From positions 62,001 to 126,000 of the forward strand of contig NZ_CAJQNT010000010.1 in assembly GCF_905479755.1 (NCBI RefSeq): a DNA stretch of 64,000 bases, read 5' to 3'. The first letter of the stretch is position 1. Each line of letters begins with the position of its first letter. Below the pieces are notes generated by a model, which was given only the letters and a program-made list of their open reading frames with translations, ran no database searches and was not told the origin of the DNA. Positions 1 through 64,000 of this stretch are shown piece after piece. A program made the position numbers and the translations under genes. The DNA comes from an uncultured Schumannella sp. Lineage in GTDB: Bacteria > Actinomycetota > Actinomycetes > Actinomycetales > Microbacteriaceae.

Positions 1-234
1 CGATCCAACGTCTGGGCTGCGCTCGCGGGCATCGTCATCGGCTTGTTCATCCTGCTCTACCAGTCGCGCAACCACCGCGGCGTCGAGCCGAGCGTCTACG
101 CCCCGGGCCGCGAGTGGTCGCCGTCGACTGCGATAGACTCCGAAGACACCTACTCGGAGGTCGACGACATCGACGACGCTCTTGGGGGCGTGGATGAGGC
201 ACCCGCCACAAGTGGGAGCGCCAGCCGCTCGTAG
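1..234 (+). CDS. lgt: Prolipoprotein diacylglyceryl transferase, C-terminal end (partial)
   Basis: Frame 1 is open from the first base to the TAG at 232-234. It encodes a hydrophobic segment (VWAALAGIVIGLFILLY) followed by a polar tail beginning QSRNHRG and including YAPGREW. This pattern of a last membrane helix and then a short cytoplasmic, acidic tail is typical of actinobacterial Lgt, which transfers diacylglycerol from phosphatidylglycerol to the lipobox cysteine of prolipoproteins at the cytoplasmic membrane. The position just before gltB agrees with the trp-lgt-gltBD order I know from Microbacteriaceae. The catalytic part lies outside the window, so the assignment rests on the tail and the context. 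Confidence 0.6.
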   Translation, partial: RSNVWAALAGIVIGLFILLYQSRNHRGVEPSVYAPGREWSPSTAIDSEDTYSEVDDIDDALGGVDEAPATSGSASRS

Positions 235-342
235 CAGAGCTCCACGTCGACAGGTCGGACTCCGCACCCTGGCGGCCCGGCACCCCTCCACCTGTTGGGC
301 CAGCGACGTCCCACCACCAGCACCATCGTGAGGACGGTACTC

Positions 343-3300
343 ATGGCGCCACGCAGCCCTTTTAACTCTTTTTCCAGCGTTCCCGCAGCGCAGGGTCTCT
401 ACAACCCGCGCAGCGAACGCGACGCCTGTGGGCTCGCGATGGTGGCGACGCTGCGCGGCACCGCCGGGCACGACATCGTCCAGAACGCGCTCGATGCGCT
501 GCGACACCTGGAGCACCGCGGCGCGGTGGGATCGGATGCGGGCACGGGTGACGGGGCCGGCATCATCACGCAGATCCCCGACGAGTTCTTGCGGGCGGTC
601 GTGCCCTTCGAGCTTCCGGCCGTGGGCCGCTATGCCGTCGGCATGGCGTTCTTGCCGCTGGATGAGCAGGAGCGCGCCGAGCAGAAGGCCGGGATCGAGT
701 CGATCGCGCGCGCCGAAGGCCTGAAGGTTCTCGGCTGGCGCGAGGTGCCCACCGACCCCACTCACCTCGGGAACCTGGCCCGTGAGGCGGCGCCGGCGTT
801 CGAGCAGCTGTTCCTGACCGACGACATCACCGACCCGGAGGACACCCCGCGCGACGGGATCCACCTCGACCGCGTCACGTTCCGGGTGCGCAAGCGCGCC
901 GAACGCGAGTTGGGGGCGTACCTGCCGTCGCTGTCCAGCCGCACCCTCGTCTACAAGGGCATGGTCACGACGCTGCAGCTGGAGCCGTTCTACCCGGATC
1001 TCTCGGATGAGCGCTTCGCGACCAAGCTCGCCCTGGTGCACTCGCGCTACTCCACCAACACGTTCCCCTCTTGGCCGCTCGCGCAGCCCTTCCGCATGAT
1101 CGCGCACAACGGCGAGATCAACACGGTGCAGGGCAACCGCAACTGGATGCGCGCGCGGCAGTCTCAGCTCGAATCCGAGGTGCTCGGCGACCTGCGCCCC
1201 GTGTTCCCGATCGTGAGTGAGGGCGCGAGCGACTCCGCCTCCTTCGACGAGACCGTCGAGCTGCTCGAGCTCGCCGGTCGGCCACTCCCGCACGCGATCA
1301 TGATGATGGTCCCGGAGGCGTGGGAGAACCAGGCCGACATCGACCCGACGCGTCGCGCGTTCTACGAGTTCCACTCGATGCTCATGGAGCCGTGGGACGG
1401 CCCGGCCGCTCTCGTCTTCACCGACGGCTCGCTGGTCGGAGCCACGCTCGACCGCAACGGCCTGCGCCCCGGCCGGTTCCTCGTCACCGACGACGGCCTC
1501 GTCGTCCTCGCGAGTGAGATCGGCGTGCTCGACTTCCCGGCGCACAAGATCGTCCGCAAGGGTCGCCTGCGCCCCGGGCGCATGTTCCTGGTCGACACGG
1601 CGGAAGGCCGCATCGTCGAAGACGATGAGATCAAGGCCGAGCTCGCCGCCTCCGGTCCGTGGCAGGAGTGGCTCGACGAGGGGCGGATCAACCTCGCCGA
1701 TCTCCCCGAGCGCGAGCACATCACGCACACCCCGGCCTCGGTGAACCGTCGCCAGCGCACCTTCGGCTACACCGAAGAAGAGGTGAAGATCCTCATCACG
1801 CCGATGGCGCAAAACGGCGCCGAACCGCTCGGGGCGATGGGGTCCGACACGCCGATCGCGGTGCTGAGCGACCGCCCGCGCCTGCTCTTCGATTACTTCA
1901 CGCAGGCCTTCGCACAGGTCACAAACCCGCCGCTCGACTCGATCCGCGAAGAAGTCGTCACGTCGATGAAGCTGGGGCTCGGTCCCGAGCGCAACCTGCT
2001 CGACGCCACGCCCGAGCACGCGCGCCAGATCGTGCTGGACTTCCCGGTGATCGACAACGACGAGCTCGCCAAGATCCAGCACTTCGAGACGCGCAGCGGT
2101 CGCCGTCCGGCGCACATCATCCGCGGCCTCTACCGTGTGGACGACGGCGCCGAGGGGCTCACCGAGCGCCTCCAGGCGATGTGCGACGAAGCCGATGAGG
2201 CGATCGAGGCCGGCGCGCAGTTCCTAGTGCTGAGCGATCGCGACTCGACGGCCGACCTCGCCCCGATTCCCTCGTTGCTGATGCTCGCCGCCGTGCACCA
2301 CCACCTGATTCGCCAAGAGACCCGCATGAAGGTCGGCATCGTGGTCGAAGCCGGCGACGTGCGCGAGGTGCACCACATTGCGCTGCTGATCGGCTACGGC
2401 GCGAGCGCGATCAACCCCTATCTGGCGATGGAGACGGCTGAGCGGCTCGTGCTGAGCGGCATGATCCAAGGTCTGACCACCGAGAAGGCGCAGAAGAACC
2501 TGATCAAGGCGCTCGGCAAGGGCGTTCTGAAGATCATGTCCAAGATGGGCATCTCGGTCGTCGGCTCCTACGCGGGCGCCCAGGCGTTCGAGGCGGTCGG
2601 GCTCAGCCAGCAGTTCGTCGATCAGTACTTCACGGGAACCACGTCGCTCCTCGGCGGCGTCGGCATCGACGTGATCGCGCGCGAGAACGCCGCGCGTCAC
2701 AAGGCCGCCTACCCGGACGACTCCGCCGCGCTCGCGCACCAGCGGCTCGAGGTCGGCGGCGAGTACCAGTGGCGTCGCGAAGGCCCGCCGCACCTCTTCA
2801 ACCCGGAGACGGTGTTCCGCCTGCAGCACGCGACGCGGTCGAAGCGCTACGACATCTACCGCGACTACACGCGCATGGTCGACGACCAGGCCGAGAGCCT
2901 GAAGACGCTGCGCGGGCTGTTCCGGTTCAAGGAGGGCGTCCGCCCGCCCGTGCCTCTCGACGAGGTCGAGTCGGTCGCCTCGATTGTCTCGCGCTTCAAC
3001 ACGGGCGCGATGAGCTACGGCTCGATCTCTCAGGAGGCACACGAGACCCTCGCGATCGCGATGAACCGCCTCGGCGGTCGCTCGAACACCGGTGAGGGCG
3101 GCGAAGATGTCGAACGTCTCCTCGACCCCGAGCGTCGCAGCGCGATCAAGCAGGTCGCGAGTGGACGCTTCGGCGTCACGAGCATGTATCTGACGCACGC
3201 GACCGACATCCAGATCAAGATGGCGCAAGGCGCGAAGCCCGGAGAGGGCGGGCAGCTGCCGCCCACCAAGGTGTACCCGTGGGTGGCGCGCACACGCCAC

Positions 3301-4920
3301 GCGACCGCGGGCGTCGGCCTGATCTCGCCTCCGCCGCACCACGACATCTACTCGATCGAGGATCTCAAGCAGCTGATCTTCGACCTCAAGCGCGCCAACC
3401 CCGAGGCGCGCGTGCACGTCAAGCTGGTCTCGCAGTCGGGCATCGGCGCGGTGGCCGCGGGCGTCACGAAGGCCCTGGCCGACGTCGTGCTCGTCTCGGG
3501 CCATGACGGCGGCACCGGTGCGAGCCCCTTGAACTCGCTCAAGCACGCGGGCACGCCGTGGGAGATCGGCCTCGCCGAGACCCAGCAGACCCTCATGCTC
3601 AACGGCATGCGCGACCGCGTCGTCGTGCAGGTCGACGGCCAGATGAAGACGGGTCGCGACGTGGTGATCGCCGCGCTGCTGGGCGCGGAGGAGTACGGCT
3701 TCGCGACCGCACCGCTCGTCGTGAGCGGCTGCATCCTGATGCGCGTCTGCCACCTCGACACCTGCCCGGTCGGCGTCGCGACCCAGAACCCGGAGCTTCG
3801 CGCGCGGTACACCGGCAAGCCCGAATTCGTCGAGACGTTCTTCGAGTTCCTGGCCCAAGAGGTGCGCGAGTACCTCGCGGAGCTCGGCTTCCGCTCGCTG
3901 GAGGAGGCGATCGGGCACGCCGAACTGCTCGACGTCGACCGCGCCGTCACGCACTGGAAGTCCGACGGACTCGATCTGACGCCCGTGCTCGTCGGTCCCG
4001 TGTTCGCTGACGACGCCCCGCGATCGCACCGTCGCAACCAGAACCACGAGCTCGAGGAGCACTTCGACCAGGAGCTGATCCGGCACAGCACCGCCGCGCT
4101 CGAGCGCGGCGAGCACGTGCAACTGGACTACGCGATCAAGAACACCGAGCGCGCCGTCGGAACGATGCTCGGCCACGAGGTGACCAAGCGCTACGGCGAG
4201 CACGGACTGCCGGAGGGCACGATCGAGGTGCTGCTGCGCGGCTCCGCCGGGCAATCGCTCGGCGCCTTCGTGCCGAACGGCATCACGTTGCGGCTCGAGG
4301 GCGACAGCAACGACTACGTCGGCAAGGGGCTGTCGGGCGGACGGATCGTTGTGCGCCCGCCGCGCGACGCCGTTCTTGCGGCGGAACGCAACGTCATCGC
4401 GGGCAACGTCATCGGCTACGGCGCCACGCAGGGCAGCATGTTCATCCGCGGTGTCGTCGGTGAGCGCTTCCTGGTGCGCAACTCGGGTGCGACCGCGGTG
4501 GTTGAAGGCGTGGGAGACCACGCGCTCGAGTACATGACGGGTGGTCTCGCGGTCATCCTCGGCAGCACCGGCCGCAACCTCGGCGCCGGAATGTCGGGAG
4601 GGACGGCGTACATCTACGACCTGAAGCGAGAACGCGTCAACCGCGACGCGCTCGCCAGCGGCGAGTTGGAGCTGCACCCGCTCGACAGCGCCGACAAGGA
4701 GATCTTCGTCGACCTGCTGCGCCAGCACATCGAGGAGACCGACTCGGCACTCGCTTCGCGACTGCTCGATGACATCGATCACTCGATCGAGAAATTCGTC
4801 AAGGTTGTTCCTCGCGACTATGCCGCGGTGCTGAAGACACGACAAGCCGCGCTCGACGAGGGACTCGATCCCGACGGCGACGTGACGTGGCAACGAATTC
4901 TGGAGGTGACCGGTGGCTGA
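343..4920 (+). CDS. gltB: Glutamate synthase (NADPH), large subunit
   Basis: Makes glutamate from 2-oxoglutarate and glutamine-derived ammonia; the large subunit carries the glutaminase and synthase sites. The protein is about 1525 aa, a normal GltB length. Cys29 in the motif RDACG should become the N-terminal nucleophile of the class II amidotransferase domain after propeptide removal. The central FMN domain contains GAMSYGSIS and [11 protein letters not shown], and Cys1130, Cys1136 and Cys1141 (CX5CX4C) match the 3Fe-4S site. The C-terminus has the GXGXG beta-helix repeats. I chose the ATG at 343, with GAGG about ten bases upstream, over an in-frame TTG at 295. The stop overlaps the gltD GTG by 8 bases, so the two subunits are translationally coupled. 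Confidence 0.97.
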
Positions 4921-6370
4921 TCCCAAAGGCTTTTTGAAGACCCAGGAGCGCGAGCTCCCTAAGCGTCGGCCTGTGCCGGTCCGCATCATGGACTGGAAAG
5001 AGGTCTACGAGAATCAGGATCCGGCGCAGCTTCGGCGGCAGGCCGGTCGCTGCATGGACTGCGGTGTGCCGTTCTGCCACGCCGGCTGCCCGCTCGGCAA
5101 CCTGATTCCCGAGTGGAACGACCTGATGTGGCGCGGCGAAGGGCGTCAAGCGATCGAACGCCTCCACGCGACCAACAACTTCCCGGAGTTCACCGGGCGG
5201 CTGTGCCCCGCGCCGTGCGAGTCGAGTTGTGTGCTCGGCATCAACCAGCCGGCGGTCACGATCAAGCAGGTCGAGGTCTCGATCATCGACCAGGCGTTCT
5301 CGAACGGATGGGTGACCCCGCATCCGCCCGAGCGCCTCACCGGCAAGACGGTCGCCGTCGTCGGCTCCGGCCCCGCTGGCCTCGCCGCGGCGCAGCAGCT
5401 CACACGCGCCGGCCACACCGTCGCGGTGTTCGAGCGCGATGACCGCATCGGCGGACTGCTTCGCTACGGCATCCCGGACTTCAAGATGGAGAAGCGCCAG
5501 ATCGAGCTGCGGCTCGCTCAGATGCAGGCCGAAGGAACCCGCTTCCGGGCGGGCGTCGAGATCGGCCGCGACATCTCCTGGGATGACCTGCGGACGCGCT
5601 ACGACGCCGTCGTGGTGGCGACCGGGGCCACGGTTCCGCGCGACCTGCCGATCCCCGGTCGTGATGCCCTCGGCGTTCACTTCGCGATGGAGTACCTGGT
5701 TCAGCAGAACAAGGTCGTCGCGGGCGGCACGGTGCCGAACCAGATCACGGCCGAAGGCAAGCACGTCGTGGTGATCGGCGGCGGCGATACCGGTGCCGAC
5801 TGCATCGGCACCGCGCACCGTCAGGGTGCGTTGAGTGTGACGAACCTCGCCATCGGCGTGCAGCCGCCGAGCGAGCGCCCCGAGCACCAGCCGTGGCCGA
5901 TGGACCCGACGCTCTTCGAGATCTCGAGCGCGCACGAGGAGGGCGGCGAGCGGATGTTCCTCGCCTCCACGGTCGAGTTCTTGACCAACGACGCCGGCGA
6001 AGTCCGGGCCCTGCGCGTGGCCGAGACCGAGTACCTCGACGGTCGCCGTGTGCCGAAGTCGGGCACCGAGCGTGAGATCCCCGCCGACCTCGTCCTCATC
6101 GCGATGGGTTTCACCGGTCCCGAGAAGGAGTACCTCGCCGAGCAGATCGAGATCCCCTTCGATGACCGCGGCAACGTCGTCCGTGACGACGACTACCAGA
6201 CATCGCTCGCGGATGTCTTTGTCGCCGGAGATGCCGGTCGCGGCCAGTCGCTCATCGTCTGGGCCATCGCCGAGGGCCGTGCCGCGGCCGCCGCGGTGGA
6301 CCGCTACCTTGAAGGGGAGACGCAGTTGCCATCTCCCGTTCGCCCGCGCGATCGAGGGATCACGATCTAA
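4913..6370 (+). CDS. gltD: Glutamate synthase (NADPH), small subunit
   Basis: Flavin subunit that oxidises NADPH and passes electrons through Fe-S clusters to GltB. It is 485 aa with a GTG start inside the end of gltB. Two N-terminal cysteine clusters are visible: Cys47, Cys50, Cys55 and Cys59, then Cys98, Cys102 and Cys106, as in the 4Fe-4S sites of the family. Two dinucleotide-binding motifs follow, [12 protein letters not shown] near residue 145 and [10 protein letters not shown] near residue 287, for FAD and [16 protein letters not shown]-like sequence ([10 protein letters not shown]) near the C-terminus is the second FAD contact. No residue I know to be essential is missing. Confidence 0.96.
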
Positions 6371-6374
6371 GTAG

Positions 6375-6400
6375 CCGCACGGTGCACGAACGCCGTGCGG
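6375..6400. repeat. Inverted repeat between gltD and pyk
   Basis: A perfect 8-bp stem, CCGCACGG (6375-6382) and CCGTGCGG (6393-6400), encloses a 10-base loop four bases after the gltD stop codon. No run of T follows. It may weaken read-through from gltBD into pyk or act as an mRNA-processing hairpin. The 70-base gap contains no other clear element apart from the pyk ribosome binding site. Confidence 0.5.
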
Positions 6401-6440
6401 TACTTCGACTCCCACCACCACCACCAATTCGAAGGAAGTC

Positions 6441-7898
6441 ATGAGACGCGCCAAGATCGTCGCCACCCTAGGGCCCGCGACATCGAGTTACGAAAACGTG
6501 CGAGCCATCATCGAGGCCGGCGTCAACGTCGCCCGCATGAACCTCAGTCACGGCAGCTACGACGTTCACAACGAGGTCTACGCCAACGTCCGCAAGGCCG
6601 CCGCGGATCTCGATGCGCCGGTCGCCGTGCTCGTCGACCTCCAGGGCCCCAAGATCCGCCTCGGCAAGTTCGAGAACGGCCCGCACGAGCTGGCCGTGGG
6701 TGACATCTTCACGATCACCACGGAAGATGTGCTGGGAACCAAGGACCTCGTCGGCACGACCTTCAAGGGTCTTCCCGCCGATGTCGCTCCCGGCGACTTC
6801 CTGTTGATCGACGACGGCAAGGTCAAGGTCAAGGTTCTCGACACCGACGGTGTCCGCGTGCGCACCGAGGTCATCGTCGCGGGACCGGTCTCCAACAACA
6901 AGGGGATCAACCTCCCCGGCGTCGCGGTCAACGTTCCGGCGCTCTCCGAGAAGGACGAGGCGGACCTCCGCTGGGGCCTCGACCTCGGCGCCGACTACAT
7001 TGCGCTGTCGTTCGTGCGCGACGCCGCCGACGTCACCCGCGTGCACGAGATCATGGCCGAGCAGGGCCGCCGCGTCCCCGTGATCGCGAAGATCGAAAAG
7101 CCGCAGGCCGTCGAGAACCTCGAGGAGATCATCGACGCCTTCGACGGGATCATGGTCGCCCGCGGCGACCTGGGCGTCGAGCTGCCGCTCGAGGCCGTCC
7201 CGATCGTGCAGAAGCGCGCCGTCGAGCTCTGCCGTCGCATGGCGAAGCCCGTCATCGTGGCGACGCAGATGCTCGAGTCGATGATCTCGAGCCCGGTGCC
7301 GACGCGCGCCGAGACCTCCGATGTCGCCAACGCGATCCTCGACGGCGCGGACGCCGTCATGCTGTCGGGCGAGACGAGCGTGGGGGAGTACCCCGTCGTC
7401 ACCGTCTCGACGATGGCGCGCATCGTCGCCTCCACGGAAGAGCACGGCCTGGAACGCATCCCCGAGCTCGGTACCAAGCCGCGCACCCAGGGCGGGGCGA
7501 TCACGCTCGCCGCAGCAGAGGTCGCGGACTTCGTCGACGCGAAGTTCGTGTGCGTGTTCACCGAGTCGGGCGATTCGGCGCGCCGAATGTCGCGACTGCG
7601 CTTCCGCATTCCGATGAAGGCGTTCACGCCGGACGAAGCGATTCGCCGTCGCATGAACCTCACCTGGGGCATCGAGTCGTTCCTCGTCGAGCGCGTCGAT
7701 CACACCGACGCGATGTATCGCCAGGTCGACGAGACGCTGCTCGCACGCGGACTCGCCGAGGTCGGAGACAAGGTCGTGGTGATCTCGGGTTCCCCTCCCG
7801 GAATCGCGGGGTCGACGAACGACCTGCGCGTGCACGTTGTCGGGGATGCGGTCAATGCCGCAGCACCCGCCTGGCAGAGCGGCGCACACGCCGACTGA
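6441..7898 (+). CDS. pyk: Pyruvate kinase
   Basis: Converts phosphoenolpyruvate and ADP to pyruvate and ATP, the last step of glycolysis. The protein is 485 aa, the usual bacterial length. The N-terminus has KIVATLGPATSS and ARMNLSHGS. The signature of the active-site region is visible in AKIEKPQAVENL (with the catalytic Lys) and MVARGDLGVELP, followed by KPVIVATQMLESM and AETSDVANAI. The C-terminal third is the allosteric domain. The ribosome binding site AAGGAAG lies seven bases before the ATG. It follows gltD on the same strand, separated by 70 bases with a hairpin. Confidence 0.97.
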   Translation: MRRAKIVATLGPATSSYENVRAIIEAGVNVARMNLSHGSYDVHNEVYANVRKAAADLDAPVAVLVDLQGPKIRLGKFENGPHELAVGDIFTITTEDVLGTKDLVGTTFKGLPADVAPGDFLLIDDGKVKVKVLDTDGVRVRTEVIVAGPVSNNKGINLPGVAVNVPALSEKDEADLRWGLDLGADYIALSFVRDAADVTRVHEIMAEQGRRVPVIAKIEKPQAVENLEEIIDAFDGIMVARGDLGVELPLEAVPIVQKRAVELCRRMAKPVIVATQMLESMISSPVPTRAETSDVANAILDGADAVMLSGETSVGEYPVVTVSTMARIVASTEEHGLERIPELGTKPRTQGGAITLAAAEVADFVDAKFVCVFTESGDSARRMSRLRFRIPMKAFTPDEAIRRRMNLTWGIESFLVERVDHTDAMYRQVDETLLARGLAEVGDKVVVISGSPPGIAGSTNDLRVHVVGDAVNAAAPAWQSGAHAD

Positions 7899-7923
7899 GC
7901 ACCCCTCACGAAGATCCCCTCGA

Positions 7924-7965
7924 CCGAGCGCGTCGTCTCCGGCAGAGTAGAGACGACGTGCTCGG
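7924..7965. repeat. Long inverted repeat between pyk and the DUF2510 gene
   Basis: A 16-bp stem (7924-7939 with 7950-7965, one G-T wobble) closes a 10-base loop in the 82-base gap after pyk. There is no T run after it, only a C-rich stretch and then the ribosome binding site AGGAAG of the next gene. It may be a factor-dependent or U-less terminator for pyk, an operator, or a processing site. Confidence 0.6.
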
Positions 7966-7980
7966 CCCCCAGGAAGTGGA

Positions 7981-8640
7981 ATGAATCGGATGACAGCTGG
8001 CCCCGCGGCCCCTGGCTGGTATCCGGACCCCTGGAGAGCGGGATTCTCGCGCTGGTGGAACGGTTCCGCGTGGTCGGAGCATTCGCAGCCGGGGGCGCCC
8101 CCGCCACCGAAGGCCGAGCAGACGTATCGGGTCGAACCGGAGGTGGTCGTCGAGCGACAGTCGAGCGCTCCGCAGGCTGCGTCCGACGACCACTTCCGCC
8201 GCATGGCCGAAGTCGCCGAGGCGACGCGCACCGCGGAGATCCCGCGCGTCGCACCGCACGCGGCTCTTCCTCCGCGCGAACGGATGCCGGAGGTCCGACG
8301 TCGACGCCCGTGGGCCGCCGCCCTCGTGGGTGCAGGCGTCCTGATCGCTCTTGTGGGCAGCGCCAGCGTGGCCATCGGCACCGGGGCGCTCGAGACGCTG
8401 GCCGACGTCTCGGCCAGCCAGAACTCCTACGCCAACGATGTCGAGAATCTTCTCGTGACGAGCATCGCCGAGGCCGACGAGGTCGACGTCGAGTCGGTCG
8501 AATGTCCCGACCTGACCGAGCGCACCGCGGACACCGAATTCAGCTGCACCGCGATGCTGGCCTCGGGCGAGAAGCTCGCGATCGTCGCGCGCGTCGAGGG
8601 CGCCGGCGAGAAGATCGTCTGGATGCACGCGACGCCGTAA
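7981..8640 (+). CDS. DUF2510 / DUF4333 membrane-anchored protein
   Basis: The function is unknown. The 219-aa protein has three parts. The first is an N-terminal DUF2510 module (about residues 6-36) with the tryptophan pattern PGWYPDPW and RWWNGSAW. Next come a linker and one membrane helix (about residues 107-130, ALVGAGVLIALVGSASVAIG). Last is an outside C-terminal domain with two cysteines (VECPDL and FSCTAML), as in DUF4333. DUF2510 is a common short cytoplasmic module in actinobacterial membrane proteins, and DUF4333 is found in exported actinobacterial proteins. The ATG at 7981 has AGGAAG seven bases upstream, and a second ATG nine bases in is possible. The gene converges on the tRNA-Leu gene with only 4 bases between them. 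Confidence 0.8.
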   Translation: MNRMTAGPAAPGWYPDPWRAGFSRWWNGSAWSEHSQPGAPPPPKAEQTYRVEPEVVVERQSSAPQAASDDHFRRMAEVAEATRTAEIPRVAPHAALPPRERMPEVRRRRPWAAALVGAGVLIALVGSASVAIGTGALETLADVSASQNSYANDVENLLVTSIAEADEVDVESVECPDLTERTADTEFSCTAMLASGEKLAIVARVEGAGEKIVWMHATP

Positions 8641-8644
8641 ACGG

Positions 8645-8727
8645 TGCCGGATGTGGGACTTGAACCCACACGTCCTCACGGACAACCGATTTTGAGTCGG
8701 TCGCGTCTGCCATTCCGCCAATCCGGC
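8645..8727 (-). tRNA. tRNA-Leu (anticodon CAA)
   Basis: Read on the minus strand, the gene begins GCCGGAT (8727-8721) and ends ATCCGGC (8652-8646), a perfect 7-bp acceptor stem, plus discriminator A at 8645. The anticodon stem is ACCGA/TCGGT with loop CTCAAAA, so the anticodon is CAA, which decodes UUG. A long variable arm with TCC/GGA pairing marks class II, and the T arm contains GTTCAAGTC. It is 83 nt long. The 3' CCA is not encoded; the genomic bases after the discriminator read CCG. Confidence 0.95.
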
Positions 8728-8757
8728 CTGTGCCGCCCGCCTTCCGGCGAAGCACAG
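8728..8757. repeat. Hairpin abutting the tRNA-Leu 5' end
   Basis: CTGTGC (8728-8733) and GCACAG (8752-8757) form an outer stem and CGCC/GGCG (8738-8741, 8746-8749) an inner stem with loop TTCC. The outer arm begins at the base next to the mature tRNA 5' end, so in the tRNA precursor this would be a folded 5' leader. It also sits upstream of the divergent regulator gene at 8787. Confidence 0.45.
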
Positions 8758-8774
8758 CATCCCAAACGATACCG

Positions 8775-8780
8775 TAGGCT
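8775..8780 (+). promoter_or_regulatory. -10 box of the PdtaR-like gene, leaderless type
   Basis: TAGGCT ends six bases before the GTG at 8787. A -10 box at this distance puts the transcription start on the start codon itself. No Shine-Dalgarno sequence is visible. Confidence 0.55.
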
Positions 8781-8786
8781 GAACGC

Positions 8787-9395
8787 GTGACAGACCCGCA
8801 GGAAACCACCACCACCGCTCCGCGACGCGTCGTCGTTGCCGAGGATGAGTCGCTCATCCGACTCGACATTGTTGAGATCCTTCGTGACAACGGTTTCGAG
8901 GTCGTCGGTGAAGCGGGCGACGGGGAAACCGCCGTCGCCCTCGCGACCGAACTGAAGCCGGACCTCGTCGTGATGGACGTCAAGATGCCTCAGCTCGACG
9001 GGATCTCGGCCGCCGAACGGCTCTCCAAGAACCACATCGCGCCCGTTGTTCTGCTCACGGCGTTCAGTCAGAAGGAACTCGTCGAGCGCGCGAGCGAAGC
9101 GGGCGCTCTCGCCTACGTCGTCAAGCCGTTCACCCCGAGCGACCTGCTGCCGGCGATCGAGATCGCGCTGAGCCGCTACCAGCAGATCGTTGCGCTCGAG
9201 TCCGAGGTCGCCGACATGGTCGAGCGCTTCGAGACCCGCAAGCTCGTCGACCGCGCCAAGGGCCTTCTCAACGAGAAGATGGGCCTCAGCGAGCCGGATG
9301 CGTTCCGCTGGATCCAGAAGGCGTCGATGGATCGTCGCCTCACCATGCACGATGTCGCGCAGGCGATCATCGAGCAGCTGTCGGCGAAGAAGTAG
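8787..9395 (+). CDS. ANTAR-domain response regulator, PdtaR-like
   Basis: A two-component response regulator that probably acts on RNA as a transcription antiterminator. Residues 14-125 are a receiver domain: acidic pair in VVAEDES, phospho-acceptor Asp64 in VVMDVKMP, and a conserved Lys in YVVKPFTP. Residues about 139-197 form an ANTAR domain (RKLVDRAKGLLNEKMGL, then WIQKASMDRR). This architecture and sequence match mycobacterial PdtaR (Rv1626), whose partner is the histidine kinase PdtaS; no kinase gene is in the window. The GTG start has no ribosome binding site but a -10 box immediately upstream. The downstream thioesterase gene converges with a 3-base gap and no terminator between them. 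Confidence 0.9.
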   Translation: MTDPQETTTTAPRRVVVAEDESLIRLDIVEILRDNGFEVVGEAGDGETAVALATELKPDLVVMDVKMPQLDGISAAERLSKNHIAPVVLLTAFSQKELVERASEAGALAYVVKPFTPSDLLPAIEIALSRYQQIVALESEVADMVERFETRKLVDRAKGLLNEKMGLSEPDAFRWIQKASMDRRLTMHDVAQAIIEQLSAKK

Positions 9396-9398
9396 CGT

Positions 9399-9824
9399 CT
9401 ACCGGTCGCGGAGGAAGTTGGTCATCCGCACCGTGGAGAGCCGGCGACCCTGCTCGTCGGTCATCACGATCTCGTGGGTGCAAAGCGTCCGGCCGAGAAC
9501 GAGCGATCGGCAGGTGCCGGTGACAAGGCCTTCGGTGACCGACCGCGAGTGCGTGGCGTTGATCTCGATGCCGACCGCGTAGCGACCCGGGCCGGCGTGG
9601 ATCGCGGACGAGATCGAGCCGAGCGACTCGCCGAGCACGACGTGCGCACCGCCGTGCAGCAGTCCGACCACCTGGGTGTTGCCCTCCACCGGCATGGTCG
9701 CGACCGAGTACTCCGCCGAGAGCTCCAGGAAGTCGATGTTCATCTTCTGCGCGAGCGCGCCGCCCCCGGTGCCGGTGAGCCGTTCGATGAGTTCGGGATC
9801 CAGATCGGCGGGGAGCTTCGTCAT
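9399..9824 (-). CDS. Hotdog-fold thioesterase (PaaI/MenI type)
   Basis: Probably hydrolyses an acyl-CoA in the cytoplasm; the substrate cannot be told from sequence. The protein is 141 aa, one hotdog domain. The motif GLLHGGAHVVLGESLGS carries the HGG turn and the Glu expected for catalysis in the 4HBT-II (PaaI/EntH/MenI) group, and GIEINATHSR is the usual following beta strand with Asn. Candidates include a DHNA-CoA thioesterase for menaquinone synthesis or a phenylacetyl-CoA thioesterase, but no menaquinone or paa gene is near. It is divergent from polA, 47 bases away, and its minus-strand leader has AAGGAAC before the ATG. Confidence 0.85.
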   Translation of the reverse strand: MTKLPADLDPELIERLTGTGGGALAQKMNIDFLELSAEYSVATMPVEGNTQVVGLLHGGAHVVLGESLGSISSAIHAGPGRYAVGIEINATHSRSVTEGLVTGTCRSLVLGRTLCTHEIVMTDEQGRRLSTVRMTNFLRDR

Positions 9825-9859
9825 GAACTTCCGTTCCTTGAGGTGTCGGGAGCCGCGAC

Positions 9860-9865
9860 TAGGCT
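9860..9865 (+). promoter_or_regulatory. -10 box of polA, leaderless type
   Basis: TAGGCT is followed by six bases and then the GTG start of polA at 9872. No ribosome binding site lies between. Confidence 0.55.
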
Positions 9866-9871
9866 GACTCC

Positions 9872-12532
9872 GTGCCGGACAGCGTCGAAAAGCCTACCCT
9901 TCTGATCATTGACGGCCACTCGTTGGCCTTCCGAGCGTTCTACGCGCTCCCGGTGGACAGCTTCGTCACCCGCGACGGGCAGCACACGAATGCGATTCAC
10001 GGCTTCATCTCGATGCTGCTGAACCTGCTGCAGGCCTACAAACCGACCCACCTCGCGGTCGCCTTCGACATCTCGCGGTTCTCGTTCCGCACGCGCGAAT
10101 ACCCGGAGTACAAGGGCACGCGCGCCGAGACCCCGCCGGAGTTCAAGGGTCAGATTCCCCTGCTGGAGGAGGCGCTCACGGCGATGGGCATCCAGACCCT
10201 GAGCAAGGAGGATTTCGAGGCCGACGACATCCTCGCCACGCTCGCGGCGCGGGGGAGCGCCGATGGGTTCAAGGTCTTCGTGGTCTCGGGCGACCGCGAC
10301 ACGATCCAGCTCGTCACCGACGAGGTCACGCTGCTCTACCCGAACGTCCGCGGCGTCTCCGAGCTCAAGGTCTACGACCCCGAGGCCGTGCGCGAGCGCT
10401 ACGGCATCGAGCCGCAGCAATACCCCGACATCGCCGCCCTCGTCGGCGAGACCAGCGACAACCTGATCGGTGTCGACAAGGTCGGCGAGAAGACCGCCGT
10501 CAAGTGGATTCAGAAGTACGGATCCCTCGATGAGGTGATGGCGCACGCCGAGGAGATCACCGGTGTCGTCGGACAGAATCTGCGCGACCAGATGGATCGC
10601 GTGGTGCGCAACCGCAAGCTGAACCGCCTGCTTCCCGACATCGAGTTGCCGATGGGTCCCGCCGAGCTGAAGCGCGGAGAGCCGGATGCCGCCGCGATTC
10701 GCGAAATCTTCGGCCGACTGCAGTTCCGCACGCTGCTCGATCGCGTCTTCAAGCTGGAGGGCATCACCGATTCCGGAGAGCCGGCCCCCGAGGCGGATGC
10801 CACCGCGGTGCCGGCGATCCGAACGATGGTGGACGAAGAACTCGCGAAGTGGCTCGACGACGCCTCGAAGAAGGGCACCGAGCCACTCGGGTTGCGCGTC
10901 GCCGCCGTCGACGGTGAGATCACCGGTTTCGGCATCGCGAGCGCCACCGACTCGGCTTGGGTGCCGTGGGCGCCCGGTCGCCCGGACTATGTGGCTCTCG
11001 AAGCATGGCTCGCGAGCGACGCACCCAAGTACGTGTACGACGGCAAGGGGCAGGTCACGGCGCTGGCAGCGGCCGGGCTCGAGCTCGGCGGGATCGCCTT
11101 CGACGTCAGCCTGGCGGCGTGGCTGTTGAAGCCCTCCTCGAAGTTCGAGAGCCTGGCGAGTCTCGTCTACGCCCAGCTCGGCGAAACGCTCCCCGAGCCC
11201 GATCCGCGCCAACTCGTTCCCGAGACCGAGCCGCTCAGCCCCGCCACGGAGGCGTGGTACGTGCGACGACTGGTCGACGAATACACCGAGCAACTCGACG
11301 AGGGTTCACTCGGCGTGCTCACCGACATCGAAATCCCGCTGATCTCCGTGCTCGTGCGCATGGAACGCCAAGGCATCACCGTCTCGCGCGAGCTGCTCGC
11401 CGGCTTGAACTCGCGCCTGGCGGCGCGCGCTGCCGAGGTGGAGACCGCGGCCTTCGCGACCATTGACCGCGAGGTCAACCTCGGCTCGCCCAAACAGTTG
11501 CAGGAGGTGCTCTTCGAGCAGCTCGGGATGCCGAAGACCCGCGCCACCAAGACCGGATTCTCGACCGACGCGGCCGCCCTCGCCGACCTGCAAGACCAGC
11601 ACCCGCATCCATTCCTGGAGCTGGTGCTCCAGCACCGCGACGCGACGAAGATCCGCCAGATCGTCGAGACGCTCGAGAAGAGCATCGGCGACGACGAGCG
11701 CATCCACACCACCTACGAGCAGACCGGCTCCGCGACCGGGCGGATCAGCTCGAACGACCCCAACCTGCAGAACATCCCGATCAAGACCGAGGTGGGTCGC
11801 GAGGTGCGCGCCGCGTTCCAGTCCGGCGCCGGGTTCGAGACCCTGCTCACCGCCGATTACTCGCAGATTGAGATGCGGATCATGGCGCACCTCTCCGACG
11901 ACGAGGGACTCATCGAGGCCTTCCAGTCGGGGGAGGACCTGCACCGTTTCGTCGGCTCGCGCGTCTTCGGCGTTGACCCCTCCGAGGTGACGCCGACGAT
12001 GCGCACCAAGGTGAAGGCGATGTCGTACGGTCTGGCCTACGGGCTGTCGGCCTTCGGACTCAGCAAGCAGCTGCGCATCGAGCAGTCCGAGGCGAAGGCG
12101 CTGATGACCGACTACTTCGCCCGGTTCGGGGGAGTGCGCGACTACCTCCGCGGCGTCGTCGAGCAGGCCCGCGTCGATGGCTACACGACGACGATCTTCG
12201 GACGTCGTCGGCCATTCCCGGAGCTGTCCTCGTCGAACCGGGTGCTGCGTGACAACGCGGAGCGTCAGGCGCTCAACTCGCCGATCCAGGGCTCCGCGGC
12301 CGACATCATCAAGCGCGCGATGCTGCACATCGACGCCGACATCCGTGAACACGGGCTCGCCTCACGCATGCTGCTCCAGGTGCACGACGAGCTGGTCTTC
12401 GAGGTCGGCGAAGGTGAGCTCGAGACGATGACGCGCATCGTCACCGAGCGGATGTCGACCGCGGCAGAGCTCAAGGTTCCCCTCGACGTGCAGCTCGGCA
12501 CCGGGCCGAACTGGGACGCTGCGGCGCACTAG
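9872..12532 (+). CDS. polA: DNA polymerase I
   Basis: Fills gaps and removes RNA primers during replication and repair. The protein is 886 aa. Residues 1 to about 290 are the 5'-3' exonuclease with LIIDGHSLAFRAFYAL, EADDILATLA and a helix-hairpin-helix (GETSDNLIGVDKVGEKTAVK). Residues about 300-480 correspond to the 3'-5' exonuclease fold, but the metal-binding DXE motif is absent (LGLRVAAVDGEI instead), so proofreading is probably lost, as known in mycobacterial Pol I. The polymerase domain has motif A TADYSQIEMRIMAH, motif B RTKVKAMSYGLAYG and motif C LLQVHDELVFEV. The start is a GTG six bases after a -10 box. Confidence 0.97.
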   Translation: MPDSVEKPTLLIIDGHSLAFRAFYALPVDSFVTRDGQHTNAIHGFISMLLNLLQAYKPTHLAVAFDISRFSFRTREYPEYKGTRAETPPEFKGQIPLLEEALTAMGIQTLSKEDFEADDILATLAARGSADGFKVFVVSGDRDTIQLVTDEVTLLYPNVRGVSELKVYDPEAVRERYGIEPQQYPDIAALVGETSDNLIGVDKVGEKTAVKWIQKYGSLDEVMAHAEEITGVVGQNLRDQMDRVVRNRKLNRLLPDIELPMGPAELKRGEPDAAAIREIFGRLQFRTLLDRVFKLEGITDSGEPAPEADATAVPAIRTMVDEELAKWLDDASKKGTEPLGLRVAAVDGEITGFGIASATDSAWVPWAPGRPDYVALEAWLASDAPKYVYDGKGQVTALAAAGLELGGIAFDVSLAAWLLKPSSKFESLASLVYAQLGETLPEPDPRQLVPETEPLSPATEAWYVRRLVDEYTEQLDEGSLGVLTDIEIPLISVLVRMERQGITVSRELLAGLNSRLAARAAEVETAAFATIDREVNLGSPKQLQEVLFEQLGMPKTRATKTGFSTDAAALADLQDQHPHPFLELVLQHRDATKIRQIVETLEKSIGDDERIHTTYEQTGSATGRISSNDPNLQNIPIKTEVGREVRAAFQSGAGFETLLTADYSQIEMRIMAHLSDDEGLIEAFQSGEDLHRFVGSRVFGVDPSEVTPTMRTKVKAMSYGLAYGLSAFGLSKQLRIEQSEAKALMTDYFARFGGVRDYLRGVVEQARVDGYTTTIFGRRRPFPELSSSNRVLRDNAERQALNSPIQGSAADIIKRAMLHIDADIREHGLASRMLLQVHDELVFEVGEGELETMTRIVTERMSTAAELKVPLDVQLGTGPNWDAAAH

Positions 12533-12551
12533 CTTTCCGGCGTCGGCGAAC

Positions 12552-12557
12552 TACGCT
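12552..12557 (+). promoter_or_regulatory. -10 box of the DUF885 gene, leaderless type
   Basis: TACGCT, then six bases, then the ATG at 12564. No ribosome binding site is visible. Confidence 0.45.
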
Positions 12558-12563
12558 GGCACC

Positions 12564-14252
12564 ATGACGGAAGCTTCGACTCCTCCTGTCCGCACGCCCA
12601 GCGCGATCGATGAGATCGCGGAGGAGTGGGTCACCACTCTCGTTGATCTGGACCCCGACTACGCGATCTGGATCGGCGTCGAGGGCCGCACCGGGGAGTA
12701 CGGCGATCTCTCCCCGGCGGGTCACGAGGAGCGGATCGCGGCGGCGCGCGTCGCGGCGGCGAGGCTGACGGCGGCTGCGCCGGTCGACGCAGTCGACGAG
12801 GTGACCAAGACCGATCTGCTCGCGCAACTGAACCTCGACATCGAAAGCGCCGAACTCGGGCTCCACTACCGCGATCTGAACGTCATCGCCTCTCCCGCGC
12901 AGGGCATCCGCGACTCCTTCGACCTCATGCCCACGGCAACGGAAGAGAACTGGGCGCGCATCGCCGAGCGCATGTCGAACGTGCCCGGCGCGGTCGGCGG
13001 CTACATCCAGACCCTGCGCGAGGGCATCGCACGCGGGGTCGTGCCCGCGCGGCGGCAGGTCACCGAGGTGGCGCAGCAGGCGCGGAAGCACGCCAACCCG
13101 TCCGGGTTCTTCGGGGAGTTTGCCGAGGGAGCCGCGGCGGACGGTGAGACGCCGTTGCCCGCCTCGCTGCACGCGTCGCTGCGCGCCGGTGCCGCGACGG
13201 CGGCCACCGCCTACGGCGAACTCGCCGAGTTCCTTGAGACTGAGCTCGCCCCGGTCGCCGGCGAGCAGGACGGCGTAGGGCGCGACATGTACGCGCTCCA
13301 CTCCCGCTCGTTCCTCGGCGCCGAGATCGACCTCGACGAGACCTACGAGTGGGGCATCGCCGAACTCGCGCGCATGATCGAGGAGCAGACCCGCACCGCG
13401 GGGGAGATCATGGCGGGAGCCAGTGTCGAGGAGGCGATCGCCGTTCTCGAAGGCGACCCGTCGCGGAAGCTGCACGGCACGAAGGCGCTGCAGGAGTGGA
13501 TGCAGGAGACCTCGGACCGTGCCGTCGCCGAGCTCGCCAAGACCCACTTCGAGATCCCGGATGCGATCCGCCGACTGGAGTGCATGATCGCGCCGACCCA
13601 GGAGGGCGGCATCTACTACACCGGCCCGAGCGACGACTTCTCGCGCCCCGGCCGGATGTGGTGGAGCGTTCCGGAGGGCGTCACCGAGTTCGACACCTGG
13701 CGCGAACTCACCACCGTCTATCACGAGGGGATCCCCGGTCACCACCTGCAGATCGGGCAGGCGACCTACAACCGCGGCACGCTCAACACCTGGCGGCGCC
13801 AGCTCGCCGGCACGAGCGGTCACGCCGAGGGCTGGGCGCTGTATGCCGAGCGTCTGATGGAGGAACTCGGCTACCTCGATGACCCCGCCGACCGCCTCGG
13901 CATGCTCGACGGCCAGCGGATGCGCGCGGCTCGCGTCGTGCTCGACATCGGTGTGCACCTCGGCAAGCCGCGCCTCGACGGCTCCGGCGTCTGGGATCAC
14001 CAGTACGCGCTCGACTTCATGCGCCAGAACGTCAACATGAACGACGCCTTCGTGCGCTTCGAGGTGAACCGCTACCTCGGCTGGCCCGGACAGGCGCCCT
14101 CCTACAAGGTGGGGCAGCGCATCTGGGAGGAGATCCGTTCGGCGGCCCAGCAGCAGGCGGGTGCGAACTTCTCGTTCAAGGACTTCCACAAGCAAGCGCT
14201 CGACCTCGGCGGTGTCGGCCTCGACACCCTGCGGTCGGCGCTGCTGGCGTGA
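12564..14252 (+). CDS. DUF885 family putative metallopeptidase
   Basis: The protein is 562 aa, a typical length for DUF885. The motif YHEGIPGHHLQIG at about residue 388 is the family's conserved histidine-glutamate-histidine site and resembles the zinc site of gluzincin peptidases. A second conserved region, AEGWALYAERLMEELG, supplies the downstream Glu. The rest is helical, with no signal peptide or membrane segment, so it should be cytoplasmic. Peptidase activity is an inference from the motif; the substrate is unknown. The stop overlaps the GTG of the next gene by four bases (GTGA), so the epimerase-like gene is translationally coupled to it. Confidence 0.85.
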   Translation: MTEASTPPVRTPSAIDEIAEEWVTTLVDLDPDYAIWIGVEGRTGEYGDLSPAGHEERIAAARVAAARLTAAAPVDAVDEVTKTDLLAQLNLDIESAELGLHYRDLNVIASPAQGIRDSFDLMPTATEENWARIAERMSNVPGAVGGYIQTLREGIARGVVPARRQVTEVAQQARKHANPSGFFGEFAEGAAADGETPLPASLHASLRAGAATAATAYGELAEFLETELAPVAGEQDGVGRDMYALHSRSFLGAEIDLDETYEWGIAELARMIEEQTRTAGEIMAGASVEEAIAVLEGDPSRKLHGTKALQEWMQETSDRAVAELAKTHFEIPDAIRRLECMIAPTQEGGIYYTGPSDDFSRPGRMWWSVPEGVTEFDTWRELTTVYHEGIPGHHLQIGQATYNRGTLNTWRRQLAGTSGHAEGWALYAERLMEELGYLDDPADRLGMLDGQRMRAARVVLDIGVHLGKPRLDGSGVWDHQYALDFMRQNVNMNDAFVRFEVNRYLGWPGQAPSYKVGQRIWEEIRSAAQQQAGANFSFKDFHKQALDLGGVGLDTLRSALLA

Positions 14253-15220
14253 CTCGCACCGTCGTCGTCGCCGGAGCATCCGGCTTCATGGGTCGGCACC
14301 TGGCCGACGAGTTCCGTGCCGCGGGCGACCGCGTCATCACCATCGGGCGCGGGTCCGGAAGCGATGTTCGCTGGTCGGATGCGGAGGGCATCCGAGCGGC
14401 AATCGACGGGTGCGCGCTCGTGATCAATCTCGCTGGTCGCACCGTCAATTGCCGTTACACGGCGCGCAACCGGGCCGAGATCGTGGACTCGCGCGTCGAC
14501 ACGACCCGCACGTTGGCGGACGCGATCGGTGTCGCGATGGCGCCGCCGCCGCTGTGGATCAACTCCTCGACCGCGACGATCTACCGGCACGCCGACGATC
14601 GCCCGCAGGACGAGGGCGCGGGGGAGCTCGGGACCGGGTTCTCGGTCGAGGTCGCGAAAGCGTGGGAGGCGTCGTTCTTCGAGCGACCACTCGCGGGAAC
14701 TCGCCGGGTGGCGTTGCGCACCGCGATCGTGCTGGGCGACGGTGGCGTGCTGACCCCGCTCATCCGACTCGTCCGTCTCGGTCTGGGCGGCGCCCACTAC
14801 GACGCTCCGTGGCTTCCGAGCGCGCGTCGACGCCGGTTCGGCACCGAGCACCGCTTTGGCACGCCGGGCGGTCGCCAGCGCTTCTCCTGGGTGCACCTCG
14901 CGGATGTGGTGCGTGTGATTCGCTTTCTCGAGACTCACCCGGAGCTCGACGGGCCGATCAACCTGTCGTCGCCGAATCCCGTCGACGACCGGACCTTCAT
15001 GGCGGCGCTCCGTCGGGTGCTGCGCGTGCCCGTCGGTCTGCCGATGCATCGTTGGATGCTCGAACCCGGCGCGTGGGTGATCCGCACCGAGACCGAGCTC
15101 GTGCTGAAGAGTCGGTGGGTGGTCCCGACGCGGCTGCTCGAGGCTGGGTACGCGTTCGAATACCCCGAAATCGACGGCGCACTGCGGCAGGTCGTGGACT
15201 CGAGGGCCAAGAATCGCTAG
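14249..15220 (+). CDS. TIGR01777-type NAD(P)-dependent epimerase
   Basis: A 323-aa extended short-chain dehydrogenase. The N-terminal dinucleotide site is VVAGASGFMGRHLADEF; VINLAGRTVN, then WVHLADVVRVI and INLSSPNPV are hallmarks of the TIGR01777 (YfcH/SulA-like) group, ending in a DUF1731 C-terminal region (RWVVPTRLLEAGY). The cellular substrate is not known for this family. The start is a GTG overlapping the preceding gene's TGA. Its own TAG stop forms the first three bases of the predicted -10 box of rpsA. Confidence 0.85.
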   Translation: MTRTVVVAGASGFMGRHLADEFRAAGDRVITIGRGSGSDVRWSDAEGIRAAIDGCALVINLAGRTVNCRYTARNRAEIVDSRVDTTRTLADAIGVAMAPPPLWINSSTATIYRHADDRPQDEGAGELGTGFSVEVAKAWEASFFERPLAGTRRVALRTAIVLGDGGVLTPLIRLVRLGLGGAHYDAPWLPSARRRRFGTEHRFGTPGGRQRFSWVHLADVVRVIRFLETHPELDGPINLSSPNPVDDRTFMAALRRVLRVPVGLPMHRWMLEPGAWVIRTETELVLKSRWVVPTRLLEAGYAFEYPEIDGALRQVVDSRAKNR

Positions 15221-15223
15221 ACT
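15195..15223 (+). promoter_or_regulatory. Promoter of rpsA
   Basis: A -35-like TGGACT (15195-15200) and a -10 TAGACT (15218-15223) are separated by 17 bases. The TAG of the -10 is the stop codon of the preceding epimerase gene. Transcription should start near 15230, giving a leader of about 95 bases that begins with a small hairpin (GTTGC-TTTC-GCAAC) and ends with GGAG 10 bases before the rpsA ATG. Confidence 0.6.
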
Positions 15224-15325
15224 CGAGTGTTGCTTTCGCAACGTTCTGTCCGCATGCCTGCGGCGACCGCAACCCGCAACACCCGTCTCAGGCCCTATTT
15301 TGTCCCCATTCGGAGCATCTACTAC

Positions 15326-16807
15326 ATGACCACCGCAACGACCGCCACGGCCCCCAAGCAGGTCGCCATCAACGACATCGGATCTGCTGAAGACTTCCTG
15401 GCCGCGGTCGAAAAGACCCTGAAGTTCTTCAACGACGGAGACCTCATCGAAGGCACCGTCGTCAAGATCGACCGTGACGAGGTTCTCCTCGACGTCGGCT
15501 ACAAGACTGAGGGTGTCATCCCCTCTCGCGAACTTTCGATCAAGCACGACGTCGACCCCAGCGAGGTCGTCAACGTCGGCGACAGCGTCGAGGCCCTCGT
15601 TCTCCAGAAGGAGGACAAGGAAGGCCGGCTGATCCTCTCCAAGAAGCGTGCTCAGTACGAGCGTGCGTGGGGCGACGTCGAAAAGATCAAGGACACCGAT
15701 GGCGTCGTGACCGGTCAGGTCATCGAGGTCGTCAAGGGTGGGCTCATCGTCGACATCGGCCTCCGCGGCTTCCTCCCGGCCTCGCTCATCGAGCTGCGCC
15801 GCGTGCGCGACCTCACGCCGTACCTCGGCCAGGAGATCGAGGCGAAGATCCTCGAGCTCGACAAGAACCGCAACAACGTCGTCCTGAGCCGCCGCGCGCT
15901 GCTCGAGCAGACGCAGAGCGAGTCGCGTTCGACCTTCCTCAACAACCTCCAGAAGGGCCAGGTCCGCAAGGGCGTCGTGTCCTCGATCGTCAACTTCGGT
16001 GCGTTCGTCGACCTGGGTGGCGTGGACGGCCTCGTGCACGTCTCCGAGCTCTCGTGGAAGCACATCGAGCACGCCAGCGAGGTCGTCGAGGTGGGCCAGG
16101 AGGTCACCGTCGAGATCCTCGAGGTCGACCTCGACCGCGAGCGCGTGTCGCTCTCGCTCAAGGCGACGCAGGAAGACCCGTGGCAGGTGTTCGCCCGGAC
16201 CCACGCGATCGGTCAGATCGCTCCGGGTAAGGTCACCAAGCTCGTTCCGTTCGGCGCCTTCGTGCGCGTCGCGGACGGCATCGAGGGCCTGGTTCACATC
16301 TCGGAGCTCAGCGGCAAGCACGTCGAGCTCGCCGAGCAGGTCGTGTCGGTCGGCGAGGACGTCTTCGTCAAGGTCATCGACATCGACCTCGACCGTCGCC
16401 GCATCTCGCTGAGCCTCAAGCAGGCCAACGAGGGCATCGACCCGAACAGCTCGGAGTTCGACTCCGGCCTCGCCGCGCTCTACGGCATGGTCACCGAGTA
16501 CGACGAGCAGGGCAACTACAAGTTCCCCGAGGGCTTCGACGCGACGAGCGGCGAGTGGCTCGAGGGCTTCGACACCCAGCGCGAGGCGTGGGAGGCCGAG
16601 TACGCGGCCGCCCAGACCCGCTGGGAGGCCCACAAGGCGCAGATCATCGCCGCCGAGGCCGCGGATGCGGCTGCCGAGAGCGCGCCGCGTGCGGCGTCCT
16701 CGGGTTCGGCATCGGGCGGGTTCTCGAGCGAGTCGAGCTCGGCGGGAACCCTCGCCGACGACGAGTCGCTCGCCGCGCTTCGCGAGAAGCTGTCGAGCAG
16801 CAACTAA
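15326..16807 (+). CDS. rpsA: 30S ribosomal protein S1
   Basis: Binds mRNA on the small ribosomal subunit. The protein is 493 aa with four S1 RNA-binding repeats at about residues 35-105, 120-190, 205-275 and 290-362 (for example GTVVKIDRDEVLLDVGYKTE, KGVVSSIVNFGAFVDLGG and APGKVTKLVPFGAFVRV). This four-domain form is usual in Actinobacteria, against six in E. coli. After residue 365 comes a long tail rich in Glu, Trp and Tyr, then a Ser/Ala-rich end. I chose the ATG at 15326 (MTTATTATA) over an upstream TTG because GGAG precedes it. A strong terminator follows the stop. Confidence 0.96.
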   Translation: MTTATTATAPKQVAINDIGSAEDFLAAVEKTLKFFNDGDLIEGTVVKIDRDEVLLDVGYKTEGVIPSRELSIKHDVDPSEVVNVGDSVEALVLQKEDKEGRLILSKKRAQYERAWGDVEKIKDTDGVVTGQVIEVVKGGLIVDIGLRGFLPASLIELRRVRDLTPYLGQEIEAKILELDKNRNNVVLSRRALLEQTQSESRSTFLNNLQKGQVRKGVVSSIVNFGAFVDLGGVDGLVHVSELSWKHIEHASEVVEVGQEVTVEILEVDLDRERVSLSLKATQEDPWQVFARTHAIGQIAPGKVTKLVPFGAFVRVADGIEGLVHISELSGKHVELAEQVVSVGEDVFVKVIDIDLDRRRISLSLKQANEGIDPNSSEFDSGLAALYGMVTEYDEQGNYKFPEGFDATSGEWLEGFDTQREAWEAEYAAAQTRWEAHKAQIIAAEAADAAAESAPRAASSGSASGGFSSESSSAGTLADDESLAALREKLSSSN

Positions 16808-16817
16808 GTCAGCTTCT

Positions 16818-16853
16818 CAGCGGGTCGGCTGCCTTCGGGCAGCCGACCCGCTG
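16818..16853. terminator. Terminator between rpsA and the DUF4126 gene
   Basis: A perfect 16-bp stem, 16818-16833 with 16838-16853, capped by TTCG closed by C-G (the very stable UNCG tetraloop). It starts ten bases after the rpsA stop. Only a short, weak T run follows (GGTCGTTT). It lies between convergent genes and can serve both strands. Confidence 0.9.
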
Positions 16854-16897
16854 GTCGTTTCCGGCCAGGCGCGCCACCCCGACCGCGGCGAGTTTGC

Positions 16898-17542
16898 CTA
16901 CGCGGTGCCGCCGCGGTGCGGGATCGGGGGAATCGTTCCACCGTCCCGCGCGGTGCGCCGGGCAGCAGCGCGGCGGCGCATGCGGCGCCGCAGCAGCACG
17001 AAGCCGACGATGAGGCTCGCGAGTCCGGCGATGACAAGCACGGGCAGCACGATCGCCAGGGCGCTGAGAACCAGCGCCGACAGGTCTTCGACCGTGCTGA
17101 GGACGGGCGCCGCGACCCCGGCGGTCGCCGCGTTGGCGATCGGCCGCGCCGCCATCTTGCCCGCGTGGACGGTCAGGGCCAGGACGATCCCGATGACGAT
17201 CGGAACCCACTGGTTGCTGGCGAAGAACGCCGCCGGATCCGTCACCGTGGCCGTCTCGGCGGCGGTGCCGGAGCCGAACACGATTCCGCCCGACGCGGGA
17301 CGCACCACCGTCTGGATCCAGTCGTTGATGGTGTCGACCGCCGGAATCTTGTCGGCCACGATCTCGAGCAGCAGCAGCACCGCGAGAATTCCGAGCACCC
17401 ACTCGTTCTCCAGCCATGCCCACCCGGCCGGCAGGTTGACGACGTCGAACAGCCGACTCGAGAGGCCGAGCACGAGCATCGGGATGTACGCGTTGAGGCC
17501 GGCGGCCGCCGCGAGACCCGTTCCGGTCAGGAACTCCAGCAT
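16898..17542 (-). CDS. DUF4126 membrane protein
   Basis: A 214-aa integral membrane protein of unknown function. It begins FLTGTGLAAAAGLNAYIPML, the typical DUF4126 start, and has four to five hydrophobic helices (around residues 5-30, 48-66, 112-132, 145-165 and 170-195). It ends in an Arg-rich cytoplasmic tail (RRRMRRRAAARR). The ATG at 17542 is preceded on the minus strand by a -10 box TAGCCT with six bases between, so the mRNA is probably leaderless. It is divergent from coaE and converges on rpsA. Confidence 0.8.
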   Translation of the reverse strand: MLEFLTGTGLAAAAGLNAYIPMLVLGLSSRLFDVVNLPAGWAWLENEWVLGILAVLLLLEIVADKIPAVDTINDWIQTVVRPASGGIVFGSGTAAETATVTDPAAFFASNQWVPIVIGIVLALTVHAGKMAARPIANAATAGVAAPVLSTVEDLSALVLSALAIVLPVLVIAGLASLIVGFVLLRRRMRRRAAARRTARDGGTIPPIPHRGGTA

Positions 17543-17548
17543 GCGGTG

Positions 17549-17590
17549 AGGCTAGCACCCGCCCGCACTCCGGGCGATCGCCACTAGCAT
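17549..17590. promoter_or_regulatory. Back-to-back promoters of DUF4126 gene and coaE
   Basis: In the 54-base gap there is a minus-strand -10 (AGGCTA on the plus strand, 17549-17554) six bases from the DUF4126 ATG and a plus-strand -10 TAGCAT (17585-17590) six bases from the coaE ATG. The two polymerase footprints would overlap. Confidence 0.55.
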
Positions 17591-17596
17591 GACGGG

Positions 17597-18220
17597 ATGC
17601 TGCTCGTCGCCGTCACCGGGGGGATCGCCTCCGGCAAGTCGTCCGTCGCGAGCCGGCTCGGCGAGCTCGGCGCCGTCGTGGTCGACGCGGACCAGCTGGC
17701 GCGTGACGTCGTCGCACCGGGGGAGCCGGCGCTCGAGCGCATCGCCGAGGTGTTCGGCGCGGGCGTCATCGCGGCGGATGGAACTCTCGATCGGGCGGCC
17801 CTCGCCTCCCTCGTGTTCCGCGATCCCGAGAAGCGCCTCGCCCTGAACGAGATCACGCATCCGGCCGTCGGCGCGCTCTCGCAGGCGCGTTTCGCCGAGG
17901 CCGCAGCCCAGGATGCGAACGCGATCGTCGTCTACGACGTCCCGCTCCTGGCCGAGAGCGGTGCGCGGCTCGGGGAGTTCGACCTCGTCGTGGTCGTGCA
18001 CGCCGACAGCGACACCCGGATTCAGCGGCTGGTCGAACTGCGCGGCATGACCCGGGAGGAGGCGCGGCACCGGATCAACTCGCAGGCCAGTGACGCCGAG
18101 CGGCTTGCGATCGCCGACGTCGTGATCGACGCCAACGGCACACTCGCCGACACCCGCGCGCAGGCCGAGGCGCTGTGGAGCTCGCTGCGAGCCCGGCAGT
18201 CTGACGGTGGTCGCGCCTAG
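17597..18220 (+). CDS. coaE: Dephospho-CoA kinase
   Basis: Phosphorylates the ribose 3'-OH of dephospho-CoA in the last step of CoA synthesis. The protein is 207 aa, a normal single-domain length, without the C-terminal UPF0157-like extension that mycobacteria carry. The P-loop is GGIASGKSSVA (residues 8-18), followed by VVDADQLARDVV, and VYDVPLLAESG is the substrate-binding segment of the family. The ATG lies six bases after a -10 box. Its TAG stop is also the start of the uvrB -10 box, so the rpsA-coaE-uvrB order common in Actinobacteria is kept with each gene having its own promoter. Confidence 0.95.
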   Translation: MLLVAVTGGIASGKSSVASRLGELGAVVVDADQLARDVVAPGEPALERIAEVFGAGVIAADGTLDRAALASLVFRDPEKRLALNEITHPAVGALSQARFAEAAAQDANAIVVYDVPLLAESGARLGEFDLVVVVHADSDTRIQRLVELRGMTREEARHRINSQASDAERLAIADVVIDANGTLADTRAQAEALWSSLRARQSDGGRA

Positions 18221-18223
18221 GCT
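18218..18223 (+). promoter_or_regulatory. -10 box of uvrB overlapping the coaE stop codon
   Basis: TAGGCT: its first three bases are the coaE stop. Six bases separate it from the uvrB ATG at 18230, predicting a leaderless transcript. I see no convincing LexA box around it. Confidence 0.55.
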
Positions 18224-18229
18224 GGAGCC

Positions 18230-20296
18230 ATGGAGCCCACGCGTGCTGTTCGACCGTTCGAGGTCGTCAGCGAGTATCAGCCGAGCGGCGATCAGCCGGC
18301 CGCGATCGCCGAACTCGCGCACCGGGTGACGGCGGGCGAGAGCGATATCGTGCTGCTCGGCGCCACCGGAACCGGCAAGTCGGCGACGACGGCCTGGCTC
18401 ATCGAGCAAGTCCAGCGCCCCACGCTCGTGCTCGCGCACAACAAGACGCTCGCGGCGCAGCTCGCGAACGAGTTCCGCGAACTCATGCCGAACAACGCGG
18501 TCGAATACTTCGTCAGCTACTACGACTACTACCAGCCCGAGGCCTACGTTCCGCAGTCCGACACCTTCATCGAAAAGGACTCGTCGATCAACGCCGAGGT
18601 CGAGCGACTGCGGCACTCGACGACGAACTCGCTGCTGAGCCGTCGCGATGTCGTCGTCGTCTCGACGGTGTCGTGCATCTACGGGCTCGGCGCCGCCGAA
18701 GAGTACCTGGGCGCGATGACGGCGCTACAGGTTGGAGAACACATCTCGCGTGATCGCCTGGTGCGCCGTTTCATCAACATGCAGTACGAGCGCAACGACA
18801 TCGACTTCAGCCGCGGCAAGTTCCGCGTGCGCGGCGACACGATCGAGATCATTCCCGTCTACGAAGAGCATGCCGTGCGCATCGAGATGTTCGGCGATGA
18901 GATCGAGGCGCTCTACGCCCTGCACCCGCTGACCGGCGAGGTGCTGCAGAAGATGGATGCGGTCTCCGTCTTCCCAGCGACCCACTACGCGGCGAGCACC
19001 GAGGCGATGCAACGCGCCATCGGAACGATCCGCGAGGAACTCGCCGAGCGTCTCGACGAGTTCGAAAAGCAGGGGAAGCTGCTCGAGGCGCAGCGCATCC
19101 GCATGCGCACGAGCTTCGACCTCGAGATGATGGAGCAGATCGGCTTCTGCAACGGCATCGAGAACTACTCGCGCCACATCGACGGCCGGCAGCCGGGCCA
19201 GCCGCCGAACACGTTGCTCGACTACTTCCCCGACGACTTTCTCGTCGTGATCGATGAGTCGCACCAGACCGTGCCGCAGATCGGCGCGATGTATGAGGGA
19301 GACGCGAGCCGCAAGCGCACCCTCGTCGACCACGGCTTCCGACTGCCGAGCGCCCTCGACAACCGGCCGCTGCGCTGGGAGGAGTTCCTCGAGCGCGTCG
19401 GGCAGAAGGTCTACCTCTCCGCGACGCCCGGCCGGTATGAGCTGGGCGTGGCCGACGGCGTCGTCGAGCAGATCATTCGACCCACCGGTCTGGTCGATCC
19501 CGAGATCGTGGTCAAGCCGAGCGCCGGCCAGATCGACGATCTGCTGGAAGAGATCCAGGTGCGGGCCGAGCGCGACGAGCGCGTGCTCGTCACGACCTTG
19601 ACCAAGAAGATGGCCGAAGAACTCACCGCCTTCCTCGACGAGCACGGTGTCCGCGTGCGCTACCTGCACTCCGACGTCGATACGCTGCGTCGCGTCGAGC
19701 TGCTGACCGAGCTTCGAGCGGGCGTTTACGACGTGCTCGTCGGCATCAACCTCCTGCGTGAGGGGCTCGACCTGCCGGAGGTCTCGCTCGTCGCGATTCT
19801 CGACGCCGACAAGGAGGGATTCCTGCGCTCCTCGACCTCGCTCATCCAGACCATCGGGCGCGCGGCGCGCAACGTGGGCGGGCAGGTGCACATGTACGCC
19901 GACAACCTGACCGATTCGATGAAGCGGGCGCTCGAGGAAACCGACCGGCGTCGCGAGAAGCAGGTCGCCTACAACCTTGAGCACGGGATCGACCCGCAGC
20001 CGCTGCGGAAGAAGATTGCCGACATCACCGCGGTGCTCGCGCGCGAGGGCGCCGACACGGCGAAGCTGCTCGCCGAGCGCGGCGGAAAGAAGCGTTCCCC
20101 CACCCCGAACCTGCGCCGCGAAGGCGTGGGCGCCGCCGGCGCCGCCGAGCTCGAGTCGATCATCTCCGATCTCAACGACCAGATGCTGCAGGCCGCCGCC
20201 GAGCTGAAGTTCGAGCTCGCCGCGCGGCTGCGCGACGAACTCGGCGACCTCAAGAAGGAGCTGCGGCAGATGGAGGCGGCGGGGCACGTGCGATGA
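18230..20296 (+). CDS. uvrB: Excinuclease ABC subunit B
   Basis: Damage-verifying helicase-like subunit of nucleotide-excision repair; it takes over from UvrA and recruits UvrC. The protein is 688 aa, the normal length. Walker A is [12 protein letters not shown] near residue 40. The damage-probing beta-hairpin is [17 protein letters not shown] (about residues 97-113), DEAD-type box VVIDESHQT follows, and helicase motif VI is QTIGRAARN. The C-terminal UVR domain ([20 protein letters not shown]) binds UvrC. It is followed by uvrA after 93 bases that contain two hairpins and a separate promoter. Confidence 0.98.
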
Positions 20297-20322
20297 GCGC
20301 CCCCGCTCGGTGCCGACGACAA

Positions 20323-20351
20323 GGCGGTTTCGCCGTGGGCGTGCGCCCACG
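20323..20351. repeat. Two tandem hairpins between uvrB and uvrA
   Basis: GGCG-GTTT-CGCC (20323-20334) is directly followed by CGTGGGC-GTGC-GCCCACG (20334-20351). They lie just upstream of the uvrA -10 box and may attenuate read-through from uvrB. No T run follows. Confidence 0.45.
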
Positions 20352-20377
20352 ACGAGCGCAATGACGGCAGCGCTCCG

Positions 20378-20383
20378 TAGACT
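20378..20383 (+). promoter_or_regulatory. -10 box of uvrA, leaderless type
   Basis: TAGACT ends six bases before the GTG at 20390. No ribosome binding site is seen, which supports this start. Confidence 0.55.
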
Positions 20384-20389
20384 CGCGGG

Positions 20390-23296
20390 GTGTCGATTTC
20401 TGCCGTGCCCGCAAAAGCCTCCCAGAACTCCGTTCTGAGCGTTCGAGGTGCGCGAGTCCACAATCTGAAGAACGTCGACCTGGAGATTCCGCGCGATTCC
20501 CTCGTGGTCTTCACGGGGCTCTCCGGTTCCGGCAAGTCCAGCCTCGCCTTCGACACCATCTTCGCCGAGGGGCAGCGCCGCTACGTCGAGTCGCTCTCCT
20601 CGTATGCCCGGCAGTTCCTCGGCCAGGTCGATCGGCCCGACGTCGACTTCATCGAAGGCTTGAGCCCGGCCGTCTCGATCGACCAGAAGTCGACCAACCG
20701 CAACCCGCGGTCCACCGTCGGCACCATCACCGAGATCTACGACTACATGCGCCTGCTCTGGGCGCGCATCGGCATTCCGCACTGTCCCGAGTGCGGGGAG
20801 CGCATCCAGCGGCAGACGGTGCAGCAGATCGCCGACCAGCTGATGGAGCTCGAAACCGGCACGCGCTACCAGGTGCTCGCGCCGGTGGTCAGCCAGAAGA
20901 AGGGCGAATTCGTCGACCTGTTCGCCGAACTGGCGGCGAGCGGGTACTCGCGCGCCGTCGTCGACGGCGACATGGTCCAGCTCACTGAACCGCCGACGCT
21001 CAAGAAGTCGTACAAGCACGACATCTCGGTCGTCGTCGACCGGCTCGTCGCCTCCGATGAGCTGCTGACGCGGCTGACCGATTCGCTCGAGACGGCACTC
21101 CGGCTGACCGACGGGATCGTGATGATCGATTTCGTCGACGTCGAAGGCGCGGGAGGCATTCGCACCTTCAGCGAGAAGCTCTCCTGCCCCAATCAGCACC
21201 CGATCCAGCTGACCGAGATCGAACCGCGCACCTTCTCCTTCAACGCGCCCTTCGGCGCCTGCCCCGAATGCTCGGGCCTCGGCACCAAGATGAGCGTCGA
21301 CTCCGAACTGCTCATCGGCGACCCCGAGCTGACGCTCAACGAGGGCGTCATCCTGCCGTGGAACCAGGGCGGAAAGGGCCTCTACAGCTACTTCCAACGC
21401 CTCCTGGAGGGCCTGGCCCGCGATCTCGACTTCTCGCTGGACACGCCCTGGGGCGAGTTGAGCGAGGAGGTGCAAACCGCGATCCTGCGCGGCAACGACT
21501 TCGAAGTCTCGGTGCAGTGGCGCAACCGCTTCGGCCGCACCATGAAGTATTCGACCGGTTTCGAAGGCGTCATGCCCTACATCGAACGCAAGTACCACGA
21601 GGCCGAGTCCGACTGGTCACAGCAGCGCTACGGGGAGTACCTGCGCGAGATCCCGTGCCCGGTCTGCGACGGCAAGCGGCTGAAGCCCGAGATCCTTGCG
21701 GTGCAGGTGGCCGGCAGCAGCATCTCCGACGTCGCCGAGTTGAGCCTTCAGGAGTCGTACGAGTTCATGGCCGAGCTCTCGCTCACCGAGCGGGAGGCGC
21801 GCATCGCCGCCCAGGTGCTGCGCGAGATCCGCGTGCGCCTGGAGTTCCTGCTCGAGGTCGGTCTCGGCTATCTGACGATGGCCCGCGCGGCCGGCAGCCT
21901 CTCCGGCGGTGAGGCGCAGCGCATCCGGCTCGCGACCCAGATCGGATCCGGGCTCACCGGCGTGCTCTACGTGCTCGACGAACCGAGCATCGGCCTGCAC
22001 CAGCGCGACAACCGACGACTGATCGACACCCTCGTCAAACTCAAGAACCTCGGCAACACGCTGATCGTCGTCGAGCACGACGAAGACACGATCCGTACCG
22101 CCGACTGGATCGTCGACATCGGTCCGGGCGCGGGGGAGCACGGCGGCGAGGTGGTGCACTCCGGCGGCTACGACGAGCTGCTCGCCAACCGTCGCTCGAT
22201 CACGGGCGACTACGTCGCCGGCCGCCGGTCGATCGCGGTGCCCGTCGAGCGTCGCACGATCGACCCGGCACGCGTCATCACGGTCGAAGGCGCACGCGCC
22301 AACAATCTCAAGGATGTGACGGTCGAGTTCCCGCTCGGCGTCTTCGTCGCCGTGACCGGCGTCTCGGGCTCCGGCAAGTCGAGCCTGGTCAACGACATCC
22401 TCTACAAGGTGCTCGCGAACCAGTTGAACGGCGCCAAGCAGGTGCCCGGCAAGCACAAGCGTGTGCTCGGGCTCGACCAACTCGACAAGGTCGTGCACGT
22501 CGACCAGGCGCCGATCGGGCGCACGCCGCGCTCGAACCCGGCCACCTACACGGGCGTCTTCGACCGCATCCGCGCGCTGTTCGCCGAGACGATCGAGGCG
22601 AAGGCCCGCGGCTATCAACAGGGCCGATTCAGTTTCAACGTCAAGGGCGGGCGCTGCGAGAACTGCTCCGGCGACGGCACCATCAAGATCGAGATGAACT
22701 TCCTCCCCGACGTCTATGTGGCGTGCGAGGTCTGCGAGGGCGCACGGTACAACCGCGACACCCTGCAGGTGCACTACAAGGGCAAGAACATCGCCGAAGT
22801 GCTCGAGATGCCGATCAGCGAAGCGGCCGAGTTCTTCGAGCCGATCACCGCCATCCACCGCTATCTGAAGACACTCGTCGACGTCGGGCTCGGCTACGTG
22901 CGACTCGGCCAGAGCGCCACGACGCTCTCCGGCGGCGAGGCGCAGCGCGTCAAGCTCGCGACCGAGCTGCAGAAGCGGTCCAACGGGCGCAGCGTCTACG
23001 TGCTCGACGAGCCGACGACCGGGTTGCACTTCGAAGATGTGCGCAAGCTCTTGCTCGTGCTCGACGGGCTCGTCGACAAGGGCAACACGGTCATCGTGAT
23101 CGAACACAATCTGGACGTGATCAAGAGCGCCGATTGGCTGATCGACCTGGGACCCGAGGGCGGCGCGGGCGGCGGCGGCGTGCTCGCCGTCGGGACGCCC
23201 GAACACCTCGCCACCGTCGACGAGAGCCACACCGGACTCTTCCTGCGCGAGCTCTTCGAGGCCGAACGCGGGGCGGGTGGCCGGAAGGCCGGCTGA
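20390..23296 (+). CDS. uvrA: Excinuclease ABC subunit A
   Basis: Damage-recognition ATPase of nucleotide-excision repair. The protein is 968 aa with two ABC modules. The N-terminal Walker A is [14 protein letters not shown] near residue 43 with signature [16 protein letters not shown] near 503. The C-terminal Walker A is [12 protein letters not shown] near 662 with signature [16 protein letters not shown] near 845 and [12 protein letters not shown] as Walker B. Zinc-finger cysteines are visible in CPECGER and in the [17 protein letters not shown] pair. The stop TGA and the uvrC ATG share one base (TGATG), so uvrC is coupled. Confidence 0.98.
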
Positions 23297-25206
23297 TGGC
23301 CGCCCCGGTTTCGCGACCGCCGCGCGCCGACACCCTCGCCTGGCGACCCAAGCCGAGCGAGATCCCCACCGGCCCCGGCGTCTACCGTTTTCGGGACGGC
23401 ACGGGACGCGTGCTCTATGTCGGTAAGGCGATCAACCTCCGCGCCCGCCTCGCCAACTACTTTCAACCGCTCAAGAGCCTTCACGAGCGCACCCGGCACA
23501 TGGTGCTCTCGGCCGCGAGCGTCGAATGGACCAGCGTCGGAAGCGACGTCGAGGCGCTCCAGCTCGAGTACAGCTGGATCAAGGAGTATGCGCCGCCGTT
23601 CAACATCAAGTTCCGCGACGACAAGACCTACCCGCTGATGGCGATCACGCTCGCCGACGAGGCACCGCGCGTCATGGTCACCCGCAACGATCGGATCCCC
23701 GGCGCCAAGTACTTCGGTCCGTACCCGAAGGTGTGGGCGGTGCGCGAGACGATCGACGAGATGGTGCGGGCCTTCCCGATTCGGACCTGTTCGGATGCGA
23801 GCTACAAGCGAGCCATGCAGACCGGTCGCTCGTGTTTTCCCGGCCAGATCGGCCGCTGCGGGGGACCGTGCTCGCAGCGCGTGACGGTGGCCGAGCACCG
23901 GAAGATCGTCGACCAGTTCATCGCGTTCATGTCCAGCCACGATCGACGGTTCATCGCCGAGCTGGAGAAGCAGATGGCGGCCGCCTCGGCGGAACTCGAC
24001 TTCGAGCACGCCGCGGTGCTGCGCGACCGCATCCACGCACTCCAGAACGTTCTCGAAAAGAGCGCCGTCGTGCTGCCGGGAGCGCCCGACGCGGACGTGT
24101 TCGGCATCGACCACGATGAACTCGCCGCCGCCGTGCAGCAGTTCATGATCCGGGGTGGGCGCGTGCGCGGCGTGCGCTCGTGGGTCGTCGACAAGGAGCT
24201 CGACGTGCCGCTCGATGAGCTCGTCGAGTCGGTGCTCGAGCGCGCCTACGACCGCGACGAGCCGCCCAAGGAGGTCGTGGTGCCCGCGCTCCCCGTCGAC
24301 GCGCCCGCCCTGGAGACCTGGCTCACCGGCCGGCGTGCGAAAGGCCGCGTGTCGGTGCGCACGGCGCAGCGCGGCGATCGGGCCGCCGTGCTCGAGACAG
24401 CGACCCTCAACGCGCGCCAGGCGCTCGCGCTGTACAAGTCGCGCCGCAGCGCCGACTACGTGGCCCGCACCACCGCGCTCAACGAGCTGGCGGAGGCGCT
24501 CGGGCTCGCCGAGGCTCCGCTGCGGATCGAGTGCTACGACGTGTCGCACCTGGGTGGCACCGGGATCGTCGCGTCCATGGTGGTGTTCGAGGACGGACTG
24601 CCCAAAAAGAGCGACTACCGCAAGTTCTCGATCGCCGAGTACGCGGACGACACCGCCGCACTCGCCCAGGTGATGCGCCGCCGACTGGCCCGGCTCGACG
24701 ATGACCCCTCCGGCGTCGAGACCGAGGGGGAGTCGCCGCGACGCCGATTCGCCTACCGTCCCGGACTCCTGCTGGTCGACGGCGGACAGCCGCAGGTCGC
24801 GGCGGTCGCGCGCGTGCTCGACGAACTCGGAATCGATGACATCCCGGTGGTCGGCATCGCCAAGCGCCTCGAAGAGCTCTGGCAGCCCGGGAGCGACTTC
24901 CCGGTGATCCTGCCGCGCAACAGCGAGGCGCTGTTCCTGGTGCAGCGACTCCGGGACGAGGCGCACCGATTCGCCATCACGTTCCAGCGCCAGAAGCGGA
25001 AAGCCAGCGTGTCGTCGACGCTCACCGACATCCCCGGACTCGGCCCGGCGCGGGTGAAGGAGCTGCTCGCGCACTTCGGCTCCGTCTCCCGGCTGCGCGG
25101 CGCCAGCGCCGACGAGGTCGCCGAGGTCCGCGGAATCGGACCCGCCCTGGCCGCGTCGATCGTCGCTAGGCTGAACCCACCCGAGGGAAAGCAGCCCAGC
25201 GCATGA
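23296..25206 (+). CDS. uvrC: Excinuclease ABC subunit C
   Basis: Makes the two incisions in nucleotide-excision repair. The protein is 636 aa. The N-terminal GIY-YIG nuclease shows [18 protein letters not shown] (about residues 28-45). A central UVR motif follows ([15 protein letters not shown]). The RNase H-like nuclease half contains [19 protein letters not shown] and [10 protein letters not shown], and the end has tandem helix-hairpin-helix motifs ([14 protein letters not shown] and [13 protein letters not shown]). The ATG overlaps the uvrA stop by one base. A -10-like TAGGCT near its 3' end probably serves rapZ. Confidence 0.97.
25167..25172 (+). promoter_or_regulatory. Internal -10 box in uvrC for rapZ-whiA
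   Basis: TAGGCT lies inside the last codons of uvrC. Transcription from about 25179 would give a 24-base leader with GAGGGA 14-19 bases before the rapZ ATG. Confidence 0.4.
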
Positions 25207-26078
25207 CCGATACCCGAGCCGAGCGCGAGATCCTTCTCGTCACCGGCATGTCCGGCGCGGGCAGGTCCACGGTCGGCAACGCACTGGAAGACCTCGGCTG
25301 GTACGTCGTAGACAACCTGCCGCCGCAGATGCTGCGCCCGCTCGTCGAGCTCGCCGAGCACACCGGGGAGGCGATTCCCCGGGTGGCGGCGGTCGTCGAC
25401 ATTCGCGGCGGCAAGCTCTTCGCCGACGTCGAAGCGGCGCTGGAGCTCCTGCGCGGCTCGGCGGCGGTCCGTGTCGTCTTCCTCGATGCCACCGACGCGG
25501 TGCTCGTGCGCCGCTTCGAGCAGGTTCGCCGTCCGCATCCGCTCCAAGGGCAGGGGACGCTCCTCGACGGGATCGCCGAAGAGCGTCGCCGAGTGCAGGC
25601 GCTGCGCGCGGCGAGCGACCTGATCATCGACACCTCGGACCTCAACATCCACGAGCTGTCTCGCGTGGTCAACGATCACTTCGGCGACGCCGCCAGCAAA
25701 GAGACGCGCGTGACCATCATGAGCTTCGGCTACAAGTACGGGCTCCCGCCCGACGCCGACCTGGTGGCCGACTGCCGCTTCCTGCCGAACCCGTTCTGGA
25801 TCCCGGAGTTGCGTCCGCACACCGGCCAAGACGCCGAGGTGCGAAACTACGTCCTCGGCCAGCCCGATGCGGATACATTCATCTCGGCATATCTGACGGC
25901 GTTGGGCCCCGTGCTCACGGGGTACCGTAAGGAGAACAAAAGACACGCGACGATCGCCATCGGCTGTACCGGTGGAAAGCACCGCTCGGTGGCCGTCGCT
26001 GAAGAACTCGCTCGACGCATGAACGCCCTGCCCGGCGTTGCGGTCAGCGTGAAGCACCGCGACCTCGGTCGCGAATAG
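25203..26078 (+). CDS. rapZ: RapZ/YvcJ family nucleotide-binding protein
   Basis: The protein is 291 aa. The P-loop is [17 protein letters not shown] with Arg in the place of the usual Lys, which is normal for this family, followed by [13 protein letters not shown]. The C-terminal domain has [17 protein letters not shown]-like sequence and [14 protein letters not shown], the conserved anion-binding site. In E. coli RapZ is an RNA adaptor controlling amino-sugar synthesis; in Actinobacteria the role is not settled. It overlaps uvrC by four bases (ATGA) and is followed by whiA after 17 bases. The yvcK gene that often sits between them is absent. Confidence 0.93.
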
Positions 26079-26095
26079 AAGACGAAGGGCATCCG

Positions 26096-27073
26096 GTGGC
26101 ACTGACCTCCGACGTGAAAGAAGAACTCACGGCCGTCGAACTCGGCAAGACGACCGTTCGAGCCGCCGAGCTGACGGCACTGCTGCGCTTTGCCGGCGGC
26201 CTGCACATCATCTCCAACCGCATCGCGGTCGAGGCCGAAGTCGACTCCCCGCAGATCGCGCGACGCATCCGCAAAGATCTCGCCGAGCTCTACGGGATCC
26301 GCAGCGACGTCTCGGTGATCTCCGGCAGCAACGCGCGGCGATCCAACAGCTATCTCGTCCGCGTCATGGAGGGCGGCGACACGCTCGCCCGCCAGACCGG
26401 CCTTCTCGACGCGCGTCGTCGTCCCGTGCGCGGCCTCCCCAACCGGCTCACCACCGGCTCGCGCGAAGAACTCGCGGCGATCTGGCGTGGTGCGTTCCTC
26501 GCGGCAGGTTCGCTGTCCGACCCGGGGCGGTCGGCCGCCCTCGAGATCTCGTGCCCGGGCAACGAGTCGGCCATGGCGCTCGTCGGTGCCGCGGGCCGAC
26601 TCGGGATCTCCGCCAAGGCGCGCGAGGTGCGCGGCGTGCACCGCGTCATCGTGCGCGAGACCGAAGCGATCGCCGAAATGCTGCGCGCGATCGGCGCCGA
26701 GAAGACGCTGGGGGACTGGGAGGCGCTGCGACAGCGACGCGAAGTGCGGGCGACCGCCAACCGGCTCGTCAACTTCGACGACGCCAACCTGCGCCGCTCC
26801 GCCCAGGCAGCCGTCGCCGCCTGCGCCCGCGTGGAGCGCGCGCTCGAGATCCTCGGCGACGACGTGCCGGAGCACCTGCGCTACGCGGGCGAACTGCGAC
26901 TGAACCACCGCGACGCGAGCCTCGACGAGCTCGGCCACCACGCCGATCCGCCGATGACGAAGGACGCCGTCGCTGGACGCATCCGACGCCTCTTGGCGAT
27001 GGCCGATAAGTCGGCGAGCGACCGGGGCATCCCGGGCACCGAATTTGGCGTCCCGGCCGAGCTCGCCGACTGA
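26096..27073 (+). CDS. whiA: Sporulation/cell-division regulator WhiA
   Basis: A DNA-binding regulator known from Streptomyces sporulation and from B. subtilis cell division; conserved also in non-sporulating Actinobacteria. The protein is 325 aa. The N-terminal half is a degenerate homing-endonuclease-like fold ([34 protein letters not shown]). The C-terminal helix-turn-helix is [20 protein letters not shown] (about residues 280-300) followed by GRIRRLL. The start is a GTG with GAAGGG upstream, 17 bases after rapZ. The 121-base gap to sodA carries the sodA promoter. Confidence 0.95.
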
Positions 27074-27126
27074 GCCACCGGCGCCGAACGTTGCGGCGCT
27101 GACCTGCGCCCACCGGCGCGCAACCC

Positions 27127-27132
27127 TAGACT
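27127..27132 (+). promoter_or_regulatory. -10 box upstream of sodA
   Basis: TAGACT about 62 bases before the sodA ATG; the leader contains a strong ribosome binding site AGGAGAG. No clear -35 hexamer is visible. Confidence 0.4.
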
Positions 27133-27194
27133 GGAATCGTCACTCGGGCGCGGAATCTGCGCCCCCGGAGACCGAACGCGAGGAGAGACAACCG

Positions 27195-28933
<1,739 letters not shown>

Positions 28934-28952
28934 GACACAAGGACACGACACC

Positions 28953-30173
28953 ATGGCGCTCCGCACCATCGAGAGCCTCGGTGAGCTCTCCGGCAAGGTC
29001 GTTCTGCTTCGCTGCGACCTCAACGTTCCTCTCACAGACGGTGTGATCGGCGACGACGGGCGCATCCGCGCGTCGTTGCCGACCATCAACGCGCTGCTGC
29101 ACTCCGGTGCGACGGTCGTCGCGATGTCGCACCTCGGACGGCCGGACGGCGAACCGAATCCCGCGTACAGCCTGGCGCCCGTCGCGCAGCGCATGAGCGA
29201 GTTGTTGGGTTGCCCCGTGGTCTTCTCGGGCGACACCTTCGGGCCGGGTGCGGTCGAGGCGATCTCGAGCCTCAGCGAGCCCGGCGTCGTTCTGCTGGAG
29301 AACCTCCGCTTCCACGCGGGGGAGACGAGCAAGGACGCGGCGGAGCGCGCGGAGTTCGCGGCCAAGCTCGCGGCGCTCGGCGATGTCGTCGTCGAAGACG
29401 GTTTCGGAGTCGTGCACCGCAAGCAGGCGAGCGTGTTCGAGCTCGCCGAGCAGCTTCCGAGTGCCGCGGGAACGCTGATCGCGGCCGAGCTGGATGTGCT
29501 GGAGCGCCTCACGAGCAAGCCGGAGCGGCCCTACGCGGTCGTTCTGGGCGGCTCCAAGGTGTCCGACAAGCTCGGTGTCATCGGTCACCTCCTGCCGCGC
29601 GTGGACACGCTGCTGATCGGCGGCGGCATGCTGTTCACCTTCCTCGCAGCGCTTGGCCACAAGGTCGGCTCGAGCCTGCTGGAAGCCGATCAGATCGAGA
29701 CCGTGCGCGGCTACCTCGCCGAAGCCGAGAAGCGCGGTGTGGAGATCGTCCTTCCGACGGATGTCGTGGTCGCCTCGACGTTCGGCGCCGACGCGGAGCA
29801 CGTCGTGGCTCCCGCCGACGGGATCGAGGACACGCCCTTCGGCGCGAGCGGATTGGGCCTGGACATCGGCCCGGAGACCGCTGCGAAGTTCGCGGAGATC
29901 ATCGCGGGCTCGAAGACGGTCTTCTGGAACGGCCCGATGGGCGTGTTCGAGTTGGCGCCGTTCGCGGCCGGCACCCGCGCGGTCGGCGAGTCGTTGACCG
30001 CGGTCGACGGACTGAGCGTCGTCGGCGGGGGAGACTCCGCGGCCGCCATCCGCCAACTCGGGTTCCGTGACGAGCAGTTCGGTCACGTGTCGACCGGCGG
30101 AGGCGCAAGTCTTGAATTCCTGGAGGGCAAGCAGCTCCCGGGCCTGGAAGTTCTCGGATGGGAGCAGCACTGA
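28953..30173 (+). CDS. pgk: Phosphoglycerate kinase
   Basis: Transfers phosphate from 1,3-bisphosphoglycerate to ADP. The protein is 406 aa. The N-terminal substrate domain shows VLLRCDLNVPL and SHLGRPDGEPN; the ATP-binding half has VLGGSKVSDKLGVI, FWNGPMGVFE and the hinge-side VVGGGDSAAAIRQLG. It starts 19 bases after gap with AAGGACA upstream, and its TGA shares a base with the tpiA ATG. Confidence 0.98.
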   Translation: MALRTIESLGELSGKVVLLRCDLNVPLTDGVIGDDGRIRASLPTINALLHSGATVVAMSHLGRPDGEPNPAYSLAPVAQRMSELLGCPVVFSGDTFGPGAVEAISSLSEPGVVLLENLRFHAGETSKDAAERAEFAAKLAALGDVVVEDGFGVVHRKQASVFELAEQLPSAAGTLIAAELDVLERLTSKPERPYAVVLGGSKVSDKLGVIGHLLPRVDTLLIGGGMLFTFLAALGHKVGSSLLEADQIETVRGYLAEAEKRGVEIVLPTDVVVASTFGADAEHVVAPADGIEDTPFGASGLGLDIGPETAAKFAEIIAGSKTVFWNGPMGVFELAPFAAGTRAVGESLTAVDGLSVVGGGDSAAAIRQLGFRDEQFGHVSTGGGASLEFLEGKQLPGLEVLGWEQH

Positions 30174-30958
30174 TGGCTAGCCGTACCCCGCTCATCGCGG
30201 GCAACTGGAAGATGAACCTCGATCACCTGCAGTCGATCGCGTTCGTCCAGAAGCTCGCCTGGACGCTCAAGGATGCGGGCCACGACTTCGGCGCGGTCGA
30301 GGTGGCGGTGTTCCCGCCGTTCACCGACCTGCGTTCGGTGCAGACCCTGATCGGTGCCGACGACCTGCCGATCAAGTTCGGCGGCCAGGACCTGTCGCGG
30401 TTCGACAACGGTGCGTACACCGGCGAGATCTCCGGTGCGTTCCTCGCGGCCCTCGATGCCGAGTACGTGATCGTCGGACACTCCGAGCGCCGCCAGTACC
30501 ACGGCGAGACCGACGAACAACTCGCCGAGAAGGTCGCCGCGGCGCACCGTCACGGGCTCGTTCCGATCCTGTGCGTGGGCGAGACCGCCGAAGACCTGGA
30601 GCAGCACGGACCGAGCGCCGTTCCCGTGGCCCAGATGCGCGCGGCTCTCGCCGGCGCCGCGAAGGGCAAGGAGATCGTCATCGCCTACGAGCCCGTCTGG
30701 GCGATCGGCTCCGGCCAGGCCGCGACCAGTGACCAGGCCCAGCAAGTGTGCGCCGCCTTGCGGGTCGCGCTCGCTGAAGAGCTGGGAGACGAGGTCGCGC
30801 AGGCGACGCGCATCCTCTACGGCGGCTCCGTCAAGTCGGGAAACATCGCTGGCTTCATGCGCGAGGCCGACGTGGACGGCGCTCTCGTCGGCGGGGCGAG
30901 CCTTCAGCTCGAGGAGTTCGCGAGCATCGTGCGCTTCCAGAAGCACGTCGGCCTGTAG
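30173..30958 (+). CDS. tpiA: Triose-phosphate isomerase
   Basis: Interconverts dihydroxyacetone phosphate and glyceraldehyde 3-phosphate. The protein is 261 aa with the catalytic Lys in AGNWKMN, the catalytic His in VIVGHSERRQ, the catalytic Glu in IAYEPVWAIGSG and the phosphate loop in YGGSVKSGNI. The ATG at 30173 overlaps the pgk stop by one base; an upstream in-frame ATG at 30158 lies inside pgk and is less likely. Confidence 0.98.
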   Translation: MASRTPLIAGNWKMNLDHLQSIAFVQKLAWTLKDAGHDFGAVEVAVFPPFTDLRSVQTLIGADDLPIKFGGQDLSRFDNGAYTGEISGAFLAALDAEYVIVGHSERRQYHGETDEQLAEKVAAAHRHGLVPILCVGETAEDLEQHGPSAVPVAQMRAALAGAAKGKEIVIAYEPVWAIGSGQAATSDQAQQVCAALRVALAEELGDEVAQATRILYGGSVKSGNIAGFMREADVDGALVGGASLQLEEFASIVRFQKHVGL

Positions 30959-30967
30959 ACCAGCCGA

Positions 30968-30973
30968 TATACT
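30968..30973 (+). promoter_or_regulatory. -10 box upstream of secG
   Basis: TATACT, one of the best -10 matches in the window, lies ten bases after the tpiA stop and 36 bases before the secG GTG. It suggests secG-rbpA can be transcribed apart from glycolysis genes. The leader has GAAAGG before the start. Confidence 0.55.
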
Positions 30974-31009
30974 GACCCCCGGCCGAGTTTCGGCATCGAA
31001 AGGTTTCGC

Positions 31010-31261
31010 GTGGAATTTCTGACAGTCGCCGTGCAGGTCGTGCTGGGTATCACCAGCCTGCTCTTGACGCTCCTGATCCTGTTGCACCGCGGTCGCGGTG
31101 GCGGCCTCTCCGACATGTTCGGAGGCGGCGTGACGTCGAACCTCGGCTCATCGGGTGTCGCCGAGCGCAACCTCAACCGCATCACGGTCATCCTCGCGCT
31201 GGTCTGGGTCGCGAGCATCGTCGTGCTCGGCCTCATCATCAAGTTCGACACCGGCGCCTGA
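31010..31261 (+). CDS. secG: Preprotein translocase subunit SecG
   Basis: Small membrane subunit of the SecYEG export channel. The protein is 83 aa with two membrane helices (about residues 3-23 and 57-77) joined by the family's Gly-rich cytoplasmic loop GRGGGLSDMFGGG and SNLGSSGVAERNL. The start is a GTG with GAAAGG ten bases before it. A 39-base gap leads to rbpA. The tpiA-secG order is widespread in Actinobacteria. Confidence 0.93.
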   Translation: MEFLTVAVQVVLGITSLLLTLLILLHRGRGGGLSDMFGGGVTSNLGSSGVAERNLNRITVILALVWVASIVVLGLIIKFDTGA

Positions 31262-31300
31262 GTCACCGGGCCCGACCACTCACTTCACAACGGAGGCATC

Positions 31301-31666
31301 ATGGCATCTGGCGGTAGCGCGATTCGAGGATCCCGCGTCGGATCCGGTCCGATGGGCGAGCAGGACCGCGGGTATCACGCGGACCGCGTCGCGATCTCGT
31401 ACTGGGATGCTCTCGGCAACGAGACGGTGCGGCACTTCGCGGCGAATCTCCCCGATGAAGAGATCCCCGAGACGATCGACTGCCCCGCATCGGGACTGCC
31501 GGCCGGTCGCGACAAGGCGAACCCGCCCGCGGTCTCCAAGATGGAGCCGTACAAGACTCACCTGGCCTACGTCAAGGAGCGTCGCAGCGAGGACGAGGCG
31601 AAGCAGATTCTCGACGACGCGGTGCAGCAGTTGCGCGAGCGCCGCGGAACCGCCGCCGCATCCTGA
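31301..31666 (+). CDS. rbpA: RNA polymerase-binding protein RbpA
   Basis: Actinobacterial transcription activator that binds RNA polymerase and the principal sigma factor and stabilises open promoter complexes. The protein is 121 aa. The N-terminal tail (GGSAIRGSRVGSGPMGE) leads to the core with FAANLPDEEIPETIDCP and GLPAGRDKANPP, then the basic linker and the sigma-interaction helix (KTHLAYVKERRSEDEAKQIL). Only one cysteine remains in the core. ACGGAGG is the ribosome binding site. Its relevance here: RbpA favours promoters with poor -35 elements, as seen in this window. The stop lies inside a terminator hairpin. Confidence 0.94.
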   Translation: MASGGSAIRGSRVGSGPMGEQDRGYHADRVAISYWDALGNETVRHFAANLPDEEIPETIDCPASGLPAGRDKANPPAVSKMEPYKTHLAYVKERRSEDEAKQILDDAVQQLRERRGTAAAS

Positions 31667-31715
31667 ACTGAGCCACCTCGGCGTCGCAGCGTTCGCTGCG
31701 GCGCCGTCTCAGTTC
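31665..31715. terminator. Bidirectional terminator spanning the rbpA and pgl stop codons
   Basis: An inner stem of 11 pairs (31680-31690 with 31695-31705, one G-T wobble) sits inside an outer perfect 8-bp stem, GAACTGAG (31665-31672) with CTCAGTTC (31708-31715). The outer arms contain parts of the TGA stops of rbpA (plus) and pgl (minus), so termination is packed into the ends of both genes. Confidence 0.75.
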
Positions 31716-32512
31716 GCGGGCAGGTCGTGCGCCGCGGTCCAGTAAGAGTTCGGCGCGATGAGCGCCTCCGGGACCTCCGCCGCCGCGTCCCGGTCGACGA
31801 AGAACACGGTGCGCTTTCGCCCTTCGGCGCCGGCTGCCGGAACATCGTTGATGCTCGCGCCCGCGAGCGTCAAGCCCAGAGCACCGGCCTTGTCGGCGCC
31901 GGCGAGCACCAGCCAAATGCGGTCCGAGGCGTTGAGCACGGGCAGGGTGAGCGTGAGCCGCTCCGACGGCGGCTTGGGGGAGTCGGTCTCGGCGAGGACG
32001 ACGCGGTCGGTGTCGTGCACCGCCGCGTGATCGGGAAACAGCGAGGCGATGTGACCGTCCGGGCCCACGCCGAGGAAGGTGACATCGAACCGCGGGAAAC
32101 GCCGCCCCTCGGGCGCCGCCTCCGCAAGCACCGTCTCGAAGTACTCCGCGGCCGCGTGGATGTCGTCGTGTTCGCCCGGTGCCGGAAAGCTCTTGATCTG
32201 CGACTCGTCGAGGGGCAGGTGGTCCAGGAGCGCGTCGCGCGACTGGGTCTCGTTGCGCTCGGCATCGCCGCGCGGAAGGTAGCGCTCGTCGCCCCACCAG
32301 AACGTGATCCGACTCCAGTCGACACTGTCGCGCGCGGGGGACGAGTTGATCGCCGCGAGAACCGCGGCTCCCATCGTGCCGCCCGTGAGGCAGACGTGGG
32401 CGAACTCCTGCTCTTCGATCACGTCGATGATCTTGGTGATGAAGCGCGCCGCCACACTGCCCGCAAGTGACGACTTGTCGGGGTGGACGAGAACTCGCCG
32501 TTCGTTGGTCAT
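31709..32512 (-). CDS. pgl: 6-phosphogluconolactonase
   Basis: Hydrolyses 6-phosphogluconolactone in the oxidative pentose phosphate pathway. The protein is 267 aa. The family motifs are VCLTGGTMGAAVLAAI (phosphate binding), WGDERYLPRGDAERN, and FLGVGPDGHIASLFPDH with the catalytic His; a GADKAGAL segment follows. The ATG at 32512 has GAGG upstream; an earlier in-frame ATG at 32608 lies inside opcA and is rejected. It is the last gene of the tkt-tal-pgi-zwf-opcA-pgl minus-strand operon and ends in a bidirectional terminator. Confidence 0.95.
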   Translation of the reverse strand: MTNERRVLVHPDKSSLAGSVAARFITKIIDVIEEQEFAHVCLTGGTMGAAVLAAINSSPARDSVDWSRITFWWGDERYLPRGDAERNETQSRDALLDHLPLDESQIKSFPAPGEHDDIHAAAEYFETVLAEAAPEGRRFPRFDVTFLGVGPDGHIASLFPDHAAVHDTDRVVLAETDSPKPPSERLTLTLPVLNASDRIWLVLAGADKAGALGLTLAGASINDVPAAGAEGRKRTVFFVDRDAAAEVPEALIAPNSYWTAAHDLPAN

Positions 32513-32522
32513 AGAGTCTGCC

Positions 32523-33488
32523 TCACTTGCCACGGGACGACGTCGCGTCGTGCGCGATCGCGTCCATGTGTCCGATTCCTTGCGTGAGGACCTCTCCGTA
32601 GAGGTCATCGGGGTCGAGCCTACGCAATTCCTCGGCGAGGCAATCGCGCAGGTTGCGGCGCGGCAGCGAAATGTCGTGAGTCGGCTGGTTCGGCTGACTG
32701 AGCGTGGCGACGTTCGGCTGTCCGCGCTCGAGCACGACGTCTCCGGATGCGCGCTCCAACGTGACGCCGTGGATGCCGCTGGATCCGTGTGAGTGGTTGC
32801 TCATCTCGAGCGCGACATCGACCTTGAGCTGAAGCCCCAGCCATGCAGCGAGCAGGGATGTCGACGCCGAGTCCGCCGCGCCGCTCACCGAGACGGCCGT
32901 GACCGGCTCGTAGGGCGGTTGGTCGAGCACCGCGGCCAGCTGGGCGCGCCAGAGCGTGAGACGGGTCCAGGCGAAGTCGGTGTCGCCGGGACCGTAGTTG
33001 CGAGCGAGCATCGTCATCGACTCGAGCGGACTGCCTGCCGCCGCGGAGTCGGTGATGCGCCGCTGGGCGATCCGTCCGAGGGGAGACTTCGCGGGGTTCT
33101 CGGGGTGCGCGGTGGGCCACCAGACGACGACGGGGGCGTCCGGCAGCAGGAGGCTCGTTACGAGTCCCTCCTCGTCGCCGCCGACCGCGCCGTAGGCGCG
33201 CAGCACGACGACCTCGCTCGCCCCGGCGTCGCCGCCCACGCGAATCTGGCCGTCGAGGCGGGCTTCTTCGTCGTCCGGGTTCTCGCTGCGCGACAGCACG
33301 ATGACACGCATCGGATGCTCACGGGAGGCGTCGTTCGCCGCCTCGATCGCTTCCTCCTCCGCGCCGTGGACGGCCGCGATGACGAGCGTGAGAACGCGGC
33401 CCAGGGCGACGGCGCCGCCCTCTTCACGGATCTTGACGAGAGCCTTCGACACCTGGCTGGTGGTCGTGGCGGGCAGATCGACGATCAC
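32523..33488 (-). CDS. opcA: OpcA, glucose-6-phosphate dehydrogenase assembly protein
   Basis: Known in cyanobacteria and Actinobacteria as an allosteric or assembly partner needed for full activity of glucose-6-phosphate dehydrogenase. The protein is 321 aa. Recognisable stretches are PDAPVVVWWPTAHPENPA, LARNYGPGDTDFAWTRLTLW, and a C-terminal LAEELRRLDPDDLYGEVL. It starts with GTG, overlapping the zwf TGA by four bases (GTGA), and is followed ten bases later by pgl. The tight coupling to zwf fits a stoichiometric complex. Confidence 0.94.
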   Translation of the reverse strand: MIVDLPATTTSQVSKALVKIREEGGAVALGRVLTLVIAAVHGAEEEAIEAANDASREHPMRVIVLSRSENPDDEEARLDGQIRVGGDAGASEVVVLRAYGAVGGDEEGLVTSLLLPDAPVVVWWPTAHPENPAKSPLGRIAQRRITDSAAAGSPLESMTMLARNYGPGDTDFAWTRLTLWRAQLAAVLDQPPYEPVTAVSVSGAADSASTSLLAAWLGLQLKVDVALEMSNHSHGSSGIHGVTLERASGDVVLERGQPNVATLSQPNQPTHDISLPRRNLRDCLAEELRRLDPDDLYGEVLTQGIGHMDAIAHDATSSRGK

Positions 33489-35023
33489 GGGCGTCTCCAG
33501 ACTCGGCCGTCGCGGGCCAATAGCTCATCCGCCGAAGACGGGCCCCAGGTTCCCGGCCGGTACTGCTCCGGTTGCCCCTGGGTGGCCCAGTACTCCTCGA
33601 TCGGGTCGAGAATCTTCCAGCTGAGTTCAACTTCTTCGTGGCGCGGGAACAACGGCGGGTCACCCAGCAGCACGTCGAGAATGAGGCGTTCGTAGGCTTC
33701 CGGGCTCGCCTCGGTGAAGGCATGGCCGTAGCCGAAGTCCATCGTGACGTCGCGCACCTGCATCCCCGCGCCGGGGACCTTGGAGCCGAAGCGAATCGTC
33801 ACGCCCTCGTCCGGCTGGACGCGGATCACGAGCGCGTTCTGGCCGAGTGCGCTCGTCTGGCTCTCTGCAAACAGGTACTGCGGCGCGCGCTTGAACACGA
33901 CGGCGATCTCGGTGACCCGACGGCCCAGTCGCTTCCCGGCGCGCAAATAGAACGGCACCCCCGCCCACCGGCGCGTGTTGATGTCGAGGCGCATCGCCGC
34001 AAAGGTCTCGGTGACCGAGTCGGGGTTCATGCCGTCCTCGTCGAGGAAGCCCGGCACGCGTTCGCCGCCCTGCCACCCGCTCGAATACTGACCACGTGCC
34101 GTCGCCGCCCCGAGGTCCTTCGGCAGACGAACCGCCGACAGCACCTTCTCCTTCTCCGCGCGCAGGTCGGCGGCGTCGAAGGACACCGGCTCCTCCATTG
34201 CGGTCAGGGCGAGCAACTGCAGCAAGTGGTTCTGGATCACATCGCGAGCGGCACCGATGCCGTCGTAGTAGCCGGCTCGACCGCCGACCCCGATGTCCTC
34301 GGCCATCGTGATCTGCACGTGGTCGACGTAGTTCGCATTCCAGATCGGTTCGTAGAGCTGGTTGGCAAATCGCAGCGCCAGGATGTTCTGGACGGTCTCC
34401 TTGCCGAGGTAGTGGTCGATGCGGAACACGCTGTCGGGCGGGAAGACCGACTCGACGACGTCGTTCAACTCGCGCGCCGTCGTCAGGTCGGACCCGAACG
34501 GCTTCTCGATGACGACGCGACGCCACTGCCCGTCGACCTGCTCGGCGAGGCCTGAACGGCGCAACTGCTCGGTGACGAGGGGGAACGACTTCGGCGGAAT
34601 CGACAGGTAGAAGGCGTGGTTGCCCATCGTGCCGCGGTGCGCATCGAGGTCTTCGATCGTCGCCTTGAGCCGGTCGAAGGCCGCATCGTCGTCGAAGTCA
34701 CCCTGGACGAAGCGGATGCCCTGGCTGAGCTGGCGCCAGACGTCCTCATCGAAGGGCGTCCGCGCGTACTGCTTGACCGCGTCGTGGACCTCTTTCTCGA
34801 AGTCCTCGTCCGCCCACTCGCGCCGAGCGAAACCGACGAGCGCGAAGCCCGGCGGCAAGAGCCCTCGGTTGGCGAGATCGTAGACGGCGGGCATCAACTT
34901 CTTGCGTGACAGGTCTCCCGTGACACCGAAGATGACCAGTCCGCTCGGACCGGCGATTCGATTGAGGCGGCGATCCGACGCCAACCGGAGTGGGTTGAAG
35001 TCCGGCGTGATCTCGACAGGCAT
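33485..35023 (-). CDS. zwf: Glucose-6-phosphate 1-dehydrogenase
   Basis: Oxidises glucose 6-phosphate to 6-phosphogluconolactone with NADP. The protein is 512 aa. The coenzyme site is VIFGVTGDLSRKKLMPAVY (residues about 29-47), and the signature RIDHYLGKETVQNI near residue 200 holds the catalytic His and Lys. I chose the ATG at 35023 (MPVEITPDFNP), with AAGGAAC eight bases upstream, because the longer frame would run into the end of pgi. OpcA overlaps its stop. Confidence 0.97.
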   Translation of the reverse strand: MPVEITPDFNPLRLASDRRLNRIAGPSGLVIFGVTGDLSRKKLMPAVYDLANRGLLPPGFALVGFARREWADEDFEKEVHDAVKQYARTPFDEDVWRQLSQGIRFVQGDFDDDAAFDRLKATIEDLDAHRGTMGNHAFYLSIPPKSFPLVTEQLRRSGLAEQVDGQWRRVVIEKPFGSDLTTARELNDVVESVFPPDSVFRIDHYLGKETVQNILALRFANQLYEPIWNANYVDHVQITMAEDIGVGGRAGYYDGIGAARDVIQNHLLQLLALTAMEEPVSFDAADLRAEKEKVLSAVRLPKDLGAATARGQYSSGWQGGERVPGFLDEDGMNPDSVTETFAAMRLDINTRRWAGVPFYLRAGKRLGRRVTEIAVVFKRAPQYLFAESQTSALGQNALVIRVQPDEGVTIRFGSKVPGAGMQVRDVTMDFGYGHAFTEASPEAYERLILDVLLGDPPLFPRHEEVELSWKILDPIEEYWATQGQPEQYRPGTWGPSSADELLARDGRVWRRP

Positions 35024-35054
35024 GCGTGTTCCTTGACGTTCGGTCGGGGAGGGG

Positions 35055-36653
35055 TCAGCCGATCGCGGCGCGCAGCGCCACGGCCGCACTCGCCACGTCG
35101 TCGATCGTGAGCGACAGCACCGGCCGACCGTGCTCGGCCAGAACGCTCGCGTCACCGACCGCCTGCGCCTGAATGAGCTGGCCGAAGGTGAACGGGCGAT
35201 CCGGGATCTCAAGGTCGGTCGCGGTCGTGCCGACGATCTGCAAGAACACGCCGATCGCGGGTCCGCCCTTGTGGAACTGGCCGGTGGAGTGCAGGAACCG
35301 CGGTCCCCAGCCGAAGGTCACGGGGCGACCGGCGCGTGCGGCGAGCAGCGCCCGCAGCTCTTCGAGCTCCGGATAGGCGATGCGGTCGAGGTACGCCTGA
35401 ATCGAGAGGTAGCCGTCCGCCGGGAGCGACGCGAGGAGCGCGTCGATCGCCCCGGAGAGCGTCGTTCCCTCGATCGCGAGCGGGCCGGAGGTGCGCACCT
35501 CGATGCCGTCCACGACGAAGGCCGGCTCGGTCGGTTCGGGACGCGCGTCGAGCAATGCGCGGGCGGCGACCTTCGCCGACTCGACGTCGGGCTGGTTGAA
35601 GGGATCGATCGCGAGCAGCCGACCGGCAACCGCGGTGGCGTACTCCCAGACCAGAATCTGGCCGCCGAGACTGCCCGAGATCTCGATCTCGCCCTCGAGC
35701 ACCTCGCGCGTGGCGCGCGCATCGGCGACGAGACGCACGATCTGGAGGTCGGGGAGGTCCATCGACAGCTCGGGAGCATCCGTCTCGAGCACAACCGGCA
35801 ACAGGCCGGTGCCGCTCTTGCCCGTCGACTCGGCGATGAGCTGCTCGGCCCAGTCCGCGAATCCGACGATGTGGGTGCCGTCGGCGACGATGCCCAGCTT
35901 GTTCTTGAGCGGGCGCGTTCCCGCGATCGCGGCCCCCAGGACGAGTCCCGGGTTGCTCGCGGAGTCGAGGGCGAGCTCGAGCGAGACCGCCTCCGCTTCA
36001 TCCAGCAGCTGCTGGATGTCGACGCCGGCCAGGCCGCTCGGAACGAGACCGAACGCGGTGAGGGCCGAGAACCGACCGCCGACGTTCGGGTCGGCGTTGA
36101 AGACGCGGTAGCCCGTCTCGCGGGCCGAGACATCGAGCGGCGAACCCGGGTCGGTCACGATCACGATGCGCGAGATCGGGTCGATCCCGGCGTCGCGGAA
36201 CGCCTGCTCGTAGGCGCGGCGCTGGCTGTCGGTCTCGACGGTCGAGCCCGACTTCGACGAGATCACGACGGCGGTGCGTGCCAGACGATCGCTGATCGCC
36301 GCGCGCACCTGCGCCGGGTCGGTCGAGTCGAGCACGGTGAGGGCGACGCCGTAGGTCTTGGTAATGACCTCGGGTGCGAGCGACGAGCCGCCCATTCCGC
36401 CGAGCACGATGTGGTCGATGCCGTTCGCACGCAGCGAGTCGCGCAGGGCGAGGATGTCATCGACAAGCGGCGTCGAAAGCGCGACCGCTTCGGTCCACCC
36501 CAACCGGATCGCGGCCTCGGCCTCGGCCTCGGGGCCCCAGAGCGTCGCATCAAGCGAGGTGATTCCGCTCGCGACCCCGTCCGCGACGAGCTGCGGCACA
36601 ACGCGCGCAACAGCTTCGGCCGCCGCGCCCGTGGCGTGGACCGTGACGGTCAC
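35055..36653 (-). CDS. pgi: Glucose-6-phosphate isomerase (tal-pgi fusion type)
   Basis: Interconverts glucose 6-phosphate and fructose 6-phosphate. The protein is 532 aa. The sugar-phosphate (SIS) motifs are [15 protein letters not shown] and [34 protein letters not shown] contains the catalytic Glu region. The C-terminal motif [14 protein letters not shown] is the form seen in the isomerase half of bifunctional transaldolase/phosphoglucose isomerases rather than the classic PGI signature. The GTG start overlaps the tal stop by four bases. It stands inside the pentose phosphate operon, linking it to glycolysis. Confidence 0.93.
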
Positions 36654-37765
36654 TTCGAGGCCTCCAGCGCCGCCGTGACGGTGTCGAGGAGTTCGTTCCA
36701 GGAGACGATGAACTTCTCGACGCCCTCCTTCTCGAGCAGCGCCGTGACGTCGTCATAGTCGACGCCGACGGCGGCCAGCTGGTCGAGGACCTGCTGCGCC
36801 TCGCCGTACGAGACGGTCACCCGGTCGCCCTCGATGACGCCGTGGTCGAAGGTCGCCTCGAGCGTCTTCTCCGGCATCGTGTTCACGACGCCAGCCACTG
36901 CGAGCTCGGTGACGTAGAGCGTGTCCGGGAGTTCGGGGCTCTTGACGCCGGTCGAGGCCCAGAGCGGACGCTGCTTATTGGCCCCGGCCGCGAGCAGCGC
37001 CTGGGCGCGCTCGGTCGCGAACTGCTGCTCGAAGAGCTGGTAGGCAAGCTGCGCGTTGGCCACACCCGCCTTGCTCTTCAGCGCGATCGCCTCGGGAGTG
37101 CCGATCGCCTCAAGCCGCGAGTCGATCTCGGTGTCGACGCGCGACACGAAGAACGAGGCGACCGACTCGATCGTCGACAGGTCGATGCCCGCCGCCTTCG
37201 CCTTCTCGAGACCGGCGAGGTACGCCTCGATGACGGCCTGGTGACGCGCGAGGCTGAAGATCAGCGTCACGTTGACGCTGATGCCCGCGCCGATGACCTC
37301 CGTGATGGCCTCGAGACCGGCGATCGTGGCGGGGATCTTGATCATCGCGTTGGGGCGGTCGACCTTGGCCCACAGCCGCTTCGCCTCGGCGATCGTCCCC
37401 GCGGCGTCGTGGGCGAGATCCGGTGCCACCTCGATCGACACGCGGCCGTCGACGCCGTTCGTGGCGTCGTAGACCGGACGGAAGATGTCGGATGCCGCTT
37501 GCACGTCATCCGTGGTGATCTCGAAGACCGCCTCCGACACGCTCGCGCCCGCCGCCGCGAGGCTGGCGACCTGCGCGTCGTAGGCCTCACCCTTGGCGAG
37601 GGCCGCGGCGAAGATCGTCGGGTTCGTGGTGACCCCGACGACGTTGCGCTCGGCCATGAGCTTCTGCAGGCCGCCGGTCGAGATGCGTTCGCGCGAGAGG
37701 TCGTCGAGCCAGATGCTGACGCCGACCTCGGAGAGCTGAGCGGTGGGGGAGGTGTTGACTGCCAT
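36650..37765 (-). CDS. tal: Transaldolase
   Basis: Transfers a three-carbon dihydroxyacetone unit between sugar phosphates. The protein is 371 aa, the longer actinobacterial and cyanobacterial subtype. [17 protein letters not shown] and [13 protein letters not shown] are the N-terminal signature, [13 protein letters not shown] holds the Schiff-base lysine, and [12 protein letters not shown] follows. It overlaps pgi by four bases and follows tkt after 48 bases with a weak ribosome binding site (GAAGATC). Confidence 0.96.
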
Positions 37766-37813
37766 GAGCGTGATCTTCCGTGTGTGGTGAAAAAGTGGTG
37801 GACCGGAACGGTG

Positions 37814-39913
37814 TCAGTTGCTCGCGGCCGCGAGCGACTCCTTGGCGGCCGCGATGGTCGCCTCGGTGGTGATGCCGAACTCTCGGTAGAGCGTCTTGTA
37901 GTCGGCCGAGGCGCCGAAGTGCTCGATCGAGACCGAGCGTCCGGCGTCGCCGAGGTACGGTGCCCAGGTGAGCGCGAGGCCCGCCTCGACCGACACGCGG
38001 GCCTGGACGCTGGCCGGCAGCACCGACTCGCGGTACTCCGCACTCTGCTCTTCGAACCACTCCTGGCACGGCACCGAAACGACCCGAGCCTGGATGCCGT
38101 CCTCGGCGAGCGCGGCGCGAGCCTCGACCGCGAACTGAACCTCGGATCCGGAGGCGAGGAGGATGACGTCGGGGGTGCCGTTCGGCGCCTCCGCGAGCAC
38201 GTAGGCGCCCTTGCTGACAAGCGCTGCCGAGGCGAAACTCTCGCCCGAGGCCGCACCCTCGCCACGCTCGAAGACCGGCAGGTTCTGGCGGCTGAGCACG
38301 ATGCCGGCCGGCGCGTTGCGACGCTCCAGGATCGTCGTCCAGGCGATGCCGACCTCGTTGGCGTCGGCGGGGCGAACCACGTCGAGACCGGGAATGGCGC
38401 GCAGCGTCGTGAGCTGCTCGACCGGCTGGTGCGTCGGGCCGTCCTCGCCGAGGGCGACCGAGTCGTGGGTCCAGACGAAGATCGACGGCACCTGCATGAG
38501 CGCGGCGAGACGAACCGCCGGACGCATGTAGTCGCTGAAGATCAGGAACGTTCCGCCGAAGGCGCGCGTCTTGCCGTGGAGCACGATGCCGTTCAGGATC
38601 GAGCCCATCGCGTGCTCACGAATTCCGAAGTGCAGCACACGGCCGTAGGGGTCACCCGTCCATTCGTGCGTCGAGTGCTCGGCGGGCACGAACGACTTCG
38701 CCCCACCGATCGTCGTGTTGTTCGACTCGGCGAGGTCGGCGGAGCCGCCCCACAGCTCGGGAACGACGGCGCCGAGCGCCGTGATGACCTTGCCGCTCGC
38801 GGCGCGGGTCGAGACCTCGGTGCCGGCCTCGAAGCTCGGCAGTGCCTCGGCGACGCCCTCGGGCAGTTCGCCACGCTCAAGGCGCTCCAGCAGAGCCTTG
38901 CGCTCGGGGTTGGCGGCGGCCCAGGCGTCGAACCCGCGCTGCCATTCGGCGTGGGCAGCTGCCCCGCGTTCGGCGAGCTTGCGCGTGTGGGCGATGACCT
39001 CATCCGAGACCTCGAAGGTCTTCTCGGGGTCGAAGCCGAGTACCTGCTTGACGGCGGCGAGCTCGTCGGCACCGAGCGCCGAACCGTGGATCTTGCCGGT
39101 GTTCTGCTTCTTGGGGCTCGGCCAGCCGATGATGGTCTTCAGGATGATGAGCGACGGCTTGTCGGTCTCAGCCTTCGCTTCCTCGATTGCCGCGTAGAGC
39201 GCGTGCACGTCCTCGACGTACTCGCCGGTCTTCTTCCAATCAACCGTGAGCACCTGCCAGCCGTAGGCCTCGTAGCGTTTCGCCACGTCCTCGCTAAACG
39301 CGATCTGCGTGTCGTCCTCGATCGAGATCTGGTTCGAGTCGTAGATCGCGATCAGGTTGCCGAGCTTTTGGTGCCCGGCGAGCGGTGCCGACTCGGCGGT
39401 CACACCCTCCTGGATATCGCCGTCGCCGGCGACCACGTAGACGAAGTGGTCGAACGGGCTGGTACCCGCCGCCGCCTCCGGGTCGAATAGACCGCGCTCG
39501 TAGCGCGCCGCGTAGGCGAAGCCGACGGCGGAGGCGAGGCCCTGGCCGAGCGGACCGGTGGTGATCTCGACGCCGTCGGTGTGTCCGTACTCCGGGTGAC
39601 CGGGAGTCTTCGAGCCCCAGGTGCGCAGCGCCTTGAGATCGTCGAGCTCGAGGCCCTCGCCGCCCAGGTAGAGCTGGACGTACTGGGTGAGCGAGGAATG
39701 ACCCGCCGACAGGATGAACCGGTCGCGGCCGAGCCAGCTGTGGTCCTTCGGGTCGCGGCGCATCACCTTCTGGAAGAGCAGGTACGCAGCCGGCGCGAGG
39801 CTCATCGCCGTACCCGGGTGGCCGTTGCCGACCTTCTCGACCGCGTCGGCGGCGAGGATCCGAGCGGTGTCGACGGCCTTCGCGTCGAGTTCATCCCAGG
39901 AGAGTGGTGCCAC
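37814..39913 (-). CDS. tkt: Transketolase
   Basis: Thiamine diphosphate enzyme that moves two-carbon units between sugar phosphates. The protein is 699 aa. GNGHPGTAMSLAPAAYLLF is the N-terminal signature, GDGDIQEG (VVAGDGDIQEGV) begins the thiamine-binding motif with the downstream IAIYDSNQISIEDDT, and VWTHDSVALGEDGPTHQP is the second family signature. I chose the GTG at 39913 (APLSWDELD), with GAAAGG 12 bases upstream, over in-frame codons in the leader. It is the first gene of the pentose phosphate operon; the 280-base gap to ctaB holds its leader and promoter. Confidence 0.96.
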   Translation of the reverse strand: MAPLSWDELDAKAVDTARILAADAVEKVGNGHPGTAMSLAPAAYLLFQKVMRRDPKDHSWLGRDRFILSAGHSSLTQYVQLYLGGEGLELDDLKALRTWGSKTPGHPEYGHTDGVEITTGPLGQGLASAVGFAYAARYERGLFDPEAAAGTSPFDHFVYVVAGDGDIQEGVTAESAPLAGHQKLGNLIAIYDSNQISIEDDTQIAFSEDVAKRYEAYGWQVLTVDWKKTGEYVEDVHALYAAIEEAKAETDKPSLIILKTIIGWPSPKKQNTGKIHGSALGADELAAVKQVLGFDPEKTFEVSDEVIAHTRKLAERGAAAHAEWQRGFDAWAAANPERKALLERLERGELPEGVAEALPSFEAGTEVSTRAASGKVITALGAVVPELWGGSADLAESNNTTIGGAKSFVPAEHSTHEWTGDPYGRVLHFGIREHAMGSILNGIVLHGKTRAFGGTFLIFSDYMRPAVRLAALMQVPSIFVWTHDSVALGEDGPTHQPVEQLTTLRAIPGLDVVRPADANEVGIAWTTILERRNAPAGIVLSRQNLPVFERGEGAASGESFASAALVSKGAYVLAEAPNGTPDVILLASGSEVQFAVEARAALAEDGIQARVVSVPCQEWFEEQSAEYRESVLPASVQARVSVEAGLALTWAPYLGDAGRSVSIEHFGASADYKTLYREFGITTEATIAAAKESLAAASN

Positions 39914-39938
39914 GAGGTGTAGACCTTTCGATAACCGG

Positions 39939-39959
39939 GCAGGAGGCAGAAGCTCCTGC
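39939..39959 (-). repeat. Hairpin in the tkt leader
   Basis: GCAGGAG (39939-39945) and CTCCTGC (39953-39959) pair around a 7-base loop, about 26 bases upstream of the tkt start, in the leader of the predicted minus-strand transcript. It may affect translation or stability. Confidence 0.35.
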
Positions 39960-40059
39960 AGTGCAGGTTCCACCGACCGACATCGTTGGCGCACCGCGGC
40001 AACCGGCACCCACGGTCACGATGTGTGGGGAGTCCGGCTCGCGGCCAGGGAACGCTACG

Positions 40060-40065
40060 AGTATA
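40060..40065 (-). promoter_or_regulatory. Probable -10 box of the tkt operon inside a dyad
   Basis: On the minus strand TATACT (AGTATA on the plus strand) lies about 147 bases upstream of tkt. It is centred within an inverted repeat, CCAGGG (40045-40050) and CCCTGG (40074-40079), which could be an operator. Confidence 0.4.
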
Positions 40066-40158
40066 GGGAATCGCCCTGGTCGACGCGTCGGGACCGGGTG
40101 GGAGCGCGCCCGGCGCCGAAGCTTCGCCGCCGGGTCGGACGGTCACCGCGGCGTCGCT

Positions 40159-40164
40159 TAGACT
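40159..40164 (+). promoter_or_regulatory. -10 box of ctaB
   Basis: TAGACT, 29 bases before the ctaB ATG; the short leader carries GAGGAG as ribosome binding site. Divergent from the tkt promoter about 95 bases away. Confidence 0.5.
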
Positions 40165-40193
40165 GAACCGGCCGAACCACCATCCGAGGAGCT

Positions 40194-41144
40194 ATGTCCG
40201 GAGCCGTCGACACGTCCGCTGTGAACGCCGAGCGGACCGCTGACCCGCGGCGCATCGGGGTCGTGCAGAAGATCAAGGCGTACGTCGCGCTGACCAAGCC
40301 GCGCGTCATCGAGCTGCTGCTCGTGACGACGGCGCCCGTGATGGTGCTGGCCGCCCAAGGCATCCCGAACCTGTGGCTCGTGCTCGCCACGCTCGTCGGC
40401 GGCTCGCTCTCTGCCGGCAGCGCGAACGCGTTCAACTGCTACCTTGACCGCGACATCGACCGGGTGATGAAGCGCACCCAGAAGCGTCCCCTGGTGACGG
40501 GCGAGTTGAGCGATCGCGAGGCGCTCGTCTTCGCCTGGGTCACGGGCGTCGTCTCGATCGCCTGGCTCTGGGTGTTCACCACCTGGCTCGCCGCCGTGCT
40601 CTCGCTCGCGGCGATCCTGTTCTACGTCCTCGTCTACACGCTCGTGCTCAAGCGCCGCACGCCGCAGAACATCGTCTGGGGCGGCGCAGCCGGATGCATG
40701 CCCGTGCTGATCGGCTGGGCGGCGGTAACCGGCTCCCTCGACTGGGCTCCCGTGATCCTGTTCGGCATCGTCTTCCTGTGGACGCCGCCGCACTACTGGC
40801 CGCTGTCGATGCGCTACCGCGCCGACTACGCATCCGTCTCGGTTCCGATGCTCGCCGTGGTGCGCGGACGCACCGTGGTCGGACTCCAGATCGTGCTCTA
40901 CGCGTGGGCCACCGTCGCCTGCTCGCTCCTGCTCATCCCGATCGCCCCGATGGGCGCCCTGTACGCCGTAGCGGCCACGCTCGCCGGTGCCTGGTTCGTG
41001 CTCGAGTCGCACCGTCTCTACTCGCGGGCGATCCGCGACGGAGAGGTGCAGCCGATGCGCGTCTTCCACGCCTCGATCACCTACCTGACGGTGGTCTTCC
41101 TCGCCGTGGGGCTCGACCCGCTGCTCTTCCTGCCGGTCTTCTGA
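40194..41144 (+). CDS. ctaB: Protohaem IX farnesyltransferase (haem O synthase)
   Basis: Attaches a farnesyl group to haem B, the first step towards haem A for cytochrome aa3 oxidase. The protein is 316 aa with about nine membrane helices. The UbiA-family Asp motif is [20 protein letters not shown] (residues about 79-98), and the second loop is [29 protein letters not shown] is typical of haem O synthases. It is divergent from tkt, an arrangement known in many Actinobacteria, and converges on ctaA 18 bases away. Confidence 0.96.
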
Positions 41145-41162
41145 GCCCCCGACCGGCGGACG

Positions 41163-42092
41163 TCACCCGCGCGGGCGACGCAACCGCGTGCTGGCGACCG
41201 TGAAGGCGGCCGCCGCGAGCGCCGCGAGCACCATGTGGGCGCCGACGGCGAGTTCCGGAAGTCCCGTGCGGGCCTGATACAGCCCCACCGCGATCTGGAC
41301 AACCTCGACGGCAAGAAGGACGAGCATCCAGCGCAGCGGCGCCAAGCGGCCGCGCCACGCGGCCACCACGAGCACGAGCGTGAGCGCGAGCAGGGTGTAC
41401 CCCGGCCACGAGTGGAAGTGCGAGAGCAGCTCCGCGTCGAAGCCGTTGCGTCCCGCCTCGGAATCGCCCGAGTGCGGTCCGGCGCCGGTCGTGAGCACGC
41501 CGACGAAGATCGTGACGGCGAGCGCCAGCCCTGTCAGCCGCGACACCATCGCGTACCAGCGCGGCACGGCGAGTTCGCGCGGGCCGGGCGTCTGGTTGCG
41601 ACGCGCGAGGAACGCGGCCGCCACCGCGACGAGCGCGACCGAGGCGATGTAGTGGAACCCCACGATGAAGGGGTTCAGCCCGGTGAGCACGGTGATTCCG
41701 CCGACGATCGCCTGCGCCACGACGCCGCCGAGCACCACGAGGGCGAGGACGAACAGGTCGCGGCGTTCGCGACGCATCCGCCACACCAGCACCACCACCG
41801 CGAGCGCGAGGATGCCGACAAGTCCGGTGAGCGTGCGGTTGCCGAACTCGATCACGCCGTGGATGCCCATCTCCGGCGTCGACACCAGCGACTCCGCGGT
41901 GCACGTCGGCCAGGTCGGGCAGCCGAGCCCGGAGCCGGTGAGACGCACCGCACCCCCGGTCGCGATGATGAGCACCTCGGCCACGAACGAGGCCCAGGCG
42001 GCAACGCGCAGGCGCGTGTCGTCCACGCTCGTCGGCAACCATCCGCGACCGCGGCTCGAAGGCTTCAGGGTGGACGAGTTGCCGAGTGTCAC
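41163..42092 (-). CDS. ctaA: Haem A synthase
   Basis: Oxidises the haem O methyl group to give haem A. The protein is about 309 aa with eight membrane helices. Haem-ligand histidines are visible in MGIHGVIEFGNR, GFHYIASVAL, HFHSWPGY and VGAHMVLAA. A periplasmic cysteine pair is in GLGCPTWPTC. The start is ambiguous; I chose a GTG at 42092 (MTLGNSS) with GAAAGG 11 bases upstream, since the longer frame has an Arg-rich, non-conserved extension. It converges on ctaB and is divergent from sufB. Confidence 0.92.
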   Translation of the reverse strand: MTLGNSSTLKPSSRGRGWLPTSVDDTRLRVAAWASFVAEVLIIATGGAVRLTGSGLGCPTWPTCTAESLVSTPEMGIHGVIEFGNRTLTGLVGILALAVVVLVWRMRRERRDLFVLALVVLGGVVAQAIVGGITVLTGLNPFIVGFHYIASVALVAVAAAFLARRNQTPGPRELAVPRWYAMVSRLTGLALAVTIFVGVLTTGAGPHSGDSEAGRNGFDAELLSHFHSWPGYTLLALTLVLVVAAWRGRLAPLRWMLVLLAVEVVQIAVGLYQARTGLPELAVGAHMVLAALAAAAFTVASTRLRRPRG

Positions 42093-42147
42093 GGGCGAGG
42101 AGCCTTTCGAATCCGAGATGCGTGCGCCAGAGCCCGGCGCCACAACG

Positions 42148-42153
42148 AGTCTA
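42148..42153 (-). promoter_or_regulatory. -10 box of ctaA
   Basis: On the minus strand TAGACT (AGTCTA on the plus strand), 55 bases upstream of the chosen ctaA start. The leader includes the GAAAGG ribosome binding site. This placement argues against the longer ctaA reading frame, which would begin upstream of the promoter. Confidence 0.5.
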
Positions 42154-42223
42154 GGTCGGCGCGATCCGCGCTTCCCGCGCGCGACCACGCCGCCGCCCTC
42201 TGCGGAAGCCCAGGCCGTGCCTG

Positions 42224-42229
42224 TAAGAT
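42224..42229 (+). promoter_or_regulatory. Possible -10 box of the suf operon
   Basis: TAAGAT preceded by TG (extended -10 form), about 117 bases before the sufB ATG. The leader ends with AGGAGAGAGG. No sufR gene lies upstream; the neighbour is ctaA, divergent. Confidence 0.4.
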
Positions 42230-42346
42230 CGAGTAGTTCAGGCGCACCGCGGCGCTGCGCTCGGTCGCCGGAACTTCCGCGCGCGAGCCTGGACCAACAC
42301 ACCGACACGGGCAGAACAGTCCGCTTCGGCAGGAGAGAGGTAACGC

Positions 42347-43765
42347 ATGTCAGACGTGCTCATCGACCGACCAGAGCTTGCGAGCCTCGGTCAATACGAG
42401 TTCGGGTGGTCGGATTCCGATGCCGCTGGCTCGGTGGCCAAGCGCGGACTCTCGGAAGACGTGGTCGCCGGGATTTCGAAGCTCAAGAACGAACCCGAGT
42501 GGATGCTCAAGATGCGCCTCAAGGCGCACAAGATCTTCGGGATGAAGCCGATGCCGACCTGGGGTGCCGACCTCACGGGCATCGACTTCGACAACATCAA
42601 GTACTTCGTGCGCTCGACCGAGAAGCAGGCGCAGTCCTGGGAAGACCTCCCCGAGGACATCCGCAACACCTACGAGAAGCTCGGAATCCCGGAGGCGGAG
42701 CGTTCGCGACTCGTCGCCGGTGTCGCCGCGCAGTACGAGTCGGAGGTGGTCTACCACCAGATCCGCGAAGACCTCGAGGCGCAGGGCGTCATCTTCATGG
42801 ACACCGACACGGCGCTGCGCGAGCACCCGGAGTTCTTCGAAGAGTACTTCGGCACCGTCATCCCGTCAGGCGACAACAAGTTCGCCGCCCTCAACACGGC
42901 CGTCTGGTCGGGTGGCTCCTTCGTCTACGTTCCGCCGGGCGTCCACGTCGAGATCCCGCTGCAGGCCTACTTCCGGATCAACACCGAGAACATGGGCCAG
43001 TTCGAGCGGACGCTCATCATCGCCGACGAAGGCTCGTACGTGCACTACATCGAGGGCTGCACCGCCCCGATCTACAAGTCCGACTCGCTGCACTCGGCCG
43101 TTGTCGAGATCATCGTGAAGAAGAACGCCCGCGTTCGCTACACGACGATCCAGAACTGGTCGAACAACGTCTACAACCTCGTCACCAAGCGCGCGGTCGC
43201 GCACGAGGGCGCGACGATGGAGTGGATCGACGGCAACATCGGCTCCAAGGTCACGATGAAGTACCCGAGCATCTTCCTCGTCGGCGAGCACGCCAAGGGC
43301 GAGACGCTCTCGGTGGCCTTCGCGGGCCCCGGTCAGCACCAGGATGCGGGCGCCAAGATGATTCACATGGCGCCGTACACGACGTCGTCGATCGTCTCCA
43401 AGTCCATCGCCCGCGGCGGCGGACGCGCCGGATACCGCGGCGAGGTTCGCGTCGCGGAGAACGCGCACCACTCGGCCAACACTGTCCGGTGCGATGCGCT
43501 GCTGGTCGACACGATGTCGCGTTCGGACACCTACCCGGCGATCGACATCCGCGTCGATGACGTTCAGCTCGGTCACGAGGCGACCGTGTCGCGGGTGAGC
43601 GAAGAGCAGCTCTTCTACCTCCAATCGCGCGGTCTCCCCGAGGACGAAGCGATGGCGATGATCGTGCGCGGGTTCATTGAGCCCATCGCGCGCGAACTCC
43701 CGATGGAATACGCACTCGAGCTCAACAAGCTCATCGAGATGAGCATGGAAGGCAGCGTCGGCTAG
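42347..43765 (+). CDS. sufB: Fe-S cluster assembly protein SufB
   Basis: Scaffold subunit of the SufBCD complex, on which new Fe-S clusters form. The protein is 472 aa, the normal length without an intein (mycobacterial sufB often carries one). Conserved stretches are [53 protein letters not shown] with the cysteine, and [23 protein letters not shown] and FYLQSRGL close the beta-helix. AGGAGAGAGG precedes the ATG. sufD follows with no gap (TAG then ATG). Confidence 0.97.
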
Positions 43766-44956
43766 ATGTCCGCAGTTCCCACGACGACCACCGATCAGGC
43801 CGTCGCGCCGAATCAGCACGGCCTGGCGCAGCATTCGCACGGCCCCGGCACGGCCCCGGTCCAGACGCGCTCCGAGCGCTTCGCCTCGACCGACCCGTCC
43901 GCCTTCCCTGAGGTCACCGGCCGCGAGGCCGAGTGGAAGCTCTCACCCGTCGAGCGGCTCCGGCCGCTCATCGACGGCGAACTCGATGGCAGCCCCTACG
44001 CGGTCATGTACCCCGAGGTCGAGGGCATCTCGGTCGAGTGGATCGGTCGCGACGATGCGCGCATCGGATCTGCCGGAACACCGGAAGATAAGGCGGCCGC
44101 GAACGCCTGGGCGAGCTTCGAGCACGCGCTGCACATCTCGGTCACCGGCGAGGGCGACGTGCTCACGGTCACGCGCAACGCCCTCGATGAGACTCCGCGT
44201 GCCGCGCACGTTCTGATCGAGGCCGCCGCGCAGAGCTCCGGCCTCGTCGTCCTCGACAGTCAAGGTGCCGCACAGCTCTCCGAGAACGTCGAGATCATCG
44301 TCGGCGACGACGCACAGCTCACCGTCGTGAGCCTGCAGGAGTGGAACGACGAGGCGATTCACCTCTCGAGCCAGTTCGCCACGGTCGGGCGGAACGCCAA
44401 GCTCAAGCACATCGTCGTCTCGCTCGGCGGGGGAGTCGTGCGGGTCAACCCCAGCACCGCTCTCGCCGACGAAGGGGCCGACGTGGAGGCCCTCGGGGTT
44501 TACTTCGCCGACGCCGGCCAGCACCTCGAGCAGCAGGTTTTCGTGCACCACATCGCCCCGCACACGGTGAGCCGCGTGACCTACAAGGGCGCGCTCAACG
44601 GCGCGGGAGCGCGGACCGTGTGGATCGGCGACGTCTTGATCGGCCGCGACGCCACAGGCACCGACAGCTACGAGCAGAACCGCAACCTGGTGCTCTCCGA
44701 GGGCACGCGCGCCGACTCGATCCCGAACCTCGAGATCGAAACCGGAGATATCGCCGGTGCGGGCCACGCGAGCGCGACCGGCCGCTTCGACGACGAGCAT
44801 CTGTTCTACCTTCAGTCGCGCGGCATCACCGAGAAGGAGGCGCGTCGACTCGTCGTCCTCGGCTTCCTCGTCGAGGTCGTGCAGAGGATCGGAGAGCCCG
44901 CGCTCGAGGCGCGACTCATCGAGGCTCTCGAGAACGAGTTGGAGGGCGCCGCGTGA
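43766..44956 (+). CDS. sufD: Fe-S cluster assembly protein SufD
   Basis: Second scaffold subunit, paralogous to SufB. The protein is 396 aa. The N-terminal region is polar and His/Thr-rich, the central part forms the beta-helix repeats (for example NVEIIVGDDAQLTVVSLQ), and the conserved C-terminal portion reads [20 protein letters not shown]. Its ATG directly follows the sufB stop, and its TGA overlaps the GTG of the Rieske-type gene by four bases. Confidence 0.94.
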   Translation: MSAVPTTTTDQAVAPNQHGLAQHSHGPGTAPVQTRSERFASTDPSAFPEVTGREAEWKLSPVERLRPLIDGELDGSPYAVMYPEVEGISVEWIGRDDARIGSAGTPEDKAAANAWASFEHALHISVTGEGDVLTVTRNALDETPRAAHVLIEAAAQSSGLVVLDSQGAAQLSENVEIIVGDDAQLTVVSLQEWNDEAIHLSSQFATVGRNAKLKHIVVSLGGGVVRVNPSTALADEGADVEALGVYFADAGQHLEQQVFVHHIAPHTVSRVTYKGALNGAGARTVWIGDVLIGRDATGTDSYEQNRNLVLSEGTRADSIPNLEIETGDIAGAGHASATGRFDDEHLFYLQSRGITEKEARRLVVLGFLVEVVQRIGEPALEARLIEALENELEGAA

Positions 44957-45279
44957 GCGCAACGAAGGTCTGCCCGGTGAGCGAACTGTCGCCGAGCACC
45001 GCCAAGAAGGTCGTGGTCGACGGCGTGCCCATCGCCGTCGTCATGGACTCCGCCGGTGCCGTCCACGCGCTCGGCGACACCTGCACGCACGGCGACATCT
45101 CGCTGTCCGAGGGTTTCGTCGAGGACGACACGCTCGAATGCTGGGCGCACGGCTCGAAGTTCGAACTGACCACCGGCAAGCCCCTCACCCTCCCGGCCTA
45201 CGAGCCGGTTCCCGTTTTCGCCGTCGAGATCATCGACGGTGACGTCTACATCGACGCGAGCCAGCGGCTCGCGGTCTGA
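44953..45279 (+). CDS. Rieske-type [2Fe-2S] ferredoxin in the suf operon
   Basis: A 108-aa soluble protein with a full Rieske cluster site: CTHG and, 16 residues on, CWAHG, giving the CXH...CXXH ligands of a NirD/biphenyl-dioxygenase-type ferredoxin. There is no membrane anchor. It is translationally coupled to sufD (GTGA overlap) and 18 bases before sufC, so it probably serves the Suf machinery as an electron donor or cluster carrier; this is an inference from position. Such a gene at this place is common in actinobacterial suf operons. Confidence 0.9.
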   Translation: MSATKVCPVSELSPSTAKKVVVDGVPIAVVMDSAGAVHALGDTCTHGDISLSEGFVEDDTLECWAHGSKFELTTGKPLTLPAYEPVPVFAVEIIDGDVYIDASQRLAV

Positions 45280-45297
45280 AGCAAGGAACGCACACAC

Positions 45298-46053
45298 ATG
45301 AGCACTCTCGAGATTCGCGACCTTCAGGTCAGCATCGACACCGACACCGGCAAGAAGCCCATCCTCAAGGGCGTCGACCTCACCATCAACTCGGGTGAGA
45401 TCCACGCGGTCATGGGCCCGAACGGCTCCGGCAAGTCCACGCTCGCGTACACGATCGCGGGACACCCGCGCTACAACGTCGACGGCGGCACGATCACCTT
45501 CGACGGCGAGGACGTCCTCGCGATGAGCGTCGATGAGCGCGCTCGCGTCGGGCTGTTCCTCGCGATGCAGTACCCGGTCGAGATCCCCGGCGTGACGGTC
45601 TCCAACTTCCTCCGCACCGCCAAGACCGCCCTCGACGGCGAAGCCCCCGCGATCCGCGGCTGGACCACGACCGTGCGCGAGTCGATGAAGAACCTCCGCA
45701 TGGACGGCGACTTCGCCGCACGCAACGTCAACGAAGGTTTCTCCGGCGGCGAGAAGAAGCGCCACGAGATCCTGCAGCTCGAGCTTCTGAAGCCCAAGTT
45801 CGCGGTGCTCGACGAAACCGACTCCGGTCTCGACGTCGACGCGCTCAAGATCGTGTCCGAGGGCGTCAACCGCGCCCACGAGACGACGGGCCTCGGCATC
45901 CTGTTGATCACGCACTACACGCGGATCCTGCGCTACATCAAGCCGGACTTCGTGCACGTCTTCGTCGACGGCAAGGTCGCCGAAGAGGGCGGACCGGAAC
46001 TCGCCGAGCGTCTCGAGGACGAAGGCTACGACCGCTACCTCGTCGAGGCGTGA
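45298..46053 (+). CDS. sufC: Fe-S cluster assembly ATPase SufC
   Basis: ABC-type ATPase that drives conformational change in SufBD. The protein is 251 aa. Walker A is VMGPNGSGKSTLAYTIAG, the signature is GFSGGEKKRHEILQ and Walker B is FAVLDETDSGLDVDALK, all in the SufC-specific form. AAGGAACG precedes the ATG. In the usual actinobacterial order sufS and sufU follow; here the next gene is sufT, 47 bases on, with its own promoter. Confidence 0.97.
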   Translation: MSTLEIRDLQVSIDTDTGKKPILKGVDLTINSGEIHAVMGPNGSGKSTLAYTIAGHPRYNVDGGTITFDGEDVLAMSVDERARVGLFLAMQYPVEIPGVTVSNFLRTAKTALDGEAPAIRGWTTTVRESMKNLRMDGDFAARNVNEGFSGGEKKRHEILQLELLKPKFAVLDETDSGLDVDALKIVSEGVNRAHETTGLGILLITHYTRILRYIKPDFVHVFVDGKVAEEGGPELAERLEDEGYDRYLVEA

Positions 46054-46088
46054 TCAGGTGACTCTCGGCGTTTTCCCGACGAAGCGCG

Positions 46089-46094
46089 TAGCCT
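46089..46094 (+). promoter_or_regulatory. -10 box of sufT, leaderless type
   Basis: TAGCCT is followed by six bases and the ATG at 46101. It makes sufT transcription separable from sufBDC. Confidence 0.5.
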
Positions 46095-46100
46095 AAGCGC

Positions 46101-46430
46101 ATGCCTACCGCCCTCGAACCGAAGCTCTTCGACCAGGTCGAAGAGGGACTCAAGGACGTCATCGATCCCGAGCTCGGCGTCAACATCGTCGACCTCGGCC
46201 TGATCTACGATCTGGCGTGGGACGACGAGAACGACGCTCTCGTGATCTCGATGACCCTCACCTCGGCCGGCTGCCCGCTGACCGACGTCATCGAAGAGCA
46301 GATCGGCCAGTCGCTCGACGGCATCGTCGAGCGCTTCCGCATCAACTGGGTGTGGATGCCGCCGTGGGGTCCCGAGCGGATCACCGACGACGGCCGCGAC
46401 ATGATGCGCGCGATCGGCTTCAGCATCTGA
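46101..46430 (+). CDS. sufT: SufT-type metal-sulfur cluster assembly factor (MIP18/DUF59)
   Basis: A 109-aa protein of the MIP18 family, which in other bacteria helps mature Fe-S proteins. VIDPELGVNIVDLGLIYDL is the family signature with the DPE motif, and TSAGCPLTDVIEEQI contains the conserved cysteine. The WVWMPPWGPERIT segment is typical of the actinobacterial branch. It follows sufC in the usual relative position, but with its own leaderless promoter. The last 19 bases of the gene occur again, with one change, 62 bases downstream. Confidence 0.92.
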   Translation: MPTALEPKLFDQVEEGLKDVIDPELGVNIVDLGLIYDLAWDDENDALVISMTLTSAGCPLTDVIEEQIGQSLDGIVERFRINWVWMPPWGPERITDDGRDMMRAIGFSI

Positions 46431-46440
46431 GAGCCCGGTG

Positions 46441-46497
46441 GGCTGTCAGTGCCGATCGCGCCGCCGACAGGCGGATCGGCTTCAGCAGCTGACAGCC
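46441..46497. repeat. Nested inverted repeat downstream of sufT
   Basis: Outer arms GGCTGTCAG (46441-46449) and CTGACAGCC (46489-46497) are perfect. Inside, GCCGAT (46451-46456) pairs with ATCGGC (46475-46480) and CCGCC (46461-46465) with GGCGG (46470-46474) around the loop GACA. Part of the right arm, 46474-46492, repeats the sufT 3' end (46412-46430) with 18 of 19 bases the same. Confidence 0.65.
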
Positions 46498-46499
46498 AT

Positions 46500-46533
46500 G
46501 CGAAAGGCCCCGGATTTCTCCGGGGCCTTTCGC
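46500..46533. terminator. Terminator between sufT and bioY
   Basis: A perfect 14-bp stem (46500-46513 with 46520-46533) encloses ATTTCT. The arms contain AAAGGCCCCGG and CCGGGGCCTTT, so a short T run is on the exit side for both strands. It serves the convergent genes sufT and bioY. Confidence 0.93.
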
Positions 46534-46546
46534 GTGCGTGCGGTGG

Positions 46547-47173
46547 CTACGCGGCGTCGTTCGCGCGACGCTCGGCGAGCTTCTCGGCTCCCCACCAGGC
46601 GGCGGGCAGCAGCGCCGCAGCGATCGCGGCCTTGATGACGCCGCCGATGATGAACGGCGTGAAGCCCCACGCGAAGGTCTGGGCGAGGTCGGCACCCGTG
46701 ACGAAGGCAAGCCACGGAAGGCCGAAGGCGAACACCACCAGCGATCCACCGACGAAGGTCGCGAGCGCTTTCAGGAACTTGCGGTCCCAGGTGCGCTCCG
46801 AGAGCCAGCCGACGATCGCCGCGGCGACCACGAACCCGATGATGTAGCCGAAGCTCGGGGCGGCCAGGGCGAGGAATCCGGTCAGGTGAGTGCCATCGGC
46901 CTGCGGCGCGTAGACCGGAAGCCCGACGAGGCCGAGCACCGCGTAGAGCGCGAGCGAGGATGCTCCGCGGACGGCGCCGAGCGTGGCGCCGACGAGCAGG
47001 ACCGCGAGCGTCTGTCCCGTGATCGGCACCGGGAACATCGGGATCGACACCTGGGCGAGGATCGCGGTCAGTGCCGCGCCCGCGGCGACCAGCACCACAT
47101 CGGTGGCGAGCGTGCGCGAAACGAGGCGGTCCGCGAGGACGAGGCGCGGGGCAGCAGGTGCGAGAGACGTCAT
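46547..47173 (-). CDS. bioY: BioY, biotin transporter substrate-binding component
   Basis: Membrane S component of an energy-coupling-factor biotin transporter. The protein is 208 aa with about six helices. Family marks are IPMFPVPITGQTLAVLLVGATLG in part (PVPITGQTLAVL) and the long Ala-rich helices; SFGYIIGFVVAA and ERTWDRKFLKAL follow. No EcfA ATPase or EcfT gene is adjacent, so it either uses a shared energising module or works alone, as some BioY can. The ATG at 47173 has AAGGA upstream. It is divergent from the ABC-F gene and ends at the shared terminator. Confidence 0.93.
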   Translation of the reverse strand: MTSLAPAAPRLVLADRLVSRTLATDVVLVAAGAALTAILAQVSIPMFPVPITGQTLAVLLVGATLGAVRGASSLALYAVLGLVGLPVYAPQADGTHLTGFLALAAPSFGYIIGFVVAAAIVGWLSERTWDRKFLKALATFVGGSLVVFAFGLPWLAFVTGADLAQTFAWGFTPFIIGGVIKAAIAAALLPAAWWGAEKLAERRANDAA

Positions 47174-47224
47174 ATCGGAATCCTTGGCGTTCGTCGGGGG
47201 GAATGAGGCGGGCGCCTCACTGGT

Positions 47225-47230
47225 TAGACT
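47225..47230 (+). promoter_or_regulatory. -10 box of the ABC-F gene
   Basis: TAGACT, 58 bases before the chosen GTG at 47289. The transcript would begin near a small hairpin GCTGG-CTCTT-CCAGC. Confidence 0.45.
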
Positions 47231-47288
47231 AGCGGGCTGGCTCTTCCAGCCTCTTGTCGTAAACCTCCCGAAGAAACGGAACGTCACA

Positions 47289-48887
47289 GTGCTCGCCGTG
47301 CAAGACCTCGAAATCCGCGTGGGGGCTCGCCTCCTCATGGAAGAGGTGTCCTTCCGAGTCGACAAGGGCGACAAGATCGGGCTTGTCGGCCGCAACGGTG
47401 CGGGCAAGACGACCTTGACGAAGACCCTCGCGGGGGAGACCGCGCCGAGCGGCGGCAAGATCGATCGCCACGGTGAGATCGGCTACCTGCCGCAGGACCC
47501 GCGCTCCGGCGATCCGGAGCAGCTGGCCCGCACGCGCATCCTCGATGCCCGCGGTCTCGGCAGCCTCGTGATCGGCATCCAGCAGGCCACGATGGACATG
47601 GCGAGCCCGGATGCCGCCATCAGCGAGGCCGCCATGTCCCGCTACGCGAAGCTCGAAGATCGCTTCCTCGCGCTCGGGGGCTACGCCGCCGAGGCGGAGG
47701 CCGCGGCGATCGCGTCGAACCTCGCGCTTCCGGACCGCATCCTCGACCAGCCACTGAAGACCCTCTCCGGCGGCCAGCGCCGCCGCATCGAGCTCGCACG
47801 GATTCTGTTCTCGGGCGCCGACACGATGATCCTCGATGAGCCCACGAACCACCTCGACGCCGATAGCGTCGTCTGGCTGCGCGAATTCCTCAAGCAGTAC
47901 CAGGGCGGCGTGATCGTCATCAGCCACGATGTCGACCTCGTCGAAGAGGTCGTCAACAAGGTCTTCTATCTGGATGCCAACCGCCAGGTGATCGACGTCT
48001 ACAACATGGGCTGGAAGCACTACCTGCGCCAACGCGAAGCCGACGAGGACCGCCGCAAGAAGGAACGCGTCAACGTGGAGAAGAAGGCGACCGCGCTGCA
48101 GCTGCAGGCCGCCAAGTTCGGCGCCAAGGCCTCCAAGGCCGCGGCCGCGCACCAGATGGTCGCGCGCGCCGAGAAGATGCTCTCCGGGCTCGAGGAGGTC
48201 CGCGCCGCGGATCGAGTCGCCAAGCTGCGTTTTCCCGATCCGGCCGCGTGCGGCAAGACTCCGATCTCGGCGAGTGGCCTCAGCAAGAGCTACGGCTCAC
48301 TCGAGATCTTCACGGCCGTCGATCTCGCGATCGACCGCGGCTCGAAGGTCGTGGTGCTGGGGCTCAACGGCGCCGGCAAGACCACCCTGCTGCGCATCCT
48401 GGCGGGCGTCGATCAACCCGATACCGGCCAGGTCGAGCCCGGGCACGGACTCCGGATCGGGTACTACGCGCAAGAGCACGAGACGATCGACGTCAAGCGC
48501 ACCGTGTTGCAGAATATGGTCGCCGCAAGCCCCAACCTGACCGAGACCGAGGCGCGCAAGGTGCTCGGCTCGTTCCTGTTCACGGGCGACGACGGGCACA
48601 AGCTCGCGGGCGTGCTCTCCGGTGGCGAGAAGACCCGGCTCGCGTTGGCGATGATCGTGGTGAGCGGGGCGAACGTGCTCCTGCTGGACGAGCCGACCAA
48701 CAACCTCGATCCGGCCAGCCGCGAGGAGATTCTCGGTGCCCTGGCGGGCTACACCGGCGCGGTCGTGCTCGTCAGCCACGACGAGGGGGCGGTCGAGGCG
48801 CTCAACCCGGAGCGCGTGCTGATCCTGCCCGACGGCGTCGAAGACCACTGGACGCCCGACTACGCCGACTTGATCTCGCTGGCCTGA
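47289..48887 (+). CDS. ABC-F family ATPase
   Basis: A soluble protein of 532 aa with two ABC domains and no membrane segment, so not a transporter. First domain: [19 protein letters not shown], signature LKTLSGGQRRRIELARI, Walker B TMILDEPTNHLD. Second domain: [42 protein letters not shown]. The linker (about residues 245-300) is rich in Lys, Arg and Ala, as in ABC-F factors that act on the ribosome. Members either help translation or give antibiotic resistance; I infer a housekeeping translation role, not resistance. The GTG at 47289 has a weak ribosome binding site. Confidence 0.9.
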   Translation: MLAVQDLEIRVGARLLMEEVSFRVDKGDKIGLVGRNGAGKTTLTKTLAGETAPSGGKIDRHGEIGYLPQDPRSGDPEQLARTRILDARGLGSLVIGIQQATMDMASPDAAISEAAMSRYAKLEDRFLALGGYAAEAEAAAIASNLALPDRILDQPLKTLSGGQRRRIELARILFSGADTMILDEPTNHLDADSVVWLREFLKQYQGGVIVISHDVDLVEEVVNKVFYLDANRQVIDVYNMGWKHYLRQREADEDRRKKERVNVEKKATALQLQAAKFGAKASKAAAAHQMVARAEKMLSGLEEVRAADRVAKLRFPDPAACGKTPISASGLSKSYGSLEIFTAVDLAIDRGSKVVVLGLNGAGKTTLLRILAGVDQPDTGQVEPGHGLRIGYYAQEHETIDVKRTVLQNMVAASPNLTETEARKVLGSFLFTGDDGHKLAGVLSGGEKTRLALAMIVVSGANVLLLDEPTNNLDPASREEILGALAGYTGAVVLVSHDEGAVEALNPERVLILPDGVEDHWTPDYADLISLA

Positions 48888-48891
48888 TCAT

Positions 48892-48909
48892 GCCGAGCTG
48901 ACGCTCGGC
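48892..48909. terminator. Compact hairpin between the ABC-F gene and SURF1
   Basis: GCCGAGC (48892-48898), loop TGAC, GCTCGGC (48903-48909). It starts five bases after the ABC-F stop and its last base is part of the SURF1 stop codon. No T run follows. Confidence 0.55.
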
Positions 48910-49742
48910 TACTGACGGTCCAGGATCGCGTCTTCTTCTTCCGCATCGAGCTCACGCGGACGCGCCGCGCGCGCCGCGGCCTGCTCCTCGAGCGGGAGCG
49001 CGGCGATGCGGCGTTCGCGCCGATAGGCCCAGACCAGCCCGACCACCGCGATGACGGCGAACAGAATCCACTGCAGGGCGTACGAGGCGTGCGGACCCTC
49101 GTCCGCCTCCGGCTTGACCGCGGCCGCCGGGCGCTCCGCGGGCGCCGGGTCTTCGCTCGCCAGCAGACCGTACATCCCGGTGTACACCGAGGCCGGCACC
49201 AGCTCGTCGATGGTCGGCAGCTGGATCGTCGCGATCTGACCCTCGGGGGCACTTCGGCCGGGGATCTCCGGCTCGCCGAGCTGAAGGCGCGCGACGACCT
49301 CGACCTGACCGCTCGGCGCATCCGGGACGAACTCGGGGAGCGAGCCGGTGGCCGCGAGCGGCACCCAGCCGCGGTCGACGACGAACACGCGACCGTCCTC
49401 GAGTTGGAACGGCACGAGAACCTCGAAGCCGGGCAGACCATCCTGAACGCGGTTCCGCACGAGCAGCTGGTGCTCGCTCAGATACTCGCCGCGCAGCACG
49501 ACCGGCGTCCACTCGAGCTCCTGGTCGGCCTCGTCGAGGTGGGGGAGCACGGCGGCGAGAGGCTCGGCGGGAGCGTCGTAGTTGGTCTCGACGCGGACGA
49601 TCTCACTGACCGCCTCGTCACGCCGCGACCACTGCCACCAGGACAGCAGACCGCACGCGATCGCGAAGAGGACGACGAACGCCACGTAACCTCCCCAGCG
49701 CTGGACTCCCGTGGGGGCCGAGGGCTGCGAAACCTCGCTCAC
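48909..49742 (-). CDS. SURF1 family cytochrome oxidase assembly protein
   Basis: Membrane factor for cytochrome aa3 oxidase maturation, probably in haem A delivery. The protein is 277 aa with one N-terminal helix (WGGYVAFVVLFAIACGLLSWWQWSRR in part), a large outer domain with VVLRGEYLSEHQLLVRNR, VVDRGWVPL and GFEVLVPF, and one C-terminal helix (LQWILFAVIAVVGLVWAY). The SURF1 hallmarks are clear. It starts with GTG overlapping the stop of the small upstream gene (GTGA). It works in the same pathway as ctaA and ctaB in this window. Confidence 0.92.
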   Translation of the reverse strand: MSEVSQPSAPTGVQRWGGYVAFVVLFAIACGLLSWWQWSRRDEAVSEIVRVETNYDAPAEPLAAVLPHLDEADQELEWTPVVLRGEYLSEHQLLVRNRVQDGLPGFEVLVPFQLEDGRVFVVDRGWVPLAATGSLPEFVPDAPSGQVEVVARLQLGEPEIPGRSAPEGQIATIQLPTIDELVPASVYTGMYGLLASEDPAPAERPAAAVKPEADEGPHASYALQWILFAVIAVVGLVWAYRRERRIAALPLEEQAAARAARPRELDAEEEDAILDRQ

Positions 49743-49972
49743 GCGCGGTCCGGCACGAGCTCGGGCACGTCATCGCGCGCGGTCACCAGCGTCGGAAAGC
49801 CCCGCGTCGTCAGATACTCGTCGAGCGTGCCCCGGTGCGCGTCGCACGCCAACCAGACCTTGACCCGGTCGGCGGCATGGATGCGGGGGTTCCGCCAGTT
49901 GACCCGCCACTGCGCGGCCTCCGTGCATCCCGACGCGGAGCAGCGGACCGTCGTCTCGCCGAACCCGATCAC
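49739..49972 (-). CDS. Small cysteine/histidine (zinc-type) protein, uncharacterised
   Basis: A 77-aa protein that I recognise only as a conserved actinobacterial hypothetical. Cys11 and Cys16 (RCSASGC) and Cys43 with His46 (LACDAH) could form a zinc site of the CX4C...CX2H kind; between them is VNWRNPRIHAADRVKVW, a stretch rich in Trp, Arg and His. No membrane segment is present. The GTG start overlaps the stop of the DUF3099 gene and its own TGA overlaps the SURF1 start, four bases each, so all three are translationally coupled. A role in oxidase biogenesis is suggested only by this coupling. Confidence 0.75.
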   Translation of the reverse strand: MIGFGETTVRCSASGCTEAAQWRVNWRNPRIHAADRVKVWLACDAHRGTLDEYLTTRGFPTLVTARDDVPELVPDRA

Positions 49973-50256
49973 GCCGACTCGCCCGTCGGGGCGGGCGTCA
50001 CGCGAACGACGACGCCGCCGGGGGATTCGATCGAGCCCGCCTTCGAGGTGGTCGAGTTGGCGATCAACACCGCGAAATAGGGCAAGAAGACCGCACCGAG
50101 CACCGGAATCAGCACCCACCAGCCTGGCACCACGATGCAGAGGATGATGCACACCACGCGAATCGCCATGGCGATCAGGTACTTGATCATGCGTCCGCGC
50201 CGCTCGTCATCGGGCGACGGCGGGAGCGACGTGATCGAGGCGGATGTGGTTCTCAT
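49969..50256 (-). CDS. DUF3099 small membrane protein
   Basis: A 95-aa protein with a short polar N-terminus (TTSASITSLPPSPDDERRGR) and two adjacent hydrophobic helices, about residues 26-43 and 46-66 (RVVCIILCIVVPGWWVLIPV and LGAVFLPYFAVLIAN). The arrangement and the PDDERR motif before the first helix match DUF3099. The function is unknown. The ATG at 50256 lies ten bases from a minus-strand -10 box. It is first in the DUF3099/zinc-type/SURF1 operon and divergent from fabG. Confidence 0.8.
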   Translation of the reverse strand: MRTTSASITSLPPSPDDERRGRMIKYLIAMAIRVVCIILCIVVPGWWVLIPVLGAVFLPYFAVLIANSTTSKAGSIESPGGVVVRVTPAPTGESA

Positions 50257-50266
50257 GGGTCTGTCC

Positions 50267-50307
50267 AGACTACGCGCGTCGTGGCATCCGCGTTGGCTCG
50301 GTAGGCT
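50267..50307. promoter_or_regulatory. Divergent promoters of the DUF3099 operon and fabG
   Basis: Minus-strand -10 TAGTCT (AGACTA on the plus strand, about 50267-50272) serves the DUF3099 gene. Plus-strand TAGGCT (50302-50307) ends seven bases before the fabG ATG. The 58-base gap holds nothing else. Confidence 0.5.
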
Positions 50308-50314
50308 CCCAGAT

Positions 50315-51022
50315 ATGACTACGCGCACCATCCTCGTGACCGGCGGCAATCGCGGCATCGGCCGCTCGATTGCGGAAGAATTCGTCGCCCAGGGCCACCG
50401 CGTCGCGGTGACCGCACGATCCGGCGAGGGCCCGGAAGGCACGCTCACGGTGCGCGCCGACGTCACCGACAGTGCCGCGCTGGACGCCGCCTTCACCGAG
50501 GTCGAGGAGAAGCTCGGACCGGTCGAGGTCGTCGTCGCGAACGCCGGCATCACGCGCGACACACTCCTCATGCGGATGAGTGACGAAGACTTCGAACAGG
50601 TCGTCGACACGAACCTCGGCGGGGCCTTCCGCGTCGTGAAGCGCGCGAGCAAGGGAATGCTGAAGGCCCGCTTCGGCCGGATCATTCTCGTGTCGAGCGT
50701 TGTCGGTCTGTTCGGCGGCGCCGGGCAGGTGAACTACTCCTCGTCCAAGGCGGGTCTCGTGGGGATGGCGCGATCCATCACGCGCGAGCTCGGCGGCCGC
50801 GGCATCACGGCGAACGTGGTCGCGCCGGGGTTCATCGAGACCGACATGACGGCGGAGCTGCCCGAGGCGCAGCAGGCGGAGTACAAGAAGTCGATTCCGG
50901 CGGGCCGTTTCGCCCAGCCCACCGAAGTCGCCAAGGTGATCGCGTGGCTCGCCTCCGATGACGCCGGCTACATCTCCGGCGCCGTCATCCCGGTGGATGG
51001 CGGACTCGGCATGGGTCACTAA
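50315..51022 (+). CDS. fabG: 3-oxoacyl-ACP reductase (SDR family)
   Basis: A short-chain dehydrogenase of 235 aa, probably reducing 3-oxoacyl-ACP in fatty-acid synthesis. The coenzyme site is LVTGGNRGIGRSIAEEF, NAGITRDTLLMRM is the FabG-type NAG motif, the catalytic Ser/Tyr/Lys are in ILVSSVVGLFGGAGQVNYSSSK in part (VNYSSSKAG), and VAPGFIETDMT is typical of FabG. The ATG is seven bases after a -10 box. It converges on serB and the two stop codons overlap. The substrate could be another 3-oxoacyl compound, as it is not beside other fab genes. Confidence 0.88.
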   Translation: MTTRTILVTGGNRGIGRSIAEEFVAQGHRVAVTARSGEGPEGTLTVRADVTDSAALDAAFTEVEEKLGPVEVVVANAGITRDTLLMRMSDEDFEQVVDTNLGGAFRVVKRASKGMLKARFGRIILVSSVVGLFGGAGQVNYSSSKAGLVGMARSITRELGGRGITANVVAPGFIETDMTAELPEAQQAEYKKSIPAGRFAQPTEVAKVIAWLASDDAGYISGAVIPVDGGLGMGH

Positions 51023-51660
51023 GCCCGGGCGAACCCCAACAGGGGAAGCACGAGCGCCAGGTCGCGCTCGTCGAGGATCACGTGCGCCTCGTCGCGCACG
51101 GGCGCCTTGGCATCGAATCCGATCGCCAGACCGCAGCGCGCCATCATCTCGAGGTCGTTGGCGCCGTCGCCGATCGCGACGGTCTGCGACAGCGGGATGT
51201 CGCGCGCGCTCGCCCACTCCTCGAGCGCCAGGGCCTTCGCCCCGGCGTCGATGACGGGAGGGATCACCGTGCCGGTGAGCCGTCCGTTGACGACCTCCAG
51301 CCGGTTGGCACGCCACTCGTCGAGACCGAGCCCGGCGGCGATCGGGTCGATGACCTCGTGGAATCCGCCCGAGACGACCGCGACCGCACCCCCCGCCGCC
51401 TGCACCGCGGCCACGAGCTCGGGAACACCCCGCGTCACCGTGACGCGCTCGCGCACGCGGGCGATCGCGTCGGTCGAGAGCCCGTCAAGAGTCGCGACCC
51501 GCGAGCGCAGACTCTGCTCGAAGTCGAGCTCGCCGTTCATCGCGCGGAAGGTGATCTCGGCGACCTCATCGAGCACACCCGCCTCTTCAGCGAGCAGTTC
51601 GATCACCTCCTGCTCGATGAGCGTGGAATCGACGTCGAGCACGACGAGGAAGCGTGCCAT
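51019..51660 (-). CDS. serB: Phosphoserine phosphatase (SerB-type HAD)
   Basis: Removes phosphate from L-phosphoserine in the last step of serine synthesis. The protein is 213 aa. HAD motif I is VLDVDSTLIEQE with the nucleophile and acid Asp, motif II is VAVVSGGFHEVI with the Ser, motif III Lys lies in AGAKALALEEW, and motif IV is AIGDGANDLEMM. The SerB-specific GGF and EQEVIELLA features are present. The extra N-terminal ACT domain of mycobacterial SerB2 is absent. It follows glgC on the minus strand and overlaps fabG by four bases at the 3' ends, with no terminator. Confidence 0.93.
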   Translation of the reverse strand: MARFLVVLDVDSTLIEQEVIELLAEEAGVLDEVAEITFRAMNGELDFEQSLRSRVATLDGLSTDAIARVRERVTVTRGVPELVAAVQAAGGAVAVVSGGFHEVIDPIAAGLGLDEWRANRLEVVNGRLTGTVIPPVIDAGAKALALEEWASARDIPLSQTVAIGDGANDLEMMARCGLAIGFDAKAPVRDEAHVILDERDLALVLPLLGFARA

Positions 51661-51685
51661 GCGGGGGAGCCTTCCGGGTGCAGCG

Positions 51686-51702
51686 CCGGATGCGGCATCC
51701 GG
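51686..51702. repeat. Hairpin between glgC and serB
   Basis: CCGGATG (51686-51692), loop CGG, CATCCGG (51696-51702), in the 52-base gap. It may reduce read-through from glgC into serB on the minus strand. Confidence 0.4.
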
Positions 51703-51712
51703 TCGGGGAGAA

Positions 51713-52951
51713 TCAGCCGACGCGGAGTCCCTTCCCGACCACGGTGATTCCGCTCTCGGTCACGGTGAAGCCTCGCGCGCGATCCGCATCGTGATCGACA
51801 CCCACCGTCGCGCCGGCTTCGACCACCACGTCCTTGTCGAGAATAGCGCGCTGCACGACGGCCCCCGCGCCGACCGTCACCCGCTCGAAGACGACCGAGT
51901 CGACGACCTTCGCGCCTGACTCGACGCTGGCCCACGGTCCGAGCACGCTGCGTTCGATGTGCCCGCCCGAGACGACGCAGCCGAGCGACACGATCGAGTC
52001 GATCATCGTGCCGACGGCGTTCTTCTCGTCGCGGACGAACTTCGCGGGCGGCGAATTCAGTTGTTGGCTGAAGATCGGCCAATCGCGGTTGTAGAGGTTG
52101 AAGACCGGCAGCGCCGACACGAGATCCATGTGCGCGTCGAAGAACGAATCGATCGTTCCCACGTCGCGCCAGTAGAAGCGATCGCGCTCGGTCGATCCCG
52201 GCACCTCGTTCTGGATGAGGTCATAGACCCCCGCCTCGCCGCGCGAGACGAAGTCCGGGATCAGGTCGCCGCCCATGTCGTGGCTCGAGCCGACGAGTTC
52301 GCTGTCGCGCTCGACGGCGGCCATGAGGGCGTCGGCGTCGAAGACATAGTTGCCCATCGATGCCAAGAACTCGTTCGGCGAATCGGCGAGCCCGGCGGCG
52401 TTCTTCGGCTTCTCAAGGAACGCCGAGATGAGACCGGGATTCGTCGGATCGACCTCGATCACCCCGAACTGGTCGGAGAGACCGAGCGGCTGGCGGATCG
52501 CCGCCACCGTCGCCGGCAGACCCGAGGCGATGTGCGCCTCGACCATCTGATTGAAGTCCATGCGGTACACGTGATCCGCGCCGACCACGACCACGATGTC
52601 GGGCTTTTCGTCGCGGATCAGATTGAGACTCTGGAAGATCGCATCCGCCGAACCGCTGAACCAGCGCTTGCCGAGTCGCTGCTGCGCAGGCACCGAGGCG
52701 ACGTAGCTGCCGAGCAGTCCCGACAGCCGCCAGGTCTGCGAGACGTGGCGGTCGAGGGAGTGGGACTTGTACTGCGTCAGCACGACGATCTGGCGCAGCC
52801 CCGAATTGATCAGGTTCGACAGCGCGAAGTCGATCAATCGATACGCTCCCGCGAACGGGACTGCCGGTTTTGCTCGGTCTGCCGTCAGCGGCATCAGCCG
52901 CTTCCCCTCGCCCCCGGCGAGAACGATCCCGAACACCTTCTTCGCTACCAT
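51713..52951 (-). CDS. glgC: Glucose-1-phosphate adenylyltransferase
   Basis: Makes ADP-glucose for glycogen synthesis. The protein is 412 aa. The nucleotide site is [22 protein letters not shown] in part ([13 protein letters not shown]), [14 protein letters not shown] and EKPKNAAGL are substrate-binding motifs, and [17 protein letters not shown] is the family signature. The C-terminus is a left-handed beta-helix. I chose the ATG at 52951 (MVAKKVFG), which is preceded by a minus-strand -10 box with six bases between; a much longer upstream reading frame is antisense to glgA. It is divergent from glgA. Confidence 0.96.
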
Positions 52952-52957
52952 GTCCTT

Positions 52958-52990
52958 ACAGTAGGTCAGCCACCGCGCCTGTACTAGCGT
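52958..52990. promoter_or_regulatory. Overlapping divergent promoters of glgC and glgA
   Basis: The 45-base gap holds a minus-strand -10 TACTGT (ACAGTA on the plus strand, 52958-52963), six bases from the glgC ATG, and a plus-strand -10 TAGCGT (52985-52990), six bases from the glgA GTG. Each -10 lies at about the -35 position of the other, so one polymerase would block the other. Confidence 0.6.
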
Positions 52991-52996
52991 CAAGAC

Positions 52997-54181
52997 GTGC
53001 GAGTCGATGTGATTACCCGGGAATATCCGCCAGAAGTGTACGGCGGGGCAGGAGTGCATGTCGCGGAGCTCGTGGCGGCGCTTCGCGCGGACGTCGATGT
53101 CCGCGTGCGCTGCTTCGGCGCGCCGCGCGACGAAGCCGGCGTTCACGCCTACGGCGTTCCCGCAGAACTCGTCGGGGCGAACCCCGCACTCACGACCCTC
53201 GGCACCGATCTGCTGATCGCGGGCGACGTCGCGGGCGCGGATCTCGTGCACTCGCACACCTGGTACGCCAACGCCGCGGGCCACCTCGCCAAGCTGCTCC
53301 AGGGCATTCCGCACGTCGTCAGCGCGCACAGCCTCGAGCCGCTGCGCCCGTGGAAGGCCGAACAGCTCGGCGGCGGGTACCGCATCTCGAGTTGGGTGGA
53401 GCAGAGCGCCTACGAGGCGGCCGACGCCGTGATCGCCGTCAGCGACGGGATGCGCGCCGACATCCTGCGCAGCTATCCCGCCATCGACCCGGCGCGCGTC
53501 CATGTGGTGCACAACGGCATCGACCTCGAGCGCTGGCACCGCCACGACGATCCGGCGACGCTCGAGCGCTTCGGCATCGATCCCGCCCGCCCGAGCATCG
53601 TGTTCGTCGGACGCATCACCCGCCAGAAGGGCCTGCCGTACCTGCTGGCCGCGGCACGCCTGCTGCCGCCGGAGGTGCAGCTCGTGCTGTGCGCGGGCGC
53701 TCCCGATACTCCCGAGATCCTCGCCGAAGTCCAGGCGGGCGTCGCCGAATTGCAACGCGAGCGCAGCGGCGTCGTCTGGATCGAACAGCTGCTCCCGCGC
53801 CACGAGCTGTCGGCGATCCTGTCGAACGCCACCACCTTCGTCTGCCCGTCCGTGTACGAACCGCTCGGCATCGTGAACCTCGAGGCGATGGCCTGCGGGG
53901 CCGCGGTCGTCGGAACCGCGACCGGGGGCATCCCGGAGGTCGTCAGCAACGGGATCACCGGCCGACTGGTGCCGATCGAACAGGTCGACGACGGCACCGG
54001 CACCCCTCTCGATCCCGAGCGCTTCATCGCCGATCTCGCGGAGGTGCTCACCGAGGTCACGAGCGATCCGGAGACGGCGCGACGCATGGGGGAGGCGGGC
54101 CGTCAGCGCGCCGAGGAGCACTTCTCGTGGACGTCGATCGCCGAGCGCACGCGGCGAATCTACGAGTCGCTCCTGCCGTAG
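52997..54181 (+). CDS. glgA: Glycogen synthase, actinobacterial GT4 type
   Basis: Transfers glucose to a growing alpha-1,4-glucan; in mycobacteria the related enzyme GlgM makes maltose 1-phosphate from ADP-glucose, so either product is possible. The protein is 394 aa of GT-B fold. The N-terminus is [35 protein letters not shown] starts the C-terminal Rossmann domain and [19 protein letters not shown] carries the EX7E motif of the GT4 family. GTG start, leaderless. Its TAG stop begins the -10 box of the next gene. Confidence 0.93.
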
Positions 54182-54184
54182 GCT
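54179..54184 (+). promoter_or_regulatory. -10 box overlapping the glgA stop codon
   Basis: TAGGCT, whose first half is the glgA TAG. It ends nine bases before the ABC ATPase ATG; AGGAG also precedes that ATG, so a very short leader is likely. Confidence 0.45.
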
Positions 54185-54193
54185 AGGAGCATC

Positions 54194-54979
<786 letters not shown>

Positions 54980-54996
54980 ATCGGCTCGCCACCTGG

Positions 54997-55002
54997 TATA
55001 GT
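54997..55002 (+). promoter_or_regulatory. -10 box of rpmE2
   Basis: TATAGT preceded by TGG, 54 bases before the rpmE2 ATG. No Zur box-like palindrome is evident around it by eye. Confidence 0.5.
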
Positions 55003-55056
55003 CGTCCCTTGGTCCGCTCTGGCCATTCAAGCTTCCATTTACTTCCGAGGTTTCCC

Positions 55057-55311
55057 ATGAAGTCCGAAATTCACCCGGCGTACGCGCCCATCGTGTTCCG
55101 CGACCTCGCGAGCGGTGAGACGTTCCTCACGCGTTCGACGGTCACGAGCGACAAGACGATCGAGCTCGACGGCCAGACCTACCCGGTCATCGACGTCGAA
55201 ATCTCGTCGGCCTCGCACCCGTTCTACACGGGCAAGCAGCGCATCATGGACTCGGCCGGTCGCGTCGAGAAGTTCAACCAGCGCTTCAAGAGCTTCGGCG
55301 GCTCCAAGTAA
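55057..55311 (+). CDS. rpmE2: 50S ribosomal protein L31 type B
   Basis: The protein is 84 aa. It starts [20 protein letters not shown] and ends [12 protein letters not shown]. It has no cysteine, so it is the zinc-independent (C-minus) form of L31. In many Actinobacteria this form replaces the zinc-containing L31 under zinc shortage, under Zur control; here no Zur site is clear. The ATG at 55057 has GAGG about ten bases upstream. A strong terminator follows 9 bases after the stop. Confidence 0.95.
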
Positions 55312-55320
55312 GTCGCCACC

Positions 55321-55350
55321 CGAAGGCCCCCGCTCCGGCGGGGGCCTTCG
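55321..55350. terminator. Terminator between rpmE2 and the Nudix gene
   Basis: A perfect 13-bp stem (55321-55333 with 55338-55350) with TCCG loop closed by C-G, a UNCG-type tetraloop. It lies between convergent genes; the T-content after it is low (TCGTTGTCGT). Confidence 0.92.
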
Positions 55351-55359
55351 TCGTTGTCG

Positions 55360-55761
55360 TCAGCGCGCCGCGAGGACGAACGGAACGAGGAAGTCGCGGC
55401 TGAGCGGCGCCATCGCGGGCAACGACGTCGTCGGATCCCACCAGATCGCCTCCGCGATCTCCGCAGCGATGGCGGGCACGCCGGTGAGCGGCGCGCGAAA
55501 GCACCAGGCATCGAGCGTCATCCCGGGCTCGTTGGCCGCATCCGCGTCGAAGCGGCCGATCTCGGTGAGCTCGGCGGGGGAGAGCACGAGGCCGAGCTCT
55601 TCCTCGAGCTCCCGGACGAGGCACTCAGCCGGAGACTCGCCGGGCTCGATCTTTCCGCCCGGCTGCATGAAGGCGGACGTGCCGTGCTTGCGCACGAACA
55701 GCAGCTGCCCGGCCTCGTTCTCGATGACCGCGGCCGCGATCCGCAGCACGGTGGAACTCAC
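55360..55761 (-). CDS. Nudix hydrolase
   Basis: A 133-aa protein with a complete Nudix box, GGKIEPGESPAECLVRELEE followed by ELGL (about residues 37-60), the Mg-binding site for cleaving nucleoside diphosphates linked to another group. MutT-like house-cleaning is possible, but the substrate cannot be told. It begins with GTG overlapping the exonuclease stop by four bases (GTGA) and ends at the terminator shared with rpmE2. Confidence 0.9.
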   Translation of the reverse strand: MSSTVLRIAAAVIENEAGQLLFVRKHGTSAFMQPGGKIEPGESPAECLVRELEEELGLVLSPAELTEIGRFDADAANEPGMTLDAWCFRAPLTGVPAIAAEIAEAIWWDPTTSLPAMAPLSRDFLVPFVLAAR

Positions 55762-56444
55762 CGGACCGGCCAGCCGCGTGCCGCGACGAACGACGGGTCC
55801 TTGACGCGGCGCATGTACTCCTCGAAGCTTGCCGCCTGCTCGGCGAACCAGCTCGCCTGGCGGGTGTGGAGTTCACGGGGGTCGAGGTCGAGCTCGGCCG
55901 GGAAGGCCTTCGCGAGGGCCTGGGCCACGCGACCGGCCGCGATCGCGTCGGCGCCGGCGTCGTGAGCGTCGTCAAGAGCCACGCGGTAGTGCTGGGCGGT
56001 GATCTCGAGTGTGCGCTTGCCACGCCGGTAGCGATCCACCGCCTTGTCGAGAACGAGCGGATCGATCACCGGGCCGGGGTGCGCGAGCACCTCGAGCGAG
56101 TAGCGCACGCACTCGTGCGCGAGCAGCGTCAGATCGTACGGCGCGTTGTAGACGGTGACCGGGGTGCCCCCCGCGAAGAGTTCGCGCAATGCGGACGTGA
56201 TCTCGGCCACGACCTCGACCGCCGGGCGACCTTCCCGCCGCGCGCGCTCGGTCGTGATGCCGTGCACGGCGGACGCCTGCTCGGGAATCTCGACGCCGGG
56301 GTCGGCAAGCCAGTCGCGGCGTTCGATCACCGTGCCGTCGGCGTCGAGCACGGCAACGCACGCCGAGACGATGCGTGCCGTGCGCACATCGACGCCCGTG
56401 GTTTCCAGATCGAAGACTCCGAGTCGGCCGCCCCAGTTGTTCAT
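55758..56444 (-). CDS. DEDDh 3'-5' exonuclease (DnaQ/epsilon-like)
   Basis: A 228-aa exonuclease-domain protein. ExoI is GVFDLETTGVDVRTARI with Asp and Glu, ExoII is TVYNAPYDLTLLAHE with Asp, ExoIII is DDAHDAGADAIAAGR with His and Asp. It lacks the clamp-binding and polymerase-binding parts of a full epsilon subunit, so it may be an accessory proofreader, an RNase T-like enzyme or a repair exonuclease. The ATG is six bases from a minus-strand -10 box. It lies between treS and the Nudix gene on the minus strand. Confidence 0.88.
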   Translation of the reverse strand: MNNWGGRLGVFDLETTGVDVRTARIVSACVAVLDADGTVIERRDWLADPGVEIPEQASAVHGITTERARREGRPAVEVVAEITSALRELFAGGTPVTVYNAPYDLTLLAHECVRYSLEVLAHPGPVIDPLVLDKAVDRYRRGKRTLEITAQHYRVALDDAHDAGADAIAAGRVAQALAKAFPAELDLDPRELHTRQASWFAEQAASFEEYMRRVKDPSFVAARGWPVR

Positions 56445-56450
56445 GGCTCC

Positions 56451-56456
56451 AGGCTA
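56451..56456 (-). promoter_or_regulatory. -10 box of the exonuclease gene, leaderless type
   Basis: On the minus strand TAGCCT (AGGCTA on the plus strand) with six bases to the ATG at 56444. It gives the exonuclease-Nudix pair its own promoter after treS. Confidence 0.5.
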
Positions 56457-56479
56457 GGGGGTGCCGCGGACAGCACTGC

Positions 56480-58207
56480 TCACCGAGCACCGCCCTGGAA
56501 CCGGGCCTCGCCGAGGTGCAGCCAGAAGAAGCCCTGCGATCCCATCGTGAGCGTCGCCACGCCGTCGTCCCCCACGGCGGGGAACTCGGCGCCGCCGAAC
56601 AGGTCGTAGAGCGGCTGGCCCGCGAACTCCTCGCCGACCTCGATCCGCACGGCGACCGGGTTGTGGGCGAAGGAGAACACGCACACGATGCGTTCGGGAG
56701 CATCGCCGAACTGACTCCCCGAACCCGAGTACTCACGCACGAAAGCCAGCACCGACTCGTGATTGGTGCGCAGCACCTGCATCGTGCCGAGCCCGAACGT
56801 CGGGTGGCTCTTGCGCACGTGGATCACGTTGCGCACCCAGTGCAGCAGCGAACGCGACTGGGCGAGCTGCGACTCGACGTTGACGAGCGTGTAGTTGTAG
56901 ACGAGCGACTGCACGACCGGCAGGAAGAGCTTGCCGGGGTCGGCGGTGGAGAACCCGGCGTTCCGGTCCGGCGTCCACTGCATCGGCGTCCGCGAGGCGT
57001 CGCGGTCCGGCAGCCAGATGTTGTCGCCCATCCCGATCTCGTCGCCGTAGTACAGGAACGGAGACCCGGGGAGCGAGAACAGCAGCGCGTGAGCGAGTTC
57101 GAGCTCGGCGCGCGAGTTGTCGAGCAGGGTGGCGAGGCGCCGGCGGATGCCGACGTTGACGCGCATCCGCGGGTCGTAGGCGTACCAGCCGTACATGGCC
57201 TGGCGGTATTCCTCGCTCACCATCTCGAGCGTCAGCTCGTCGTGATTGCGCAAGAACACGCCCCAGCCGGCGCCCTCGGGCACCTCGGTGGTCTCCGACA
57301 GCACGCGCGTCAGCTCCTGAGCCGATTGTGAGCGCAGCGAGTAGAAGATGCGCGGCATCGCGGGGAAGTCGAACGCCATGTGACACTCGGGCTCCTCGTT
57401 GGTGCCCATGTACTCGACGACCTCCGACGGCCACTGGTTCGCCTCGGCGATCATCACGCGGCCGGGGTATTCGGTGTCCATCATGTGGCGGACGGCGCGG
57501 ATGAACTCGTGCGTCTCCGGCTCGCTCTCGCCGGTGCCGCCCTCCGACTCGTAGAGGTAGGGGATCGCATCGAGGCGGAAGCCGTCGACGCCGAGATCCA
57601 TCCAGAACCGGATCACCTCGAACACCGCCTCGTGCACGGCGGGGTTGTGGTAGTTCAGGTCCGGCTGGTGCGAGAAGAAGCGGTGGAAGTAGAACTGGCG
57701 CCGCTCCGAGTCGAAGGCCCAGTTCGACTCTTCGTAGTCGGTGAAGATGATGCGGATGTTGTCGAACTTCTCGTCGGTGTCGCTCCAGACGTAGAAGTCG
57801 CCGTACGGCCCCTCCGGGTCGCTGCGCGACTGCTGGAACCACTCGTGCTGATCCGAGGTGTGGTTCAACGGCAAGTCGATGATGACGCGCATGTTGCGCT
57901 CGTGAGCCTTGGTGACGAGTTCGCGGAACTCCTCGATCGTGCCGAACTCCGGCAGGATCGAGTGGTAATCGGAGACGTCGTAGCCGCCATCGCGCAGCGG
58001 CGAATCGAAGATCGGCGGAATCCAGAGCGCGTCGACACCCAGCCACTGCAGGTAGTCGAGTTTGGAGATCAGGCCGCCGAGGTCGCCCGAACCGTCGCCG
58101 TTGGAGTCGACGAAAGAGCGGACCATGACCTCGTAGAAGACCGCGCGACGGTACCAATGCGGGTCGAGAGTGAGACCGGGCAGGGTGTGGGGTGCGGTGA
58201 AAGACAC
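56480..58207 (-). CDS. treS: Trehalose synthase (maltose alpha-D-glucosyltransferase)
   Basis: Interconverts maltose and trehalose by an intramolecular GH13 mechanism. The protein is 575 aa. Conserved GH13 regions are DLPLNHTSDQHEW (I), VDGFRLDAIPYL with the nucleophile Asp (II), MIAEANQWP with the acid Glu (III) and FLRNHDELT (IV). The TreS-type start AVFYEVMVRSFVDSNGDGSG is present. No maltokinase domain or gene is attached or adjacent, unlike many relatives with treS-pep2. The GTG start is six bases from a minus-strand -10. It is divergent from a hydrolase gene. Confidence 0.95.
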   Translation of the reverse strand: MSFTAPHTLPGLTLDPHWYRRAVFYEVMVRSFVDSNGDGSGDLGGLISKLDYLQWLGVDALWIPPIFDSPLRDGGYDVSDYHSILPEFGTIEEFRELVTKAHERNMRVIIDLPLNHTSDQHEWFQQSRSDPEGPYGDFYVWSDTDEKFDNIRIIFTDYEESNWAFDSERRQFYFHRFFSHQPDLNYHNPAVHEAVFEVIRFWMDLGVDGFRLDAIPYLYESEGGTGESEPETHEFIRAVRHMMDTEYPGRVMIAEANQWPSEVVEYMGTNEEPECHMAFDFPAMPRIFYSLRSQSAQELTRVLSETTEVPEGAGWGVFLRNHDELTLEMVSEEYRQAMYGWYAYDPRMRVNVGIRRRLATLLDNSRAELELAHALLFSLPGSPFLYYGDEIGMGDNIWLPDRDASRTPMQWTPDRNAGFSTADPGKLFLPVVQSLVYNYTLVNVESQLAQSRSLLHWVRNVIHVRKSHPTFGLGTMQVLRTNHESVLAFVREYSGSGSQFGDAPERIVCVFSFAHNPVAVRIEVGEEFAGQPLYDLFGGAEFPAVGDDGVATLTMGSQGFFWLHLGEARFQGGAR

Positions 58208-58213
58208 CGTCCG

Positions 58214-58239
58214 AGTCTACGAGTGCTCGCACCTAGGAT
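58214..58239. promoter_or_regulatory. Overlapping divergent promoters of treS and the hydrolase
   Basis: In a 39-base gap the minus-strand -10 TAGACT (AGTCTA on the plus strand, 58214-58219) is six bases from the treS GTG. The plus-strand -10 TAGGAT (58234-58239) is seven bases from the hydrolase ATG at 58247. The two -10 boxes are only 14 bases apart. Confidence 0.55.
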
Positions 58240-58246
58240 GGCAATG

Positions 58247-59149
58247 ATGACTGTCCCCGCCCCGCACGCCGACGAGTTGGCCAGAATTCCCGTCCGCGAG
58301 AACACCGTCGAGGTGCTCGGGAGCACAACGCGCTACTGGGAGTACGGGCCCGCCGATGCGCGCGACACGATCGTGATCGCGCACGGCTACCGCGGCGACC
58401 ACCACGGTCTGGAACCCGTCATCGCCCTCTTGCCGGGGGTGCGCGTCATCAGCCCCGATCTGCCCGGATTCGGCGCCTCGACCCCGATGACCGAACGCGC
58501 CCACGACATCGCCGGCTACGGCGACTGGTATGCCGCGTTCGTGGACGCACTGGGTCTGCGCGGCACCGCGATCGTGCTGGGGCACTCGTTCGGCACGATG
58601 GTGACCAGTCACGTGGTCGCCGCGGGCCTGGAGACGCCGGCGCTCATCCTCGTCAACCCGATCTCGAGCGACCCGCTCACGGGTGCCGGTGCGGGGATCA
58701 CCAAGCTGACGAAGTTCTACTACGACGTCGCCCGGAGGCTTCCGGTTCGCCTCGGCCGGGCGCTGCTGGGCAGTTGGTTCATCGTGCAGTTCATGAGCAT
58801 GTCGCTCGTGACCACGTCGGACCGCCGCCTGCGGCGGTGGATCCACGAAGAGCACCACCGTTACTTCAGCGGCTTCTCGGACCCGGAAACGGTCGCCGAG
58901 GCCTTCGATGCGTCGCTCAGCACCCAGGTCGGCGAGGCCGCGCCCGGCGTCACCGTGCCGACGCTGATGATCGCCGGGGGAGTGGACCGCATCACGCCGG
59001 TCGCGGGGCAACGCGTCACGGTGACCAAGTTCCCGGATGCGCGACTCATCGTGCTTCCGGACGTCGGGCATCTGATCCACTACGAGGCACGCGCGGAGGC
59101 CGCGGAGGCGATCCAGCAGTTCTTGAACGAACTGCACGAGCGGGCGTGA
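58247..59149 (+). CDS. Alpha/beta-hydrolase fold protein
   Basis: A 300-aa cytoplasmic protein of the alpha/beta-hydrolase fold. The oxyanion segment is VIAHGYRGDHHGL, the nucleophile elbow is LGHSFGTMV with Ser at about 113, an acid residue is in AGGVDRITPV, and the catalytic His is in LPDVGHLIHYE. The substrate is unknown. Three in-frame ATGs are possible (58238, 58244, 58247); the last fits the promoter spacing. A glycosyltransferase gene starts four bases after its stop, and treS is divergent, so a role in sugar or cell-envelope glycolipid metabolism is possible. Confidence 0.82.
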   Translation: MTVPAPHADELARIPVRENTVEVLGSTTRYWEYGPADARDTIVIAHGYRGDHHGLEPVIALLPGVRVISPDLPGFGASTPMTERAHDIAGYGDWYAAFVDALGLRGTAIVLGHSFGTMVTSHVVAAGLETPALILVNPISSDPLTGAGAGITKLTKFYYDVARRLPVRLGRALLGSWFIVQFMSMSLVTTSDRRLRRWIHEEHHRYFSGFSDPETVAEAFDASLSTQVGEAAPGVTVPTLMIAGGVDRITPVAGQRVTVTKFPDARLIVLPDVGHLIHYEARAEAAEAIQQFLNELHERA

Positions 59150-59153
59150 GTCG

Positions 59154-60245
59154 ATGAAGCTCGTGATCGACTGCCGGTACACGCGTCTCGGCCACCACGA
59201 CGGAATCAGCCGATACGCGGCCCGCATCACCGAGGCGGTGGCTCGACGGCATCCGGTGACGATGCTGATCAGCGACGAGCGACAACTCGAGATGCTCCCC
59301 GACCTGCCGTGGGTCAAGATCTCCTCGCCCACGAGCGTGCGCGAGCTGTTCGTGGCGCGCCAAGTCAACCGGCTCGCGCCGGACGTCGTCTTCACGCCGA
59401 TGCAGACGATGGGGTCGCTGGGGCGCAGGTACGGCCTGGTGCTCACCCTGCACGACCTGATCTACTACCGGAACCGCACGCCTCCGCGCGACCTGCCCGC
59501 CGTGATCCGCCTGCTGTGGCGGCTCTACCATCTCGCCTGGTGGCCGCAGCGGCTGCTGCTCAATCGTGCCGACGAGGTGGCGACCGTCTCGGAGACGAGC
59601 AAGTCGCTCATCCAGCAGCACGCGCTCACCCGTCGACCGATCACGGTCGTGCGGAACGCCGCCGACCCGGCGCCCGACACGCCGCCTTCGGCTCCGTCGG
59701 CCGACGGGATGCGCGAGCTCGTCTACATGGGCTCGTTCATGCCGTACAAGAACGTCGAGACCCTCGCGCGCGCCCTGCACGAACTTCCGGGGCATCGTCT
59801 GCACCTGATGAGCAGAATCGGTGACGCGGACCGCGCCCGGCTCACCGCGCTCGCCCCCGAGGGCGCCCTCGTCGTCCATGACGGTGCGAGCGATGAGGAG
59901 TACCACGCCGTGCTGTCGCGCGCGACAGCGCTGCTCAGCACCTCGCTCGATGAGGGCTTCGGTATTCCCCTGGTCGAAGCGATGTCGCTCGGCACACCCG
60001 TCGTCGTCAGCGACATCCCGATCTTCCGCGAGATCGGGGGGACGGCGGCGCGCTTCGTGCCGCCGACGGATGCCTCCGCCGTGGCCGCCGCGGTGCGGGA
60101 ACTCGGGGACGCCGAGACGTGGATTCGCGCGTCGCGAGCCTCACGCGAGCAGGCGGCGACGTTCGACTGGGATCGCAGCGCCGCAGATCTGCTGGAGCTT
60201 CTCGAACGCGTCGTCAGTCGACGCGCAGCACCTGTGCCGCGCTGA
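59154..60245 (+). CDS. Glycosyltransferase family 4 protein
   Basis: A 363-aa GT-B glycosyltransferase. It has an N-terminal Rossmann half beginning VIDCRYTRLGHHDGISRYA. The second half begins at MGSFMPYKNVETLARAL, with the EX7E motif in SLDEGFGIPLVEAMSLGTPV (Glu residues eight apart). Donor and acceptor are unknown; GT4 enzymes of this kind often use a GDP- or UDP-sugar for envelope or lipid glycans. It follows the hydrolase gene by four bases and overlaps the 3' end of the convergent YbaK-like gene by 32 bases. Confidence 0.87.
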   Translation: MKLVIDCRYTRLGHHDGISRYAARITEAVARRHPVTMLISDERQLEMLPDLPWVKISSPTSVRELFVARQVNRLAPDVVFTPMQTMGSLGRRYGLVLTLHDLIYYRNRTPPRDLPAVIRLLWRLYHLAWWPQRLLLNRADEVATVSETSKSLIQQHALTRRPITVVRNAADPAPDTPPSAPSADGMRELVYMGSFMPYKNVETLARALHELPGHRLHLMSRIGDADRARLTALAPEGALVVHDGASDEEYHAVLSRATALLSTSLDEGFGIPLVEAMSLGTPVVVSDIPIFREIGGTAARFVPPTDASAVAAAVRELGDAETWIRASRASREQAATFDWDRSAADLLELLERVVSRRAAPVPR

Positions 60246-60675
60246 GTTCGACGAGCCGAGTCGGCGTGATCGGGAACACCGAGTTCGCACTGCCGGCCGC
60301 CGCCCACAGCTCGTCGAGTTCGAGAAGTCCCTCGTCGACGACCGTCCGCAACGGTTTCGGATGCCCGAACGGCGGCACGCCGCCGATGCTGAAGCCGGTC
60401 GCCGACTTCACCATCGCCGCGTCGGCCTTGCCGATGGTCGCTCCGAGGCGCGCGCCGAGCGCGTCGGTGTCGACTCGGCGCGGACCCGACACGAGCACCA
60501 GCAGCGGCTGATCGTCGGCCACGAAGACGAGGCTCTTGACGATCGCGGCGACATCGCACCCGATTGCTGCGGCGGCCTGCGCAGCCGTGTGCGTCGTCTC
60601 GTCGAAGAAGCGAATCTCGGGGTGCAGGCCACGCGGCGCGACCGCCGTGACGAACCGCTCCGTCGCCGCGTTCAC
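60214..60675 (-). CDS. YbaK/ProX-type aminoacyl-tRNA deacylase-like protein
   Basis: A 153-aa single-domain protein of the YbaK/EbsC family, whose members clear mischarged tRNA such as Cys-tRNAPro. Family marks are AAAIGCDVAAIVKSLVFVAD with the conserved Lys, LVLVSGPRRVD and the GFSIGGVPPFGH loop. It starts at 60675, overlapping the histidine phosphatase stop by four bases (GTGA). Its 3' end runs 32 bases into the glycosyltransferase gene. Confidence 0.9.
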   Translation of the reverse strand: MNAATERFVTAVAPRGLHPEIRFFDETTHTAAQAAAAIGCDVAAIVKSLVFVADDQPLLVLVSGPRRVDTDALGARLGATIGKADAAMVKSATGFSIGGVPPFGHPKPLRTVVDEGLLELDELWAAAGSANSVFPITPTRLVELSAAQVLRVD

Positions 60676-61307
60676 GTGAGCTCCCGATCACGCGCCTCGA
60701 CGGCGTTCTGCACGCTCAGGGCGCCCGTGTCGTCCCCGATCGACTCGAACTCGATCGGGTCGTCGAACGCGATCAGACGCAGTGTTCCGTCGATCACGCG
60801 GAAGCTGTGCACCGAGCCGTTGGTGATCATGCCGTGTGAGACGCCCGGTTCGGCGACCGAGAGCGCGGCGCGAATGGCGCCGCCGTGACTGACGATCACG
60901 AGCGACTGCCCGAGACGCTGGCGTGCCAACTCGACGAGTGCCGGAACGACCCGTTCGGCCACCTCCTCGCGGGATTCCCGACCGGGAACCTCCGTGCCCT
61001 CGGGGAAACGTTCGTCGACCTCGTGGAAGTTGAGTCCCTCCGCTGCGCCGTAGTTGCGCTCGATCACGCCGTCGATGAGTTCGGGCCCGGGCAGGCCAAG
61101 TTCGAGTGCGATCAGGCTGGCGGTTTCGCGGGCGCGCGAGAGCGGGCTGGCGAGCACCGCATCCCAGCGACGACGAGCCAGCAGCGCGCCGGTCGCGCGC
61201 GCCTGTGCGCGCCCCGTCTCGTTCAGCGGGATGTCGGTGCGACCCTGGATCCGTCGTTCGCGATTCCACTCGGTTTCGCCATGGCGGACAAGAAACAGCT
61301 CGGTCAC
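60672..61307 (-). CDS. Histidine phosphatase family protein
   Basis: A 211-aa phosphoglycerate-mutase-like phosphatase. The catalytic RHG motif is FLVRHGETEWNRERR at residues 5-19, and the second His is in VIVSHGGAIRAAL. The Glu in VIERNYGAAEG is the usual proton donor. No evidence separates a cofactor-dependent mutase from a broad phosphatase, and the short length favours phosphatase. It lies between sirtuin and YbaK-like genes on the minus strand; the YbaK-like gene is translationally coupled to it. Confidence 0.88.
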   Translation of the reverse strand: MTELFLVRHGETEWNRERRIQGRTDIPLNETGRAQARATGALLARRRWDAVLASPLSRARETASLIALELGLPGPELIDGVIERNYGAAEGLNFHEVDERFPEGTEVPGRESREEVAERVVPALVELARQRLGQSLVIVSHGGAIRAALSVAEPGVSHGMITNGSVHSFRVIDGTLRLIAFDDPIEFESIGDDTGALSVQNAVEARDRELT

Positions 61308-61343
61308 AGAAGGCCTCCCGGGCAGCCGGGTGGCGAATCTCGC

Positions 61344-62210
61344 TCAGCCCGCGAGTCGGTCCCGCAACGCGGTCAGGATCTCGGAGGTGCCCGCCTCGAT
61401 CTTAAGGGTTGCGCGGGCGTCACCCTTCGTCTGACCGCGGTTGATGATGACGACCGGCACGCGCTTCTTGATGGCCTGATCGAGCAGGCGGATCCCCGAG
61501 TTGACGACGAGAGACGAGCCGGCGATGAGAAAGGCGTCGGAGGAGCGGACGAGGGCCCGCGCCTCGGTGTACTTCTCGGTCGGCACAAACTCGCCGAAGA
61601 ACACGACCTCCGGCTTCAGCACCCCGCCGCACACGGTGCAGTCGGGCACCACCATCTCGTCGACGTGCTCGACGCTGACGTCGCCATCGGGATTCAGTTC
61701 GAGCGCGCCCGGCTCCGCCAGCCACGGGTTGGCGGCCCCCATTCGCTCGGCGATGCTGCCACGGTCGAAGCTCTGCCCACAGGTCAGGCAGCGCACCCGA
61801 TCGAGCGATCCATGAAGATCGACGACCCGCCGCGATCCGGCGCGCAGGTGGAGTCCGTCCACGTTCTGCGTGACGATGCCGTTCACGATGCCGCGACTCT
61901 CGAGCTCGGCGAGTGCGCGGTGACCGGGGTTCGGTGCCGCCGAGGCGAAGCGCTGCCAGCCGAGGTGGCTGCCCGCCCAATAGCGCTGGCGCGCTCGCGG
62001 ATCGGCGATGAAGGTCTGAAAGGTCATCGGCGAGCGCACCGGAGCGCCCGTGCCGCGGTAGTCCGGGATGCCGGAGTCGGTGCTCACGCCCGCGCCGGTC
62101 AGGATCGAGATTCGACGGCCCGCAAGCACATCGAGAACCCGCTCGATGTCCTCCTCGAGCTCGCGCGAGCCGTCGGCGGATGCGGTCATCGCCACGGGAA
62201 TCGTCGTCAC
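61344..62210 (-). CDS. Sir2-family NAD-dependent deacylase
   Basis: Removes acyl groups from lysines using NAD. The NAD site is LTGAGVSTDSGIPDYRG (about residues 35-51), TQNVDGLHLRAGS follows, the catalytic His is in DLHGSLDRV, and zinc cysteines are in CLTCGQ and CTVCGG. The GTG at 62210 is preferred because GGAGG lies six bases upstream; an earlier GTG at 62222 is possible. On the 62210 start the protein is 288 aa. The targets are unknown; acetyl-CoA synthetase is a known target in other bacteria. Confidence 0.92.
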   Translation of the reverse strand: MTTIPVAMTASADGSRELEEDIERVLDVLAGRRISILTGAGVSTDSGIPDYRGTGAPVRSPMTFQTFIADPRARQRYWAGSHLGWQRFASAAPNPGHRALAELESRGIVNGIVTQNVDGLHLRAGSRRVVDLHGSLDRVRCLTCGQSFDRGSIAERMGAANPWLAEPGALELNPDGDVSVEHVDEMVVPDCTVCGGVLKPEVVFFGEFVPTEKYTEARALVRSSDAFLIAGSSLVVNSGIRLLDQAIKKRVPVVIINRGQTKGDARATLKIEAGTSEILTALRDRLAG

Positions 62211-62235
62211 GCACACCTCCACTGCCGGTGACTCC

Positions 62236-62241
62236 AGCCTA
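62236..62241 (-). promoter_or_regulatory. -10 box of the sirtuin gene
   Basis: On the minus strand TAGGCT (AGCCTA on the plus strand). A transcript from about 62229 would have a 19-base leader holding GGAGG, which supports the GTG at 62210 as start. Confidence 0.5.
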
Positions 62242-62307
62242 CGGCCACGAGTTTTCCGATATGTTTCCGGGGGCTGTCAGCCCGGCGAGCGGAAGGTGAG
62301 GTGCGTC

Positions 62308-63111
62308 ATGCGAATCGTGCCCATCAGCGACGCCGCCGACGAACGCCTTCGCGATTATCGCGACCTCACCGATGGCAAACTGCGGCGCCTGCTCGAGCCC
62401 GCCGGGGGCCTGTACCTGGCCGAGTCGAGCAAGGTGATCATGCGAGCTCTCGCGGCGGGTCATCGGCCGCGTTCGGTGCTGTTGCAAGAGAAGTGGCTCC
62501 CCGACATCGAACCGCTGCTGCGCGATCACGATGTGCCGGTGTATCTCGCCGAGTCGGGCGTCCTCGAACAGCTCACCGGCTTCGCGATGCATCGCGGCGC
62601 GCTCGCCTCCTTCCACCGCCCGGAGCCCCTCGACGTCCCCGCCCTGCTCGCGACCGCGCGGCGCGTCGTGGTGCTCGAGGACATCGTCGATCACACGAAC
62701 GTCGGCGCCGTCTTCCGCGCGGTGGCGGGCCTCGGCGCCGACGCGGTCCTGATCAGTCCCGGCTGCGCCGATCCGCTCTACCGGCGCTCCGTGCGCGTCA
62801 GCATGGGCACGGTGCTGCAGGTGCCTTGGGCTCGGCTCGATTCCTGGCCCAGAGCACTCGACGAGCTTCGTACCGCCGGATTCACGGTCGCGGCGCTCGC
62901 CCTCGACGAACGCGCGCGGGGGCTCGACGAGTTCGCCGCGAACCCGCCGGAGCGCGTCGCCCTCCTGTTGGGCACGGAGGGCGACGGCCTGAGCCGCCGT
63001 GCGCTCAGCTCGGCGGATGTCACCGTGACCATTCCCATGTCAGGCGGAGTGGACTCGCTCAACGTCGCCGCCGCGTCCGCGGTGGCGCTCTGGGCGCTGC
63101 GCGTCGCTTAG
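62308..63111 (+). CDS. SpoU/TrmH-family RNA 2'-O-methyltransferase
   Basis: A 267-aa methyltransferase of the SPOUT knot fold. Motif 1 is DHTNVGAVFRAVAGLGADAV with the conserved Asn and Arg, motif 2 is LLLGTEGDGLSRRAL, and motif 3 is IPMSGGVDSLNVAAASAVAL. An N-terminal RNA-binding part (about residues 1-100) contains LAESSKVIMRALAAGH. It probably modifies rRNA or tRNA; the exact site is unknown. The ATG at 62308 has GGAAGGTGAGG upstream. Its TAG stop begins the -10 box of the next gene. Confidence 0.92.
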   Translation: MRIVPISDAADERLRDYRDLTDGKLRRLLEPAGGLYLAESSKVIMRALAAGHRPRSVLLQEKWLPDIEPLLRDHDVPVYLAESGVLEQLTGFAMHRGALASFHRPEPLDVPALLATARRVVVLEDIVDHTNVGAVFRAVAGLGADAVLISPGCADPLYRRSVRVSMGTVLQVPWARLDSWPRALDELRTAGFTVAALALDERARGLDEFAANPPERVALLLGTEGDGLSRRALSSADVTVTIPMSGGVDSLNVAAASAVALWALRVA

Positions 63112-63114
63112 CAT
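63109..63114 (+). promoter_or_regulatory. -10 box of the carboxypeptidase gene, overlapping a stop codon
   Basis: TAGCAT: its first half is the TAG stop of the methyltransferase gene. Six bases then lead to the GTG at 63121. Confidence 0.5.
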
Positions 63115-63120
63115 GGCCGG

Positions 63121-64000
63121 GTGAGCCGGACCGCGACGACTCCGCGACAGCGGCATCCGACGTCGGTGTATCGACGCCGACGTTTCGTCGCCGCAGTCAT
63201 CGTCCTCATGACGCTCGCCGTCGGCTTCTACGTGCCGATGACGCTCCTGGCGCCGTTGCCCGCGACTGCGGCCGAGACCTCCGTTCCGGCCGCCGTCGCG
63301 ATCGACGCCCCGGATCTCGACTGGCCGAACTACGGCGCGAGCGCCCTCGGTGTTGTCGAGCTGCCGGAGGTGCGCGCGCACGACGGCTCCGAGAAGGCAC
63401 TGCCGCTCGCGAGCATCACCAAAGTCGTCACGGCACTGACGGTGCTCGATGCGCATCCGCTCGCCCTCGGCGAGGACGGCCCTGCCGTCACCATGACGCC
63501 TGCGGACCTCGGCTACTACACGAGCCAGCTCGCCCAGAACGGGAGCGTGACCGCCGTCGCCGCGGGGGAGCGATACACGCAGCGCGACCTCCTCGAGCTC
63601 ACCTTGATCAAGTCGGCGAACAACTTCTCGACGACCCTCGCGGTGTGGGCCTTCGGCTCGGAGGAGGCGTTTCGCACCGCCGCGGCCGCGTGGCTCGCCG
63701 AGCACGGGCTCGACTCGATCAGGGTGGTCGAACCGACCGGAATCGACGACGCGAACGTCGGCAGCGTCACCGATGTCGTCGAACTGGGTCGTCTCGCCCT
63801 CGCCGACCCGCTCGTGGCCGAGATCGTGGGCAGCGCGAGCGAAACCGTGAGCAACCGGGGAACGATCGAGAATACGAACGCGCTGCTCGGCAACGACGGG
63901 GTGGACGGAATCAAGACCGGCACCCTGTTCTCGTTCGGCGCGAACCTGCTCTTTTCGGCCGACCGGGCCATCGAGGGTCGTGCCGAGCCGGTGACGGTGA
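63121..64000 (+). CDS. D-alanyl-D-alanine carboxypeptidase, PBP5-like (partial)
   Basis: Trims the peptide stem of peptidoglycan outside the membrane. The window holds the first 293 residues. A basic N-terminus is followed by a membrane segment (RRFVAAVIVLMTLAVGFYVP, about residues 20-40), acting as a signal or anchor. The S11-family active site is complete: SITK in LPLASITKVV with the nucleophile Ser, SAN in LIKSANNFS and KTG in DGIKTGTLF. The start is a GTG six bases after a -10 box. The 3' end lies beyond the window. Confidence 0.9.
   Translation, partial: MSRTATTPRQRHPTSVYRRRRFVAAVIVLMTLAVGFYVPMTLLAPLPATAAETSVPAAVAIDAPDLDWPNYGASALGVVELPEVRAHDGSEKALPLASITKVVTALTVLDAHPLALGEDGPAVTMTPADLGYYTSQLAQNGSVTAVAAGERYTQRDLLELTLIKSANNFSTTLAVWAFGSEEAFRTAAAAWLAEHGLDSIRVVEPTGIDDANVGSVTDVVELGRLALADPLVAEIVGSASETVSNRGTIENTNALLGNDGVDGIKTGTLFSFGANLLFSADRAIEGRAEPVTV

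Follow-up and report, generated by a model that had tools for sequence, protein, structure and literature searches.

The 77-residue protein encoded between a DUF3099 gene and SURF1 in the window (the whole 64-kb stretch of DNA analysed here) is real and widespread in actinobacteria, and its adjacency to SURF1 appears, from neighbourhoods and losses, to be mostly a matter of inherited position. We lean towards the view that it is an independent, common but dispensable actinobacterial factor, structured by zinc and located in the cytosol, with a role of its own apart from SURF1. It is probably not a required part of oxidase building, since SURF1 and the oxidase often occur without it. This view builds on what can be read from the sequences, i.e., invariant residues, predicted secondary structure, neighbourhoods and losses. 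Eleven residues of this small protein are fixed in 189 relatives and it is present in 99 of 266 genomes of the class, yet it stays below every cut-off of two large, curated collections of family models. It is small enough for quick expression and structure solution, and the genomes that lack it beside an intact SURF1 are ready comparisons for any role in oxidase assembly.

ORF listing and translation of the window give three minus-strand genes in the order DUF3099, 77-aa protein, SURF1, with the four-base overlaps that the earlier note had described; both junctions read GTGA. The first encodes a DUF3099 protein of 95 residues (49969..50256, minus strand; PF11298, E 1.6e-22, 79.9 bits for a cut-off of 23.2), whose hydrophobic stretch at about residues 21-70 has room for the two membrane helices that had been ascribed to it. 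Its stop overlaps (49969..49972) the GTG start of the 77-aa protein (P0001; 49739..49972, minus strand), which is above no family-model cut-off. The stop of the latter overlaps in turn (49739..49742) the GTG start of a SURF1 family protein of 277 residues (48909..49742, minus strand; PF02104, E 3.5e-35, 122.6 bits for a cut-off of 23.4; NCBIfam NF050123, E 5.7e-74). SURF1 is an assembly factor for haem a and the oxidase and a separate membrane protein, with one hydrophobic segment near either terminus, whereas the 77-aa protein has no hydrophobic segment and is soluble by hydropathy. On the other side of DUF3099, and divergent from it, lies a fabG-like short-chain dehydrogenase gene (50318..51022, plus strand; PF13561, E 1.5e-57), a neighbour that is kept at many loci. 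Pfam matches also confirm that ctaB and ctaA are in the window: a ctaB-like UbiA prenyltransferase gene (40194..41144, plus strand; PF01040, E 1.1e-66) and ctaA (COX15-CtaA; 41163..42308, minus strand, start codon uncertain; PF02628, E 1.2e-22), which are respectively 7.8 kb and 6.6 kb from SURF1 when measured from the nearer ends. The genome of the window has a second, distant SURF1 in a different neighbourhood (G000:C31:29900-30514; L002, L365:9822-10592; PF02104, E 2.2e-20), beside what we take to be guaA-like and cation-antiporter-like genes, and the class sample gives two SURF1 matches for the genomes of the window's taxonomic order.

The translation contains the Cys11, Cys16, Cys43 and His46 that had been singled out as possible metal ligands, and all four are under strict conservation. 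In a set of 189 distinct relatives (matches at E 1e-8 or better from the fetched loci, after dropping rows with at least 25 gaps; the plasmid copies described below fall outside this set), C11, S12, C16, W26, N28, H32, R36, K38, W40, C43 and H46 are invariant in every sequence and P29 is kept in 188. The same eleven residues were already invariant in an alignment of 74 sequences, and the length of the relatives ranges from about 65 to 95 residues. An AlphaFold2 model made with the 74 sequences (pLDDT 92.8, pTM 0.81) predicts strands at residues 22-26 and 38-42, a helix at 47-56 and a strand at 61-65. The conserved residues fall on this predicted framework in three groups. The Cys11-Cys16 pair (C-x4-C, with the invariant S12; codons at 49925..49942, minus strand) comes first, then the loop W26-x-N28-P29-x2-H32-x3-R36-x-K38-x-W40 (49853..49897, minus strand) between two of the modelled strands, and finally the Cys43-His46 pair (C-x2-H; 49835..49846, minus strand), which by DSSP of the model stands directly before helix 47-56.

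This arrangement has the ligand order of a treble clef, a fold class of zinc proteins: a ligand pair at a knuckle, then a hairpin (22-26/38-42), then another ligand pair directly ahead of a helix. A treble-clef-like fold is thus suggested by the position of the two pairs, and it is very plausible, given the conservation and the model, that the protein binds a metal. The likeness to treble-clef zinc proteins lies in the C-x4-C before the predicted hairpin and the C-x2-H before the predicted helix; the difference is that the comparison of the model with solved structures by Foldseek gave a best E of 1.0. A second look with VIA-align found no good structural match either, the best row (Z 4.2) being a phycobilisome part and the weak rows including zinc domains (p62 ZZ and JADE1 PZP at Z 2.0-2.3, CYLD USP at Z 3.1) as well as metal chaperones (NosL, Z 2.9; UreE, Z 2.2). 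To our knowledge, the conserved W-x-N-P...W loop is unfamiliar from the treble-clef class.

By sequence, the window's own copy is above no curated cut-off in Pfam or NCBIfam, and the best E over the 74 relatives is 0.01 in each library. The C-x4-C stretch (residues 10-22) aligns with Zf_WRKY19 (PF24906), but at E 0.096 and 13 bits for a cut-off of 27, so that the protein is not a member, and only 3 of the 74 relatives match that model even at E 10. Solved structures searched by sequence returned three chance-level matches. One of them is the RAR1 domain 2xcm, presumably a CHORD domain, which has a C-x4-C followed by H, R, K/R, W and C in similar order, but E is 3.1. An origin in phages or viruses was considered and rejected: there are no matches in 50,697 phage records, none of 38 pattern stretches in viral contigs is a relative, and PHROGs gave merely E 0.011 to a tail-fibre family. 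The family is unnamed, and among the listed titles and abstract beginnings of papers on SURF1 in actinobacteria, C. glutamicum and Streptomyces there was no description of its function; for DUF3099 the library searched contained no paper.

Within the family of the window the arrangement is more than a chance one. A relative of the 77-aa protein is present in 132 of 150 genomes, and the first 30 loci all showed DUF3099 and SURF1 matches. In 99 distinct loci (close relatives chosen as best matches, nearly all of the window's family), the gene is always preceded by DUF3099 and followed by SURF1 on its own strand, with the four-base overlap kept in 77 loci at the DUF3099 junction and in 87 at the SURF1 junction. 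A lone overlap of this kind is ordinary (a crude gene caller finds it in 9 of the 34 codirectional neighbour pairs in the window); its conservation is out of the ordinary. The retention of the SURF1 junction exceeds what drift should leave, which counts against our favoured view and for a rival one, in which the protein is an accessory maturation factor of the aa3 oxidase. It would then act on the cytosolic side, be made together with SURF1, deliver or time a step in the insertion of haem a or copper, and be useful but replaceable. We regard this as rather unlikely.

The 18 family genomes without the protein amount to natural deletions, and they bear directly on the rival view. A profile search to E 1 returned only short fragments in seven of them (best E 0.011). 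SURF1 is matched in 17 of the 18 (weakly in G081, where the match may be to a second copy), and 16 of the 18 have a DUF3099 match; at the 16 loci with both there is no relative of the 77-aa protein between the two, the spacing between the domain matches being 26-314 nt (the three longest gaps are in G061, G070 and G132). The oxidase subunit I (CtaD, TIGR02891) is matched in 14 of the 18 genomes, 12 of them above the cut-off. All 12 high-quality genomes without the protein have CtaD (in 11 the match exceeds the cut-off, in the other it is split in two), and the four deletion genomes lacking a CtaD match are 75-83% complete. A tree of 64 SURF1 proteins implies six changes of presence or absence, with the starred branches forcing two; it has three long branches and unsettled bootstrap support. 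SURF1 and the oxidase thus persist without the 77-aa protein, which is not needed wherever both occur, as a dedicated SURF1/aa3 assembly factor would be. The joint action with SURF1 that the earlier note had read from the gene coupling therefore stands in part: the overlap is kept within the family, but the protein is not required.

The distribution beyond the family points in both directions. The class sample of 266 genomes has 99 carriers of the 77-aa protein and 219 genomes with SURF1. Carriage tracks SURF1, at 94 of the 219 genomes with SURF1 for 5 of the 47 without (Fisher p 2e-5, kinship ignored), an association that is awkward for our favoured view and speaks for an oxidase role. Frequent occurrence without SURF1, which by the earlier note would refute its idea, was not seen: SURF1 gives a match in 94 of the 99 carriers, leaving five without one (G550, G600, G613, G694 and G744). 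Against an oxidase role are these five carriers and the 125 of 219 SURF1-positive genomes that lack the protein. In the phylum sample of 396 genomes, it occurs in 24, SURF1 in 127 and DUF3099 in 39 (38 above the cut-off), and all 24 carriers have both SURF1 and DUF3099 somewhere in the genome. The reverse does not hold in family f6, which we take to be Mycobacterium-like from its PPE-type genes: all 14 of its genomes in the phylum sample have SURF1 and DUF3099 without the 77-aa protein, and of the 20 f6 genomes listed with SURF1 in the class sample, 18 lack it. The two f6 carriers (G708 and G743; L260, L261) have it in an unusual location, perhaps after transfer, with what is presumably a PAP2-like gene adjoining and a BluB-like gene near. 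One genome has, besides a full copy, a second copy in two pieces (G010:C1:21712-21941). In Lacisediminihabitans changchengi (L088, L089) two scaffolds carry the locus and their match figures are identical, which may reflect a duplication in the assembly.

The neighbourhoods of 70 wider loci were read. The class sample has 86 carriers that do not belong to the family of the window, and 68 of these are covered (all but 18 carriers of family f5, which is Streptomyces-like by size), together with two members of that family. The common order has fabI and fabG, often with dodecin, pointing away, followed by DUF3099, the 77-aa protein gene, a convergent moaA, and SURF1; Pfam on example loci confirms the MoaA, MobA-like, DUF6457, dodecin and FabG/FabI-like assignments. 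An opposite-strand moaA stands between the 77-aa protein gene and SURF1 in 35 of the 70 loci (within 4 kb in 32, farther in 3), four of which belong to the taxonomic order of the window. SURF1 follows directly in 8 loci, all of that order, and is outside the fetched stretch in 27, in some of which it is farther away (G714 and G719, by coordinates). Outside the order of the window, moaA separates the two genes in all 31 loci with SURF1 in the fetched stretch. The coupling to SURF1 claimed from the window thus describes the loci of its family but not those farther afield. Loci with and without the intervening moaA both occur in family f4, a hint that moaA may have been lost from the gap on more than one occasion. 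At 9 of the 70 loci none of the sought neighbours was found, and inspection by eye revealed no recurrent substitute there.

These patterns fit the independent factor that we favour, which may be pictured as follows. The protein would fold around a single metal ion, most probably zinc, with C11, C16, C43 and H46 as its ligands and with a knuckle, hairpin and helix arranged much as in a treble clef. Its basic and aromatic loop (W26, N28, P29, H32, R36, K38 and W40) may bind RNA, a nucleotide or some other anionic partner, or else a protein. The old neighbourhood would have been fabI-fabG, dodecin, DUF3099, the 77-aa protein gene, moaA and SURF1, with moaA there first and later lost, so that the gene abuts SURF1 wherever moaA is absent from between them. 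In the family of the window, the overlaps suggest that DUF3099, the 77-aa protein and SURF1 are probably one transcript with stop-start translational coupling. The adjacency to SURF1 would be, for the most part, an inherited position.

The best evidence for a link with the oxidase is on Kocuria plasmids. The 77-aa protein is matched in 4 of 72,556 plasmid records: two of Kocuria rosea, one of Citricoccus and one of Microbacterium, the last a 465-kb record with an ordinary DUF3099 locus. In the plasmid of K. rosea 13 (NZ_CP127859), the 77-aa protein and SURF1 genes overlap by four bases, CopC and CcdA are near, and a CopD-Caa3_CtaG fusion is encoded about 7 kb upstream. In the K. rosea RP1 plasmid, a SURF1-like start of 42 codons is seen by eye directly behind the 77-aa protein gene, a full SURF1 is about 2.4 kb away, and CopC and annotated oxidase assembly genes are present. 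Both plasmids speak for an oxidase role, and their CtaG/CopC-type neighbours sit uneasily with our favoured view; the Kocuria copies differ at R36 and R57. Genes for oxidase assembly, CopC and CopD are annotated on the Citricoccus plasmid (NZ_CP039426) too, but it argues the other way, as its 77-aa protein frame is without C11, C43 and W40 (two of the four ligands are gone) while the SURF1 behind it is open. Most plasmid-borne SURF1 genes have no such companion. SURF1 is on 40 records of the plasmid collection (one of 11.9 Mb, i.e., chromosome-sized), and 36 of these have no match to the 77-aa protein; for five of them a full profile scan reaching 3 kb from SURF1 was likewise negative. SURF1 thus travels without the 77-aa protein, a further point against the oxidase role. 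Among the SURF1 plasmid records, which include L375, L376, L377, L378 and L381, several of those read have an oxidase assembly protein, CopC, CcdA or ResB annotated near, as though plasmids were moving sets of oxidase or cytochrome assembly genes. A plasmid record of Tsukamurella (L382:2505-3837) has a tyrosine-phosphatase gene annotated with an 8-base overlap onto SURF1, so that genes of other kinds share overlaps with SURF1 as well.

A small genome, G016 (one contig of 927,303 bases, 98% complete), keeps both the 77-aa protein and SURF1 and has the haem-copper oxidase subunit I motif. The retention of the pair in 0.93 Mb again supports an oxidase role at the expense of the independent factor. 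According to a review, Surf1 of Corynebacterium glutamicum is needed for the bc1-aa3 supercomplex, its exact role being unclear (PMC9145763). In its fuller form, the oxidase reading would make this unnamed family of zinc-structured cytosolic proteins, whose 189 relatives come from across the class, an accessory factor in the assembly of the actinobacterial bc1-aa3 oxidase. It would be translated together with SURF1 in the family of the window and travel on plasmids with SURF1 and copper-insertion genes. This seems to us unlikely.

If the partner were instead the membrane protein DUF3099, the presence of SURF1 would be incidental. In 46 of the 70 wider loci a DUF3099 gene does indeed precede that of the 77-aa protein on the same strand, at a distance of no more than 400 nt, and DUF3099 is in the genomes of all 24 phylum-sample carriers. 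Such a partnership is nevertheless improbable, because DUF3099 does without the 77-aa protein in all 14 of the f6 genomes that the phylum sample contains and in 16 of the 18 family genomes that lack the latter. Conversely, G016 has no tblastn match to DUF3099 (or to dodecin), which indicates that DUF3099 is not needed by the 77-aa protein, and the three mobilizable plasmids with a copy of the protein gave no DUF3099 match.

A role in molybdenum-cofactor synthesis, to which the convergent moaA, mobA or DUF6457 genes within 1.5 kb downstream on the opposite strand in 44 of the 70 wider loci might point (even with neither DUF3099 nor SURF1 close by, as in many f93 loci and in G613), is highly improbable: convergent genes are not co-transcribed with that of the 77-aa protein, SURF1 and not moaA comes next at the loci of the window's family, and the absence from G016 of tblastn matches to MoaA or MobA at E 1e-3 (for queries without a positive control in a second genome) makes a general role of this kind unlikely. 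In G613 (L264:7152-12222), the 77-aa protein gene adjoins a DUF6457-mobA-moaA run, and this is followed by what we take to be selB-like and selA-like genes.
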